From assembly GCA_003224145.1 (NCBI GenBank), contig QHYN01000205.1, forward strand, positions 1 through 50,403: a DNA stretch of 50,403 bases, written 5' to 3'. The translations under genes and the position numbers were made by a program. The notes under the pieces were generated by a model. That model saw only the letters and a program-made list of their open reading frames with translations. It had not been told where the DNA came from and made no database searches. Source of the stretch: Acidobacteriota bacterium. Lineage in GTDB: Bacteria; Acidobacteriota; Terriglobia; Acidiferrales; UBA7541. How positions within the stretch are numbered: position 1 is the first letter of the stretch; each line of letters opens with the position of its first letter. Shown in pieces: positions 1 to 50,403 of the stretch.

Positions 1-36
1 AGTGCATCCGATGAGGATGCACGAAGAATCTCAGCG
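1..36 (-). repeat. Intergenic hairpin repeat, copy A (cut by window edge)
   Basis: A perfect 8-bp stem (2-9 with 15-22) and 5-nt loop is followed by a segment that, on the minus strand, reads CGCTGAGATTCTTCG. The same 15-mer and hairpin recur at 7964-8010. A related half-element ending CTCAGGATGACA lies at 111-122 in the opposite orientation. Presumably a dispersed non-coding repeat; function unknown. Confidence 0.6.
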
Positions 37-148
37 TGGGATTTGTTACTGATACTGAGCGTGCTCGGTGATGGTTCGATGGAGGTCCTTCGGCGAACTT
101 CTCGGTTCGGCTCAGGATGACACGCAGTAGTTTGGTGATGACCTCGAA

Positions 149-1204
149 ATGGCGGATGGCACCGCAAAACGGATGATGCAGCAAAGGGAGCCGCGGCGGA
201 TTGTCTCCGGCGCGACGTTCGACGAGGATGCGCGCATCGACCTTAGCGTGCGGCCCAAGCGGCTGGACGAATACATCGGCCAAAAGCGCGTCAAAGAAAA
301 TGTTCAGATTGCGATTGACGCAGCGCGCAGCCGCAATGAGGCGCTGGACCACGTGCTGCTGTATGGTCCGCCCGGCCTGGGAAAAACCACGCTTGCGCAG
401 ATCATCGCCAATGAATTAAACGTCCCGATCAAAACCAGCTCGGGGCCGCTCCTCGAGCGCAAAGGGGACCTCACGGCGATACTAACCGCACTCGAAAAGA
501 AGGAAGTTTTCTTCCTCGATGAAATCCACCGCCTCCAGCCTGCGGTGGAAGAAGTGCTCTATCCCGCAATGGAGGATTTTCGCGTGGACCTGATCATTGG
601 CCAGGGTCCCGGCGCGCGCATTCATCCTTTCCCGTTGAGCCATTTCACCCTCGTGGGGGCCACCACGCGCGCGGGCCTGATTACGGCGCCGCTGCGCTCG
701 CGTTTCGGCATCGTACACCGCCTCGATTTCTACGAGCCGGCGGATCTGCTCATCATCCTTCATCGCTCCGCGAAAATTCTGAACATCGAGATGGACGAAG
801 GTGGCGCGGAAGAAATCGCCGGCCGCTGCCGCGGAACGCCACGTATCGCCAACCGCCTGCTGCGTCGCTCGCGCGACTTCGCCGAAGTGCGCGCCGCCGG
901 ACGCATCACGCGCGCGGTAGCTCAGGAAGCGCTGCAAATGCTCGGCGTCGATGAGAAGGGTCTCGATGAAGTGGACCGCAACCTCATGCTGGCGCTGCTC
1001 GACAAATACGGGGGCGGCCCGGTCGGCCTCGGCACGCTCTCCGCCGCACTCGCCGAAGAGGAAGACGCTATCGAGGAAATGTACGAGCCTTACCTCATGC
1101 AGATCGGCATGATCGACCGCACTCCGCGAGGCCGCGTGGCCACTCCGCGCGCCTACGAGTATTTCGGCCGGGATCTGCCCAAGCGCCAACCCCGCTTGTT
1201 CTGA
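149..1204 (+). CDS. ruvB: Holliday junction branch migration ATPase RuvB
   Basis: RuvB is the hexameric AAA+ motor that drives branch migration of Holliday junctions with RuvA. The 351-residue product has family-typical length. It shows Walker A GPPGLGKT (residues 73-80), Walker B FFLDEIHR, the sensor segment GATTRAG, the arginine-finger region LRSRFG, and the C-terminal winged-helix end [19 protein letters not shown]. The ATG at 149 gives the expected short N-terminal tail before the conserved [11 protein letters not shown]; its Shine-Dalgarno sequence is weak. ruvA and ruvC are not adjacent, so the gene appears isolated; it converges on a cytochrome gene. Confidence 0.97.
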
Positions 1205-1208
1205 TAGA

Positions 1209-1263
1209 GATTGGGTATGAGTAGTGACAGCAAAGAGTCAGGAGGCCGTTCCTCCTCCCAATC
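1209..1263. terminator. Possible bidirectional terminator structure
   Basis: Between the convergent ruvB and cytochrome genes an outer 7-bp stem (1209-1215 with 1257-1263) encloses a 6-bp stem (1240-1245 with 1251-1256, loop CCGTT). No T-run follows on either strand, so termination is only suggested by position. Confidence 0.25.
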
Positions 1264-1265
1264 CT

Positions 1266-2063
1266 TCATGGCTTTCCAGGCCCCTGGGGCGCTGTTGATT
1301 TTTCCGTGGATTCTTTGAGCTTTTTTAGCATTTCCTTGGCGTTTTCGTTGGCGGGGTCGAGCGTCAGGGCTTTTTCGTAGTTCAATTGAGCGCTCTTCAA
1401 GTCGCCGACTTTCCAATAGCCTTCGGCGAGACTGTCCCAGACATTCGCCGCCTCTGGAAACGTTTCGGCGTTCAGCTTGAACACCGAGACGGCTGCGGCG
1501 GCGTCCTTGCTCTCCAAGAGCTCGTAGCCGAAAGCATTCAACGAGCCTTCGCCAAAATCGTAAGCGGCGCGACCATAGAACCTCCTTTTGAGATCGGCGT
1601 AATCATCGAGCGCTGCTTTGATTCCCTTCGTTCGATACTGCTCGATGAGCTCTTCGTCGAGCGTCATGGGCCGCGGCCGGCCGTGATGGCAGGTGTGACA
1701 CCACATGTTGACGCGCTTGTCGCCGCTCGGCTCGATTTTTTTCAGATGGTCATCGATGTCTCCGAGCATGCGGTACATTTCCCGGGCGCGGTTCTTGTTT
1801 GGATTTTCGTCGGAGGCAAAATCGTAGGTGCTAAGCGGTTTGCCTTCTTCTCCTTTGTGGCAATAGGAGCAGCGCACGCCCAGCGCCCTGGTAAAGCCAA
1901 ACATCACCGGTCTGAGGCGGCTACCTGGCCAATCCTTTGGCAAGACCCGGAGGTTCTTTGGTTTTTCCGGCCAGGTCCAGGTCTCTTGTGCGCGGGCCGG
2001 AAGAGTCAAGAGCGTGGTCCAGGAAACAATGCACAGGATTCCGGTGATGAGTCTCGTCGGCAT
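1266..2063 (-). CDS. Secreted c-type cytochrome with C-terminal TPR tail
   Basis: A 265-residue protein with an N-terminal signal peptide ending near LPARAQ. Two haem c motifs are visible, CSYCH and CHTCH, the latter followed by HGRPRP. The preceding sequence (LRVLPKDW, then RPVMFGFTRALGVRCSYCH) matches the reaction-centre cytochrome-c-subunit-like domain that acidobacteria carry in many copies. The C-terminal third looks like TPR helices (residues about 180-250). The start is set by an AGGAGG nine bases before ATG 2063; longer upstream reading is unlikely coding. Likely a periplasmic electron carrier; its partner is unknown because no oxidoreductase gene is adjacent. Confidence 0.85.
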   Translation of the reverse strand: MPTRLITGILCIVSWTTLLTLPARAQETWTWPEKPKNLRVLPKDWPGSRLRPVMFGFTRALGVRCSYCHKGEEGKPLSTYDFASDENPNKNRAREMYRMLGDIDDHLKKIEPSGDKRVNMWCHTCHHGRPRPMTLDEELIEQYRTKGIKAALDDYADLKRRFYGRAAYDFGEGSLNAFGYELLESKDAAAAVSVFKLNAETFPEAANVWDSLAEGYWKVGDLKSAQLNYEKALTLDPANENAKEMLKKLKESTEKSTAPQGPGKP

Positions 2064-2312
2064 GACGGCTGTCCTCCTGAAGGTTAAAGGGCGATGAAGG
2101 GCCTTGGTCTTATAGACGCGCCGGGCGGGAGATTGGGCATCGCAGGGTACACGGATTGAGGGAAAGGTGTTCCACGGGAAAAGGATTGCGCGGGAGTTTC
2201 GGTTTGGTCTAACGTGCGGGGCGATGCGAACACCGACATTGGGAAGAGCCATTGGAGTGCCTGGCGCTACAAGCACGCAGGATGCGCAGTGCGCCAAGGC
2301 CGGCGCGGAGGC

Positions 2313-2318
2313 TATAAA
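2313..2318 (+). promoter_or_regulatory. Possible -10 element upstream of folK
   Basis: TATAAA lies 24 bases before the folK ATG in otherwise GC-rich DNA. No good -35 hexamer is seen at 16-18 bp, so the call is weak. Confidence 0.3.
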
Positions 2319-2342
2319 ATAAGGTCCCACTCAAGACCGGGA

Positions 2343-2831
2343 ATGGCTGAAAAGACCGTCTATCTGTCGCTGGGTTCCAACATCGGGGACCGCGAGAAAA
2401 ATTTGCGCGCGGCGATTGCGTCGCTTTCGGATGCGAACGTGCGTGTGACGCGCGTATCGTCGTTCTACGAGACGGAACCCGTGGATTTGCGCGAGCAGCC
2501 ATGGTTCTTGAATTGCGTGGTGGAGGGGGCGACAAAGATTCCAGTGTTGGAATTGTTGCATGCGTTGCGCGAGATTGAGCGCCGCATGGGGAGCCAAAAG
2601 CTGGTGCCGAAAGGTCCGAGGCTGATCGACATGGACATCCTGCTGTACGGCGAGGAGACCATCGACGCACCGGATTTGCAAGTGCCGCATCCACGGATGC
2701 TTTTGCGCAAATTTGTACTCGTTCCGCTCGCTGAAATCGCCCCGGACGTGAAGCATCCTTCGTGGAGCGGAACGGTAGAAGAGATCCTGGCGGCGACATC
2801 CGACAAAAGCCAGGTGCGGGCTTTGAAGTGA
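2343..2831 (+). CDS. folK: 2-amino-4-hydroxy-6-hydroxymethyldihydropteridine pyrophosphokinase
   Basis: HPPK transfers pyrophosphate from ATP to 6-hydroxymethyl-7,8-dihydropterin, a step of folate synthesis in the cytoplasm. The 162-residue product starts with VYLSLGSNIGDRE, carries SSFYETEPV, the substrate loop region QPWFLNCVVE, and the metal/ATP motif GPRLIDMDILLYG followed by VPHPRMLLRKFVLVPLAEI, all diagnostic. The reading frame extends upstream to 2214 but homology starts right after ATG 2343, so that start is preferred. folP and folB are not neighbours. A palindromic repeat sits just past its stop. Confidence 0.96.
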   Translation: MAEKTVYLSLGSNIGDREKNLRAAIASLSDANVRVTRVSSFYETEPVDLREQPWFLNCVVEGATKIPVLELLHALREIERRMGSQKLVPKGPRLIDMDILLYGEETIDAPDLQVPHPRMLLRKFVLVPLAEIAPDVKHPSWSGTVEEILAATSDKSQVRALK

Positions 2832-2836
2832 GCCGA

Positions 2837-2864
2837 GTAGGGGCGCAGCATGCTGCACCCCTGC
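2837..2864. repeat. REP-like intergenic palindrome
   Basis: A 14-bp stem almost without loop (2837-2850 with 2851-2864), core GCAGCATGCTGC, with one C-A mismatch and one T-G wobble. It lies between convergent folK and the ARPP-1-type gene. It lacks a T-run but could stop both transcripts or protect mRNA ends. Confidence 0.5.
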
Positions 2865-2886
2865 AAGAACGGGCTACGGATTTGTC

Positions 2887-4059
2887 TCAGCTCGTGCGGT
2901 GGAGTATGAGCCGATGAAGCGTCATCGGTTTGGGCTGCAAAGCGTCGAGCTCGATTTGCGCCAGATGGCCCTCGGTAATTTCGCGCCAGCGATACACGCC
3001 GGGCTCGGTTTCCAGAGTTTCGCGGCCGTTCAAGCGGCGCAAGAATTCACTGGCATTATCGCGCGAAGCCACGGTTCGAATGGTAGGACGAGCGAGCGCT
3101 TCCACGGCATAGCTGCGCAGAAGCTTGTGCCAATAATGGTCGAAGAGATCGCCAGACGCGAAGATGTCGCTCCAGGCGACTTCGCCGCCGTAGGCTACCA
3201 CTACTCCTACAACGCGCTCGCCCTTCAAGCCGGACGTCGCGCTGGCGAAGCGGCGCTGTATTTCGGCAACGAAATCATCAATGGAAACGCCCACGGCACT
3301 CGACTGGTAAATTTTTTCGTAGGCTTCCGTGCGGGCGTTGCCAGCGATGGCGTATTGCAGGCGGTCCGCGGAGATCTTTGGCGCGGGAGCCGCCGCGGGG
3401 GCTTGGGCCGTCGTGCCGCTGCGCACGGCATCCCACACCTCAGTTTGTGCCTGATCCACGGCAGCTCTTTCGCGGACGCTAGGATGCACGATGGTGAGTG
3501 CCGCAGCGAATTGTGAACTGCCGGTCCAGCGACCGTGTTCAACGCAGAAGACATCGAGCGGGAGCGGTGGCGCGCCGGCGGGCACGATGCGATCCTTGCC
3601 GATGATGCGGTCCTGTTTGCCGCCGCTGACGAGTTCGCCGGCGAGTAGCAAGAGGGGGCGCTTGCTGCGATTGACAAGCACAAGTTGATTCACGGAGGCA
3701 CCGGTCGTGGTCTGGGGAATGTAAACTGGTCGGCCGTCACGTCCGCGCACCATCTCTTCCGAACCTCGCTCGCGGACGACCACGTCTCCGCTGGCGAGGC
3801 CGGCCTCCAAGGTCAGAAAAGCACTGGTGTCCTGGCCGTAAGAAGCGACCACGGGAAATACCGAAATGTTCTCGTAAGTTACTGGATCGAGCAGCCGCAA
3901 CTCGCCCTCGGGGCGCGGCGGAGTAGACGGTGAAGCGGGAATTGCACTTGGCTGTGAATTTGGTCCGGAGTCTGGCGCCGAGGAGACGAAAGCCAAACTG
4001 CCCAGGGTGACGACTCCTAAGAAACCGCCGATGACGGCGGCAAAAATCGAACGTTCCAT
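2887..4059 (-). CDS. Secreted ARPP-1/DUF6569-type domain protein
   Basis: A 390-residue protein with an N-terminal hydrophobic segment (residues about 5-28, probable signal or anchor), then a Pro/Ser-rich linker (about 30-50). The body has features I associate with the ARPP-1 family: PLLLLAGELVSGGKQDRII, then PLDVFCVEHGRW. That family is uncharacterised; its name comes from association with rhodanese/phosphatase proteins. No catalytic residues can be assigned. It is transcribed alone, converging on folK, with 173 bp to the next gene upstream. Family assignment is from recalled motifs and should be treated as moderate. Confidence 0.6.
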   Translation of the reverse strand: MERSIFAAVIGGFLGVVTLGSLAFVSSAPDSGPNSQPSAIPASPSTPPRPEGELRLLDPVTYENISVFPVVASYGQDTSAFLTLEAGLASGDVVVRERGSEEMVRGRDGRPVYIPQTTTGASVNQLVLVNRSKRPLLLLAGELVSGGKQDRIIGKDRIVPAGAPPLPLDVFCVEHGRWTGSSQFAAALTIVHPSVRERAAVDQAQTEVWDAVRSGTTAQAPAAAPAPKISADRLQYAIAGNARTEAYEKIYQSSAVGVSIDDFVAEIQRRFASATSGLKGERVVGVVVAYGGEVAWSDIFASGDLFDHYWHKLLRSYAVEALARPTIRTVASRDNASEFLRRLNGRETLETEPGVYRWREITEGHLAQIELDALQPKPMTLHRLILHRTS

Positions 4060-4232
4060 AGAGTTCTCCTATGCATGGGCTTCGACCGCGTCGAGGCTAA
4101 TCGCCAAGATGGCGGCTCGGAGTTAGAACGAGGTGGCAAGAGTTTCTTGCAGAGGACGAAGCGGCAAAGCAAGGGGAGAAGAAGTAAGGAGGAGGGAAGG
4201 AACAGGAGAACGGAAAAACGTCGCTAAAAGAC

Positions 4233-4856
4233 TTAGCCTTGGGGATCGCCAAGGTTAAAGCGAGGCTTATTCCGTTTGTTCTTCGAGGCTTCCGCTTCCT
4301 GGCGCTCGTACTCGGCGATCTCTTCCTCGGTGTAGGAAAAAGTGTCGCGCGAAGCGAACATGGTGTTCGCATTGCTAAGCTGCTTCTTCTTTTTGCGAAG
4401 GGCTCCAAATTCGCGGCGCACCTGGCGGAGCGGTGCGTCGATAGCCTTCACCTCAACGAGGAGATCGCTGACTTTTTCGAGAAAGTCGTGAAGATGGTAG
4501 GGTCGAACTACATAAGGCAAGCGCGCCCTCTCGAGGGCGCCGATGAACTGGCCACCAGCCAATTCTGGTACCAGAAAGAGAGCGCGAATACGGCCGCCCT
4601 CTTCGCAAGGCACGCCGGCGAGTTCTTGGAGAATATTAAAGGCGGGACTATCAACACCAGTGGCGGCGGCGTTGGCGACAACCAGTGACCACTCCGCCGT
4701 CCGCAGTTCGGCGAGAAGCATCTTTGCGTCGGGGACGACGCGCACACGCCAGCCTTCCGAGTCCAAGACTTGCTTGACTGCGGTGGCACCCTGGACGTCA
4801 GTATCAAGAACAAGGATGCCCACTTGGCGTGGAGCAACAGTGGGACTAGTACTCAC
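4233..4856 (-). CDS. Degenerate response-regulator receiver domain protein
   Basis: The first ~125 of 207 residues follow the receiver fold: beta-1 GILVLDTD keeps the acidic pair, beta-3 reads SLVVANAAATG, beta-5 reads YVVRPYHLHDFL. The phospho-acceptor Asp is replaced by Asn and the conserved Lys before Pro by Arg, so it probably cannot be phosphorylated. The C-terminus is a basic, charged tail without a recognisable output domain. Start is GTG 4856. No histidine kinase is adjacent. Possible role as a phosphorylation-independent protein-interaction module; this is inference. Confidence 0.6.
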   Translation of the reverse strand: MSTSPTVAPRQVGILVLDTDVQGATAVKQVLDSEGWRVRVVPDAKMLLAELRTAEWSLVVANAAATGVDSPAFNILQELAGVPCEEGGRIRALFLVPELAGGQFIGALERARLPYVVRPYHLHDFLEKVSDLLVEVKAIDAPLRQVRREFGALRKKKKQLSNANTMFASRDTFSYTEEEIAEYERQEAEASKNKRNKPRFNLGDPQG

Positions 4857-4863
4857 AAAGAAT

Positions 4864-4869
4864 AGTATA
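4864..4869 (-). promoter_or_regulatory. Possible -10 element of the degenerate receiver gene
   Basis: On the minus strand TATACT ends seven bases before the GTG start at 4856. If functional, transcription would begin at or next to the start codon, implying a leaderless mRNA. No good -35 is visible. Confidence 0.3.
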
Positions 4870-4973
4870 CAGGCAGCGCCACTGAGAAGCCCTTGGGAAT
4901 CAAGTCATTGAGGCTCATCCAGCAATACTGGCCGTTGTGCCAGGTGATCAGAACTCCTTGATTTAACCAGTGA

Positions 4974-6374
4974 TTACTGACCAATGACCAGGCCGGTGCC
5001 GGAGAGGTATTTCTGTAAACCGATGCCATCCCAGAAGATGCGGTAGGTGCTGCTACGGTGCGAAGCGTCAGAGCCCGTGAAGAACACTAGGAAGCCATCA
5101 CGGGACCATTCGGGGTTGCTAGCGGCAAGATTGGGCACAGGTAATGGAACGCGTCGCTTCGCGCGAAACTCATACAAGAACAAGCCTTTTGCCTCCCCTT
5201 CCTTCTCTCCCGCAGGCACACCTTGCGGAGGATGGGTGAATGCAGCAGAAACCACCACAAGGTCTGGGTTAGCGGGATGCAGCCGAATGCTCATATTGCC
5301 ACTAGGGCGGAAATCGGGTGCGCAGATCTCATTCAGCGAGACTGCCTGGCTAGGTTTGCCATCCTCGCCAATCCAAGCAAGCTCGCCCTGATTTGCGGTT
5401 GTGGCGAGCAAGATATGCGCATCGCTCCAACCATGAATGCTATCAAAACTATCGGAGCTGAGGACCGCTGACTTCGTTGGATCGCTTGAAGCGAAAGTCC
5501 AGAGTTGCCACTTCGCTTCCTGATAGTTGAGGAATGCAATCCGGGAATCGTCAGGCGACCATACGGGATTGCGAATGTTTCCGCGAATTAATTCCTTTAC
5601 GCTGTTCGAATCGAAATCATATTGGTTGATGCTGCGGACTGCGCCAGTTCCGTCGTCTTGAGTGAACAAAAGTCTCTTGCCGTCGTGTGAGACGGAGAAA
5701 TCGTGTTCCGGTTTTCCGGGAATAATTCGGGCCACGGCACCGCGCTTGAATACAAGCTGATGGCCGGCGTTCAGATAAACAACGGCAACGGGAGACTGGA
5801 ACTTGGTGACGCTGGAGACGGGGACCGGGGGCTTTTTCTTGGCGTCATCCTCTTCCTGGTCGGGCTGGTTGTTAATTTTGGGGAAGAGTTCGGTGGCGAT
5901 GCGGGCGCAGCCCTTCAGAGAACCAATCTGCGCGTGCTCGACCGAGACCCGGAAGGAGTATTTTCCGCCGAGCGGGGGCGTGATGGTCAGGGTGTCGTTG
6001 GTGGCGTCGGTGCAGGCTTCGCGGGAAAGATGCACGGCGACGGCTGCCCCGGTAGCCGAATCCTTAGCGTGGTACGTCCAGGTATCCGCGGAAGCCTCGT
6101 GTGTGACTTCGGCAGGTTCAAGCGGAATCGGCGGATAGCCAGCGCGATCGAAGCGTTCGGGTCCCTTGAGGCCGATGCGAACGCTCCAGTTGGGCTGGTT
6201 GCCAAAGGCGAGCAGGAGGATGGGGTAGTGTTTGGATTGTGGCGCCGGAGGCCCAACAGGCGGATTCTTCGGCGCTGGGGTGGGTTTGGCCTGACTGTGC
6301 GACGGTGGTGGAGATAGGATGCTGGCGAGCACCACAAACCAAAGAAGGAGCTGAGGCCGCTGGGCAACGCGCAA
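4974..6374 (-). CDS. Secreted COG3650-like domain plus TolB-like beta-propeller protein
   Basis: A 466-residue protein with signal peptide (residues 1-28, ending SHSQA) and a Pro-rich linker. Residues about 50-165 resemble the COG3650-type lipocalin-like domain: GNQPNWSVRI, later LSREACTDATND and SLKGCARI, with two Cys that could form a disulfide. The rest holds WD40/PD40-type propeller blades, e.g. DFSVSHDGKRLLFTQDD, NPVWSPDDSRIAFLN and NPEWSRDGFLVFFTG. Likely periplasmic, perhaps ligand- or protein-binding. It is divergent from the radical SAM gene with a shared 203-bp promoter region. Confidence 0.65.
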   Translation of the reverse strand: MRVAQRPQLLLWFVVLASILSPPPSHSQAKPTPAPKNPPVGPPAPQSKHYPILLLAFGNQPNWSVRIGLKGPERFDRAGYPPIPLEPAEVTHEASADTWTYHAKDSATGAAVAVHLSREACTDATNDTLTITPPLGGKYSFRVSVEHAQIGSLKGCARIATELFPKINNQPDQEEDDAKKKPPVPVSSVTKFQSPVAVVYLNAGHQLVFKRGAVARIIPGKPEHDFSVSHDGKRLLFTQDDGTGAVRSINQYDFDSNSVKELIRGNIRNPVWSPDDSRIAFLNYQEAKWQLWTFASSDPTKSAVLSSDSFDSIHGWSDAHILLATTANQGELAWIGEDGKPSQAVSLNEICAPDFRPSGNMSIRLHPANPDLVVVSAAFTHPPQGVPAGEKEGEAKGLFLYEFRAKRRVPLPVPNLAASNPEWSRDGFLVFFTGSDASHRSSTYRIFWDGIGLQKYLSGTGLVIGQ

Positions 6375-6503
6375 GACGTTCCTCCGGGAAGCAAAGAGGA
6401 TACCGCCCGGCGCCTAAGTAGGCAATCGCTCTAACCGGCCGACAATGGCAGGCGTTTCCAGAAGGATAAGGCCAAGGCAGAGAGAAGCGGGGCATCTCGC
6501 CTA

Positions 6504-6552
6504 GCGAATGAAAAGCGAAAATAGTTGTTGACACGGCGAATGAAAAGCGAAA
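6504..6552 (+). repeat. 17-bp direct repeat pair over a promoter
   Basis: GCGAATGAAAAGCGAAA occurs perfectly at 6504-6520 and 6536-6552, start-to-start 32 bp (about three helical turns). The second copy fills the spacer of the promoter at 6528-6556. This placement suggests binding by a regulator that recognises one face of the helix. Confidence 0.7.
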
Positions 6553-6556
6553 TACT
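6528..6556 (+). promoter_or_regulatory. Sigma-70-type promoter of the radical SAM gene
   Basis: A perfect -35 TTGACA (6528-6533), a 17-bp spacer and -10 AATACT (6551-6556, four of six consensus bases). Predicted start of transcription is about 6563, which fits ATG 6578 preceded by GAGGCGG. Confidence 0.6.
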
Positions 6557-6577
6557 TCCAGTGCTTTGAGGCGGGCC

Positions 6578-7933
6578 ATGTCTCCAGTTCACTTCCCAAC
6601 GGCGTCTAATCTTCGGATACGGCGCCGCCGCGTTTCACCCGCTCCAGTCACACTCTTTCCCGACGGCCCTGATGACCTAAGCCCAATGCACGTGGCCAGC
6701 AACCTTGCCCCGGTTGCGGGCCAACGCAGTAGCATTTCGGATCGCGCGGCGGGGGATTGCTCCACATCGTCTTCAGGAGCAACTTCTGCCGAACCGCAGT
6801 CAACGATCTCCAGCGGATTTCAAAGCCGCAAGGAAGGTCCGGTCCGAAATGTTGCCGCGAACCCCAGCGAACGCGCTCACGCGCGGCTGGTCGGCATTGC
6901 CCGCCTTGCTGCCTTTTCGCCACCTGCGGAAACGCGGAGAAAATCTGCGGAGCGGCCGGAATATTTCGTGTTACCGGTGAAGTCGATCCTGAACCGGTGC
7001 GATTCGAAACGCGTGCCGTTCGAATGGACCATCAATCCGTACCGGGGATGCGAATTTGCCTGCAAATACTGCTACGCGCGCTACACACACGAATACATGG
7101 AATTGGACGGCGGAGAATTCGAAAAAAAGATCTATGTAAAGAAGGATGCGGGTCCACTGCTGGCGTGGGATGTCGCGCATAAATACTCGTATGCGTCGGA
7201 GGCGTCCGGCGGAATGCAGGCGGAGCACATTGCGATTGGGACGGCGACGGATCCTTACCAGCCGGCGGAGCGGGAATACGGCGTGACGCGGGCGTGCCTG
7301 GAGGAATTAGCGAAGAAGGGAGGGCTGAGTGTTTCGATCATCACGAAGTCGGATCAAATCGTGCGCGACATGGATCTGCTGCAGCGCATTGCGTCGAGGT
7401 CGGACCTGGCCATCGACATTACGATCACCACGTTGCGCTGCGGATTGACCCGGCTGCTGGAGCCACGCGCGCCGCGACCGGATTTGCGGCTGGCGGCAGT
7501 TAAAAAATTGAGTGAAGCCGGGCTCGCCGTAGGTGTGTCCGCTTCGCCGCTCATACCCGGGATTACCGACCGCGATGGGGATTTGGAAACGGTCGCAGCA
7601 GCAGCGAAAGAAGCTGGAGCGCAGTGGTTTTTCTCCGGGGTGCTGTTTCTGATGCCCTCCTCGGCAAAACAGTTTTTGCCTTTTGTGCGGGAAAAGTTTC
7701 CGCGTCTGGCGAAACAGTATGACCAGTGGTATGCGAAGAATGGGTACGCCCCGGAAGAGTACCGTCGCAAAGCCTCGGAACGCGTGGCACAGATTCGTCA
7801 GAAGTATGGTTTCAGGAGTCGGCCCTGGGTGGAAAAGAAACACACTGCGCCTTGCACGCAATTGCCATTGACTTGGGATGCGGCGGCGGTAGCTCAAGAG
7901 GTGGGACGAAGGCAATCTTGCGCCGCTGGATAG
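6578..7933 (+). CDS. SPL-like radical SAM protein (Rv2578c type)
   Basis: A 451-residue protein whose core begins near residue 130 with LPVKSILNRCDSKRVPFEW and NPYRGCEFACKYCYARYTHEY. The CX3CX2C cluster motif marks radical SAM chemistry ([4Fe-4S] and SAM generating a 5'-deoxyadenosyl radical). Surrounding motifs (ATDPYQPAERE, SIITKSDQIVRDMDLL) match the spore photoproduct lyase-related family; the substrate in non-spore-formers is unknown. The first ~125 residues are low-complexity and basic, unusual for the family, so an internal start (for example ATG 6686) is possible. ATG 6578 is chosen because of its promoter and ribosome site. It stands alone, divergent from the propeller gene. Confidence 0.8.
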   Translation: MSPVHFPTASNLRIRRRRVSPAPVTLFPDGPDDLSPMHVASNLAPVAGQRSSISDRAAGDCSTSSSGATSAEPQSTISSGFQSRKEGPVRNVAANPSERAHARLVGIARLAAFSPPAETRRKSAERPEYFVLPVKSILNRCDSKRVPFEWTINPYRGCEFACKYCYARYTHEYMELDGGEFEKKIYVKKDAGPLLAWDVAHKYSYASEASGGMQAEHIAIGTATDPYQPAEREYGVTRACLEELAKKGGLSVSIITKSDQIVRDMDLLQRIASRSDLAIDITITTLRCGLTRLLEPRAPRPDLRLAAVKKLSEAGLAVGVSASPLIPGITDRDGDLETVAAAAKEAGAQWFFSGVLFLMPSSAKQFLPFVREKFPRLAKQYDQWYAKNGYAPEEYRRKASERVAQIRQKYGFRSRPWVEKKHTAPCTQLPLTWDAAAVAQEVGRRQSCAAG

Positions 7934-7963
7934 CAACTAACTGTGGCCATGCCCCGAGTCTAG

Positions 7964-8010
7964 CGCTGAGATTCTTCGAGCATCATCGTCGGATGCTCTC
8001 AGAATGACAG
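7964..8010 (+). repeat. Intergenic hairpin repeat, copy B
   Basis: Starts with CGCTGAGATTCTTCG, shared with copy A at 1-36, then a 7-bp stem GAGCATC/GATGCTC (7978-7984 with 7992-7998), then CTCAGAATGACAG. Between copies A and B one stem pair changes from T-A to A-T, which keeps the pairing. Confidence 0.65.
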
Positions 8011-8031
8011 GCCCACCTGGGTTGCAATCTT

Positions 8032-8688
8032 CTACGGGACGATGATACGGGATTCTTTGCGCGGGAGTTCGGGGGCTTGGGGGAACTGGCCGCGGAGGAA
8101 TTCGATGAAGCGGCGCGAGCGAGGCCGCCCGTTAGTGCGCAGCAGGCCCATTCGGTAAAGAAATACCAAAAGATAGAAGATTTCCGTGTCCCTCAAAGCG
8201 GCGGAGGAGGCGCGCTCGACTTGCTGCTTCTTGACTTCGTCGAGGAATGCGGTGAGCGAGGCGTAGAGTTCGCGCGGCAGAGGAGCAGCAGGCAGCCTTT
8301 CGTAGATGAGGCCGGAGGCAAGCGTCTTGTAAGTTTGGGCGAGAGTTTGAAGGGCTGCCAGAACATCCGGGTCAGTGGCCGTGGGTTGCGCAGCACAGAA
8401 TTTGGCGATGGAAAATGCCAGCGCGGCCATGAGTTGCTGATGGGTGTAGAGGGTGTCCTGCGGAATGTTCTCGTCGAGCAAGGGAGTATCCCCAGGGATG
8501 CTGCGCTGGTGATCGTTTTCGTAGCGGTGAGCAGCAAGCAGAAAGGCGCAATCGGAGGGGCAGTCTATGGTGACTTCGCGCTCGGTGCCGCAGCATACGG
8601 CGCAAATCTTTTCAGCTTTGGCGGGGCAAAAACGCTCGGCTTTGCGCTTTTCACAAATCGGACAAGGCACGGTGTCTCCTGAAGACAA
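8032..8688 (-). CDS. Cys-rich zinc-ribbon-like hypothetical protein
   Basis: A 218-residue protein with eight cysteines in the first 47 residues (9, 12, 21, 29, 32, 33, 43, 47) in a CPIC...CAVCC...CPSDC pattern, followed by FLLAAHRYE. This looks like a double zinc-binding knuckle, possibly treble-clef like. The remaining ~165 residues are predicted helical with no recognised motif. It starts 32 bp downstream of the M28 peptidase gene on the same strand, so they likely form a transcript. Function unknown; a role in nucleic-acid or protein binding would be a guess. Confidence 0.6.
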   Translation of the reverse strand: MSSGDTVPCPICEKRKAERFCPAKAEKICAVCCGTEREVTIDCPSDCAFLLAAHRYENDHQRSIPGDTPLLDENIPQDTLYTHQQLMAALAFSIAKFCAAQPTATDPDVLAALQTLAQTYKTLASGLIYERLPAAPLPRELYASLTAFLDEVKKQQVERASSAALRDTEIFYLLVFLYRMGLLRTNGRPRSRRFIEFLRGQFPQAPELPRKESRIIVP

Positions 8689-8720
8689 TACGACAAATTT
8701 GCAGAATACAGTGCGCGGCG

Positions 8721-11009
8721 CTAAAAGACAAAAGTACGGCGAACCATGGTTTGGTCACCCCCGTGAAAGGGCATGGAGTCAGGCGGACGTGGGAGCAAGT
8801 TTGCACCGGGAATGGACGGAAGGCCGCTGGAGCGATCGATCAACACGAGCGAGACCAGGCCCGTCCCTTGAACGCGGAGTTGCAGATCGATGCCTTTGGC
8901 GGGAGGGTTGGCATAGTCGAAGGTCCAGTGGCCGGGTTGATACCAGCGGGCTTCAGAGGGTTTGCCAAGATCATGCCCATTTACGGATGCATTGAGCACC
9001 TCGGTTTGAGCGATGCCGACGTGAATGACCCGGGCGTGACGCCGGGAAGTGATGCGCAAGTGAAGAGCGCGGGTTTCACCGGCGACGGAGTTTTCGAGTA
9101 ATTCGGCTTGCGGAGGGAGGAGAGGGAGCGCGGGAGCTTCGTGCTGGAGAAATTCGAAGGGGAGCCATTCGGGGTAGAAATCCGGGAGTTTGGCATGGAC
9201 GGGGGAAGCGCTTACATAATGCTCGGCCCAAGGATCGACACGAGCGGCGGAACTGGTCCAGAGAGCTTTGCCAGTGCCGGTATCGAGGGCATAGGAAAGC
9301 ATGCTGGGCTTGGGATGCGCGGGGCTATAGCGCGCAGTCCACGAGCCTGCCACGCAAAAACCGATCGCAGCTAGGATCGAGGCGAGCGGAAGAAGATTGC
9401 GGTTGGCTGCGAACAAGGATTCTAGAAGTGGAGAGAGCAACAAGAAACAGAGAGCGAACATGAAGCTCATGAGCCGGGCCCCCATAGAACTGAGGCCGAC
9501 GGCGGTGTAGGAGCCCTTCAAAACCAAGGCAAAGAGTACGAGCCCGGGCAGGCTCAACAAACAGAGAAGGCACGCAGCGGAAAACGAAAGCCGGCCGGGA
9601 CGAAAGGCGACCGTCACGGTAGCGAGCAGAGCAGCCAGAAGGGGCCACACGAAAAGAAAGGTGCCTCCGGGAAGCCATTTCGAAGCCATCAGGACGAAGG
9701 CAAAGATCAGCAGTGCACCACCAAGGAACAGGGAGGGTGCAACGATCTTCTTGCGAAGCAGCTTGTAGAGTGCACTTTGAAGCGCAGTGAGGAGAGAGAT
9801 GAGGCCGAGAGCATAGAAGGGGTTTTGCTCGAAGTTGCCATCAGCGAGGAAATTAAAGTGGAGCCAACGTAAGCCGAAGATATACCCCATTCCAAGGAGC
9901 AAGAGCAAAACCAGCACACCCAAATGCGCGAAAAGCCCAGCCAATATACCGGGCAACCGAGATTCCCATGCACCCTTCGCGTAAAACATCACGGCAAGAA
10001 GGAAGAAGCCTGATCCGATGGCGAGCGGCCAGATGAAGCGGCTGGAATAGTGCGGGAAGAGGTTGCGGGGGAGCGAAAAATAGACGGCGTCGCGATCCTG
10101 AAGCTGCATGAGATCGGCGTTGCCCAAGCGGCGAGCAAGAGAAAGTGCGTTTTCGCCGTGCTGCTGGAGACTGCCACGGTCGAGCAGTTGCGTATTGTCG
10201 AGCGGAGTGTGATAGGCCTCCCAGTGGCCGATGAAGGCGAAGTTGAGGCCCGCGGCTCCGGACTTCTTGAAGACCGTCATGTCCGTATCGTTGGGCATGT
10301 GCTTGTAGATTTCGTAGGTGAGGGAAGAGCCAGAAGGATGAGGCGCAGCTTGCGCGAAAAGATCAATCAGTCGGCCGTTGCCTGCGCTGGTTTCGAACAT
10401 TTGAGAAGCGCCGGAATTTCCCCGGGCTTCGAAATTGATGACGACGTGTGCGTCTTTGGCCCAGGGATGCTCGGCAACAAAGGCAGAAGCGCCGAGGAGG
10501 CCGTCTTCTTCGCCGTCAGTGAAAAGGAAGATGAGGTCATTTTGCAGGGCCGGCCCGGCGCGAAGGGCGCGAAGCGTTTCCAGAAGAGCGGCCACGCCTG
10601 CACCATCGTCTCCCGCCCCTGGACCTGCTGCGACAGAGTCGTAATGCGCGACGAGGGCTACGGCGTCGGTCGCGCCGCTCGAACCTTTTAGGCGCGCAAC
10701 TATGTTTTCGACCGTACCGGCGACTTGATAGCGAGGCGTGACGCCGACCGTGTGTTGAATTTCGGGTAAGACGCCTAGATTGGTGAGCTGAGAGACGAGA
10801 TATTCGCGCACGCGGTCGTGTTCCGCGGAGCCGACGGGATGGGGTTCCGTCGCAAAGGCGTTCAGGAACGCTAGTGCGCGCTCCGCTGAGAAAACATCCG
10901 GCGATGCAGTAGCCGCGACAGGTTCCGGCGGGCCCTCCTCTAGAATGCATGCTGCAGCGACAATAAGAAGGAACAAAAGGATAAGAAAAGCCGTCGAGCG
11001 ATTTCCCAC
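8721..11009 (-). CDS. Membrane-bound M28 family metallopeptidase
   Basis: A 762-residue protein with an N-terminal membrane anchor (residues 7-22), an M28 aminopeptidase domain (about 40-310), seven or eight membrane helices (about 325-560) and a C-terminal soluble beta-rich domain. Zinc ligands and catalytic residues are visible: His122 (AHYDS), Asp134 (GAGDDGAG), Glu167/Glu168 (TDGEEDG), Glu194 (NFEARG) and the late His in YHTPLDN. The layout resembles the eukaryotic Fxna/ERMP1 type. It probably trims peptides at the cell surface or periplasm. Start is GTG 11009 with GAGG upstream. The downstream Cys-rich gene follows after 32 bp. Confidence 0.88.
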   Translation of the reverse strand: MGNRSTAFLILLFLLIVAAACILEEGPPEPVAATASPDVFSAERALAFLNAFATEPHPVGSAEHDRVREYLVSQLTNLGVLPEIQHTVGVTPRYQVAGTVENIVARLKGSSGATDAVALVAHYDSVAAGPGAGDDGAGVAALLETLRALRAGPALQNDLIFLFTDGEEDGLLGASAFVAEHPWAKDAHVVINFEARGNSGASQMFETSAGNGRLIDLFAQAAPHPSGSSLTYEIYKHMPNDTDMTVFKKSGAAGLNFAFIGHWEAYHTPLDNTQLLDRGSLQQHGENALSLARRLGNADLMQLQDRDAVYFSLPRNLFPHYSSRFIWPLAIGSGFFLLAVMFYAKGAWESRLPGILAGLFAHLGVLVLLLLLGMGYIFGLRWLHFNFLADGNFEQNPFYALGLISLLTALQSALYKLLRKKIVAPSLFLGGALLIFAFVLMASKWLPGGTFLFVWPLLAALLATVTVAFRPGRLSFSAACLLCLLSLPGLVLFALVLKGSYTAVGLSSMGARLMSFMFALCFLLLSPLLESLFAANRNLLPLASILAAIGFCVAGSWTARYSPAHPKPSMLSYALDTGTGKALWTSSAARVDPWAEHYVSASPVHAKLPDFYPEWLPFEFLQHEAPALPLLPPQAELLENSVAGETRALHLRITSRRHARVIHVGIAQTEVLNASVNGHDLGKPSEARWYQPGHWTFDYANPPAKGIDLQLRVQGTGLVSLVLIDRSSGLPSIPGANLLPRPPDSMPFHGGDQTMVRRTFVF

Positions 11010-11086
11010 GGTTGATGGCCTCGAACCTGGACTGGAATGGGGATGTTAGTTCCTAGCGGTTCACCAGAGCAAGCCGGGAATCGCAC

Positions 11087-12208
11087 TCAGGCCATGATAA
11101 CTTTGTGCTGAAAGCGCCGGGCGGCGACGACCATCAGGAGCGAGCCCATGACAAACAGGACCAGCCCATCGAGCCAAAGATGAGTGAGGCCAGCGCCGCG
11201 CAAGATGATGCCGCGGGTGATGTTGATGTAATAGCTCGCCGGGATGAAATAGCTGATGACGTAAAAAATCGTGGGCATGGTTTCACGCGGAAAGATGTAG
11301 CCGGAAAAGAAGATGCTCGGGAGGAAAGTGAGGAAGGCGAGCTGAATGGCTTCCGCCTGCGAATTAGCTTTGCTGGAAACGAGAATGCCGATGGAGAGCG
11401 AGACGAAAAGATAAGGCAGGGAAAGGAACGCCAGCAGCAGCACGCTTCCGTGAATCGGAACCTGAAAGACGAAGCGCATGAAGGCGAGAATCATGCAGAG
11501 CTCAAAAAAACCGATCGCCAAGTAAGGAAGGAGCTTGCCGAAGAGCAGGCCCATCGGGCGGACGGGAGTGACGAAGAGCTGCTCGAGAGTTCCGCGCTCC
11601 TTCTCGCGGACGATGGAAAAAGCGGTCAGGAACGTGGTGACGTTGAGCAGCAGCACGGCGGTGAGGCCCGGCAAAAAGAAATTCGGAGAGCGGGAATCGG
11701 GATTGAAGAGCAGCTTAGGGCGCATATCCACGGCAAAAGTGTCGCGATTTTGCAAAACGCGACGGAGAGATTCATCCAGACCGATTGCCGTGGTGACATT
11801 GATGGCCTGCCCGGCGACGGAGGAATCCGAGCCGTCAATGAGAACCAGAACCTGAGCGCCCATCTGATGGAGAAGACGATCGGAATAGTCGACCGGAATT
11901 TTTATCCCAACGCGGGCGCGGCCGGAAATAATCGCGTCGTTCATGTCCCGGTCGTTTTCCACATAACGGATGAAGTGGAAGGTGTCGGAGTTCTTCAGGC
12001 GGTCGAGCAACTCGCGGCTTTCGCGGCGGCCGTCGGCGTTATACACGACCGTGTTGATCTGGCGAATGTTTGTGTCGATGCCAAACCCAAGAACCACCAT
12101 CTGCAAGAGCGGAATGATCAAGGAAAAGAAGAGCGTGGCGAAGTCCCGCCGCACATGGAGGACTTCTTTATAAAAGACGGCGCGGAAACCGCGGAAAATG
12201 TTACGCAC
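11087..12208 (-). CDS. ABC-2 type exporter permease (YbhS/YbhR-like)
   Basis: A 373-residue integral membrane protein. One helix near residues 25-45 (LFFSLIIPLLQMVVLGFG) is followed by a large extracytoplasmic domain, then five or more helices from about residue 175. The segment IVREKERGTLEQLFVTPVRP is the ABC-2 coupling-helix signature. It would pair as homodimer or heterodimer with the ATPase encoded just upstream; only one permease gene is present where the E. coli ybhGFSR system has two. Start GTG 12208 overlaps the ATPase stop by eight bases (GTGCGTAA), implying translational coupling. Confidence 0.9.
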   Translation of the reverse strand: MRNIFRGFRAVFYKEVLHVRRDFATLFFSLIIPLLQMVVLGFGIDTNIRQINTVVYNADGRRESRELLDRLKNSDTFHFIRYVENDRDMNDAIISGRARVGIKIPVDYSDRLLHQMGAQVLVLIDGSDSSVAGQAINVTTAIGLDESLRRVLQNRDTFAVDMRPKLLFNPDSRSPNFFLPGLTAVLLLNVTTFLTAFSIVREKERGTLEQLFVTPVRPMGLLFGKLLPYLAIGFFELCMILAFMRFVFQVPIHGSVLLLAFLSLPYLFVSLSIGILVSSKANSQAEAIQLAFLTFLPSIFFSGYIFPRETMPTIFYVISYFIPASYYINITRGIILRGAGLTHLWLDGLVLFVMGSLLMVVAARRFQHKVIMA

Positions 12209-13184
12209 GGGCGGCCTCGAGCTGGGCCTGGTGCTTGTAAGTGAGTTCGACGAAGACGTCTTCGAGGCTGGGAGCCAACGGGCGAATCTCGGCGACGGCG
12301 ATGCCGTTTTTCAGGAGCTGCCCGCGGAGTTCGTTGAGGTCGAAATGATCGTCGATGAGCGCATGAATGGATTGCCCGAAAATGGTGGCGCTACGGATGC
12401 CGGAAATCTGACGCGCGTAACGCAGGGCGCGCGTAACTTCGGGCGTGGTGATTTCGACGCGTAATGTGCCTTTCGGCTGCACGTCGGGAAGTTCACGGAG
12501 CGAATTCGGCGTGCCGTCGGCGATGATCTTACCGAAATAAATATAGGCAACATGGCTGCAGCGCTCGGCTTCGTCCATGTAGTGGGTGGTGACGAAGAAA
12601 GTGATGCCATGTCCCGACAACTCGAAGAGCAGATCCCAAAGCTGGCGCCGGGCCACGGGGTCGATGCCGGCGGTGGGCTCGTCGAGAAAAAGAAGCTTCG
12701 GTTCGTGCAGCATGGCGCAGCCGAGGGCGAGACGCTGCTTCCATCCGCCGGAAAGCTGCGCGCCCAAGCGATTCAGGTAGGGGCCGAGACCGTTTAGCTG
12801 GACAACTTCGTCGATACGGCGCTTAAGGCGCACGGGTTCAAGGCTGTAGATGCGGCCGTAGAACTGCAAATTTTCCGCGACGGTGAGATCGTAATAGAGA
12901 CTGAAATTTTGCGACATATAACCAATCCACTCGCGAACCGACTCGGAATCCGTGCGCACGTCAAGGCCTTCGACCTGGGCGGAGCCGCCGCTGAGCGGCA
13001 GGAGCCCCGTGAGCATCTTGATGACTGTGGTCTTGCCGCTGCCGTTGGGTCCGAGGAAGCCGAAGATCTCGCCTTTTTCAACGCGGAAGCTGACATCATC
13101 GACGGCCGTGAAATTGCCGAAGCGGCGCACGAGATGCTCGGCGAAAATGGCAACTTCCCCATTTGATGATGGATTGGCCGGCAT
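12201..13184 (-). CDS. ABC exporter ATP-binding protein (YbhF/DrrA-like)
   Basis: A 327-residue ATPase with a single nucleotide-binding domain: Walker A GPNGSGKTT, Q-loop YMSQNFSLY, signature LSGGWKQRLALG (the usual Q after LSGG is W), Walker B LLFLDEPTAGIDP, and switch His in VTTHYMDE. The final ~90 residues form the DUF4162-like tail typical of drug exporters. It sits four bases after the HlyD stop and overlaps the permease start, so the three are one transcript. Substrate unknown; export of hydrophobic drugs or lipids is the usual role. Confidence 0.93.
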   Translation of the reverse strand: MPANPSSNGEVAIFAEHLVRRFGNFTAVDDVSFRVEKGEIFGFLGPNGSGKTTVIKMLTGLLPLSGGSAQVEGLDVRTDSESVREWIGYMSQNFSLYYDLTVAENLQFYGRIYSLEPVRLKRRIDEVVQLNGLGPYLNRLGAQLSGGWKQRLALGCAMLHEPKLLFLDEPTAGIDPVARRQLWDLLFELSGHGITFFVTTHYMDEAERCSHVAYIYFGKIIADGTPNSLRELPDVQPKGTLRVEITTPEVTRALRYARQISGIRSATIFGQSIHALIDDHFDLNELRGQLLKNGIAVAEIRPLAPSLEDVFVELTYKHQAQLEAARA

Positions 13185-13188
13185 TGCT

Positions 13189-14286
13189 TCAGTTCCCCGC
13201 TCTTAGCTTCACGTCGGCGGCCATGCCGGCGCGGACACGGCCTGAAGGATCATCAATGTGGATCTTCACGCCAAAGACCTGGTGGATGCGCTCTTCGCGG
13301 GTCTGCACGTTACGCGGCAGAAACTCGGCCTGTTGGTTGATCTGTTCGACGGCCCCGTTGAAAAATTCTTTGGGGAAGGAATCGACGCGAACTTCGGCTT
13401 TCTGGCCGATTTGAACGCGTCCGATTTCAGTTTCAGGAATGTAGATGCGCACATAAATCTGATCGCGCTCGAGAAGGGTTGCCACTGGCGTGTTCGGCGC
13501 GATGAGGTCGCCCGGACGGACGTCCAAGACTTCCACGGTTGCGGCGGAAGGAGCGGTGACCTGGCGCTCGCGGTAGCGGGCTTGGTCATACGCGTAGGCC
13601 CCTTGGGCAAGCTCGACGTCCTCACGGCGATTGCCGCGCTCAAGTTTTTCGAGAGTTGCTTGAGTCTGCTGGTAACGGGCTTGAGCGGAAGCAATTTCCT
13701 CGGGGCGGTAGCCACGCTGGAGCTCATCCAGCTTTTGCTGGGCAGTTTGCTGCTGGGCCAAGGCGACCTTCCAATTAGCTTCTGCGGTGTCGCGCTGCTG
13801 TTTTGAGACCAAATCTTTTTTTGCGAGAGCTTCGTAGCGATCAAAGTCGAGTTGCGTGCGAATCTCTTCGGCCTTGGCGCGTTCGAGATCGGCTTGCGCG
13901 GCGGCAATGTCCTCCTGGCGGTAACCGTTTTTTTTCAGCTCGTAATCGGCTTTGGCCTGAGCGACGGCGGCGCGGGCTTCGGCAATTTCCTCGGGGCGAA
14001 AACCACTTTTGGCTTTTTCGGCGTTGGCGCGCGATTGTTCCAAGGCGGCTTGCAGTTCCTTGTCATCAAAGGCGACCAGAGTCTGTCCGGGCTGAACGGA
14101 GTCGCCTTCGCGAACCAAGACTTTGTCGATGCGGCCGCCAATTTTCGATCCGACCCGAATGTCGCGTGCTTCGACGGTGCCGGAGCCGTGCAGGGCGCTG
14201 TCGCGATGAAACCAGCTGGCGTAGAGCGCCGTCGCGGCCACCACCGCGGCTCCGATGAGAATGATCGGGATGTGCTTGCGATTCAT
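13189..14286 (-). CDS. HlyD/YbhG-type membrane fusion protein
   Basis: A 365-residue adaptor with one N-terminal membrane anchor (PIILIGAAVVAATALYASWF) and a lipoyl-like half (VGSKIGGRIDKVLVREGDSV). A long hairpin coiled coil (about residues 85-240) holds at least four degenerate ~37-residue units beginning GFRPEEIAEARA, GYRQEDIAAAQA, GYRPEEIASAQA and GNRREDVELAQG. The second lipoyl half and beta-barrel follow. Start ATG 14286 overlaps the tetR stop by four bases (ATGA). It bridges the ABC exporter to the outer envelope; no TolC gene lies in the window. Confidence 0.9.
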   Translation of the reverse strand: MNRKHIPIILIGAAVVAATALYASWFHRDSALHGSGTVEARDIRVGSKIGGRIDKVLVREGDSVQPGQTLVAFDDKELQAALEQSRANAEKAKSGFRPEEIAEARAAVAQAKADYELKKNGYRQEDIAAAQADLERAKAEEIRTQLDFDRYEALAKKDLVSKQQRDTAEANWKVALAQQQTAQQKLDELQRGYRPEEIASAQARYQQTQATLEKLERGNRREDVELAQGAYAYDQARYRERQVTAPSAATVEVLDVRPGDLIAPNTPVATLLERDQIYVRIYIPETEIGRVQIGQKAEVRVDSFPKEFFNGAVEQINQQAEFLPRNVQTREERIHQVFGVKIHIDDPSGRVRAGMAADVKLRAGN

Positions 14287-14984
14287 GAACCACGCTCTGA
14301 AAGCGAAGGCGCCGAATGATGCGTGCGCGGCGTCCCTTCGCGCGGGGCCAGGCCGGACCAAAGCACGTTGAAGGCGGACTCAATCCGGGAATTAAGTGTC
14401 GCGTCACCATAGAGCGACCAGATAAGCAGCGTGCCGAAAATGGTCTGACGGAATACATGAGCAATCTCCGGGGCGGGGAGATCGTCGCGGATTTCGCCGC
14501 GCTCCTGACCGAGTCGGATGATCTGCGTGTGCAGCGCGTGGAGCCGCTTCTGCATATCGATCATGGCCTTACGAACGGGAGTCGTCGAGAGGTACGCCTG
14601 TAGAATTGCACGGATAATAGCGGGATTGCGGGTGGGCTCCTGTGTCATGCGGGCCCCGAGTCCGCGGAGGAATGCCGGCAAAGGCTCGTTGGTGCAGCGT
14701 GCCGTTTCAATAGCCGCTTCGAGCTTGGCAAGCTGCATTTCACCGAAGGCAAGTAGGATATGGTCCTTGCTGGGGAAATAATTGAAAAAGGTGCCCTTGC
14801 CTACGTCGGCTGCTTCGGTGATGTCCTCGACAGTAGTTTCCGCAAAGCCTTTCTTGGCAAAGAGAGCAAGGGCCGCGCGAAAGAGGCGCTCGCGAATTTC
14901 CGCGCTGCGGCGTTGGCGGCGGCTGGTTGAGCGCGTCGAGAGCGTGGGTTTGCTGCCAGGAGCGGGTTGGGATCGATGTGTCAT
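14283..14984 (-). CDS. TetR family transcriptional regulator of the efflux operon
   Basis: A 233-residue repressor with a Ser/Arg-rich tail (about residues 1-27), then the TetR DNA-binding domain: RERLFRAALALFAKKGF, TTVEDITEAADVGKGTFFNYFPSKD. The C-terminal ligand domain (about 85-215) shows no known ligand signature. ATG 14984 is preferred; a TTG three codons upstream is the alternative. It is the first gene of tetR-hlyD-ATPase-permease, the order of CecR-YbhGFSR-like systems, and likely represses its own operon at the paired palindromes immediately before the start. Confidence 0.92.
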   Translation of the reverse strand: MTHRSQPAPGSKPTLSTRSTSRRQRRSAEIRERLFRAALALFAKKGFAETTVEDITEAADVGKGTFFNYFPSKDHILLAFGEMQLAKLEAAIETARCTNEPLPAFLRGLGARMTQEPTRNPAIIRAILQAYLSTTPVRKAMIDMQKRLHALHTQIIRLGQERGEIRDDLPAPEIAHVFRQTIFGTLLIWSLYGDATLNSRIESAFNVLWSGLAPREGTPRTHHSAPSLSERGS

Positions 14985-14985
14985 G

Positions 14986-15017
14986 ATGACCAATACTCAT
15001 ATATGACTCTAGGTCAT
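14986..15017. promoter_or_regulatory. Tandem palindromes, probable TetR operator
   Basis: Two 15-bp palindromes start 17 bp apart: ATGACCAATACTCAT (14986-15000, one arm mismatch) and ATGACTCTAGGTCAT (15003-15017, perfect five-base arms). They abut the tetR start codon, where a self-repressing TetR protein would block transcription. Assignment is by position and symmetry. Confidence 0.55.
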
Positions 15018-15097
15018 TCTAGCGGAGAAGTCAAGGCCAAAAAAATAGGCGAGCGCGCACCACCTTCGAGGAAGGGTGTTGTCGACGGGCAAAAGCC

Positions 15098-15125
15098 GAG
15101 TGCCCCGGCTCGGACCGGGGTACTC
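15098..15125 (-). terminator. Probable terminator of the SYLF gene
   Basis: An 11-bp stem with one G-T wobble (15098-15108 with 15115-15125, six-base loop) lies 24 bp past the SYLF stop. On the minus strand a short CTTTTG tract follows, so it resembles a weak intrinsic terminator separating SYLF from tetR. Confidence 0.5.
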
Positions 15126-15149
15126 GCAGAAATGGGCTTGGCTGAGAGG

Positions 15150-15869
15150 CTATTCCTTCAGAGAGTTGGGGTCCGAAAGATTCTTGGGGCTTTTTTTGTT
15201 CAGGAGCCCAATCATTTCCTGTCCTGAGGGAGGCACCGCGACGGCACCCTTTCGCACGATCTGCTCCGCAGTAACCTTTCCGCCGTAAAGTTTTTCGTTA
15301 GCGCCGTTGTCCGGCCGGAGGGAAGAGCCTTCCAGCGAGATTCCGGCAAACAAGCCGCGGGCGCGCGAGTAGGTTAGAACTTCGGCGCGCATGGTGACGT
15401 CCGTGGCGGCTTCAGCGTCGCGGCCCTTGGGTCCGGCAGCTGCGGAAGCATCGGCGCCGAGCTTAACCTTGCTGCTTAGAATGGCTTTTGCTCCACGCGG
15501 ATTCATAACCAGGAGAACGAAGTCGGTAGCCTGGCCGCCGAGCTGAAAGCCGACGCTGCCTCCTTCGAGAGCCATCATGGTGGGTGCGCCCCACGGCCCG
15601 GTGAAATGTTCACCGGTGCGGCAAGTCATCGCGCCGCGGCCATAGCTTCCGCCGACAATGAAGGCCGCTTTGAGGACCGACGGAAAAATGATGACGCATT
15701 CCGCTTTGTCGAGCAGGTCTTGCGGAATGTCATCGGGAATGTCGAGAATTTCCTTGAGAACCGTTCCGCAGTTTTCTAGACGATCAGTTTCTTTTTTATC
15801 GTCTTTTGCGGAGAGAGGAAGTGCGACCATCCCGAAAGCCAGGAGACAAGCAATCAAACGCTGGATCAC
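15150..15869 (-). CDS. Secreted SYLF (Ysc84-type) lipid-binding domain protein
   Basis: A 239-residue protein with signal peptide (residues 1-21, ending LPLSA). The body is a SYLF domain: AECVIIFPSVLKAAFIVGGSYGRGAMTCR, then GPWGAPTMMALEGGSVGFQLGGQATDFVLLVMN, and the tail YSRARGLFAGISLEGSSLRPD. In eukaryotes the domain binds phosphoinositides; bacterial versions are secreted and of unknown role, presumably membrane-associated. It is a single gene, divergent from dacB, with its own hairpin terminator. Confidence 0.88.
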   Translation of the reverse strand: MIQRLIACLLAFGMVALPLSAKDDKKETDRLENCGTVLKEILDIPDDIPQDLLDKAECVIIFPSVLKAAFIVGGSYGRGAMTCRTGEHFTGPWGAPTMMALEGGSVGFQLGGQATDFVLLVMNPRGAKAILSSKVKLGADASAAAGPKGRDAEAATDVTMRAEVLTYSRARGLFAGISLEGSSLRPDNGANEKLYGGKVTAEQIVRKGAVAVPPSGQEMIGLLNKKSPKNLSDPNSLKE

Positions 15870-16012
15870 AGTGCACCTCGTTGTAGTTTTCTGGGCTACA
15901 GCATCATAGAGTGCCCCGAGGCTTGATGCAACCTCGGAAGTAAGACGGGACTGAGGCAGGGCTTTGCTCTCTTATTAGGACGCCGCGGAGACCGATTGAG
16001 TTGCCTTTCGAC

Positions 16013-16018
16013 TATAAT
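16013..16018 (+). promoter_or_regulatory. Consensus -10 element before dacB
   Basis: A perfect TATAAT lies 36 bp before the dacB ATG, in the divergent gap to the SYLF gene. A -35 match at 16-18 bp is poor. Transcription would start near 16025. Confidence 0.45.
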
Positions 16019-16053
16019 TTTGGGGGCGAACCAGTCGAGAACGAAAAGGGAAA

Positions 16054-17667
16054 ATGGGGGAAATGATGCAGCGGTGGGCGGCAGCGATTCTCATGGCAGC
16101 AACGTCTGCGTGCGTGGGGCAGGCGCAACAAGCGGCCGCTCCACGGACAACCGCCAACGCGCAGGCGTGCTGTAAATCACAGAGGCATAGCGCTGTCTCG
16201 AAAAGAGCCGCGGCGAAATTTGCGAAGCGTGCGGAGGCTTTGCTTGGAACCGGGCCCGCTGGCAAAGGGGAGTGGGGATTGCTGATTGTCGATGCGGAGA
16301 GCGTCGAGACGCTTTACCAGCAGAACGCGGACCGCTACTTCGTTCCGGCTTCGAATATGAAACTGTTCGCTACAGCCCTGGCGCTGGCGAAACTCGGGCA
16401 GGAATTCCGGTTTCACACGACCTTGGAGACGAGCGGAGGAATTTCGAGCGGAGGCTTACTGACAGAAAATCTTGTGCTCGTGGGGCGCGGGGATCCGAAT
16501 CTTTCGAACCGCAAATTCCCGTACGAATTGAAAGAAGAGTTCAACGGACCGCCGGAGAAAGTACTTGCGGAACTAGCGGATGCGCTGGTGGCAAAGGGGG
16601 TGAAGGAAATTTCAGGAGACGTGATTGGCGACGACAGTTATTTTCCGCGCGAGCGCTATCCGAACGGGTGGGAAATTGACGACATGGTCTGGGAATACGG
16701 CGCGGCCATTTCGTCGATCGTCGTGGACGACAACACCGTGACTCTGACGCTGATGCCAGGCGAACAGCCGGGCAGCCCGGTACAGGCGGCGGTAAACCCC
16801 GCAACGCCGGACTTTCTCGTTGAAAACGACGTGGTCACTTCCGCTTCGGACGTGAAATCGGATTTAACGCTGACGCGCGAGCCGGGGTCGAGTCTCGTCG
16901 TAGTGAAAGGTACGATGCCAGCCAAGGGCGCGCCAAGAAAGCTGGTTCTCGCGGTCGAAGAGCCGGCGCAACACGCCGCCGCCGTGCTGAAGCGATTGCT
17001 CGAAGAGCGTGGAGTAAAGATAAGCGGCGTGGCGCGGGCGCGCCATGAAATGAGCAAGACGCAAGAAGATCCAACGGTTTTGGCGAATCACGTCTCGGTG
17101 CCGTTGGGTGACGCGATAAAGCTTATCAACAAGATTAGCCAAAACCTGCACACGGAAATGCTCTTACGGACCGTGGCGCGTCAGAACGGGGTGTGGGCCA
17201 CGGCTGACGATTTGATGAAAGTTCCACAAGATTTTTATGCGTCCGCGGGAATCGCGCCGGATGACGTGATTCAAACGGATGCTTCGGGATTGTCGCGGCA
17301 CGATCTGGTAACGCCGCGGGCGATCGTGACGTTGCTGGCGTTCGCGCAGAAGCAACCGTGGTTCGAGACTTATTATGCGTCGTTGCCAGTAGCCGCTGTG
17401 GACGGCACGCTGGAAGACCGCATGAAAAACACCCCAGCTGCCGGGCGCATTCACGCAAAGACGGGCTCGGTCGAGCATGTCCGTACGCTTTCGGGATTCG
17501 CCGAAACAACCGGGGGACGGCGGCTGATTTTTTCTTTCTTGAGCAACAATCAAGGAGGGAAAAATCACGAAGCTCTGGATGCGCTGACGGGACTTTGCGT
17601 GGCCATGCTCGAAGAATTCAACGCGGCCCCGCTGAAGCGCCGTGTGGAACACAAGCGTCCGCATTGA
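16054..17667 (+). CDS. dacB: D-alanyl-D-alanine carboxypeptidase/endopeptidase (PBP4, S13)
   Basis: A periplasmic low-molecular-mass penicillin-binding protein that trims or cleaves peptidoglycan peptides. The 537-residue product has a signal peptide (ending near VGQAQQ). The three S13 motifs are SNMK (Ser100, in VPASNMKLF), SQN (KISQNLHTEML) and KTG (HAKTGSVEHV). The long insert between the first two motifs is typical of class C PBPs. ATG 16054 is used; ATG 16063, behind GGGGGAA, is an equal alternative and leaves the signal peptide intact. It lies 15 bp before the LOG-like gene, probably co-transcribed. Confidence 0.93.
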   Translation: MGEMMQRWAAAILMAATSACVGQAQQAAAPRTTANAQACCKSQRHSAVSKRAAAKFAKRAEALLGTGPAGKGEWGLLIVDAESVETLYQQNADRYFVPASNMKLFATALALAKLGQEFRFHTTLETSGGISSGGLLTENLVLVGRGDPNLSNRKFPYELKEEFNGPPEKVLAELADALVAKGVKEISGDVIGDDSYFPRERYPNGWEIDDMVWEYGAAISSIVVDDNTVTLTLMPGEQPGSPVQAAVNPATPDFLVENDVVTSASDVKSDLTLTREPGSSLVVVKGTMPAKGAPRKLVLAVEEPAQHAAAVLKRLLEERGVKISGVARARHEMSKTQEDPTVLANHVSVPLGDAIKLINKISQNLHTEMLLRTVARQNGVWATADDLMKVPQDFYASAGIAPDDVIQTDASGLSRHDLVTPRAIVTLLAFAQKQPWFETYYASLPVAAVDGTLEDRMKNTPAAGRIHAKTGSVEHVRTLSGFAETTGGRRLIFSFLSNNQGGKNHEALDALTGLCVAMLEEFNAAPLKRRVEHKRPH

Positions 17668-17682
17668 ATTCTCAAAACGCAG

Positions 17683-18240
17683 ATGGAACCAGAAATCATT
17701 GTCACCGTGTTTGGGAGTTCGCGGCCCCGCGAAGGTGACGCGGATTATGAGGAGGCGCGCACACTCGGGCGAGCCTTGGGGAAGCACGGCTTTGCGGTTT
17801 GCAGCGGGGGCTATGGCGGCGTGATGGAAGCGGTCTCGCGCGGAGCAAAAGAGGCGGGCGGTAAAACCTATGGGGTGACTGCGGAATTTTTCAAAGCCGC
17901 AAAGCTCAATCCGTGGATTGACGTCGAAGTGCGCAAAAAAACCTGGGAAGAAAGGCTGTTCGAGCTGGTCCGCATGGCGCACGGTTTCGTGGCATGCAAG
18001 GGCGGGACGGGGACGCTGGTGGAGTTGGCAGTCGTCTGGGAAATGCTGAATAAGTCGGTGATGACCCGAAAGCCGTTCGCCGTTATCGGAGATTTCTGGC
18101 TGCCGATTCTTGACCGCGTGCGAGAAGTGGAGCTGGGGCATCCTGCGCCCTGGGGAGAAGCGAACGGGCGGCTGGTGCACGTGGCGGCTAGCCCCGGAGA
18201 CGCCGCAGACCACCTGGTGAAGAACCTGAAACAGAAATAA
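17683..18240 (+). CDS. LOG-like Rossmann-fold nucleotide-binding protein
   Basis: A 185-residue protein of the lysine-decarboxylase-like (LOG/TIGR00725-type) family: TVFGSSRPREGD at the start, CSGGYGGVMEAVSRGAKEAGG for the GGGxxGxM loop, and CKGGTGTLVELAVVWEM for the PGGxGTxxE motif. The Pro of that motif is replaced by Lys, which leaves the catalytic Glu in place. LOG enzymes release cytokinin-type bases from nucleoside monophosphates, but many bacterial members have unknown substrates. It ends with TAA directly followed by the mutS2 ATG, so translation is likely linked. Confidence 0.8.
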   Translation: MEPEIIVTVFGSSRPREGDADYEEARTLGRALGKHGFAVCSGGYGGVMEAVSRGAKEAGGKTYGVTAEFFKAAKLNPWIDVEVRKKTWEERLFELVRMAHGFVACKGGTGTLVELAVVWEMLNKSVMTRKPFAVIGDFWLPILDRVREVELGHPAPWGEANGRLVHVAASPGDAADHLVKNLKQK

Positions 18241-20652
18241 ATGGCACGCACAGCGCAAGACGTACTCGAGTTCGACAAGCTGCGGGAATTGCTGCGGCTG
18301 CGGACGACGTGTACGCCCGGGCGGCGCGCTGTCGATGCGCTCGAGCCGCGGATGGAACGCGCCGCGCTGGAAACCGCATTTGCGCTGATCCGCGAAGCGC
18401 AGGAATGGTTGCGCGCCGGGCGCGAACTGGGATTCGGCGAGCTGGCTGATCCGCGGGGATGGCTCGAACGCATCGATGGCCCCGGCGCGGTCTTGGAGCC
18501 GGGCGAATTTCTGGACGCGGCATCGTTGCTGGAAACGGCGGGCTGGCTGCGTCTGCAGTTCCGTGAAGACGCAGCGAAGTTTCCCCTGCTGGCGGCGCGG
18601 GCTGCTTCGGTGGGTGATTTCCGTGACATGCTCACGGCGATTCGCAGGTGCGTGCTGCCGAACGGCGAGATCAGCGATGACGCGTCGACGGCGCTGCGGC
18701 ACATTCGCGCAAGCATCACGCAGACGCGAGAATCCATCCAGAAAACGCTGAAGCAAATTTTGCGCGCGCGCAATGCGGAAGCCGGAGAAGACTACGTCAC
18801 GCTGCGCAACGAGCGCTTCGTGATTCCCGTGCGAGCCGAGCACCGGCGCAGCGTACCGGGCGTGGCGCACGGCGCCAGCGCAACGGGGCAAACGGTTTTC
18901 ATGGAGCCCTTCGAAACCGTCGAAGCGAACAACCAGCTCGTGCAGCTTGCCGAAGACGAGGCCGCCGAAATCGCGCGAATCCTGCGCGAATTGACGGAGC
19001 GTTTGCAGACGCTCAAGGGGCCGCTCCGGGCGGCCGCTGAGACGATTGGGGAAGTCGACAGTGTTTTCGCGCGCGGGCGATTCGCCCGGGACTTTGACGC
19101 TGCTATGCCTGAATTTTCGGAAGCCCATGAATTGCGCCTGGAAGGCGCGCGTCATCCGGTGCTGGAAGACAAGCTCCGCAAGGAAGGCCGCGCCATTGTT
19201 CCCATGACGCTGGCCATTGGCGGAGAAGAATGCGTGCTGGTGATCAGCGGGCCAAATACCGGCGGCAAGACCGTGGCGTTGAAGACCGCAGGCATGGCAG
19301 TGCTCGCCGCGCAGTCCGGAATTCCCGTTCCGGCGCAGCGCGCGGTGCAGCCTATGTTCGATCGCGTGCTGGTAGATATCGGCGACGAACAATCGATTGC
19401 CGCGGATTTGTCCACCTTTTCGGCGCATATGCTAAATCTCAAGGGGATGCTCGAAGCGGCGACGCCCAAATCGCTTGTGTTGGTGGACGAAATGGGAACT
19501 GGGACGGCGCCGGAAGAAGGAGCGGCGCTGGCCGTGGCGCTGCTCGACGAATTCCGCGCGAAACAGTGCATCGTGCTGGCGACCACGCATCACGATCGAC
19601 TGAAGACCTACGCCTCGACGACTCCGGGCGTGGTGAACGCAGCCGTGGAATTCGACGACGTGAATCTGCGGCCGACGTACCGGCTGATGATTGGCGTGCC
19701 CGGTGGCTCGAGCGGGATCGCTATCGCACAGCGGCTGGGGCTTGCCAAAAGCATTATCGAACGCGCGAAATCCCTGCTCGCCCCCGAATCACGCGAGGCC
19801 GCCGATCTGATTGCTTACTTGCATCGCAGTCGCGACGACCTTGACCGCTTGCAGCAGCAAATGACCGCCGAGCGCCGCGTGCTGGAAGAAGAGCGCAAGA
19901 AACTGCGCAGCGAGTGGATTGGGCGACAGCAGAAGCGCATAAAGGAACTGGAAGCGCAGTTCGCGGAGATGCAAAAGCGTTTCGAGGAAAATGTCGCGCG
20001 CGTGGTCGAGGCTGTGAAAGAGCGCGAGCTGCGCGCGCAAATGGAGAAAACCGCCCGACGGAAAATGCAAGACGTGCGCGGCGAGGCTCGCGAGGAGCTA
20101 AACACCGCAGTCGTGCAAGCGATTTCTGATTCGCAGGCTGACCTCGGTGTTCATTCCGGTTCTGTGGAGGCCGTAAGCGCAGACCAGCTGGAAACCGGCG
20201 CCCGCATTCGCGTGCGCGGATTTTCCAAGCCGGTGATTTTTCGCCGCCTGGATGGCTCGTCCGCGGAAATCGAGGCCGGGCCGCTGCGCATGAAAGTGGC
20301 GGTTGATGAAATTACCGGGATCGAAGGCCGAACGGAGCAAAACCGTCCAGTAGCAGCGGCCAGGCGGCAGAACGTGACCGTAACAACGCAAACGGGCGAA
20401 GACGCCGCCTCCGACGAAATCAACGTCATCGGCATGACCGTGGAAGAGGCTACGGATAGGCTGGACAAATTCCTGGACGACGCCGCGCTGGCCCACAAGC
20501 CTCGCGTGAGGATCATTCACGGTCATGGCACCGGCGCGCTTCGCAAAGGAATCGGCACGTTTCTCGCTGCACATCCCCTCGTCGAAAAACATTCCTTTGA
20601 ATCTGAGGAGCACGGCGGAAAAGCTATCACCGTCGTAGAATTACAGATCTAG
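18241..20652 (+). CDS. mutS2: Endonuclease MutS2 / ribosome-rescue Smr protein
   Basis: An 803-residue MutS2: helical clamp/core from residue 1, ABC-type ATPase with Walker A GPNTGGKT (337-344), then LVDEMGTGTAPEEGAAL as Walker B/signature region and ATTHHDRLK. A charged coiled coil spans about 530-625. The C-terminal Smr nuclease domain carries the IHGHGTGALRKGI motif. MutS2 lacks the mismatch-recognition domain and acts in suppression of recombination or in splitting collided ribosomes. The ATG immediately follows the previous stop codon without a clear ribosome site. Confidence 0.96.
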   Translation: MARTAQDVLEFDKLRELLRLRTTCTPGRRAVDALEPRMERAALETAFALIREAQEWLRAGRELGFGELADPRGWLERIDGPGAVLEPGEFLDAASLLETAGWLRLQFREDAAKFPLLAARAASVGDFRDMLTAIRRCVLPNGEISDDASTALRHIRASITQTRESIQKTLKQILRARNAEAGEDYVTLRNERFVIPVRAEHRRSVPGVAHGASATGQTVFMEPFETVEANNQLVQLAEDEAAEIARILRELTERLQTLKGPLRAAAETIGEVDSVFARGRFARDFDAAMPEFSEAHELRLEGARHPVLEDKLRKEGRAIVPMTLAIGGEECVLVISGPNTGGKTVALKTAGMAVLAAQSGIPVPAQRAVQPMFDRVLVDIGDEQSIAADLSTFSAHMLNLKGMLEAATPKSLVLVDEMGTGTAPEEGAALAVALLDEFRAKQCIVLATTHHDRLKTYASTTPGVVNAAVEFDDVNLRPTYRLMIGVPGGSSGIAIAQRLGLAKSIIERAKSLLAPESREAADLIAYLHRSRDDLDRLQQQMTAERRVLEEERKKLRSEWIGRQQKRIKELEAQFAEMQKRFEENVARVVEAVKERELRAQMEKTARRKMQDVRGEAREELNTAVVQAISDSQADLGVHSGSVEAVSADQLETGARIRVRGFSKPVIFRRLDGSSAEIEAGPLRMKVAVDEITGIEGRTEQNRPVAAARRQNVTVTTQTGEDAASDEINVIGMTVEEATDRLDKFLDDAALAHKPRVRIIHGHGTGALRKGIGTFLAAHPLVEKHSFESEEHGGKAITVVELQI

Positions 20653-20729
20653 GAAAATAGAAAACACACCAGAAGACACACGAGCGCTGGACGGCAGTTG
20701 CAAGAGAGATGAAGACTCACCAGCTTTGC

Positions 20730-20735
20730 TATACT
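20730..20735 (+). promoter_or_regulatory. Possible -10 element before the amidohydrolase
   Basis: TATACT lies 43 bp before the start codon in the 126-bp gap after mutS2. No matching -35 is found at normal spacing, so support is limited. Confidence 0.3.
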
Positions 20736-20778
20736 CGCTCGCCGCGTTTGTTTTCTCAAATCACAGCGAGGTGTCTTG

Positions 20779-22137
20779 ATGCCAATTCCGAAAGATAAGG
20801 CCGCGTTCGCCAAAAATGCAGTGCGAGTCGGCCGCTGGGGGTTGCTGTTCACTTTGTTTTTCGCAGCGCAGGTGGGCATCGCGGCGAGAGCCTGCGCCCA
20901 AGCGTCCGCGGCAAAGCGGACGGTAATTCGTCCGGGTCGTTTGCTGGACGTGCGCACCGGAGAGCTGAGAACCAATCAGGTCATCGTCGTCGAAGACGGA
21001 AAGATTGTACAGGTAGGGCCTGTCAGCGAAGTCAAGGCATCTACGGGTGATACTACGATCGACCTGCCGGAAACCACGCTGCTGCCCGGCTTGATCGATG
21101 CGCACACGCATTTGACGTTTGAGCTGAGCTCTCTCGGGTACCAGGGACTCGGAATCTCGACGGCTCGCGAGGCATTGCATGGCGCGCGGAACGCGCGGCG
21201 CACGCTCGAAGCAGGTTTCACAACAGTGCGCAACGTCGGCGCGCGCGACTATGCGGACATCGCGCTGCGTGACGCCATCAACGACGGCGACGTGATCGGT
21301 CCGCGCATAGTTGCGTCGGGCCCCGCCCTGGGAATCACCGGCGGCCACTGCGATGAAAACTTGCTCCCGCCGGCATTTCATTTTCAGGGAGACGGAGTCG
21401 CTGATGGCATCGAAGGCGTGCAACACAAAGTTCGCGAAGTCATCAAATACGGAGCGGACGTGATCAAGATTTGCGCCACCGGCGGCGTGCTGTCGAAAGG
21501 CGATGACCCGAACGCCTCGCAATACACCCTAGAGGAAATGAAGGCCATCGTAGCCGATGCGCACCGGCTTGGGCGCAAAGTGGCGGCACACGCTCACGGG
21601 GCCGAGGGCGTGCGCTGGGCTTCGGAAGCGGGAGTCGATTCGATCGAGCACGGCCATCTCATGGATGACGCGGCCATCGCCACGCTGAAGAAGAACGGCA
21701 CCTATCTTGTACCGACGCTTTTTCTCGGTGAATACATGGAACAGCACATGGATAAGAGCGACGTGCCGGAGTATTCGAAACAAAAGATGCGCGATGTGAT
21801 CGCCGCGATGCGCCAAAACGTCGGGAAGGCCTTCGCGGCGAAGGTGAAAGTAGCGTTCGGAACTGACGCAGCGGTTTATCCTCATGGTTTGAATGCGGGC
21901 GAGTTTCATGTTTACGTGAAGCTGGGAATGACTCCGCTAGCGGCAATCCAAACGGCGACGATCAACGCGGCTGATCTGCTCGGATGGTCGAAGCAAGTGG
22001 GCACGCTCGAGCCCGGCAAGTGGGCGGACATGATCGCGGTGGACGGCGACCCCACGAAGGACGTCACGATTCTGGAGCATGTGCAATTTGTCATGAAAGG
22101 CGGCGCGGTCTACAAAAACGATTACGGCAAACGGTGA
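20779..22137 (+). CDS. Secreted amidohydrolase (imidazolonepropionase/prolidase-like)
   Basis: A 452-residue metal-dependent hydrolase with an N-terminal export signal (residues about 17-40). Metal and catalytic residues of the amidohydrolase barrel are seen: HxH in LIDAHTHL, the Lys in [10 protein letters not shown], His in AAHAHGAEG and IEHGHLM, and Asp in [13 protein letters not shown]. The strand [17 protein letters not shown] closes the composite beta-domain. Close relatives are annotated as Xaa-Pro dipeptidases or imidazolonepropionase-like; substrate cannot be read from sequence. Start is ATG 20779, preceded by GCGAGG. It ends 18 bp before dnaG. Confidence 0.85.
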
Positions 22138-22155
22138 TCATTGCCGGGTGTGGGT

Positions 22156-23922
22156 ATGGCTGAGGCGGGTTCATTCGCGGAGAAGGTAAAACAGCAGGCG
22201 GATATTGTCCGCGTGGTCGGCGAGTATGTCCGTCTGAAGAAGACCGGGAAGGACTTCAGCGGCCTTTGCCCCTTCCATCAGGAGAAGACTCCGTCTTTTA
22301 CAGTTTCTCCGCTCAAGCAAATCTTTTATTGCTTTGGCTGCGGCAAGGGCGGCGATGTCTACAACTTTGTGATGGACATGGAGAAGTGCGAGTTCCTGGA
22401 AGCCGTGAAACTCGTTGCCGAGAAATGCGGGATTCCCATTCCTCGGCCGAAGGAGCGCTCGCCGGAGGAGCGCAAAGAAAATCAGCAGCGCGCTGTCCTC
22501 GTAGAAATGCACCGCGAGGCACAGACGTTTTTCGTGAAGCAACTGCAAGGGACTTTGGAAGGCAAAGCAGCGCGGGCTTACCTCGAGGACCGCGGCCTGG
22601 ATAAGGATGCCGTCACACGATTTGGGATCGGGTATGCGCCGAGCGGCGGTGATGAGCTGCTGCGGCATCTGAAAAGCAAATACAACGAAAAGCTCCTTGT
22701 AGAATCAGGACTGATCTCGCGTGAGCAGCAAGGCGGGAGATTATTTGACCGCTTCCGGCGGCGCATCACGTTTCCCATTTCGAATGAGTCGGGGAAGATC
22801 GTGGCTTTCGGCTGCCGCGCGCTGGGAGACGACCAGCCGAAATATTTGAATTCTCCCGAAACGCCAATCTATTCGAAGAGCAACGTGCTCTATCACCTGG
22901 ACCGCGCAAAGGAGGGCATCCGCCGCCAAGACTTCGCGATTCTGGTGGAAGGATACATGGACGCCATCGCTGTGGCGCGGGCGGGAATCAGCAACGTGGT
23001 GGCGAGTTGTGGAACGAGCCTTGCCGAGCAGCAAATCAAATTGCTCGCGCGGTTCACGCGGCGCGTCGTGGTGAACTACGACCCGGACGCGGCGGGACAA
23101 TCCGCGACGGAGCGCTCTCTTTCACTTCTGCTCGAACAAGATTTTGAGGTGCGCGTGCTCGCGCTACCGCCCGTGGGCGACAAGAAGGCCGACCCGGATC
23201 TCTTCATCCGCGAAAAGAGCGCGGACGAGTACCTCAAGCTGCTGAAGGAAGCGCCCTCTTACGTGGATTATCTGATCTCACGGGCTCGTCAAATGGATCT
23301 CAGCACCGGTGAAGCCAAGAGCCGCGCGGTAAATTTCCTGCTGCCCTACGTGCAGAAAATCCCCAACCGCATTTTGCGCTCCGAATGGGCCACGCGAATC
23401 GCACAACAGCTCCGAGTGGATGAGCCTGTTTTGCGCGCGGCACTGAGCAAAGCCGCCGCTGAGCGCCGCGGCGAATTGAAGCTCCAGCCAGAACTTGTCG
23501 GCCGAGCAGCAAAGCCGGTCGAGCGGCGGCTGATTCGAATGCTGGCGGAAGCCGAGGGCTTCCGGCAAGACCTCGCTCAGCGCCTCCAAAATGCGCAACT
23601 GTATCACGGTTTGGAAACGGAAAAGATTTTTGCCGCGCTGGTCATCGCCAGCCTGTCCGGACAGCCGGTGCAGGCTGCGGAAGTGGCGGCGGTGCTGCAA
23701 GAACGCGACCGGCGATTGCTCTTTGAGATTTTGTTCGAAGAGGCTAGCGAGCCGACCTGGGAGGAAGCGCTGAGCTGCATCGAAGCGTTGCAGCATCGCC
23801 AGGCCGAGCAGGAACTTGCGGAAGTGCAGCGCAGCATTGAAGCCAGCCCGACCGGACCGGATTTGCGCGAGCTGCTCACGCGCAAGCAGGAACTCATGCG
23901 CCGCTTGGCCGCAGCGCGGTAA
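22156..23922 (+). CDS. dnaG: DNA primase DnaG
   Basis: Primase makes RNA primers at the replication fork. The 588-residue protein has the CHC2 zinc finger (Cys38, His41, Cys59, Cys62), the catalytic core with FGIGYAPSG, the Toprim motif LVEGYMDAIAVARAG and metal-binding NYDPDAAGQSATERS, and a C-terminal DnaB-interaction-like helical domain (from about 440). ATG 22156 is preferred; a TTG at 22141 adds five residues. It follows the amidohydrolase by 18 bp and precedes rpoD by 392 bp, the dnaG-rpoD order of the macromolecular-synthesis operon. Confidence 0.96.
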   Translation: MAEAGSFAEKVKQQADIVRVVGEYVRLKKTGKDFSGLCPFHQEKTPSFTVSPLKQIFYCFGCGKGGDVYNFVMDMEKCEFLEAVKLVAEKCGIPIPRPKERSPEERKENQQRAVLVEMHREAQTFFVKQLQGTLEGKAARAYLEDRGLDKDAVTRFGIGYAPSGGDELLRHLKSKYNEKLLVESGLISREQQGGRLFDRFRRRITFPISNESGKIVAFGCRALGDDQPKYLNSPETPIYSKSNVLYHLDRAKEGIRRQDFAILVEGYMDAIAVARAGISNVVASCGTSLAEQQIKLLARFTRRVVVNYDPDAAGQSATERSLSLLLEQDFEVRVLALPPVGDKKADPDLFIREKSADEYLKLLKEAPSYVDYLISRARQMDLSTGEAKSRAVNFLLPYVQKIPNRILRSEWATRIAQQLRVDEPVLRAALSKAAAERRGELKLQPELVGRAAKPVERRLIRMLAEAEGFRQDLAQRLQNAQLYHGLETEKIFAALVIASLSGQPVQAAEVAAVLQERDRRLLFEILFEEASEPTWEEALSCIEALQHRQAEQELAEVQRSIEASPTGPDLRELLTRKQELMRRLAAAR

Positions 23923-24314
23923 GATTTTATTCGCCTAGTTGGAGTGGATAGGGTCTAGTCGGTTGGACTGTATTCTTCCACATATTGCCACCAATTAATA
24001 CGTTGACGGCAAGGGACTTAAACGTGTAGCGTAATAGGGTTTGGCGAGTAACGTTTTTGCCGTTAAATGCATCTATATCTATGTACTTAGCGGCAGGGGC
24101 CGGGCCCCACAAGTGCGGAACGCGGGCAACGCATGGGGCCGGCAGCAAATGAGCGGCGCGGCACGGAAGGCTTCAAACAAAAAAACGAGCATCTTGTGGG
24201 GAGCGCCCAGTGGTTTGCGCCATCGCGCCAGCCAGTGCGTGTCTCTGCGAATGAGCATGATTCCTTGCGCTCCGGGTTTTGCTAGGGATTGCGGTCCGAT
24301 TGCGGGAGGAATTT
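23923..24314 (+). other. dnaG-rpoD intergenic region with stem-loop
   Basis: 392 bp without a convincing gene. Its left part is less GC-rich than the flanks. A 14-bp stem with two G-T wobbles and one A-C mismatch, eight-base loop, spans 24059-24094, directly followed by a GC palindrome GGGGCCGGGCCCC (24096-24108). In E. coli the dnaG-rpoD junction carries an mRNA processing site, so these structures could be processing or attenuation signals. No clear promoter was found. Confidence 0.5.
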
Positions 24315-26047
<1,733 letters not shown>

Positions 26048-26051
<4 letters not shown>

Positions 26052-26332
26052 AAAGAATCAAAAGCGATTTCCAGATAATTGGCCAAGCTAGGATGCGCCA
26101 CGGCAAAGTAATTCGTGGCCGTGTTCGCAGAATTCGCATATTGGTTGGTGAATGGCGCGTTCGGGTCCCCAATGATTTGGCCGTAGCCGTGATTCTCCAC
26201 GACAATGACGAAAACATGGTCCAGATGCGGAACACCTTTGGGAACATTTCCCTCGTTGGCGATCGCCGGACCGACCAGCGTGGCGGCGAATAAACTGGCG
26301 GCGAGGGCCTTCCCTGTTATTCTGATTTTCAT
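26048..26332 (-). pseudogene. N-terminal remnant of a secreted phosphoesterase
   Basis: Ninety-four residues remain: a signal peptide (ending GPAIANEG), then HVFVIVVENHGYGQIIGDP and YFAVAHPSLANYLEI, which match the start of the phosphoesterase/acid phosphatase family (PF04185-type), normally several hundred residues long. The frame stops at a TAG overlapping the rpoD stop codon. The metal-site Glu-Asn (VEN) is kept but the rest of the enzyme is lost. An AGAGGAAAT ribosome site before ATG 26332 is intact. Likely produced by a deletion or rearrangement joining it to rpoD. Confidence 0.75.
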
Positions 26333-26635
26333 TTTATTTCCTCTCTTCTTGTGTGAGTTGGGTTGCAAGGCGCGGGAACTTGCCCCGGAGCCGGATCGCG
26401 TGTGGCGGCCTTGCTCCATCCCATCCCAAAGTTTCTGTTCGAACCGTGGCTCAGAAAGATAGGGGCTTGCGTTACGACAGGAAAGACGAATTGTTACAGA
26501 GCCATCAAAAGTGGGATTCTGTACTAGAACTGAATCCCGCGCGATTGAATCGTGTGTAGCGTCTCGGGGCAGGAAATGCATTCATTGTGCCCGGCTCCCA
26601 GCGTACTTTAGAATGGAATCGGCAATTGCTTGCAC
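26333..26635. other. Intergenic region with stem-loop
   Basis: About 300 bp between the truncated phosphoesterase and the MscS gene. It holds a 9-bp stem with one T-G wobble (26511-26519 with 26532-26540, 12-base loop) without a T-run. No gene or clear promoter was recognised. Confidence 0.4.
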
Positions 26636-28480
26636 ATGAGATCGAGGCAAAAAATCGGCGCGATTGCGCTGGTGCTCCTCCTGGGCACCGCCGTTTACGG
26701 CTTAATCCGCACTGCGCAGCCCCCCCGCGCGCCGCGAAACACGGGCGGTGTTCCAGGAGCCGCGCACGCTTCCGCCGTCGACCAGACTCCAATTCTCACG
26801 GCGCTCAAATTAGCGCAAATGGCCGCAACGGCCGAGGAGCTGCCATTTGCACAGGAGGCGCTGCGCATTGCCGATCATGAGATGGATCTGGCCTACGCAG
26901 CGGCGGAGCGCGAACTCGAGGAGCATCCGGCTCCACTGAGCGCCGACGCGAAAAAGATCCAGGAACGGCTGAAACAGGCGGAGGATGCGCTGGACGCGGA
27001 CAACACACAGGTCGCGCGGCTGACCGCCGAGGAAGCCAAGGCTACTGGCGCAAAAAAGGACGCATTGGACGATCAACTTGTCTTGGCTACAGCTCACCAG
27101 GAGGAACATCAGGACGAAGTGGATGACGCGAAGGAGGATTTAGCCCGTGCGGGCGGCGATCCAAACGCCCGCATCGAAGCCATGGTCCAGGAACATAAAG
27201 CTTCTTCGCAGGCGATTGATAACTTGCACATCGGAGTCAGCACGGCCGTCGAAGAGCGAGGCCTGCTTCATCGCTACACCCAATGGTCGGCTCTGCATCA
27301 GAAGCAGGCTCTCTTGTGGGAAGCGAAACAGCAGGCGGAGTCCTCGGCCGCGTCTTTTTCGGCGAAGCACAATGCGCTGGACGCGCAGGTCGAGGCAGAA
27401 AAAAAGAGCGTGTCGCATTCCGCTGAAACTCCGAGCGCCGCCGAATCCTCCACCGGCGAGGGAACGCCCGCGAAACTAAGACGAGAAGATTCCGCAGCCC
27501 TGGTGAAAGCGGCCAAGCGGCGCGCCGCGAGTCAGAAGACCCTCGCGTCGTGGGATAAAAGAATCGAGAATGAGAAACAACTTGCCGAAAACTATGGGAA
27601 ATGGATCGGCGTGTTGGCCGCAAAACAACGCGCGGTTCTGCACGCCGCGCTGATCGGTGTCATCACCATTCTCGGCATTTTGCTCATTGGAATCTTTTTT
27701 GATTCGTGGCTCGAGCGGCTTCTCGGCAAGCTATCGCTAGATCGCCGCCAAGTCGAAACATTGCGCACCGTAACGCGCGTTGCGGTGCAAGTGTTTGCGG
27801 TGCTTTTTATCTTGCTCGTGATTTTCGGGCCGCCGGGACAGCTTGGCACGGTTCTGGGGCTCGCCGGCGCCGGCCTTACCGTGGCACTCAAGGATTTCAT
27901 CGTCGGCTTCCTCGGCTGGTTCGTGCTAATGGGGAAAAACGGCATCCGCCTCGGCGATTGGGTGGAAATCAATGGCGTGACCGGCGAAGTGGTCGAGCTT
28001 GGTATGTTCCACACCGTTTTGCTGGAGACCGGCAACTGGACCGATTCCGGTCATCCGACCGGCCGGCGTGTGACCTTCACCAACAGCTTCGCCATCGAAG
28101 GCCACTATTTTAATTTCTCGACTTCCGGCCAGTGGCTGTGGGATGAATTGCAAGTGGTGCTTCCTACCGGGCGGGATCCGTATCCGATCATCGATGCGAT
28201 TCAGAAGAAGGTCGCTGAAGCGACGACCGAGAGCGCAAAGCAGGCCGAGCACGAATGGAAAAGCGCAGCCCGATCTCGAGACATGAGCTCGCTGACGGCT
28301 GCGCCGGCGATCAATGTCAAGCCCGTGGTTGGCGGGGTCGAGATTGCCGTGCGTTATGTCACGCGCGCCAACGAGCGCTACCAGTTGCGCGCCAAACTCT
28401 ATCAGGCAGCGGTCGATCTCCTCGGGCAGAAATCAGTGGCCTCGCCGGCCGCCCCGGTGGCCCGCCCATCTTCCGACTAG
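26636..28480 (+). CDS. MscS-family channel with long periplasmic coiled coil
   Basis: A 614-residue membrane protein. An N-terminal hydrophobic segment (residues about 8-25) precedes a long Ala/Glu/Lys-rich helical region (about 70-330) that would be extracytoplasmic. Three membrane helices follow, the last being the pore helix GTVLGLAGAGLTVALKDFIV, then the MscS beta-domain with IRLGDWVEINGVTGEVVELGMFHT and VTFTNSFAIEG. It is likely a mechanosensitive or osmotically gated channel. Starts at ATG 26636 (TTG 26630 possible). Its TAG stop lies in the CTAG flank of a mini-element. Confidence 0.85.
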   Translation: MRSRQKIGAIALVLLLGTAVYGLIRTAQPPRAPRNTGGVPGAAHASAVDQTPILTALKLAQMAATAEELPFAQEALRIADHEMDLAYAAAERELEEHPAPLSADAKKIQERLKQAEDALDADNTQVARLTAEEAKATGAKKDALDDQLVLATAHQEEHQDEVDDAKEDLARAGGDPNARIEAMVQEHKASSQAIDNLHIGVSTAVEERGLLHRYTQWSALHQKQALLWEAKQQAESSAASFSAKHNALDAQVEAEKKSVSHSAETPSAAESSTGEGTPAKLRREDSAALVKAAKRRAASQKTLASWDKRIENEKQLAENYGKWIGVLAAKQRAVLHAALIGVITILGILLIGIFFDSWLERLLGKLSLDRRQVETLRTVTRVAVQVFAVLFILLVIFGPPGQLGTVLGLAGAGLTVALKDFIVGFLGWFVLMGKNGIRLGDWVEINGVTGEVVELGMFHTVLLETGNWTDSGHPTGRRVTFTNSFAIEGHYFNFSTSGQWLWDELQVVLPTGRDPYPIIDAIQKKVAEATTESAKQAEHEWKSAARSRDMSSLTAAPAINVKPVVGGVEIAVRYVTRANERYQLRAKLYQAAVDLLGQKSVASPAAPVARPSSD

Positions 28481-28584
28481 TGCCGTTCCAACTTATTACG
28501 ACAAGGCCCCGTCCAAACCGCATCCACCAAACCGGCAAGGATAGAGTTTTTCGCTTTTGCTGCATTTAGTTGGAACGGCACTAG
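28477..28584. mobile_element. MITE-like 100-bp element with CTAG flanks
   Basis: Perfect 17-bp inverted repeats, CTAGTGCCGTTCCAACT at 28477-28493 and its complement at 28568-28584, enclose 74 bp. Because CTAG is its own complement, the element can be read as 100 bp (28481-28580) with 13-bp terminal repeats and a 4-bp CTAG target duplication, as for some IS5-like transposons. The inside holds no ORF. The MscS stop codon lies in the left CTAG and is preserved with or without the insertion. Confidence 0.6.
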
Positions 28585-28602
28585 ACGGCGCGATCTCGAA
28601 GC

Positions 28603-29913
28603 TTATCGAATGAGTTGGCGCGCCCGGATAGCCGACACTGTTGCTCCCGTGTAGAGCAGTGCCAACAGCGCGTACCCGGCGACCAGACCCGCTCCCTGCG
28701 CAACCCAGCCAAGCGCAAAGCTCATCAGGAGCTGCACGACAGTCGTCAGAATGGCCATCGCCGATTGCGTCCGGCCCATGAAATGCCTCGGCACTATCGA
28801 CATCAGCGAAGACTGCGCCACCACGCCGCCCAGGGCGCGGCAGGATCCGAAAAGCACCTGCATCATCACCGCCCCTGCGAGAAAGGCAACGAATGGAGTC
28901 GCCATGTGGCCCGCCGCAAGAACGGCGCAGGCCGCCACGTAGAGCGGCATGCGCTTGGCGCCGGGAAGCTGGCTGGCAATCAAGCCACCGCAGATCGCGC
29001 CGGTAGCCCAGCCTGCTTCCAGAAAGCCCAGACCACGCGGGCCGGCACGAAGAATGTCGTTTGCCAGGGCCACCAGCACAACGTTGGCGCTGACTACGCC
29101 CGCCATCATGATGGAATGCGTTACGCCGAGCGCACGTACCAACGGCTGCTGCCTCAGATAGGCGAAGCCTTCGCGCATGTCTGCGTAGACGGCGAGCGAA
29201 AGCCCAGCCTCCGCTACCTCCGGGACTTCTCCGCTTTCCAGTGCCTCGGCCGTCGCCTCGGTCGCTTCGTTGAACTCCCGCGGATATTTTTGGCGGTCGC
29301 GCGGTGAAACATATCCCCGACGCATTCGGTACAGGCAATAGCCCGAAACGAAATAGGTGGCGCCATCGATCGCCAGGATGCCGGCGATCCCGGCCGTATT
29401 GTAAATGAAACCCACGAACCCGCCGGCAATCAGCATTCCGCTCTGCACGCCGATCAACACGGCGGCATTTGCGCCAGTGAATTGACTTGAGGGAATGACT
29501 TCCTGAACCAGCGCGTTCACCGTAGCCCAATACATCGCAGAGCCAGTCCCGGTGATCAGCGTCATGCCATAGAGATGCCAGAGCTGCAGGTGCCCGCTCC
29601 AGGCGATGTAGCCGGTTAGTAGCACGAAGCAGCCGCGCACGAGATCGAGCAAGACGCCCAGGTAGCGCCTGTCAAAGCGGTCGATGAGTACGCCTCCGAG
29701 GAACGGCACGAAAAGACCCGGAACCGTCATCCCAATGACCTGCCAACTGACTTTGACGGTCGAGTGTGTCGTGGCGAGGATGTACCAACTCACCCCCGCA
29801 AAGTTCATGCCGCTGCCGAAGAGCGACACAAACATGGCGACAAAAAAATAGCGGAATCCTCGCTGCGCCCAGATTAGCGTCCAGTCGACTCGCTGTGTCG
29901 TCGCCGTTGCCAT
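28603..29913 (-). CDS. MFS transporter (enterobactin exporter EntS-like fold)
   Basis: A 436-residue protein with about 12 membrane helices. It opens with LIWAQRGFRYFFVAMFVSLFG and has the MFS motif-A-like loop GGVLIDRFDRRY after helix 2, plus a charged central loop (about residues 190-235). This layout fits MFS_3-type exporters of the EntS/macrolide class; substrate unknown. Start ATG 29913 is preferred over upstream extensions lacking homology. It faces the MscS gene across the MITE-like element and is divergent from the DUF3052-like gene. Confidence 0.85.
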   Translation of the reverse strand: MATATTQRVDWTLIWAQRGFRYFFVAMFVSLFGSGMNFAGVSWYILATTHSTVKVSWQVIGMTVPGLFVPFLGGVLIDRFDRRYLGVLLDLVRGCFVLLTGYIAWSGHLQLWHLYGMTLITGTGSAMYWATVNALVQEVIPSSQFTGANAAVLIGVQSGMLIAGGFVGFIYNTAGIAGILAIDGATYFVSGYCLYRMRRGYVSPRDRQKYPREFNEATEATAEALESGEVPEVAEAGLSLAVYADMREGFAYLRQQPLVRALGVTHSIMMAGVVSANVVLVALANDILRAGPRGLGFLEAGWATGAICGGLIASQLPGAKRMPLYVAACAVLAAGHMATPFVAFLAGAVMMQVLFGSCRALGGVVAQSSLMSIVPRHFMGRTQSAMAILTTVVQLLMSFALGWVAQGAGLVAGYALLALLYTGATVSAIRARQLIR

Positions 29914-30011
29914 GGAGCCCTTTAGCTTACTATTGTGGACAGCATCGATGCGGGTACGCGCCGTCGAAGAGTTACGCGTTTCCGACAAATTGGCCGGACA
30001 GGTGAGGCGCC

Positions 30012-30620
30012 GTGGGAAATGAGCTGAAATGCAACGTCATGTTTGGCAAACAAGAATCGCTGGGGAAAGCCTTGCTCGAAACGAACGAGATTCTTTTCCG
30101 CGGCGATTTTCGGCTGAAAATACCGTTTTCCAGTATCCAATCAGCGAAAGCTGTGGATGGCGAACTGCGCTTGCAGATCGCACAGGGTCTCGCTATTTTT
30201 CAGCTCAGCGCCGCGGCGGAAAAATGGCGCGAGAAAATCCTTCATCCTAAATCGCGAATCGAAAAGCTCGGCGTAAAGCCCGGCGCAAAGATCTCCTTGT
30301 TCGGAGATTTCGATCCGGACTTTCTCCGTGAAGTTGGCGCTCTCACCAAGTCTGTGATCAAAGACAAAGCCGCTGTGGATTCGGATTGCATTTTCTTCGC
30401 CGCGGATTCAAAAGAAGACCTCGGCGCGCTGCCCAAGATTGCGAAATCGATGCAGGGCGCGGCTGCTCTCTGGGTTGTCTATCCGAAAGGCATGAAACAC
30501 ATCACCGAAAATGATGTGCTGGCGGCCGGCCGAAGGGTCGGCCTGAAAGATGTAAAAGTCGTCGGCTTCTCCTCTACGCACACCGCGCTGAAATTTGTGA
30601 TCCCACTGTCCCGGCGATAG
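30012..30620 (+). CDS. DUF3052-like protein
   Basis: A 202-residue cytosolic protein without signal or membrane segments. The second half resembles DUF3052: KLGVKPGAKISLFGDFD, DCIFFAADSKEDLGALPKI, ALWVVYPKGMKHITENDV and GLKDVKVVGFSSTHTALKFV. The first ~85 residues (LGKALLETNEILFRGDFR) look like a separate small beta domain of unknown function. Start GTG 30012 has AGGTGAGG upstream; ATG 30039 is an alternative. The function of the family is not known. A hairpin overlaps its stop codon. Confidence 0.65.
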   Translation: MGNELKCNVMFGKQESLGKALLETNEILFRGDFRLKIPFSSIQSAKAVDGELRLQIAQGLAIFQLSAAAEKWREKILHPKSRIEKLGVKPGAKISLFGDFDPDFLREVGALTKSVIKDKAAVDSDCIFFAADSKEDLGALPKIAKSMQGAAALWVVYPKGMKHITENDVLAAGRRVGLKDVKVVGFSSTHTALKFVIPLSRR

Positions 30621-30634
30621 CCGGCTCTTTCTTC
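30611..30634 (+). terminator. Likely terminator overlapping a stop codon
   Basis: CCGGC/GCCGG with a GATA loop (30611-30624) followed by the T-rich CTCTTTCTTC. The TAG stop of the DUF3052-like gene is inside the hairpin. The stem is only five base pairs. Confidence 0.4.
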
Positions 30635-30697
30635 ATCACAGGAAATTGTCGCCAATTTCGAGTTTCGCTTTTCCATTTTCACCTCTAAGATGGCTGC

Positions 30698-31397
30698 ATG
30701 AGCGCTTTGCTCGAGGTGCGCGGGCTCACGGTGGAACTGCCCACCGCCGAAGGGTGGGTGCGGCCGGTAAACGAAGTATCGCTGAGCATCAACGCGGGCG
30801 AATCGCTGGGCCTAGTCGGCGAATCCGGAAGCGGCAAGACGATGCTTTCGCTGGCGATGATGGGACTGCTTCCACCGGGCGCGCGAGTCAGTGGCGAGGC
30901 GACGCTGGGGGCCGAATTGCCAGTAAAAAAATTGACCGCGCTGAGTGAGCGGGAATGGCGCGAAGTGCGCGGTGGCCGGATTGCCATGATCTTTCAGGAG
31001 CCTATGACCTCGTTGAATCCGGTAACGCGCATCGGCGCGCAGGTTGAAGAAGCCATCCGCGCGCACCACCCTCAACTCTCATCCAGCGAAGTCAAGCGCA
31101 AGACCCTCGAGTCCTTGCGCCTCCCCGCTATCCCTGAACTCGAGGTCCGCGCCGGACAATTTCCGCACCAGCTTTCCGGCGGTCTTCGCCAGCGCGCCAT
31201 GATTGCCATGGCTCTTTCGGCGGGGTCCGCCGCTGCTGATCGCCGACGAGCCGACGACTGCGCTCGACGTTACCGTGCAAAAACAAATTCTGGCCTTCCT
31301 GGACCGTCTCCGCCGCGAACTTCAACTCGGCTTGCTCTTCATTAATCCCTACACGCGCGAACTGCTCGCCGCCGTCCCGGAACTTCCCCGTGCCTGA
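30698..31397 (+). pseudogene. Decayed oligopeptide ABC transporter ATPase (OppD/DppD-like)
   Basis: The first frame (30698 onward) has a good ATPase N-terminus: Walker A GESGSGKTM, Q-loop IFQEPMTSLNPV and signature [15 protein letters not shown]. At a GGGG run (31222-31225) an extra base shifts the frame; the continuation [20 protein letters not shown] (Walker B, D-loop) is in the +1-shifted frame up to 31397. There, LLFI is joined directly to [14 protein letters not shown], so about 50 residues including the switch histidine are missing, and the C-terminus is short. The frameshift alone might be a sequencing error, but the internal deletion supports real decay. No Opp permease genes are nearby. 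Confidence 0.8.
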
Positions 31398-31554
31398 TCC
31401 GTCCTTCTCCGCCCCTCCGTGCGCTTTTCTTGAATCGGCTGTTAACTCGACCCTCCATCGCGGTACAATCCCCGCGCTGAAATATTCCCCTGGTGCCCGT
31501 ACGTACTGCTTTCAAGAACCCGCATTACGCAGTTTTGTGGTGGAGGATTCCTCG

Positions 31555-32301
31555 ATGGCAACAACTCCCACTCCTGCGCCGGAGGCGCAAGCGACGCTGA
31601 GTCCGTTCGGCCGCGTCATCGGCGTTCTCTTCTCGCCGGGAAAAACGTTTGAAGACGTCGTTCGAAAGCCTGGCTGGATAACGCCCGTTCTTGTTTCCAC
31701 GCTGTTGAGCATCATCTCCGTCGTCGCGCTGAACCAGAGGATGAACTGGCGCGACTACATCGTCCAGCAAATGGAAAAGAACCCTCGCACGGCGCAAATG
31801 TCGGCCGATCAAAAGCAGCAGCAGGCTGAAGTCGGCGTGAAATTCACGGTGGCAATCGTTTACGTGGCGGGCGTCGTGGTGCCAGTCCTCTTCGCGCTAT
31901 TGGTCGGTCTCGTTATGATGGGCGCCTACAATCTTCTCGCCGGCGCAGGTGTAAGATTTGCCGCCGCATTCTCCATCGTTGCCCACGCCGCCTTGGTGGG
32001 TCTCGTCAGCACTCCGCTCTTTTTGCTGGTTTTGTTCTTAAAACCGCCTGGAACTATCGATCCCGAAAATCCCTTGGCCACCAACCTGGCCGCTTTGCTC
32101 CCTGAAGAATCCGCGAAGTGGCTGGTGGCACTTTGCAAGTCGTTCGACATTTTTGTGTTTTGGACACTAATCCTCCTGGCCATCGGATTTGCCGCGGTAA
32201 ATCCTAAAAAGTTGAAGGGCGCGAAGTCCTTCACGATTGCTTTCACCGTGTGGGCCGTTTACGTGGTGTGCCGAGTGGGCTGGGCCTTCATCTTCTCCTG
32301 A
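31555..32301 (+). CDS. Yip1-like integral membrane protein
   Basis: A 248-residue protein with a hydrophilic N-terminus (residues 1-40, containing GRVIGVLFSPGKTFEDVVRKPGW, typical of Yip1/YIPF-type bacterial proteins) and about five membrane helices (about 43-60, 100-130, 140-165, 200-215, 225-247). Function unknown. ATG 31555 is chosen because GGAGG lies eight bases upstream; the longer frame begins inside the preceding pseudogene. It is only 12 bp upstream of tgt and may be co-transcribed. Confidence 0.7.
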   Translation: MATTPTPAPEAQATLSPFGRVIGVLFSPGKTFEDVVRKPGWITPVLVSTLLSIISVVALNQRMNWRDYIVQQMEKNPRTAQMSADQKQQQAEVGVKFTVAIVYVAGVVVPVLFALLVGLVMMGAYNLLAGAGVRFAAAFSIVAHAALVGLVSTPLFLLVLFLKPPGTIDPENPLATNLAALLPEESAKWLVALCKSFDIFVFWTLILLAIGFAAVNPKKLKGAKSFTIAFTVWAVYVVCRVGWAFIFS

Positions 32302-32313
32302 TACACTCAGAGG

Positions 32314-33450
32314 GTGATTTTTTCTTTCGAAGTTTTGAAAACCGACACCACCGGGGCGCGTCGCGGCCGCATGACCACACCGCACGGCACCGTGGAGACG
32401 CCCTTCTTCCTGCCGGTGGGCACGCAGGCGACCGTTAAGGGCCTCACACAGGAAGCGCTCGAAGAACTCGGGGCAGAGATCCTCCTCGCAAATACCTATC
32501 ATCTTTATTTACGTCCGGGCCATGAACTCGTGCACAAGCTCGGCGGCTTGCACCAATTCATGTCCTGGCCCCGCGCCATTCTCACGGATTCCGGCGGGTA
32601 TCAAGTTTTCAGCCTCTCCGAACTTCGAAAAGTTACCGAGGAAGGCGTGCGCTTTCGCTCGCATCTAGACGGCTCCGAGCATCTTCTCACGCCGGAAAAA
32701 GCCGTCGAAATTCAGCTCGCACTCGGCTCGGACATCGCCATGGTGCTCGACGAATGCATTGAGACCCCCGCGCCCCGCGACAAAGCCGAAGCGGCCGTCA
32801 TGCGCACGACGGAATGGGCTCGCCGCGCCCGCGACTGCTTTCAAGAATGCGTCCGCCGCAATGGCGACCTTGCGCAACTGCAATTCGGCATCGTGCAAGG
32901 CGCAACCTTCGCGGACCTGCGACGCGAGAGCGCACGCCAGCTTCTCGATCTCGATTTTCGTGGCTACGCCGTTGGCGGCTTGGCCGTCGGCGAGCCCCAC
33001 GAGATGACTTGCGAAATGACCGCCGAAGTCACCGCGTTGCTTCCGAAAGGCCGCCCTCGTTACCTCATGGGTGTTGGCCGTCCCGAACAGATCGCTGATT
33101 ACGTCGCGCTGGGCATCGACATGATGGATTGCGTTCTTCCCACGCGCGCCGCCCGCCATGCTTGTCTGTACACCAGCGAGGGCCGCGTGCTCATCAAAAA
33201 CGCGCGCTATGCTCAGGATCAGCGCCCCATCGATCCGAAGTGCCGCTGTTCCGTCTGCCGCCGCTACACTCGTGCATATCTCCGTCATCTGTTCGCTGCC
33301 GGGGAACTGACGGGCGGCATCCTCGCCACCCACCACAACGTCCATTTTTACCTTGACATAATGCGCCAAATCCGTGAGGCTATCGAGTTTGGGAACCTAG
33401 CGAAATTCTCATCTGAGATGCACGCGCGCTATACTTCAGGTCAGGCCTGA
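32314..33450 (+). CDS. tgt: tRNA-guanine (queuine) transglycosylase
   Basis: Tgt exchanges guanine 34 of GUN-anticodon tRNAs for the queuosine precursor preQ1. The 378-residue protein has family length. It shows LANTYHLYLRPG, the general Asp92 in LTDSGGYQVFSL, the GYAVGGLAVGE phosphate-binding segment, the nucleophile Asp in MDCVLPTR, and the zinc site CRCSVC with the late His. Start is GTG 32314; AGAGG lies too close to be an ideal ribosome site, but homology begins at FEVLKTD right after. An intrinsic terminator follows the gene. yajC downstream is a classical tgt neighbour. Confidence 0.96.
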   Translation: MIFSFEVLKTDTTGARRGRMTTPHGTVETPFFLPVGTQATVKGLTQEALEELGAEILLANTYHLYLRPGHELVHKLGGLHQFMSWPRAILTDSGGYQVFSLSELRKVTEEGVRFRSHLDGSEHLLTPEKAVEIQLALGSDIAMVLDECIETPAPRDKAEAAVMRTTEWARRARDCFQECVRRNGDLAQLQFGIVQGATFADLRRESARQLLDLDFRGYAVGGLAVGEPHEMTCEMTAEVTALLPKGRPRYLMGVGRPEQIADYVALGIDMMDCVLPTRAARHACLYTSEGRVLIKNARYAQDQRPIDPKCRCSVCRRYTRAYLRHLFAAGELTGGILATHHNVHFYLDIMRQIREAIEFGNLAKFSSEMHARYTSGQA

Positions 33451-33462
33451 ACAGGGATTTAG

Positions 33463-33486
33463 CTCAGCCTTCAGGATTGAGTTTTT
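33463..33486 (+). terminator. Intrinsic terminator after tgt
   Basis: An eight-base-pair stem with one mismatch (33463-33481, loop TCA) is followed at once by TTTTT, 12 bp past the tgt stop. It would separate tgt from the yajC-sec operon. Confidence 0.55.
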
Positions 33487-33525
33487 GGTGCAAGCGCGCG
33501 AGCCATCCGCGGGGCATTAAGTCAG

Positions 33526-33542
33526 CCCCGACCCGGTCGGGG
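33526..33542. other. GC-rich hairpin between tgt and yajC
   Basis: CCCCGAC/GTCGGGG with a 3-base loop. No T-run follows. It lies in a 275-bp gap that otherwise shows only the terminator above; it could be a repeat or leader structure. Confidence 0.35.
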
Positions 33543-33725
33543 TTGCCCATATAGATGAAGAGGAAGTCGGTACAGTAGGGGAGCGGGCTTTTGGCCTGCG
33601 GCACGGTGTAGCTATCTCATTTCGATTTTTGGGTGGAGCGTTGGCTGAGCAGAATCCAAGAGCCAGGCACAAGATCCGAAAATTGAATAGTGAGAACTGA
33701 TAACTTAGGACGGGCTCAAAAGACG

Positions 33726-34046
33726 ATGATGGCAGCGATCATTCTGCAAGCTACAGGTGGGCAAGGCGGCGGCCTTGGGAGCATTTTGTTTCTGGTCCTG
33801 CCCATGATTCTCATTATGTACTTCATGGTTTTCAGGCCGCAGCAACAGCAGCGCAGGAAGGCACAGGAGATGCAGGCTGCGCTCAAAGCGGGCGATAAGG
33901 TGATCACCAGCGCGGGCATCTACGGCACCGTCAGCGGTGTCGATGGCGACTCGCTCATTCTCAAGATCTCCAGCGAACCGCAAGTGAAAATCCGCATCGC
34001 ACGTGCGGCGATTGCGCAAGTGGAGGCATCGGAAAATGCAAAATAA
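33726..34046 (+). CDS. yajC: Sec translocon accessory subunit YajC
   Basis: YajC forms a complex with SecD and SecF that helps Sec-dependent export. The 106-residue protein has one membrane helix (SILFLVLPMILIMYFMVFRP) followed by QQQQRRKAQEMQAALKAGDKVITSAGIYGTV, the family signature, and a small basic domain. ATG 33726 is preferred; the GTG at 33690 would add twelve polar residues. secD starts 39 bp downstream, so the three sec genes are probably one operon. Confidence 0.93.
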   Translation: MMAAIILQATGGQGGGLGSILFLVLPMILIMYFMVFRPQQQQRRKAQEMQAALKAGDKVITSAGIYGTVSGVDGDSLILKISSEPQVKIRIARAAIAQVEASENAK

Positions 34047-34085
34047 GTCCACCCTGCGCCTCATGACGCATCTCACTTCCTAGCC

Positions 34086-35717
34086 ATGAATCCTAATCTG
34101 AAATGGAAAGCGCTGTTCATCCTTGCCGTCATTCTCTTCTGTCTTTATTTTCTCTTTGGGTATCCGACGTTCCCCACCTCCCTCGCGCAGGTGAAGGAAA
34201 ACTTCAGTAAGCAGATCAAGCTGGGCCTCGACCTGCAGGGCGGCACCCACCTGATTCTCCAGGTCCAGGTGCAGGAAGCCGTTGCCCAGGAGACCGACAC
34301 CACCGTCGATCGCATCACCACCGCGCTGCGCAACAAGAACGTTCACTACGACGAAGTCCGCCGCGCCGACGATACCCACATTCTCGTGCGCAACATTGAT
34401 CCCTCGCAGTACTCCGTGTTGAGCGACATTGTGGGCACGCAATACAGCAACGTTTGGGATATGGCTCCTGCCGCCGGCGAAACCAACAGCTATACTCTGA
34501 CCCTTCGCCCCGGCGCCATCGCCGCGATTCAGGAACAAACCGTCACGCAATCCCTCGAGACCATCGCGCAACGCATCAATGCCCTCGGCCTTACGGAACC
34601 CACCATTCAGCTCCACGGCCGCAAGGACAATGAAATCCTCGTGCAATTGCCCGGCGTCGGCGACCCGGCGGAAGCGATACGCGTCATTCAGGCCGGCGGC
34701 CAGCTGGAGCTGAGGCTCGTCGAGGACCCAGCTACGTATCCTTCGGTGGCCGCTTATATGGCGCAGCACACCGTGCTTCCTGCTGGTACGGAGTTGCTTC
34801 CGGGGCGGAGCGAAAACCGCACTTCCAGTGGCGCATCCGATACAGGGGAGGTCTGGTACGTTGTGAGCCGTGCGCCCATTGTCACCGGCCGTGATTTGCG
34901 CAGCGCCGTTGAGACTCGCAACACCACGAATCCCGGCACCTGGCAGGTGAACTTTACCCTCTCGCCGGAAGCCGCACGGCGCTTCGGGCCCTTCACTCAG
35001 CAGAACATCGGCCGCAACATGGCCATTGTCCTCGATCACAAGGTCAATTCCGCACCGGTCATCAATGGCCGCATCGATGACTCAGGCATGATTGAAGGCA
35101 ACTTTAGTCAGGAAAGTGCTCACGAATTGGCGTTGGTCCTTCGTGCCGGTGCTCTTCCCGCGTCCATCAAGTATCTCGAAGAGCGGACGGTTGGGCCCTC
35201 GCTGGGTGCCGACTCGATTCGCCACGGCGTACAAGCCTCCGTTCTCAGCCTCATCGTCGTGATGCTCTTCATGCTCGTCTACTACCGGCTGTCGGGGGGC
35301 AACGCCGTGCTGGCCTTGATCCTCAACCTGGTCATTCTTCTCGCTGTCCTCGCGCTCTTCGGAGCTGTCTTGACCCTTCCCGGCATTGCCGGCGTTATCC
35401 TCACTATCGGCATGGGCGTGGACTCCAACGTTCTCGTCTTCGAGCGCGTCCGCGAAGAAATCCGCAACGGCAAATCCGCACCCGCGGCCGTGGACGCCGG
35501 CTTTGACAAAGCCTTTCTCACCATTATCGACACGCACGTGACGACGGTGGTCTCCGCTTTCTTCTTATTTCTCTTTGGAACTGGCCCGATCCGCGGGTTT
35601 GCCATCACCTTGACGATCGGTCTGATCGCGAACGTCTTCACCGCGATCTATGTCTCCAAAGCGATTTTCCATTATCACCTGACGAAGATGGACCGTCAGG
35701 CAGAATTGAGCATTTAA
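34086..35717 (+). CDS. secD: Protein translocase subunit SecD
   Basis: SecD uses the proton gradient with SecF to pull secreted proteins out of the Sec channel. The 543-residue protein begins with one helix (ALFILAVILFCLYFLFGYP) and IKLGLDLQGGTHLILQV, carries a large periplasmic part (about 55-350), and ends with the five-helix RND block: GPSLGADSIRHGVQAS, TLPGIAGVILTIGMGVDSNVLVFERVREE and TIGLIANVFTAIYVSKAIF. Conserved residues of the proton path (Asp and Arg of GVDSNVLVFERVREE) are intact. Confidence 0.97.
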   Translation: MNPNLKWKALFILAVILFCLYFLFGYPTFPTSLAQVKENFSKQIKLGLDLQGGTHLILQVQVQEAVAQETDTTVDRITTALRNKNVHYDEVRRADDTHILVRNIDPSQYSVLSDIVGTQYSNVWDMAPAAGETNSYTLTLRPGAIAAIQEQTVTQSLETIAQRINALGLTEPTIQLHGRKDNEILVQLPGVGDPAEAIRVIQAGGQLELRLVEDPATYPSVAAYMAQHTVLPAGTELLPGRSENRTSSGASDTGEVWYVVSRAPIVTGRDLRSAVETRNTTNPGTWQVNFTLSPEAARRFGPFTQQNIGRNMAIVLDHKVNSAPVINGRIDDSGMIEGNFSQESAHELALVLRAGALPASIKYLEERTVGPSLGADSIRHGVQASVLSLIVVMLFMLVYYRLSGGNAVLALILNLVILLAVLALFGAVLTLPGIAGVILTIGMGVDSNVLVFERVREEIRNGKSAPAAVDAGFDKAFLTIIDTHVTTVVSAFFLFLFGTGPIRGFAITLTIGLIANVFTAIYVSKAIFHYHLTKMDRQAELSI

Positions 35718-35745
35718 TGCGTACTAGAACTCCTGGCGCACGCGG

Positions 35746-35776
35746 CCCACTTCCTTCATTACTAATGGGGAGTGGG
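35746..35776 (+). other. Stem-loop between secD and secF
   Basis: CCCACTTCC (35746-35754) pairs with 35768-35776 with one wobble, in the 152-bp gap. No T-run follows. It may adjust secF expression or mRNA stability. Confidence 0.3.
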
Positions 35777-35869
35777 TTCTGGTTGCTGACTCCGCTACCT
35801 TAGTCGGATGGCTCCGCGCCGGGAACATTTTGTAGCCTTCGGTGTCTAAGGGAGGGACGTAAAATAGAC

Positions 35870-37123
35870 ATGATTGAGCTTTTCAAACAGCCCAATCTGG
35901 ATTGGATGGGCAAGGCCAAGTATTTCTATGCCTTGAGCGGTATTCTTCTCCTCGCCGGGTGGACTTCGATTTTCTTCGGTCGCGGCATTCGCTACGGGAT
36001 CGATTTCAGTGGTGGCACCAACGTGGACGTGCGCTTCGCCCAACCTCCCAACATTGACAAGCTCCGCAGCGGCCTTGCCGCCCAAGGCCTTGGCAATTCC
36101 GAAATCCAAAGCATCAGAGACATCGCCAGTTCCAACTCCAACGAGGTTCTCATTTTCGTGGAAGGTAAAGGCCAGGATGAATTGGCTCTCGAATCCAGCA
36201 GAGCCAAGGTTCTCGGCGCCCTGAGCGCCACCTATGGAGTAGCCACTTCCGATAAGCCCGATTTCAATTCCGCCACGACTGCTTCTCTCGCCGCTATTCT
36301 CACCGAAAAAGATCCTCTGTTCCTCTCCGTCAACGCCGGTGACCGCTATCGGCAGCTCGCCAGGAGACTTCTCGATTATCGGGACAAGAACGCCAACGGC
36401 ATCTTGACCAGCTTTGATGAACTAACAAAGGTCGAAGGTGTTACTCCTGCCGTGCTCGGTGCAATCAAGTCCAGTTTTTCGCTCGGTCCCTTCGCCATTC
36501 GCAACGTCGAAATCGTTGGTCCCAAAGTCGGCGCGGAGCTCCGCAAGCAGGCAATCTTCGTGACCCTCTATGCTTTGGGGGGCATGCTGGTATATATTGC
36601 CTTTCGATTCGAATGGGTTTATGGGGCTGCCGCCGTTCTGGCCGTGTTTCACGACGTGTTGATTACTTTGGGATTTTTCTCGTTGCTGCATTTTGAGATT
36701 TCTCTCACGGTGATCGCGGCGCTGCTCACTCTGGTCGGTTATTCCATGAACGATACCATCGTCATCTTCGATCGCATTCGTGAGAACAACCGTTTGCTGC
36801 GCAAGGGAACGTTCGCTGACGTGGTCAACAAGTCCATCAATCAAACTCTTTCGCGAACCATCTTGACTAGTGGTTTGACTTTCCTTACCGTGCTCGTCCT
36901 GTTCCTGATGGGCGGCCAGGTGCTTCGTGCTTTCTCCTTTGCCCTGGTGGTAGGGATTGTGGTAGGAACGTATTCCAGCTTTGGCATTGCTGCTCCGCTC
37001 GTCGTTGCCTGGAATCGCTGGCGCGGCCGGGGCGTGGCGGCACGAACCGGACCCGCAGCCGGCAACAAAAATCGGGGAAGCGAAAGCGTCGCCGGGCGCC
37101 TCGCTCCCGCCGGTAGGAGGTAA
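35870..37123 (+). CDS. secF: Protein translocase subunit SecF
   Basis: The 417-residue partner of SecD: first helix after LDWMGKAKYFYALSGILLL, GRGIRYGIDFSGGTNVDVRF, a periplasmic region (about 55-215) and the RND helices with GPKVGAELRKQAI, LLTLVGYSMNDTIVIFDRIREN and SRTILTSGLTFLTVLVLFLMGG. The periplasmic region is longer than in E. coli SecF, holding DYRDKNANGILTSFDELTKVEGV, which reads like an EF-hand-like loop followed by a helix-hairpin segment. The C-terminal 35 residues are basic and Gly/Pro-rich. tonB starts 7 bp after the stop. Confidence 0.95.
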   Translation: MIELFKQPNLDWMGKAKYFYALSGILLLAGWTSIFFGRGIRYGIDFSGGTNVDVRFAQPPNIDKLRSGLAAQGLGNSEIQSIRDIASSNSNEVLIFVEGKGQDELALESSRAKVLGALSATYGVATSDKPDFNSATTASLAAILTEKDPLFLSVNAGDRYRQLARRLLDYRDKNANGILTSFDELTKVEGVTPAVLGAIKSSFSLGPFAIRNVEIVGPKVGAELRKQAIFVTLYALGGMLVYIAFRFEWVYGAAAVLAVFHDVLITLGFFSLLHFEISLTVIAALLTLVGYSMNDTIVIFDRIRENNRLLRKGTFADVVNKSINQTLSRTILTSGLTFLTVLVLFLMGGQVLRAFSFALVVGIVVGTYSSFGIAAPLVVAWNRWRGRGVAARTGPAAGNKNRGSESVAGRLAPAGRR

Positions 37124-37130
37124 GGAACCA

Positions 37131-37865
37131 ATGTTTGACGAGATGGTGATTTCGAGTCCGCATCCAAAGAAGACCAATAAGTGGTGGACGGTGTTGGTCT
37201 CGACTGCGTTTCAGGTGGCATTTCTAGCGATCCTGATCTTGATTCCGCTGATTTACACCGAGGCGCTTCCCAAGACCTACTTCGCTACCATGCTGACTGC
37301 TCCTCCGCCGCCTCCGCCCCCTCCACCGCCACCCGTGGCAACTCAGGTCGTCCATGTGAAGCCGCAAGCCCACTTGATGGACGCCGGCAAACTCATGGCG
37401 CCCAAAGTGATCCCCAAGGAAGTCAAGATTATCAAGGAAGAGGCCGAGCCCGACATGGGCGCCGCGGGCATGGCCGGTGGCGTTCCGGGAGGAGTTGCCG
37501 GTGGTTCCATGGGCGGCGTGCTTGGGGGCGTTATCGGCGGCATGGGTGCGCCACCTCCGCCGAAGCCTAAGAGTGGTCCGCTTCGTGTCGGTGGCAACGT
37601 TCAGGCGGCTAAGATCATCAACCGCGTTCAGCCCGTCTATCCGCCGCTGGCGCGCCAGACCCGCATTTCGGGCACCGTCCGCTTGCACGCCATCATCAGC
37701 AAGGACGGCACAATTCAGCAACTCGAGGTCGTATCCGGCCACCCGCTCTTGCAGCAGGCGGCGCTCGATGCGGTTCGTCAGTGGCGCTATCAGCCGACGC
37801 TTCTGAATGGCGATCCGGTGGAAGTCGACACGACGATTGACGTGATTTTTTCTCTCAACCAGTAG
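37131..37865 (+). CDS. TonB family energy-transducing protein
   Basis: TonB spans the periplasm to transmit energy from ExbB-ExbD to outer-membrane receptors. The 244-residue protein has one N-terminal membrane helix (about residues 23-42), a run of 11 prolines, a Gly-rich linker with repeated GG (GVPGGVAGGSMGGVLGGVIGG) and the C-terminal TonB domain: RVQPVYPPLARQTRISGTV, then ALDAVRQWRYQPTLLNG. Start ATG 37131 has a strong AGGAGGTAAGG. exbB follows after 120 bp that include a small hairpin (37880-37895). Confidence 0.92.
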   Translation: MFDEMVISSPHPKKTNKWWTVLVSTAFQVAFLAILILIPLIYTEALPKTYFATMLTAPPPPPPPPPPPVATQVVHVKPQAHLMDAGKLMAPKVIPKEVKIIKEEAEPDMGAAGMAGGVPGGVAGGSMGGVLGGVIGGMGAPPPPKPKSGPLRVGGNVQAAKIINRVQPVYPPLARQTRISGTVRLHAIISKDGTIQQLEVVSGHPLLQQAALDAVRQWRYQPTLLNGDPVEVDTTIDVIFSLNQ

Positions 37866-37985
37866 TACGGTTTGACGCTCCTGTCGTGGGACAGGCGCGC
37901 CATTCCGCGTAGCAAGTTCAGCAAACACTCTCGCTGACTCGCTGGCCTCGGCTGGAGAGTCACCCGAAACTTAAGGAGCAAACGA

Positions 37986-38702
37986 ATGGCAGCTACTTTG
38001 TATCTTTTCTCAGCCCTGCTTTTGCAGGGCGGCAACTGGGATCTCCGGGGCATGATCCACAACATGGGAACGCTGGCCCTGACCGTGGTCGGCATCCTGT
38101 TCATTCTTTCTGTTTATTCTTTCGGTGTTATGATTGACCGCGCGCTCATGTACAGCGCCGCTCGCAAGCAGTCGCGCATCTTCGTCCAACAGGTTGCCGG
38201 CGCTCTCAAGGACGGCAAGCTCGACGAAGCCATCGCCATTGCCGAGCGCAACAAGAAGAGCCACATCGCCAAAGTTGTCGCCACCGGTCTCTCTGAGTTC
38301 CAGTCGGCCTCGCAGCAGGTCTCCGACTCGGACGTTATCGATGCCGCCAAACGCGGTCTAGAGCGCTCTGTCGCCATCGTCCATGCCGAAATGAAGCGCG
38401 GCCTCTCTGCTCTCGCAACCATCGGTTCCACCGCGCCCTTCGTTGGCCTTTTCGGCACGGTCGTCGGCATCTTGAACGCCTTTAAGGGCATCGAGACGCA
38501 GAAAGCAACCGGTCTCTCGGCCGTCGCCGGCGGTATCGCGGAAGCCCTCGTTACCACCGCCTTCGGTCTTCTCGTGGCCGTCCCCGCCGTCTGGGCTTAC
38601 AACTACTTCACCAACAAGGTGGAAGCCTTCGACGTCGAGATGGACAACTCCTCGATGGAGCTCATCAACTACTTCATTCTGCGCCGCGGCGCGAAGAAGT
38701 AA
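37986..38702 (+). CDS. ExbB/TolQ/MotA proton channel protein
   Basis: A 238-residue inner-membrane protein with three helices: about 25-45 (MGTLALTVVGILFILSVYSF), about 145-165 and about 185-205. The MotA/TolQ/ExbB core is VIDAAKRGLERSVAIVHAEMKRGL, LATIGSTAPFVGLFGTVVGI and GIAEALVTTAFGLLVAVPAVWAYN. It forms the pentameric stator that conducts protons with ExbD. AAGGAG lies nine bases before the ATG. The following exbD begins 13 bp after the stop. Confidence 0.94.
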   Translation: MAATLYLFSALLLQGGNWDLRGMIHNMGTLALTVVGILFILSVYSFGVMIDRALMYSAARKQSRIFVQQVAGALKDGKLDEAIAIAERNKKSHIAKVVATGLSEFQSASQQVSDSDVIDAAKRGLERSVAIVHAEMKRGLSALATIGSTAPFVGLFGTVVGILNAFKGIETQKATGLSAVAGGIAEALVTTAFGLLVAVPAVWAYNYFTNKVEAFDVEMDNSSMELINYFILRRGAKK

Positions 38703-38715
38703 ACTGAGGTAAGTC

Positions 38716-39162
38716 ATGGCTTATAAGCCAGTAGTCGGCGCGCAGATGGCGTCGCCCAACGTTATACCGATGGCGGACATTATGCTCGTCCTGCTCATCA
38801 TCTTTATGGTGGTCACTCCTTTGCTCACCAAGGACATTCCGGTCGACTTGACCCCCGCCCAGAATTCTCGGGATATGCAGGATGCCGACAAGGACGACGC
38901 TATTGTCGTGGCCGTGACTCGCGATGGCCGAATCTACCTTGGCAGCACCAAGGTGGAGAAGCAAGACCTCACCGGTCAGATCAAGGATCGCCTATCCAGC
39001 CGGATTGACAAAACCGTTTACGTCAGAAGTGACGCTCGGGCCAAATATGGCGACGTCGTGGCTGTTGTGGACGAGATTCGTTCGGCCGGTGTCGATCAGC
39101 TTGGGCTGCTTACCCAAAGGATGGAGAAGAGCACGCCAACTCCCCGTCCGCCTGCGGACTGA
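38716..39162 (+). CDS. ExbD/TolR protein, first of three
   Basis: A 148-residue protein with the ExbD pattern: short cytoplasmic tail, one helix containing the proton-carrying Asp (PNVIPMADIMLVLLIIFMVV), then a periplasmic domain with DAIVVAVTRDGRIYLG, TVYVRSDARAKYGDVVAVVDEIRSAGVDQLGLLTQ. Its tail (MEKSTPTPRPPAD) is Pro-rich. It is tightly coupled to exbB (13 bp), suggesting it is the main ExbB partner. Confidence 0.92.
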   Translation: MAYKPVVGAQMASPNVIPMADIMLVLLIIFMVVTPLLTKDIPVDLTPAQNSRDMQDADKDDAIVVAVTRDGRIYLGSTKVEKQDLTGQIKDRLSSRIDKTVYVRSDARAKYGDVVAVVDEIRSAGVDQLGLLTQRMEKSTPTPRPPAD

Positions 39163-39240
39163 GGGCCGCCGTGCTCGATGACCTGTTCCGGATCGCTGGA
39201 ATTGCAGTGCTTTTGCCATTCGTTTGCTGATTGTTTGAAC

Positions 39241-39265
39241 CCGCGCCGGATCCCACGCGGCGCGG
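39241..39265 (+). other. GC-rich stem-loop between exbD copies 1 and 2
   Basis: A perfect 8-bp stem CCGCGCCG/CGGCGCGG with a 9-base loop, in the 152-bp gap. No T-run follows, so it is more likely an mRNA stabiliser or partial pause than a full terminator. Confidence 0.4.
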
Positions 39266-39314
39266 TCCCACGGCCTGCGGAGATGCTTTTCCCTGGGCCA
39301 ATAGGAGACTCGCT

Positions 39315-39743
39315 ATGGGAATAGAAGTTGGAGGAGAAGGCCACGGTGCATTGTCCACCCCCAACGTGGTGCCGCTCATTGATATTTTGCTGGTGCTGAT
39401 CATCATCTTTATGGTCATCACGCCGCGCACGCCGAACGGGTTGGATACGCTCGTTCCTCAGCCCTCGCCGAACCAGCAGCAAAACGTCGAACTCGAGAAC
39501 AAAACCGTCGTCGTCCAGGTCGCCATGAACGGGAAGCTCAAAATCAATCAGGAAGACACCACCTGGGATGCTCTCGGCCCTCGCATGGAGACCATCTTCA
39601 AGGAGCGCGCCGAGAAAATTGCTTTCGTCAAGGGCGATAACGATGTGCTGTTCATGGACGTCGCCCGCGCCATCGACATCATGCGAGGCGCAGGGATCGA
39701 CAAGATCGGCTTGATCACCGCTAAGCTTGAAGCTGGTCAGTAG
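39315..39743 (+). CDS. ExbD/TolR protein, second of three
   Basis: A 142-residue paralogue: MGIEVGGEGH tail, helix PNVVPLIDILLVLIIIFMVI with the conserved Asp, and the periplasmic domain ending DVARAIDIMRGAGIDKIGLITAKL. ATG 39315 follows TAGGAG. It is more similar to the third copy than to the first around the helix (both PNVVPLIDILLVL), suggesting a later duplication. Confidence 0.92.
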   Translation: MGIEVGGEGHGALSTPNVVPLIDILLVLIIIFMVITPRTPNGLDTLVPQPSPNQQQNVELENKTVVVQVAMNGKLKINQEDTTWDALGPRMETIFKERAEKIAFVKGDNDVLFMDVARAIDIMRGAGIDKIGLITAKLEAGQ

Positions 39744-39803
39744 TTTTCTCGCGGGTTGTGGGAGTCCTCCTCGCCGGGCACTTTCTCTCTGACGAGGTGA
39801 CTC

Positions 39804-40232
39804 ATGGGTATCTCGGTTGGCGGCAAGCATGGTGTCGTTTCGGATCCGAACGTCGTTCCGTTGATCGATATCCTGCTGGTGCTTCTGGTGATCTTTATGC
39901 TCATCCCGCACTCGCGGGGGCTCCGCGCGCAAATTCCCCAGGAGTGTGTGGCCCGGGACGGCAGCCCTTGTTCAGGGGGAGACAAATCCAGCGTAGTTGT
40001 GATACAAGTTCTCGCGGATGGTTCCTTCCAGGTCAACCAGGAACCAGTGAAGTGGGAAAATCTGGAAAGTCGCTTGACCAGGATTTTTGCGGGGCGTGCC
40101 GACCGTAGCGCGTTCATTCGGGGCGATGCGTCCGTGGAATTCGCTGTGGTGGCGAGGGTCATCGATGTCATGCACACCGCAGGAATTGCCCCTGTCGGCT
40201 TGTTGACGCAGCACTTGGGAAACGGCCACTAG
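39804..40232 (+). CDS. ExbD/TolR protein, third of three
   Basis: A 142-residue paralogue beginning MGISVGGKHG, with the helix PNVVPLIDILLVLLVIFMLI and the conserved Asp. The periplasmic part carries two cysteines absent from the other copies (QECVARDGSPCSG), a possible disulfide loop, and ends VARVIDVMHTAGIAPVGLLTQHL. It begins 60 bp after the second copy and precedes the TPR lipoprotein. Confidence 0.92.
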   Translation: MGISVGGKHGVVSDPNVVPLIDILLVLLVIFMLIPHSRGLRAQIPQECVARDGSPCSGGDKSSVVVIQVLADGSFQVNQEPVKWENLESRLTRIFAGRADRSAFIRGDASVEFAVVARVIDVMHTAGIAPVGLLTQHLGNGH

Positions 40233-40326
40233 AAAGTTTGCAATTGCCCTTCGCAGGGCGGACGTGAATATCCTGGCGTTGGGTCGGCCCCGGTCGGCCT
40301 CTCGCTCGGCAGGGATGGATGCTTCG

Positions 40327-41202
40327 ATGACTCATGCCTCATCGGTGACGCTTGTCGGCTCAATTCACTCCAGGTCTGCCCGAGTCACTTTCCGGGCTTT
40401 CGCTTGGGCCGCTCTTCTGCTTCTCGTCGTGGGTGTTTCTGGATGCAACAAATTAAAGGCTCGCGATCTCCTCAATAAAGGTGTCGCCAACTTCAAAAAC
40501 GGCCAGTACGATGCCGCCATCGAGGATTTCAAGCAGGCCAAGGAGCTCGATCCTTCCCTGATCAATGCCCGCCTTTATCTGGCCACCGCCTACGCCAGCC
40601 AATACATTCCCGGCGCGCCTTCCGAGCAAAACATCCGCCTCGGCACCCAGGCCGTGAATGAATTCAAGGACGTTCTGAGCATTGCCCCCAACAACCTGAG
40701 TGCCATCGACGGCATCGGCTCCATCATCTTTCAGATGGCCGGCCAACCGTACGACCCCAAGAAATTTGAAGAATCCAAGAGCTACCACCAAAAGCACATC
40801 GATTTGAGGCCCAACGATCCTGAGCCTTACTATTGGATCGGCGTCATTGATTGGACCTTAGCCTTCCGCACCAACAATGAAATGCGAGCCGAGTACAACA
40901 AGAACAACATCAAGAAGCAGGTGAGAGATACTGACCCGCTTCCTCCTTCCGTCCGCGCCGAGTACACCGCCAAATACAGCGCCCTCGTCGATGAAGGCAT
41001 TGCCGCCCTCCAGAAGGCCATTCAGCTACGTCCCGACTACGATGACGCCATGGCTTATTTGAACCTCTTGTATCGCCGCAAGGCCGACATGGTGGAATCC
41101 GCCGATGAACGCGCCAGCCTCTTGAAACAGGCCGACGACCTCGTCGACAAAGTCAAGGAAATCAAACAGAAGCGCGCGGAACAGCCCCAGCCAGCAAACT
41201 GA
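40327..41202 (+). CDS. TPR-repeat lipoprotein
   Basis: About 291 residues with an export signal and lipobox VGVSGC, so the mature protein is likely membrane-anchored at the Cys. TPR helices follow: ARDLLNKGVANFKNGQYDAAIEDFKQAKELDP, YLATAYASQY, a central unit around YYWIGVIDWTLAF, and ALQKAIQLRPDYDDAMAYLNLLYRRKADM. It ends the TonB/ExbB/ExbD cluster, as the last gene before a convergent neighbour, and may scaffold that complex. The start is uncertain: GTG 40264, ATG 40315 and ATG 40327 share the frame. Confidence 0.85.
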   Translation: MTHASSVTLVGSIHSRSARVTFRAFAWAALLLLVVGVSGCNKLKARDLLNKGVANFKNGQYDAAIEDFKQAKELDPSLINARLYLATAYASQYIPGAPSEQNIRLGTQAVNEFKDVLSIAPNNLSAIDGIGSIIFQMAGQPYDPKKFEESKSYHQKHIDLRPNDPEPYYWIGVIDWTLAFRTNNEMRAEYNKNNIKKQVRDTDPLPPSVRAEYTAKYSALVDEGIAALQKAIQLRPDYDDAMAYLNLLYRRKADMVESADERASLLKQADDLVDKVKEIKQKRAEQPQPAN

Positions 41203-41359
41203 GCCGCGCTCGCGCCTCGCTCCCAGGAGTGGGTGATCGCGATTCTCCTTTAATTAATCGATTTGATCTAAGAACGTACGCAGGAACCCGCGGTGTTCTC
41301 CTCTTCGCGCAGTCTCCCTCGCCGCCCCTCTCTCGAAAAGCGCGATTCAAGAATGTGAG

Positions 41360-43414
41360 TCAGGCTCCCATGGTCATGCGCCAGGCTCTCAACACTTCAC
41401 CAACCGTCCAAGCCTGGGCAATACATCCGCGCGGCGGGAAGGGCGCGTCCCCATCGAAGATTTCTCCCAACGTCCCGAGGCCCCTCGCCGTGATTTGTGT
41501 TCCCATGGGTTCAAGGAAGCTCTCCGCTGCTTGGCGATCTCCGTAGACGCGCAAGTGCGCCAGCACGAATGGTCCCAGGAGCCAGCCCCAGACGGTACCT
41601 TGATGGTAAGCGCCGTCGCGCTCGCGCGGACCGCCTCCGTAATGTCCCTGATAACCACGCTCCCCTGGAGCGATGCTCCGAAGCCCGTGCGAGGTCAGCA
41701 ATCGCCGCGCGCAAACATCCACGACAGCCTTTTGTTGTTCCGGCGAAAGGGGACTCTCCGGCAAGGACACCGCAAAAATCTGATTGGGGCGGAGAGAAGT
41801 GTCACTACCAATGCCAAGAGCATCGATCACGTCGAAACAATAGCCGGAAGCCGGATTCCAGAATTTGCCAAAGCTCTCCCTGACCATCGCCGCTTTGGTA
41901 AGGAACGGCTCGGCGGATTTGCCCAGCAGGGGCGCAAACCTGGCCATCGTCTTGAGCGCGTTGTACCAAAGCGCGTTGACTTCCACCGGTTTTCCGATCC
42001 TGGGTGTCACCACCCAGTCTCCGACCTTCGCGTCCATCCAGGTGAGTTGAACTCCCTCTTCGCCGGCATAGAGAAGTCCGTCGGCCTTGTCCACATGAAT
42101 GTGATATCGGGTTCCTTGGACATGGGCGCTGATGATCTGGGCTAGGAAGGGATACAGCCTCGATAAGGTCTCTGTGTCTTTGGTCGCTTCGAAATACTGC
42201 CGGATAGCCTCGAAGAACCAGAGCGCGGCATCCACCGTGCTGTATTCGGGCTGCCCACCAGCGTCTGGAAAATGGTTGGGCAGCATTCCGCCATCCACGA
42301 ATCGAGCGAAGGCGAGAAGGATCTTCTTGGCTATCTCGGGACGGCCGGTTGTCAGCGTCAGTCCAGGCAGCGCAATCATCGTGTCGCGGCCCCAGTCGCC
42401 AAACCAGTGATAGCCCGCAATAATCGATCTTCCCTCCGGTTCTTCCGGCAATCCGCGCTTTACAATGAACTGGTCGGCAGCAAGAACGAGTTGGCCAACC
42501 CAAGCGGGTACTGCGGATGCGGCTTTGGCATCTGTTCCCGACCATTGGGACAGCAGATTTTTTTCATGCTCAACCTGTTCGAGCCAGCCTCGAGTCCCAT
42601 CCAGCTCTGCCTGCCCATTGGTTGTCACCACAAAAGTCGCATTCTGGCCGGGAGCTAGTTCGACAGTCGACATTGCCGCCAAAAGATGGTCCTCCTGTTC
42701 ATCGAGGCCGCGGTCTCTTTCCATCGGCAGGAAACAGTCGCGGTACCACTCGTGCTTTGGTTCGAGTTTCGCATCGGCGCTCAGCAGATAGAATGGTGTG
42801 GCCCCGTCAAAGGCAGTGATTTGTATTCCGTGCTCGACGGACGCAATCCGCATCCGCCAATCCCCGGCATGGGTGCTGGAATGAAAGTCGCGATAGTTGA
42901 CAAAAGCTTTCAACCCCAAACGAACCGAACGGCTACCCCGGAGCAACGCGTATTGGACATAGGTCGTGTTCTCGCCCTGCCGCATCCAGATCCGCTTCTC
43001 CAGCAGGGCATCGCCCAGCACGAATCGCCACGCCGGGCTGGTGCCCTCCAAACGAAACCTCTCTAGGTTCAGGTAGCCCTTCGGTTCGACAGCGCCGCTT
43101 GCCCAACGATTCGTGGCCAGCGCATAGTCGGAGCCGTCATAGCTGGCCGTCTCATCCAGCTTTGCCACCAGTTGAGTCCGTCCCACGGGCGAATGGAGTG
43201 CGGCGACCAGGAGGCCATGATACCGGCGGGTCAGATTGCCACTCACGGTCCCGGATGCGTACCCGCCGATGCCATTCGTTACCAACCATTCTCGCTGTTC
43301 GGCGATGTCGAGAGAACCACAAATCTCCCGGCCAAATGTAATCGTGGCCTTGCGTGCACCGGCGGTCGGGCCACATTCCATCGACGAGCCCGCACTTCTT
43401 GGTGTGGTCGCCAT
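41360..43414 (-). CDS. Amylo-alpha-1,6-glucosidase-like glycogen debranching enzyme (GH133)
   Basis: A 684-residue cytosolic enzyme that removes alpha-1,6 branches of glycogen-like glucans. The N-terminal domain (about 20-290) shows REWLVTNGIGGYASGTVSG and LTRRYHGLLVAAL, typical of bacterial GDE. The C-terminal (alpha/alpha)6 barrel has the catalytic region AGYHWFGDWGRDTMIALPGL, MLPNHFPDAGGQPEYSTVDAALW, TWMDAKVGDW and HQGTVWGWLLGPFV. It lies alone between a convergent TPR gene and a non-coding gap. Start ATG 43414 has GAGG upstream. Confidence 0.93.
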   Translation of the reverse strand: MATTPRSAGSSMECGPTAGARKATITFGREICGSLDIAEQREWLVTNGIGGYASGTVSGNLTRRYHGLLVAALHSPVGRTQLVAKLDETASYDGSDYALATNRWASGAVEPKGYLNLERFRLEGTSPAWRFVLGDALLEKRIWMRQGENTTYVQYALLRGSRSVRLGLKAFVNYRDFHSSTHAGDWRMRIASVEHGIQITAFDGATPFYLLSADAKLEPKHEWYRDCFLPMERDRGLDEQEDHLLAAMSTVELAPGQNATFVVTTNGQAELDGTRGWLEQVEHEKNLLSQWSGTDAKAASAVPAWVGQLVLAADQFIVKRGLPEEPEGRSIIAGYHWFGDWGRDTMIALPGLTLTTGRPEIAKKILLAFARFVDGGMLPNHFPDAGGQPEYSTVDAALWFFEAIRQYFEATKDTETLSRLYPFLAQIISAHVQGTRYHIHVDKADGLLYAGEEGVQLTWMDAKVGDWVVTPRIGKPVEVNALWYNALKTMARFAPLLGKSAEPFLTKAAMVRESFGKFWNPASGYCFDVIDALGIGSDTSLRPNQIFAVSLPESPLSPEQQKAVVDVCARRLLTSHGLRSIAPGERGYQGHYGGGPRERDGAYHQGTVWGWLLGPFVLAHLRVYGDRQAAESFLEPMGTQITARGLGTLGEIFDGDAPFPPRGCIAQAWTVGEVLRAWRMTMGA

Positions 43415-43775
43415 CGTTGGACCTCTTCCATTCTAGAGTTGAACGGCACACCTCTCCGTACTTATTCTGTGCACCCCTGTGCAAATCCGCCCCGGCCCGC
43501 CATCCTGCCTTTCTTCTGGGCAGTTAGTTCAAGCTTTGCAAAAACAGATGTTTTTGGCATTTGTCCGGTAATCCGTGCGAGTTCAACAGGTCGTTGCAAC
43601 ACCATCTAATCACTTGATCCGACGATACTTCCCCTAGAGAACCGATCTGTCGGCTTGTACTCCGTCAGAACCCTAGCCAGGGTAGTGTTCCGTTTGATTC
43701 AACGCTCATGAAACGAATTTAGCTTTTGAGACTCCTGCAAGTAGACTTCGGGCTTAGTGTTGCGTCGACCATTGA
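43415..43775. other. Intergenic region before the beta-propeller remnant
   Basis: About 360 bp with no recognisable gene. It contains a perfect palindrome CAAAAACA-GA-TGTTTTTG (43539-43556) of unknown role and a direct repeat of TGTGCA near 43470. Nothing else is supported. Confidence 0.4.
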
Positions 43776-44041
43776 GACCGCCCGACTTATCGGGCACTTG
43801 GACGCAAACTTTCCACCGGTACGACAGTCCGGCATACAGAGGCCGCGCACCTTGGTCTAATCATCCCGAAGATTCGGGTGAATGTGGATGGTCCCACACC
43901 AAGTGCCATGAACAATGGTTCGCGCGCGTTTGTCGCGCTGGCGCAGGACGGAGCGGTGGCCGCGATTGATCTGAAGACGCTTACAGTAAGCAGCAAATTG
44001 CAGACCGGGCCAGACGCAGACGGGATGGCATGGGTGAAGTA
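43776..44041 (+). pseudogene. C-terminal remnant of a YVTN/YncE-like beta-propeller protein
   Basis: An open frame of about 88 codons without a plausible start encodes RAFVALAQDGAVAAIDLKTL followed by TGPDADGMAWVK and a stop. This is the terminal blade of YVTN-type propellers (DG-x-x-x-IDLKT, GPDADGMAW). Earlier blades and the signal peptide are missing, and the upstream sequence is not recognisable. The next ATG in frame (43908) would give only a 44-residue fragment. Most likely a decayed gene end. Confidence 0.55.
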
Positions 44042-44218
44042 GGAGTGAGGTGAAAAAGGGAATCGTGTATTCGTGACCTGTGCAACGGTGACTTTCCCCG
44101 ACCTGCAAGCCAGATAAAGGGCTTATTGCCCGGTAATTCGCTAACCAGACAAATACGCCCGGGTTTTGGTACCGCGCGGCGAGGGGACAAGATTTTCCCG
44201 TTGTTCGCAGGGATCGAG

Positions 44219-44779
44219 CTATCCGGTCTTACGATGTTTCTTGCCCGGACGGTGTTTGGTGGCGCCGTGCCTGGTCTCATGAGTCCTCGCTGGAGCTGGA
44301 GCTACTGAGGGGAGATCTGAGTTAAAAGTGTCCGCTATCATCTTCCAACTGCCGTCCGACTGCTTCTTCCAAATCGCCATATCCTTACCGTGGTCGGTGA
44401 TCGGCTTGCCGTTGGGACCCTCAAGAGCCAACTGGTAGGCATAGATCGTATACGCGAGGTCACCAGCCCGGCCGACTTCCAATTTGTCGATCTGCCAGTC
44501 GATGTTGAACCCCGGGCTGCCGATCAGCTTCGACCAGCCCGCCCGGATCGCGGCTTTGCCGTTGACCATCGGGGCATTGGGCGGAAGCCAGGAGCCATCC
44601 TCCGCATAGTTGGCGACTGCACCGTCGACATCCTTTGCTTGCGCTGCCTTTAGTGTCGCGGCATCCGCCTCGCGAATGGCACGCTCGTCCTGAGCGCGCG
44701 TATCCACTGTCTCTTGTTGGCAACCGGGGCAGAAACAGACCGAAAGTGCCAGTATCAGTGCTGATCGATGGCGGCTCAT
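44219..44779 (-). CDS. NTF2-like (SnoaL/DUF4440-type) lipoprotein
   Basis: A 186-residue protein with a lipoprotein signal (ALILALSVCFCPGC, Cys near residue 20). The mature part has the cone-shaped NTF2 fold: ERAIREADAATLKAAQAKDVDGAVANYAEDGSWLPPNAP, GKAAIRAGWSKLIG and GKDMAIWKKQSDGSWKMIADTFNSD. The C-terminal ~30 residues are basic (His/Lys/Arg-rich). Such proteins bind small ligands or act as hydrolase-like enzymes; role unknown. ATG 44779 is chosen by the GGAGGAG upstream. Confidence 0.8.
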   Translation of the reverse strand: MSRHRSALILALSVCFCPGCQQETVDTRAQDERAIREADAATLKAAQAKDVDGAVANYAEDGSWLPPNAPMVNGKAAIRAGWSKLIGSPGFNIDWQIDKLEVGRAGDLAYTIYAYQLALEGPNGKPITDHGKDMAIWKKQSDGSWKMIADTFNSDLPSVAPAPARTHETRHGATKHRPGKKHRKTG

Positions 44780-44983
44780 GTGGGCTCCTCCGCGAGGGAA
44801 CAAAGGCAAAGGCTACACCTCGGGTTAAACTGACGTCTAGTTAAGATTGTTGCTCCCACCTCCCCACGATCAAAACCAATTCTGGAAAATCAGCTCGACA
44901 GAACCCAGTAGAAACAAAATCGCTCATCGCAGATTTTGTGCTTTCCGTACTTCTTCCTGGCAGGGTTGCCCCAGCCCCTACGG

Positions 44984-45670
44984 TCACGATTCACGGTCCC
45001 TGAGATCCACCAGATGCTGGTATACGCGCTCGACGGCCCGGAAGAACTCACGCATTCCCGTAGTCTCGCTGCTCACTTCATGGGCGGCCAAGTCGGCGGA
45101 TATGGATTCACTGAGCTGAGTGGCGCGGCGGATGCGTTCAGCCGTAATCAGCGGGAGCACGGTGTGCGGATCACGCCGCTGCAATTGGCGCTCCTGCCAC
45201 TCCTCGGCGGCCCATGCCGTCTTGCGGACATAATCCACGGCATCGCGGAACTCCCTTAGTATGCGCGGGTCTATGTTGCCTGACTGCATAGCGTGGCTGA
45301 GTCTGACGAGCTCGGCGCTGGTTGTCTTCAACCGGAAATTCACACCCCAAAAAGTCTCACTAGGAATCAGAAGCTCGACCGCTACGCCCAGCACATGGCC
45401 TTCGGTGGTTCGGCGGGTGCCCACAACACGCGCCCGAAATGCTTCGCCCGAAAGGAGGTTCGTCAGCTCGAGCTGGCTGCCAATGCTAGGGTAAACCTTC
45501 ATCTCTAGCAGGCCCCCCTGAGCGTTCACCTCGATGGCCTTAGCCGCTTGTTTTACGCTCTTGCCGCTCGCCTGTTGCCACTTCGCCTCTATGGGAACAA
45601 CGACGGGAAAACGGGCGCCGCGCCGCTTTTCTGTTTTTATAGGCGGCCCGTTCGCAGTCATCTCGTCCAT
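44984..45670 (-). CDS. PilZ-like domain protein
   Basis: A 228-residue cytosolic protein. The N-terminal ~105 residues resemble PilZ: RRGARFPVVVPIEAKW carries the RxxxR motif, and EVNAQGGLLEMKV stands in place of the (D/N)xSxxG motif with Ser replaced by Gln, so c-di-GMP binding is uncertain. The C-terminal part is helical and without recognised domain. Start ATG 45670, with ATG 45661 possible. It is separated from its neighbours by 200 bp or more. Confidence 0.65.
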   Translation of the reverse strand: MDEMTANGPPIKTEKRRGARFPVVVPIEAKWQQASGKSVKQAAKAIEVNAQGGLLEMKVYPSIGSQLELTNLLSGEAFRARVVGTRRTTEGHVLGVAVELLIPSETFWGVNFRLKTTSAELVRLSHAMQSGNIDPRILREFRDAVDYVRKTAWAAEEWQERQLQRRDPHTVLPLITAERIRRATQLSESISADLAAHEVSSETTGMREFFRAVERVYQHLVDLRDRES

Positions 45671-47032
45671 TGCGAGGGCCGCTTACTTTCCAGAACGAGA
45701 GGCGTCCCGCACATGCGCACTTCCCCTCAAATGCACGCTTGAGGGTGAGACGGTTGTGCATGGGAACCTCGAGTTGCAATGCATGAGCAAGGTTTGCTGA
45801 CAGTATACGCCCCCCGAAGGGCTGGTCTACCGGGTGAAAATGGGAATTCCGGGTAAAGCGAAGTGCGGAGAATAGAGGGTGAAAGCGGATGAGGACTTGG
45901 AACTCCCCAATGCCAGTCAGCAGGGGGAGCGGTTGAAAAGCAAACACCGAGCGGCTGTTGCATTTCTCCCGCCCCAAATTCATTTCAAATTCCTACTTTC
46001 AACCCTTAACTGTCGACTGTTGACCCTCCCCTGTGTGCTCTACCCCTGTGTTTTCTTTCTCTTACGCGCCCCTTCGAACGATTCCGCAACTTACTCGAAA
46101 TGAATACTTTATTTCAACTTAATAAGTCTTATAATTAGCGCTATCATGCATCGTGAATTCTCGACTCCCCTCCCGCCGCCCCGTACCGCAAGCCTCCTCT
46201 TTGCGCCCCCTCTGCAAACCCAGCGTCTCGGCCTTAGATTGTTCCTCTCTTGGGTTGACTTTCAACCTTCCACTTTCAATCGGAGGTCACGAAGATTCCT
46301 CGATCGAAGATCTCAACATCACGCAGCGCCATCGCGTTTATACACTTTCCCGCTCGGCGAACTCTGCGTTCTCAGCGATCTCTGCGTTAGATTCTTCGTC
46401 CCTCCGCTCTTTCTCCTCTCTAATAGTATCCAACCTCTAACCTCTGCCCTTTCTTTTCAATCACTTACGAATTGCAAATTCTGTAACTCCTTTGTTTTAA
46501 GATTCATACAAATGCCTGGGGGGTAGTCGGCTTGCCAACAGAAGATTTCAAAATGTTCCTTCCGTCCTCACAACGTGTAAATCCGATTTGTGGGGCAGCG
46601 CCCCTTTATTTTCAATCACTTCCATGATGCTCCTCCCGCAACCATTTTCCTTTCATGCTCTTGCACCTTTGCCGGGGTGTGTACCCCCCTCTCTTCGTCC
46701 TCCAGAGTTCCGTATACTCTTCCAAGTTCAGTATACCCCAAGTCCTTTGTTTGCCACTCTTACGAAAACTGCCGGGGTGTGGGGGTATTCCTCCCGCTCT
46801 GGACCTTCACCAAACTACTGTCCTTCGTGGAGCCACCCTTCCATCGCACACGGTTTTCCGTACTCCTCTGCCTCCTTTACCTCCTTTACCTTCTTAACTT
46901 TCTCTACTTCATTTGCTCGCCCTTGGACCATGGAATACGCTACCCTCGCTGGGAGCGTTTTTGTGTCTCGATCCCAGCGTAAAGAGGCCAACCAACATTC
47001 CCAGTCTCCATCACAACACAAACGCCCCGCGC
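45671..47032. other. Long pyrimidine-rich non-coding tract
   Basis: 1.36 kb without a credible gene, unlike the dense coding around it. The plus strand is rich in C and T from about 45960 to 46920. It contains four tandem 9-bp units (46353-46388), a 20-bp direct repeat with one mismatch (46447-46466 and 46602-46621), two copies of TGCCGGGGTGTG (near 46669 and 46770), and an 8-bp stem-loop (46947-46979). Short ORFs here are low-complexity Pro/Ser/Leu reads and are rejected. Possibly degenerate repeats or a regulatory leader; nothing proves either. Confidence 0.55.
46353..46388. repeat. 9-bp tandem repeat (four units)
   Basis: Units CTCGGCGAA, CTCTGCGTT, CTCAGCGAT, CTCTGCGTT follow without gaps; the second and fourth are identical, giving an 18-bp higher order. 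A minisatellite-like array inside the non-coding tract. Confidence 0.6.
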
Positions 47033-48358
47033 GTGGCTCTTCGCAAAGCGAGCCTGCTTCCCTTCGTCTTCGTCATGTACGCCTATGCCACCGGCGGGCC
47101 ATTCGGCCTCGAGGACATGGTCACCAAGAGCGGCCCCGGCCTCACGCAGCTCTATCTCCTGCTCATCCCGCTCTTTTGGTGTATTCCGGTGTCGCTCGTG
47201 GCCGCCGAGCTGACCACGGCGATTCCTGTCGAAGGCGGCTTCTACCGTTGGGTGCGCGCGGGATTCGGCGACTTCTGGGGTTTCCTCGCCGGCTGGTGGA
47301 ATTGGAGCGCTTCGTTTCTGCTGGCTGCCACGTACGCTGTGCTCTTCGCCGACTATCTCACGAACTACATCTCGTTTTATTTCACTCCGGTTCACGGCTG
47401 GACCCACTACGCGATCGCGGCGTCTCTGATCGCAGTGATTTGCTACATAAACGTGCGCGGGATTCAAATGGTCGGCGTCGTCTCCACAGTACTGGAAGTT
47501 TTTGTGCTTCTGGTCGTCGCTGTACTGTGCGTCATCGCAGCGCTGAAGTGGCACCACAATCCGTTTTCACCTCTGGTGCCTCCGCATGCACCGAAGTTTC
47601 AGGTATTCGGCGCGGGGCTGGCGCTGGGTTTGTGGCTCTACTCGGGATACGAGCAACTTTCGAGTGTGGCCGAGGAAGTGGAAAATCCGCAGCGCACGTA
47701 TCCGCGGGCGTTGGCCATCGTCGTGCCGCTTTCCATCGCCACGTATTTTCTGCCCACGCTGTTCTCGCTCGCCGCGCTCGGAGACTGGCAGAAGTGGCAT
47801 ACCGGCTATTTTTCCGATGCCGCGCAACTCATCAGAGGGCCCTGGCTGGGTTTTGTCATAACCATCGCCGCCATCATCGGCAATGTTTCGTTGCTCAACG
47901 CCACAGTGCTGACCAGCACGCGCATGCCTTCCACGATGGCGGAGGATGGGTATCTACCCGCGGCATTCTCGGTGCGGCACCCGCGCTACGGAACGCCGTG
48001 GATTGCCATCATCGCCTCCTCGATCGTGTATGCGTTGCTGGCACAGAAAACGATGGTGCAGCTCCTCACCATCTATGTCTGGCTGCGCATCGGCGTAACC
48101 ATTCTTACTGTCCTTGCGTCGTGGCGCCTGCGCAAAACTCAGCCCGATTTGCCGCGGCCCTTTCGCATTCCTTGGGGACGCACCGGACTGCTCTATGTCG
48201 TCGTTGCGCCGCTCGTGATGAGCGTCGTCGCCTTGGTGGGAAGCGATCCCTTTGCGCGAAAGTGGGGACCCGTGCCGGTGCTGCTCGCCCTGCCGGTGTA
48301 TTTCCTTATTTGGGCATTCCGACCCCAAAGAAATGGGACGGGCTCACGCCCTATGTAA
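47033..48358 (+). CDS. APC superfamily amino acid/polyamine permease
   Basis: About 441 residues with 12 predicted membrane helices. Helix 1 carries the substrate-loop motif MYAYATGGPFGLEDMV (APC consensus GG-x-G-x-E). Further features: EGGFYRWVRAGFGDFWGFLAGWW, and LALGLWLYSGYEQLSSVAEEV in helix 6. The start is not clear: GTG 47033 gives a short tail before helix 1 and is used here; the frame stays open to 46913. It overlaps the convergent DAO oxidoreductase by eight bases. Substrate is probably an amino acid or polyamine, compatible with the neighbour. Confidence 0.85.
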   Translation: MALRKASLLPFVFVMYAYATGGPFGLEDMVTKSGPGLTQLYLLLIPLFWCIPVSLVAAELTTAIPVEGGFYRWVRAGFGDFWGFLAGWWNWSASFLLAATYAVLFADYLTNYISFYFTPVHGWTHYAIAASLIAVICYINVRGIQMVGVVSTVLEVFVLLVVAVLCVIAALKWHHNPFSPLVPPHAPKFQVFGAGLALGLWLYSGYEQLSSVAEEVENPQRTYPRALAIVVPLSIATYFLPTLFSLAALGDWQKWHTGYFSDAAQLIRGPWLGFVITIAAIIGNVSLLNATVLTSTRMPSTMAEDGYLPAAFSVRHPRYGTPWIAIIASSIVYALLAQKTMVQLLTIYVWLRIGVTILTVLASWRLRKTQPDLPRPFRIPWGRTGLLYVVVAPLVMSVVALVGSDPFARKWGPVPVLLALPVYFLIWAFRPQRNGTGSRPM

Positions 48359-49649
48359 AAAGGTCGAGGATTCTGTACCACGCGCCGGCAAGAGGGAGCG
48401 CCCACGTATGGCCGCTGCGCAGGCCGATGGGCGCGGCGGGAAACGGGATTCCGTCAAACGGAGTGCTGTTCGGTTCGCCGCAGACCAGGCCGGCGAGTTT
48501 TGCGCCAAACCAGGTGGCCGCTGCAACGCCGTGGCCGGCGAAGCCGGCGGCGAAATACATATCATCGATTTTTCCGGCATGCGGCATCACGTCGAGGGTG
48601 AAGTCCAGCGTGCCGCCCCACACATATTCGACTTTCGTGTCGCGCAGTCGCGGATACACCCCGATCATGCCGCGGCGCAGAATCTCCGCGCTTTGCCGCA
48701 CCGTGTTTTCGGTTTCCGGGAAAAACGCGGCTCGCCCGCCGAAAAGCATGCGGTTGTCGGGTGTGAGCCGGTAGTAGTAGAGGAAGTGTTTGGAGTCGTA
48801 GATCATGCGGTTGTGCGGGCTGAGTTCCTGGGCCAGTGCGGCAGGCAAAACTTCCGTGGCGATGATGTAGGAGCCGATGGGAATGATTTTTCTCCGCAAG
48901 GCGGGGGTCGCTTCACTCGTGTAAGCGCCACTGGCGAGCATCACTTCGCGCGCGGCAATTATGCCCCTGGAAGTGCGCACGCGGAATCGGCGCGTTCCGT
49001 TATTTGATTCCGCCTCGATTCTCTCGACGCGTGTGTGATCGTGCAGGCAAGCACCCGCGCGTTGCGCGGCCCGCGCGAGGCCGGCAACGTAACGCGCGGG
49101 GTTCAGGCCTGCGCTGGTTTCGTCCACCATGCCACCGAAATAAATGTCCGAGCCGATTTCGCCGCGCAACTCGCTTTTGGAAACGATGCGCCGCCCGTGA
49201 CCGAATTCGCGCTGAATCAGCGCGGCCGATTCTTCGTAGCCATCGAAGTGGGTTTGCTTGCATGCCACTTCGAGGTGGCCGCAGCGGGAAAAATCGCAGT
49301 CGATCTTTTCCTCGCACACGATTTGCTCGACACAATCAATGGATTCGATCGAGGCCGCAAACATCTTGCGCACGGTTTCGCGCCCGTAACGCTTGATGAG
49401 CGTGGGCACCGGCAATTTCAGTCCGGTGAGGACCATGCCGCCGTTGCGCGAACTCGCGCCCCAGCCGAAGGTTTCGGCTTCGAGCACGGCAGCGTGCACG
49501 CCGCGCTTCGCCAGCGCGCGTGCCGCGGAAAGTCCGCAAAAGCCTCCGCCAACAATCGCCACGTCGGCGTTTTCAGGCAGATCGCCCGCGTGCAGCAATG
49601 CCGGCGCGCTCACAGTCTCGAGCCAATAGTTTTTCTCTTTGATCGGCAT
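48351..49649 (-). CDS. FAD-dependent oxidoreductase (DAO family, PuuB-like)
   Basis: A 432-residue flavoenzyme with the FAD-binding dinucleotide fold ADVAIVGGGFCGLSAARALAKRG and GWGASSRNGGMVLTG. Later segments KVEYVWGGTLDFTLDVMPHAGKIDDMYFAAGFAGHGVAAATW form the DAO C-terminal signature. Overall resemblance is to gamma-glutamylputrescine oxidase-type enzymes that oxidise amines; the exact substrate is not provable. ATG 49649 precedes MPIKEKNYW. It converges with the APC permease, so a shared amine metabolism is possible but they are separate transcripts. Confidence 0.87.
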   Translation of the reverse strand: MPIKEKNYWLETVSAPALLHAGDLPENADVAIVGGGFCGLSAARALAKRGVHAAVLEAETFGWGASSRNGGMVLTGLKLPVPTLIKRYGRETVRKMFAASIESIDCVEQIVCEEKIDCDFSRCGHLEVACKQTHFDGYEESAALIQREFGHGRRIVSKSELRGEIGSDIYFGGMVDETSAGLNPARYVAGLARAAQRAGACLHDHTRVERIEAESNNGTRRFRVRTSRGIIAAREVMLASGAYTSEATPALRRKIIPIGSYIIATEVLPAALAQELSPHNRMIYDSKHFLYYYRLTPDNRMLFGGRAAFFPETENTVRQSAEILRRGMIGVYPRLRDTKVEYVWGGTLDFTLDVMPHAGKIDDMYFAAGFAGHGVAAATWFGAKLAGLVCGEPNSTPFDGIPFPAAPIGLRSGHTWALPLAGAWYRILDLFT

Positions 49650-49806
49650 ACGGAGCAGCAAGAAACGCAGAAATCTTAACACTCTTTCGCGCTGTCTGTA
49701 ATGCGACGTCGAACGCGCCGCGTTCGAATGCTCAGGCTGCCTGAGTGGATGCACAAGCGGCCAGGGCGGCCAGACGAGATTTCAGCCAACACCCTAAAGG
49801 CTCCTA

Positions 49807-49844
49807 TTGACATTCTGTAGCAAAACCTGCATCTTCCTACAGAA
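49807..49844 (+). promoter_or_regulatory. PadR gene promoter with inverted-repeat operator
   Basis: A perfect -35 TTGACA (49807-49812) is followed directly by TTCTGTAG (49813-49820), whose perfect complement CTACAGAA lies at 49837-49844. The two 8-bp arms lie 16 bases apart and span the spacer and the weak -10 region (CATCTT at 49830-49835). A repressor bound here would block RNA polymerase; self-regulation by PadR is the likely reading. Confidence 0.6.
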
Positions 49845-49863
49845 CATCTATAGGAGAACCCCC

Positions 49864-50196
49864 TTGGCACCGGATCAAACGAACCTTTTGCAAGGCACGC
49901 TGGACATGATGATCCTGAAGTCCCTAGCCCTCGCCGAAATGCACGGCCTGGGCATCTCCCGCCGCATCGAGCAAATCACCAGGGGCACATTTCAAGTAAA
50001 GCCTGGCTCGCTCTTCCCCGCGTTGCATCGCATGGAGGAAGAAGGCTGGCTTGTCCCCTATTGGGGGGAATCGGAAAACAACCGGCGCGCCAAGTATTAC
50101 AAGCTGACCAGCGCGGGACGCCGACAACTGGAAGCCGAAACCAAGCGATGGGGGCGCATTGCGCTGGCGATTACCCGGACCCTCGAAGCCTCCTGA
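49864..50196 (+). CDS. PadR family transcriptional regulator
   Basis: A 110-residue winged-helix repressor: LLQGTLDMMILKSLALAEMHGLGIS, then QVKPGSLFPALHRMEEEGWL and NRRAKYYKLTSAGRRQL, which are the hallmarks of short PadR proteins. TTG 49864 is taken as the start because TAGGAG lies seven bases upstream; the frame upstream is only open sequence across the promoter. The ADOP permease gene follows 11 bp after the stop, the usual acidobacterial PadR-ADOP pair. Confidence 0.92.
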   Translation: MAPDQTNLLQGTLDMMILKSLALAEMHGLGISRRIEQITRGTFQVKPGSLFPALHRMEEEGWLVPYWGESENNRRAKYYKLTSAGRRQLEAETKRWGRIALAITRTLEAS

Positions 50197-50207
50197 AAAG
50201 AAAGCTT

Positions 50208-50403
50208 ATGGCCTTCACTCACCTGGCAAGCCTGTTGCGCAACCTCCTCCACAACCAACGCGAGGAGCGCGAATTGGATGCCGAAATCCGCTCCCACGAA
50301 CTCCTCCTGGCCGACGAAAAAATCCGCGCCGGCATGCCGCCGAAGGATGCGCTACGCGCCGCGCGCATAGAACTTGGCGGCATCGAACAGGTGAAAGAAC
50401 AGG
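50208..50403 (+). CDS. ADOP-type ABC permease, N-terminal fragment (runs off window)
   Basis: Sixty-five codons are visible before the edge: LRNLLHNQREERELDAEIRS, then GMPPKDALRAARIELGGIEQ and VKEQ. This cytoplasmic N-terminal segment is typical of acidobacterial duplicated orphan permeases, MacB/FtsX-like proteins of about 800 residues without a dedicated ATPase gene. The ATG lies 11 bp after padR, so it is probably co-regulated. Confidence 0.85.
   Translation, partial: MAFTHLASLLRNLLHNQREERELDAEIRSHELLLADEKIRAGMPPKDALRAARIELGGIEQVKEQ

Follow-up and report, generated by a model that had tools for sequence, protein, structure and literature searches.

How did a short sequence with perfectly inverted ends come to lie exactly at the stop codon of an MscS-like channel gene, and which enzyme could have moved it? 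Within the 50,403-bp stretch of DNA analyzed here (the window), positions 28477-28584, read directly from the sequence, consist of CTAG-TGCCGTTCCAACT-74 bp-AGTTGGAACGGCA-CTAG. The channel gene (ORF at 26630-28480 on the + strand; Pfam MS_channel_2nd, E 3.8e-7) terminates in a TAG at 28478-28480 that is contained in the left CTAG (28477-28480), and an MFS gene on the opposite strand (28603-29988) lies 3′ of the insert. Between the two CTAGs is a 100-bp unit (28481-28580) made up of a left terminal inverted repeat (28481-28493, + strand), a 74-bp interior (28494-28567) and a right terminal inverted repeat (28568-28580, - strand), followed by the right CTAG (28581-28584); repeat and CTAG together form perfect 17-bp inverted arms. 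The first-pass annotation had described a 100-bp unit with perfect 13-bp terminal inverted repeats and CTAG flanks that sits at the MscS stop while preserving it, and both descriptions hold in the sequence. Even if two mismatches are allowed, the 13-mer occurs at no third place in the window. With terminal inverted repeats that enclose a short non-coding stretch, the insert shows a defining feature of MITEs, and with good confidence we interpret it as one: a non-autonomous passenger of a very small GIY-YIG transposon family mobilized by the nuclease. Elsewhere in the window, an ORF resembling an oligopeptide ABC transporter ATPase (30698-31345) shifts at its end to an unrelated reading, a frameshift-like change judged by eye.

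The first-pass annotation further judged that the structure fits a non-autonomous mobile element, and proposed looking for similar copies in the genome and in relatives. Uniqueness within its own genome (G000; 4.79 Mb, 359 contigs) was ruled out by contig C84, where another copy has a similar interior (88% identity across 112 of 121 bases), and by other end pairs: the exact 13-mer occurs in at least 14 places, several of them pairs ~100 bp apart with other interiors. Allowing one mismatch gave 25 matches versus 13 for the reversed control; given this background, the analysis relies on exact or paired matches. Some match was found in 7 of the 41 genomes of the relatives search (own genome included), and G005 carries three near-full copies (91-94% identity) in different places. 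In the class, 21 of 299 genomes carry the paired core at a spacing of 60-90 bp (131 pairs by summed counts), the richest being G025 with 39 pairs and G005 with 21, while the reversed control of the paired core gave 0 in every genome listed in this search.

These short copies share their ends and their length. CTAG flanks both sides of 69 of the 106 distinct short copies (loci fetched), and 85 of the 106 measure 99-104 bp (one base beyond each 13-mer included), with 102 bp (42 copies) and 103 bp (23 copies) the most frequent lengths. This peak holds only inside the range of ~86-116 bp that the class search admitted; when exact ends were sought in G025 and G005 at any length, those listed also included pairs of ~60 and 125-340 bp. 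Interiors are not shared by most copies and fall into many groups that appear unrelated by eye. At two places in G025 (contig C82, 3406-3610, and contig C85, 7-211), two left ends are followed by two right ends within ~200 bp, as if a short element were nested in another.

The MscS 3′ junction was compared in relatives, as had been suggested for the locus. Part of the MscS-MFS region is matched in 34 of the 36 genomes of the genus, and the flanks lie close together without the insert in 11 examined loci (G048, G012, G044, G043, G017, G018, G041, G023, G024, G011 and G005); G048 and G012 run from ...TCTGATTAG and ...TCCGATTAG, respectively, directly into the spacer, with no insert. The remaining relatives have longer spacers at this junction or match on one flank only. 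Similar copies elsewhere, together with insert-free junctions that retain a single stop, bear out the earlier reading of a non-autonomous mobile element, and dispersed copies with empty orthologous sites are likewise a property expected of MITEs.

A parent transposase had also been expected; longer elements with the same ends do exist, but they encode a GIY-YIG nuclease and not a conventional transposase. Longer units bounded by the insert's ends were found on contig C349 of the own genome (319 bp) and in G035 (303 bp, with one base of the ends changed); the latter encodes an 88-residue GIY-YIG protein and the former the same kind of protein, frameshifted. A pattern search, which matched 1 of 95 genomes of the order, yielded a third element in G048. 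When the protein was searched for in 61 genomes, five of the six best matches (G035, G012, G050, G048 and G000) had the insert's ends and the sixth (G044) had ends of another type, whereas most of the weaker matches examined lacked strong repeats. The longer coding elements with the insert's ends are thus ~300 bp long, with a single gene for a GIY-YIG nuclease of 80-88 residues, and we infer that they represent the parent, although their autonomy is not shown. A nuclease profile was further run against 25 genomes (the 21 with short copies and 4 others; part of the listed matches examined), of which 7 gave a match with the insert's ends: the gene is open in G035, G012, G048, G050 and G181, frameshifted in G000, and interrupted by an internal stop in G075, where a single end was found. 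No nuclease with the insert's ends was present among the matches examined in G025 and G005, the genomes with the most short pairs. Since only 7 of 25 genomes have an end-bearing nuclease, two of them broken, the mobilizing enzyme is so far absent, diverged or unassembled in most present-day carriers. Three more distant GIY-YIG genes of relatives (L068, L069 and L084) lie within other inverted repeats, which suggests further families of the same layout.

Assignment of the protein to the GIY-YIG superfamily rests on its catalytic domain and conserved motif residues, both of which are present. Pfam identified GIY-YIG (PF01541, E 5e-12 to 5e-16) in all four nuclease elements tested (one case also T5orf172), and Y3, Y5, G18, R26, H30 and E50 are invariant in 8 of 8 nucleases; the catalytic residues are presumably among these six. 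The predicted structure (mean pLDDT 88.5) matched UPF0213 protein BH0048 (1zg2) first among solved structures (E 3e-4), followed by Slx1 (E 0.04 and worse) and, weakly, I-TevI, and sequence comparison to solved structures agreed, with BH0048 again the top match (E 1.1e-7). NCBIfam named none of six nucleases above its cut-off. The nuclease pairs shown have a dN/dS below 1; the five closest (dS under 0.7) range from 0.11 to 0.43, and the median is 0.25 over all pairs with dS under 1.5. As far as these pairs allow, the nuclease appears to be conserved by selection; most of them overlap and are near saturation, and only five have dS under 0.7.

Because CTAG is self-complementary, a target duplication cannot be demonstrated from the window copy alone, and both of its CTAGs are inferred to be duplication copies from the non-palindromic flanks of sister copies, which include CTGG/CTGG, CCAG/CCAG, CGAG/CGAG and TTAG/TTAG. 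Among 105 short copies (the nested duplicate L236 left out), identical non-CTAG flank tetramers were direct in 6 cases and inverted in 0 (permutation mean 0.64, p 5e-5), which rules out, for the insert's family, that CTAG forms part of the inverted repeats; a permutation that counted CTAG matches as hits gave 7 observed versus 5.98 expected (p 0.38). Beside the ends of GIY-YIG loci (orthologue L135 left out), identical non-palindromic direct tetramers occurred at 8 of 51 (permutation mean 0.92; 0 of 20,000 permutations as high) and vanished entirely once the frame was slid by 1 to 3 bases, while inverted tetramers occurred at 2 of 51 versus a permutation mean of 5.9. Two loci counted as duplications, L103 and L109, are similar records and perhaps not independent.

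A nuclease element also offered an empty site. In G048 it reads AACGTTTAG-element-TTAGGAGG, placed at a stop codon and before an apparent ribosome-binding site of the next gene, and G012 has a nuclease element at the same place. The corresponding empty site, AACNTTTAGGAG, contains one TTAG in seven relatives (G041, G047, G016, G010, G013, G049 and G024), in all of which the two flank alignments overlap by exactly 4 bases; the site is CTAG in G000 (overlap 3) and, by eye, in G018, and other sequence separates the flanking genes in G023, G044, G021, G011, G017 and G043. At five loci (L358, L361, L362, L363 and L365) this junction holds ~60-140 bp of other sequence, seemingly unrelated by eye, and it may be a place that collects insertions. 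Taken together, the flank comparisons support a 4-bp duplication directly beside the ends in the insert's family and its nearest kin. The 4-bp target duplication that had been proposed for the insert is thereby upheld through sister flanks and the single TTAG of the nuclease element's empty site, the same evidence by which this MITE property is met, and remains unresolvable at the palindromic window copy itself. There, a 2-bp TA duplication within CTAG cannot be excluded, but it would leave the TTAG/TTAG cases unexplained.

How the short copies arose can be traced for some of them. Interiors matched nuclease elements at E <= 0.01 in 12 of 106 short copies (several weakly), compared to 0 of 106 reversed interiors. 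The clearest relation was between a 110-bp unit of G074 and the 5′ part of a nuclease element (81 bp at 84%, E 6e-21): the unit has the ORF start MNYSYVLLSDQDGRFYIGS and encodes the nuclease's N-terminal 19 residues, after which it passes abruptly into the right end. Judged by such alignments, internal deletion of nuclease elements gave rise to some of the short copies. The interior of the window copy gave no match to nuclease elements, and its tie to them runs through its ends, the flank rule and its kin on C84 and in G005.

Insertion beside a stop codon is not peculiar to the MscS gene. The preferred target includes TAG, and insertion at a TAG stop therefore leaves the stop intact. With ORFs judged by open frame alone, 74 of the 163 sides that could be tested around short copies have a flanking TAG that terminates a frame of 90 or more open codons; among other CTAG sites within those flanks the count is 29 of 150, and 68 of 94 elements have such a frame on at least one side. 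This enrichment could stem from either target choice or selection.

To describe the wider family, we scanned GTDB genomes, which yielded 425 nuclease relatives, and kept the best 80 of the 425 (these loci overlap in part with those of the 61-genome search, the same elements appearing in both). Inverted repeats lie within 120 bp on both sides of 59 of the 80, compared to 0 of 285 random control positions in the same loci; the other 21 fell below the repeat threshold (score 11), and in five of these (L105, L147, L157, L163 and L165) degenerate ends of the same type are still visible by eye. End types include TGCCGTTCC, CCCCGATCC, CCCGTTAGACC, CCYGTTARA and CCYGTGARATA. Mapped on the nuclease tree (83 columns, most forks unresolved), repeat type required 23 changes, whereas shuffling gave an average of 43.8 and none of 200 shuffles fell as low, and a single clade for the TGCC type was not rejected (p 0.82), while the CCYGTGARATA type is unclustered and scattered on the tree (8 changes for 8 rows). 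By this mapping, repeat type broadly follows the nuclease tree; the 27 rows labelled "none/other" comprise the 21 under threshold and 6 with repeats outside the register. Repeats were found under phylum-rank names including Acidobacteriota, Planctomycetota, Verrucomicrobiota, Bacteroidota, Myxococcota and Omnitrophota, and in several Patescibacteria lineages.

In the genomes of L136 and L139, short pairs of the CCCTGTTAAATA type measure 137-149 bp in 12 of 16 cases, and the pairing of a nuclease element (here ~285 bp) with shorter passengers thus recurs. A direct 4-bp duplication was not seen at this place in CCYGTTARA-type elements, whose outer bases, TTCA on one side and TAAAT on the opposite side, look as if they belonged to the element in a fixed orientation; the border of this type is therefore unsettled and may lie beyond the inverted repeat. 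At L330-L349 (G318-G322), which include short and long copies of the CCCTGTTAAATA type, the outer flanks are likewise element-oriented in most, with TTCA beyond one end and TAAAT beyond the opposite one. A plasmid or phage vehicle found no support, as 72,556 plasmid and 50,697 phage records contained no tblastn match to one nuclease of the Patescibacteria type; viral contigs held 1 nuclease relative and 1 short pair.

We propose that the nuclease would bind the 13-bp ends and excise the element at its borders, and would open a fresh target, in most cases CTAG, by a cut staggered by 4 bases, upon which host ligase and gap repair would join the element to the target and create the 4-bp duplication. 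Short elements that share these ends, usually ~100 bp long, would be mobilized in trans. GIY-YIG enzymes are known as hydrolytic nucleases, and strand joining must therefore be supplied by the host or by an unknown chemistry. Sequence comparison shows the ends, the precise insertion, the 4-bp duplication, the dispersed copies, the linkage of these ends to GIY-YIG genes and the rise of some short copies through internal deletion; that the GIY-YIG protein is the mobilizing enzyme, the order of cuts and the host ligation are inferred without experiment, and that the nuclease moves the elements we consider likely.

Three other accounts of these observations were weighed. That the unit is an immobile terminator or structured RNA conserved at the MscS 3′ end is invited by its strong 17-bp stem directly after the stop codon, and the insert strand does fold better than shuffled sequence (z -4.81; 0 of 200 shuffles as good). 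We nevertheless hold this account to be very improbable, and regard it as ruled out by the absence of the insert in relatives, copies at other loci that combine the same ends with different interiors, and the lack of any Rfam match (up to E 1 over 28400-28660); the 4-bp duplication also stands against it. Quite unlikely, in our judgement, is that a conventional DDE transposon (for example of IS5 or IS630 type) carries both the short and the GIY-YIG elements as passengers, with GIY-YIG as mere cargo. Elements of the IS5 or IS630 types favor YTAR/CTAG or TA targets, and a CTAG-type target with short inverted repeats would be ordinary for them; moreover, an intact cognate GIY-YIG element did not turn up in most genomes that carry short copies. 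Against this, GIY-YIG is the sole gene of ~300-bp elements across many phyla, and no element combining the insert's ends with a known transposase was found among the places examined. DDE_Tnp_1 (PF01609), the only DDE family searched, has no match in G005 despite its 21 short pairs, and of 36 PF01609 loci listed in G000, G025, G169 and G181, the 30 examined include none with the exact end core or bounded by the insert's ends; one of them (L434) has a left end and a right end (at most 2 mismatches), which point away from each other. Among the long convergent end pairs fetched from G025 and G005, some enclose an aminotransferase gene or a Band_7 gene, another resolves into two separate copies of ~100 bp that have base changes in one end, and a 339-bp pair contained no nuclease or transposase gene that we could find. 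A DDE transposase with the insert's ends was thus not found at the examined PF01609 loci or long end pairs, and a transposase of DDE, HUH, serine or tyrosine type enclosed by these ends, the broader mark of an insertion sequence, was absent from the four elements examined by Pfam and from the places examined. An unseen conventional transposase remains possible as the mover.

The third account, which we deem unlikely, likens the nuclease to RAYTs: an enzyme flanked by its own repeats spreads short palindromic units while hardly moving itself. Its layout is that of RAYT genes, which PMC2817692 describes as lying between two inverted REPs that co-evolve with them. The presence of one GIY-YIG element at the same place in G012 and G048 would fit, as would the fact that we found no genome with two nearly identical full-length nuclease elements in separate places. 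Yet nuclease elements have sharp borders and 4-bp duplications at differing places, with one clean empty site, and an end type can reappear in distant phyla. In our preferred reading, the nuclease moves both its own element and the short passengers, and these elements probably constitute a new class of DNA transposon: ~300 bp long, with a GIY-YIG protein of 80-88 residues as sole enzyme, co-evolving ends and a 4-bp duplication, present in many phyla including Patescibacteria.

If true, this would be the first transposon moved by a GIY-YIG enzyme alone, accompanied by a retinue of ~100-150-bp passengers that includes the insert. Transposases fall into DDE, HUH, serine, tyrosine and Cas1-like classes, to which a mobile element relying on GIY-YIG only would add another, and it would lower the size needed for autonomy to ~300 bp; to our knowledge, no smaller autonomous transposon has been described, provided that the GIY-YIG element is autonomous. 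Stop-like targets (CTAG, TTAG, CTAA, TGAA and TGAG) would permit landing at gene ends without breaking genes. Such elements could also account for many small GIY-YIG genes in environmental genomes and for the short inverted-repeat units that surround them. Searches of the open PMC literature turned up, as far as titles and the beginnings of abstracts indicate, no description of such elements (subscription papers and preprints were outside this scope). A 2006 survey of the superfamily (PMC1564403) raised the question of whether, besides homing and restriction enzymes, other members behave as molecular parasites, and the GIY-YIG elements make this question directly testable.

Several known systems share parts of this picture. 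Like bacterial MITEs, the short copies are small and dispersed, have inverted ends and a target duplication, and include some clear internal deletions of a coding parent, but the parent here encodes a GIY-YIG nuclease and no known transposase. Small UPF0213 and Slx1-like GIY-YIG proteins are the best sequence and fold matches of the nuclease, and we know of no inverted-repeat element context for them. In RAYT/REP (REPIN) systems, one enzyme gene likewise lies between inverted repeats that also occur as short units, and repeats and enzyme co-vary; RAYTs, however, are related to IS200/IS605 tyrosine transposases, a requirement not met here, where Pfam gives GIY-YIG and 4-bp duplications are present. 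GIY-YIG homing endonucleases of the I-TevI type share the nuclease superfamily and a selfish mobile context, but, according to PMC1564403, they copy their element into a cognate allele; insertion at one cognate site is not what we observe, as the elements occupy many sites within inverted-repeat bounds and the flanks of the copies share, by inspection, only a common 4-bp target. Penelope-like elements, as outlined in that survey (PMC1564403), have a GIY-YIG endonuclease thought to start insertion, but also a reverse transcriptase, which is missing from the GIY-YIG elements described here. Finally, the Tsy transposon also places a GIY-YIG nuclease on a bacterial transposon, but there, by its description (PMC10293859), movement depends on a tyrosine recombinase and the nuclease is dispensable.
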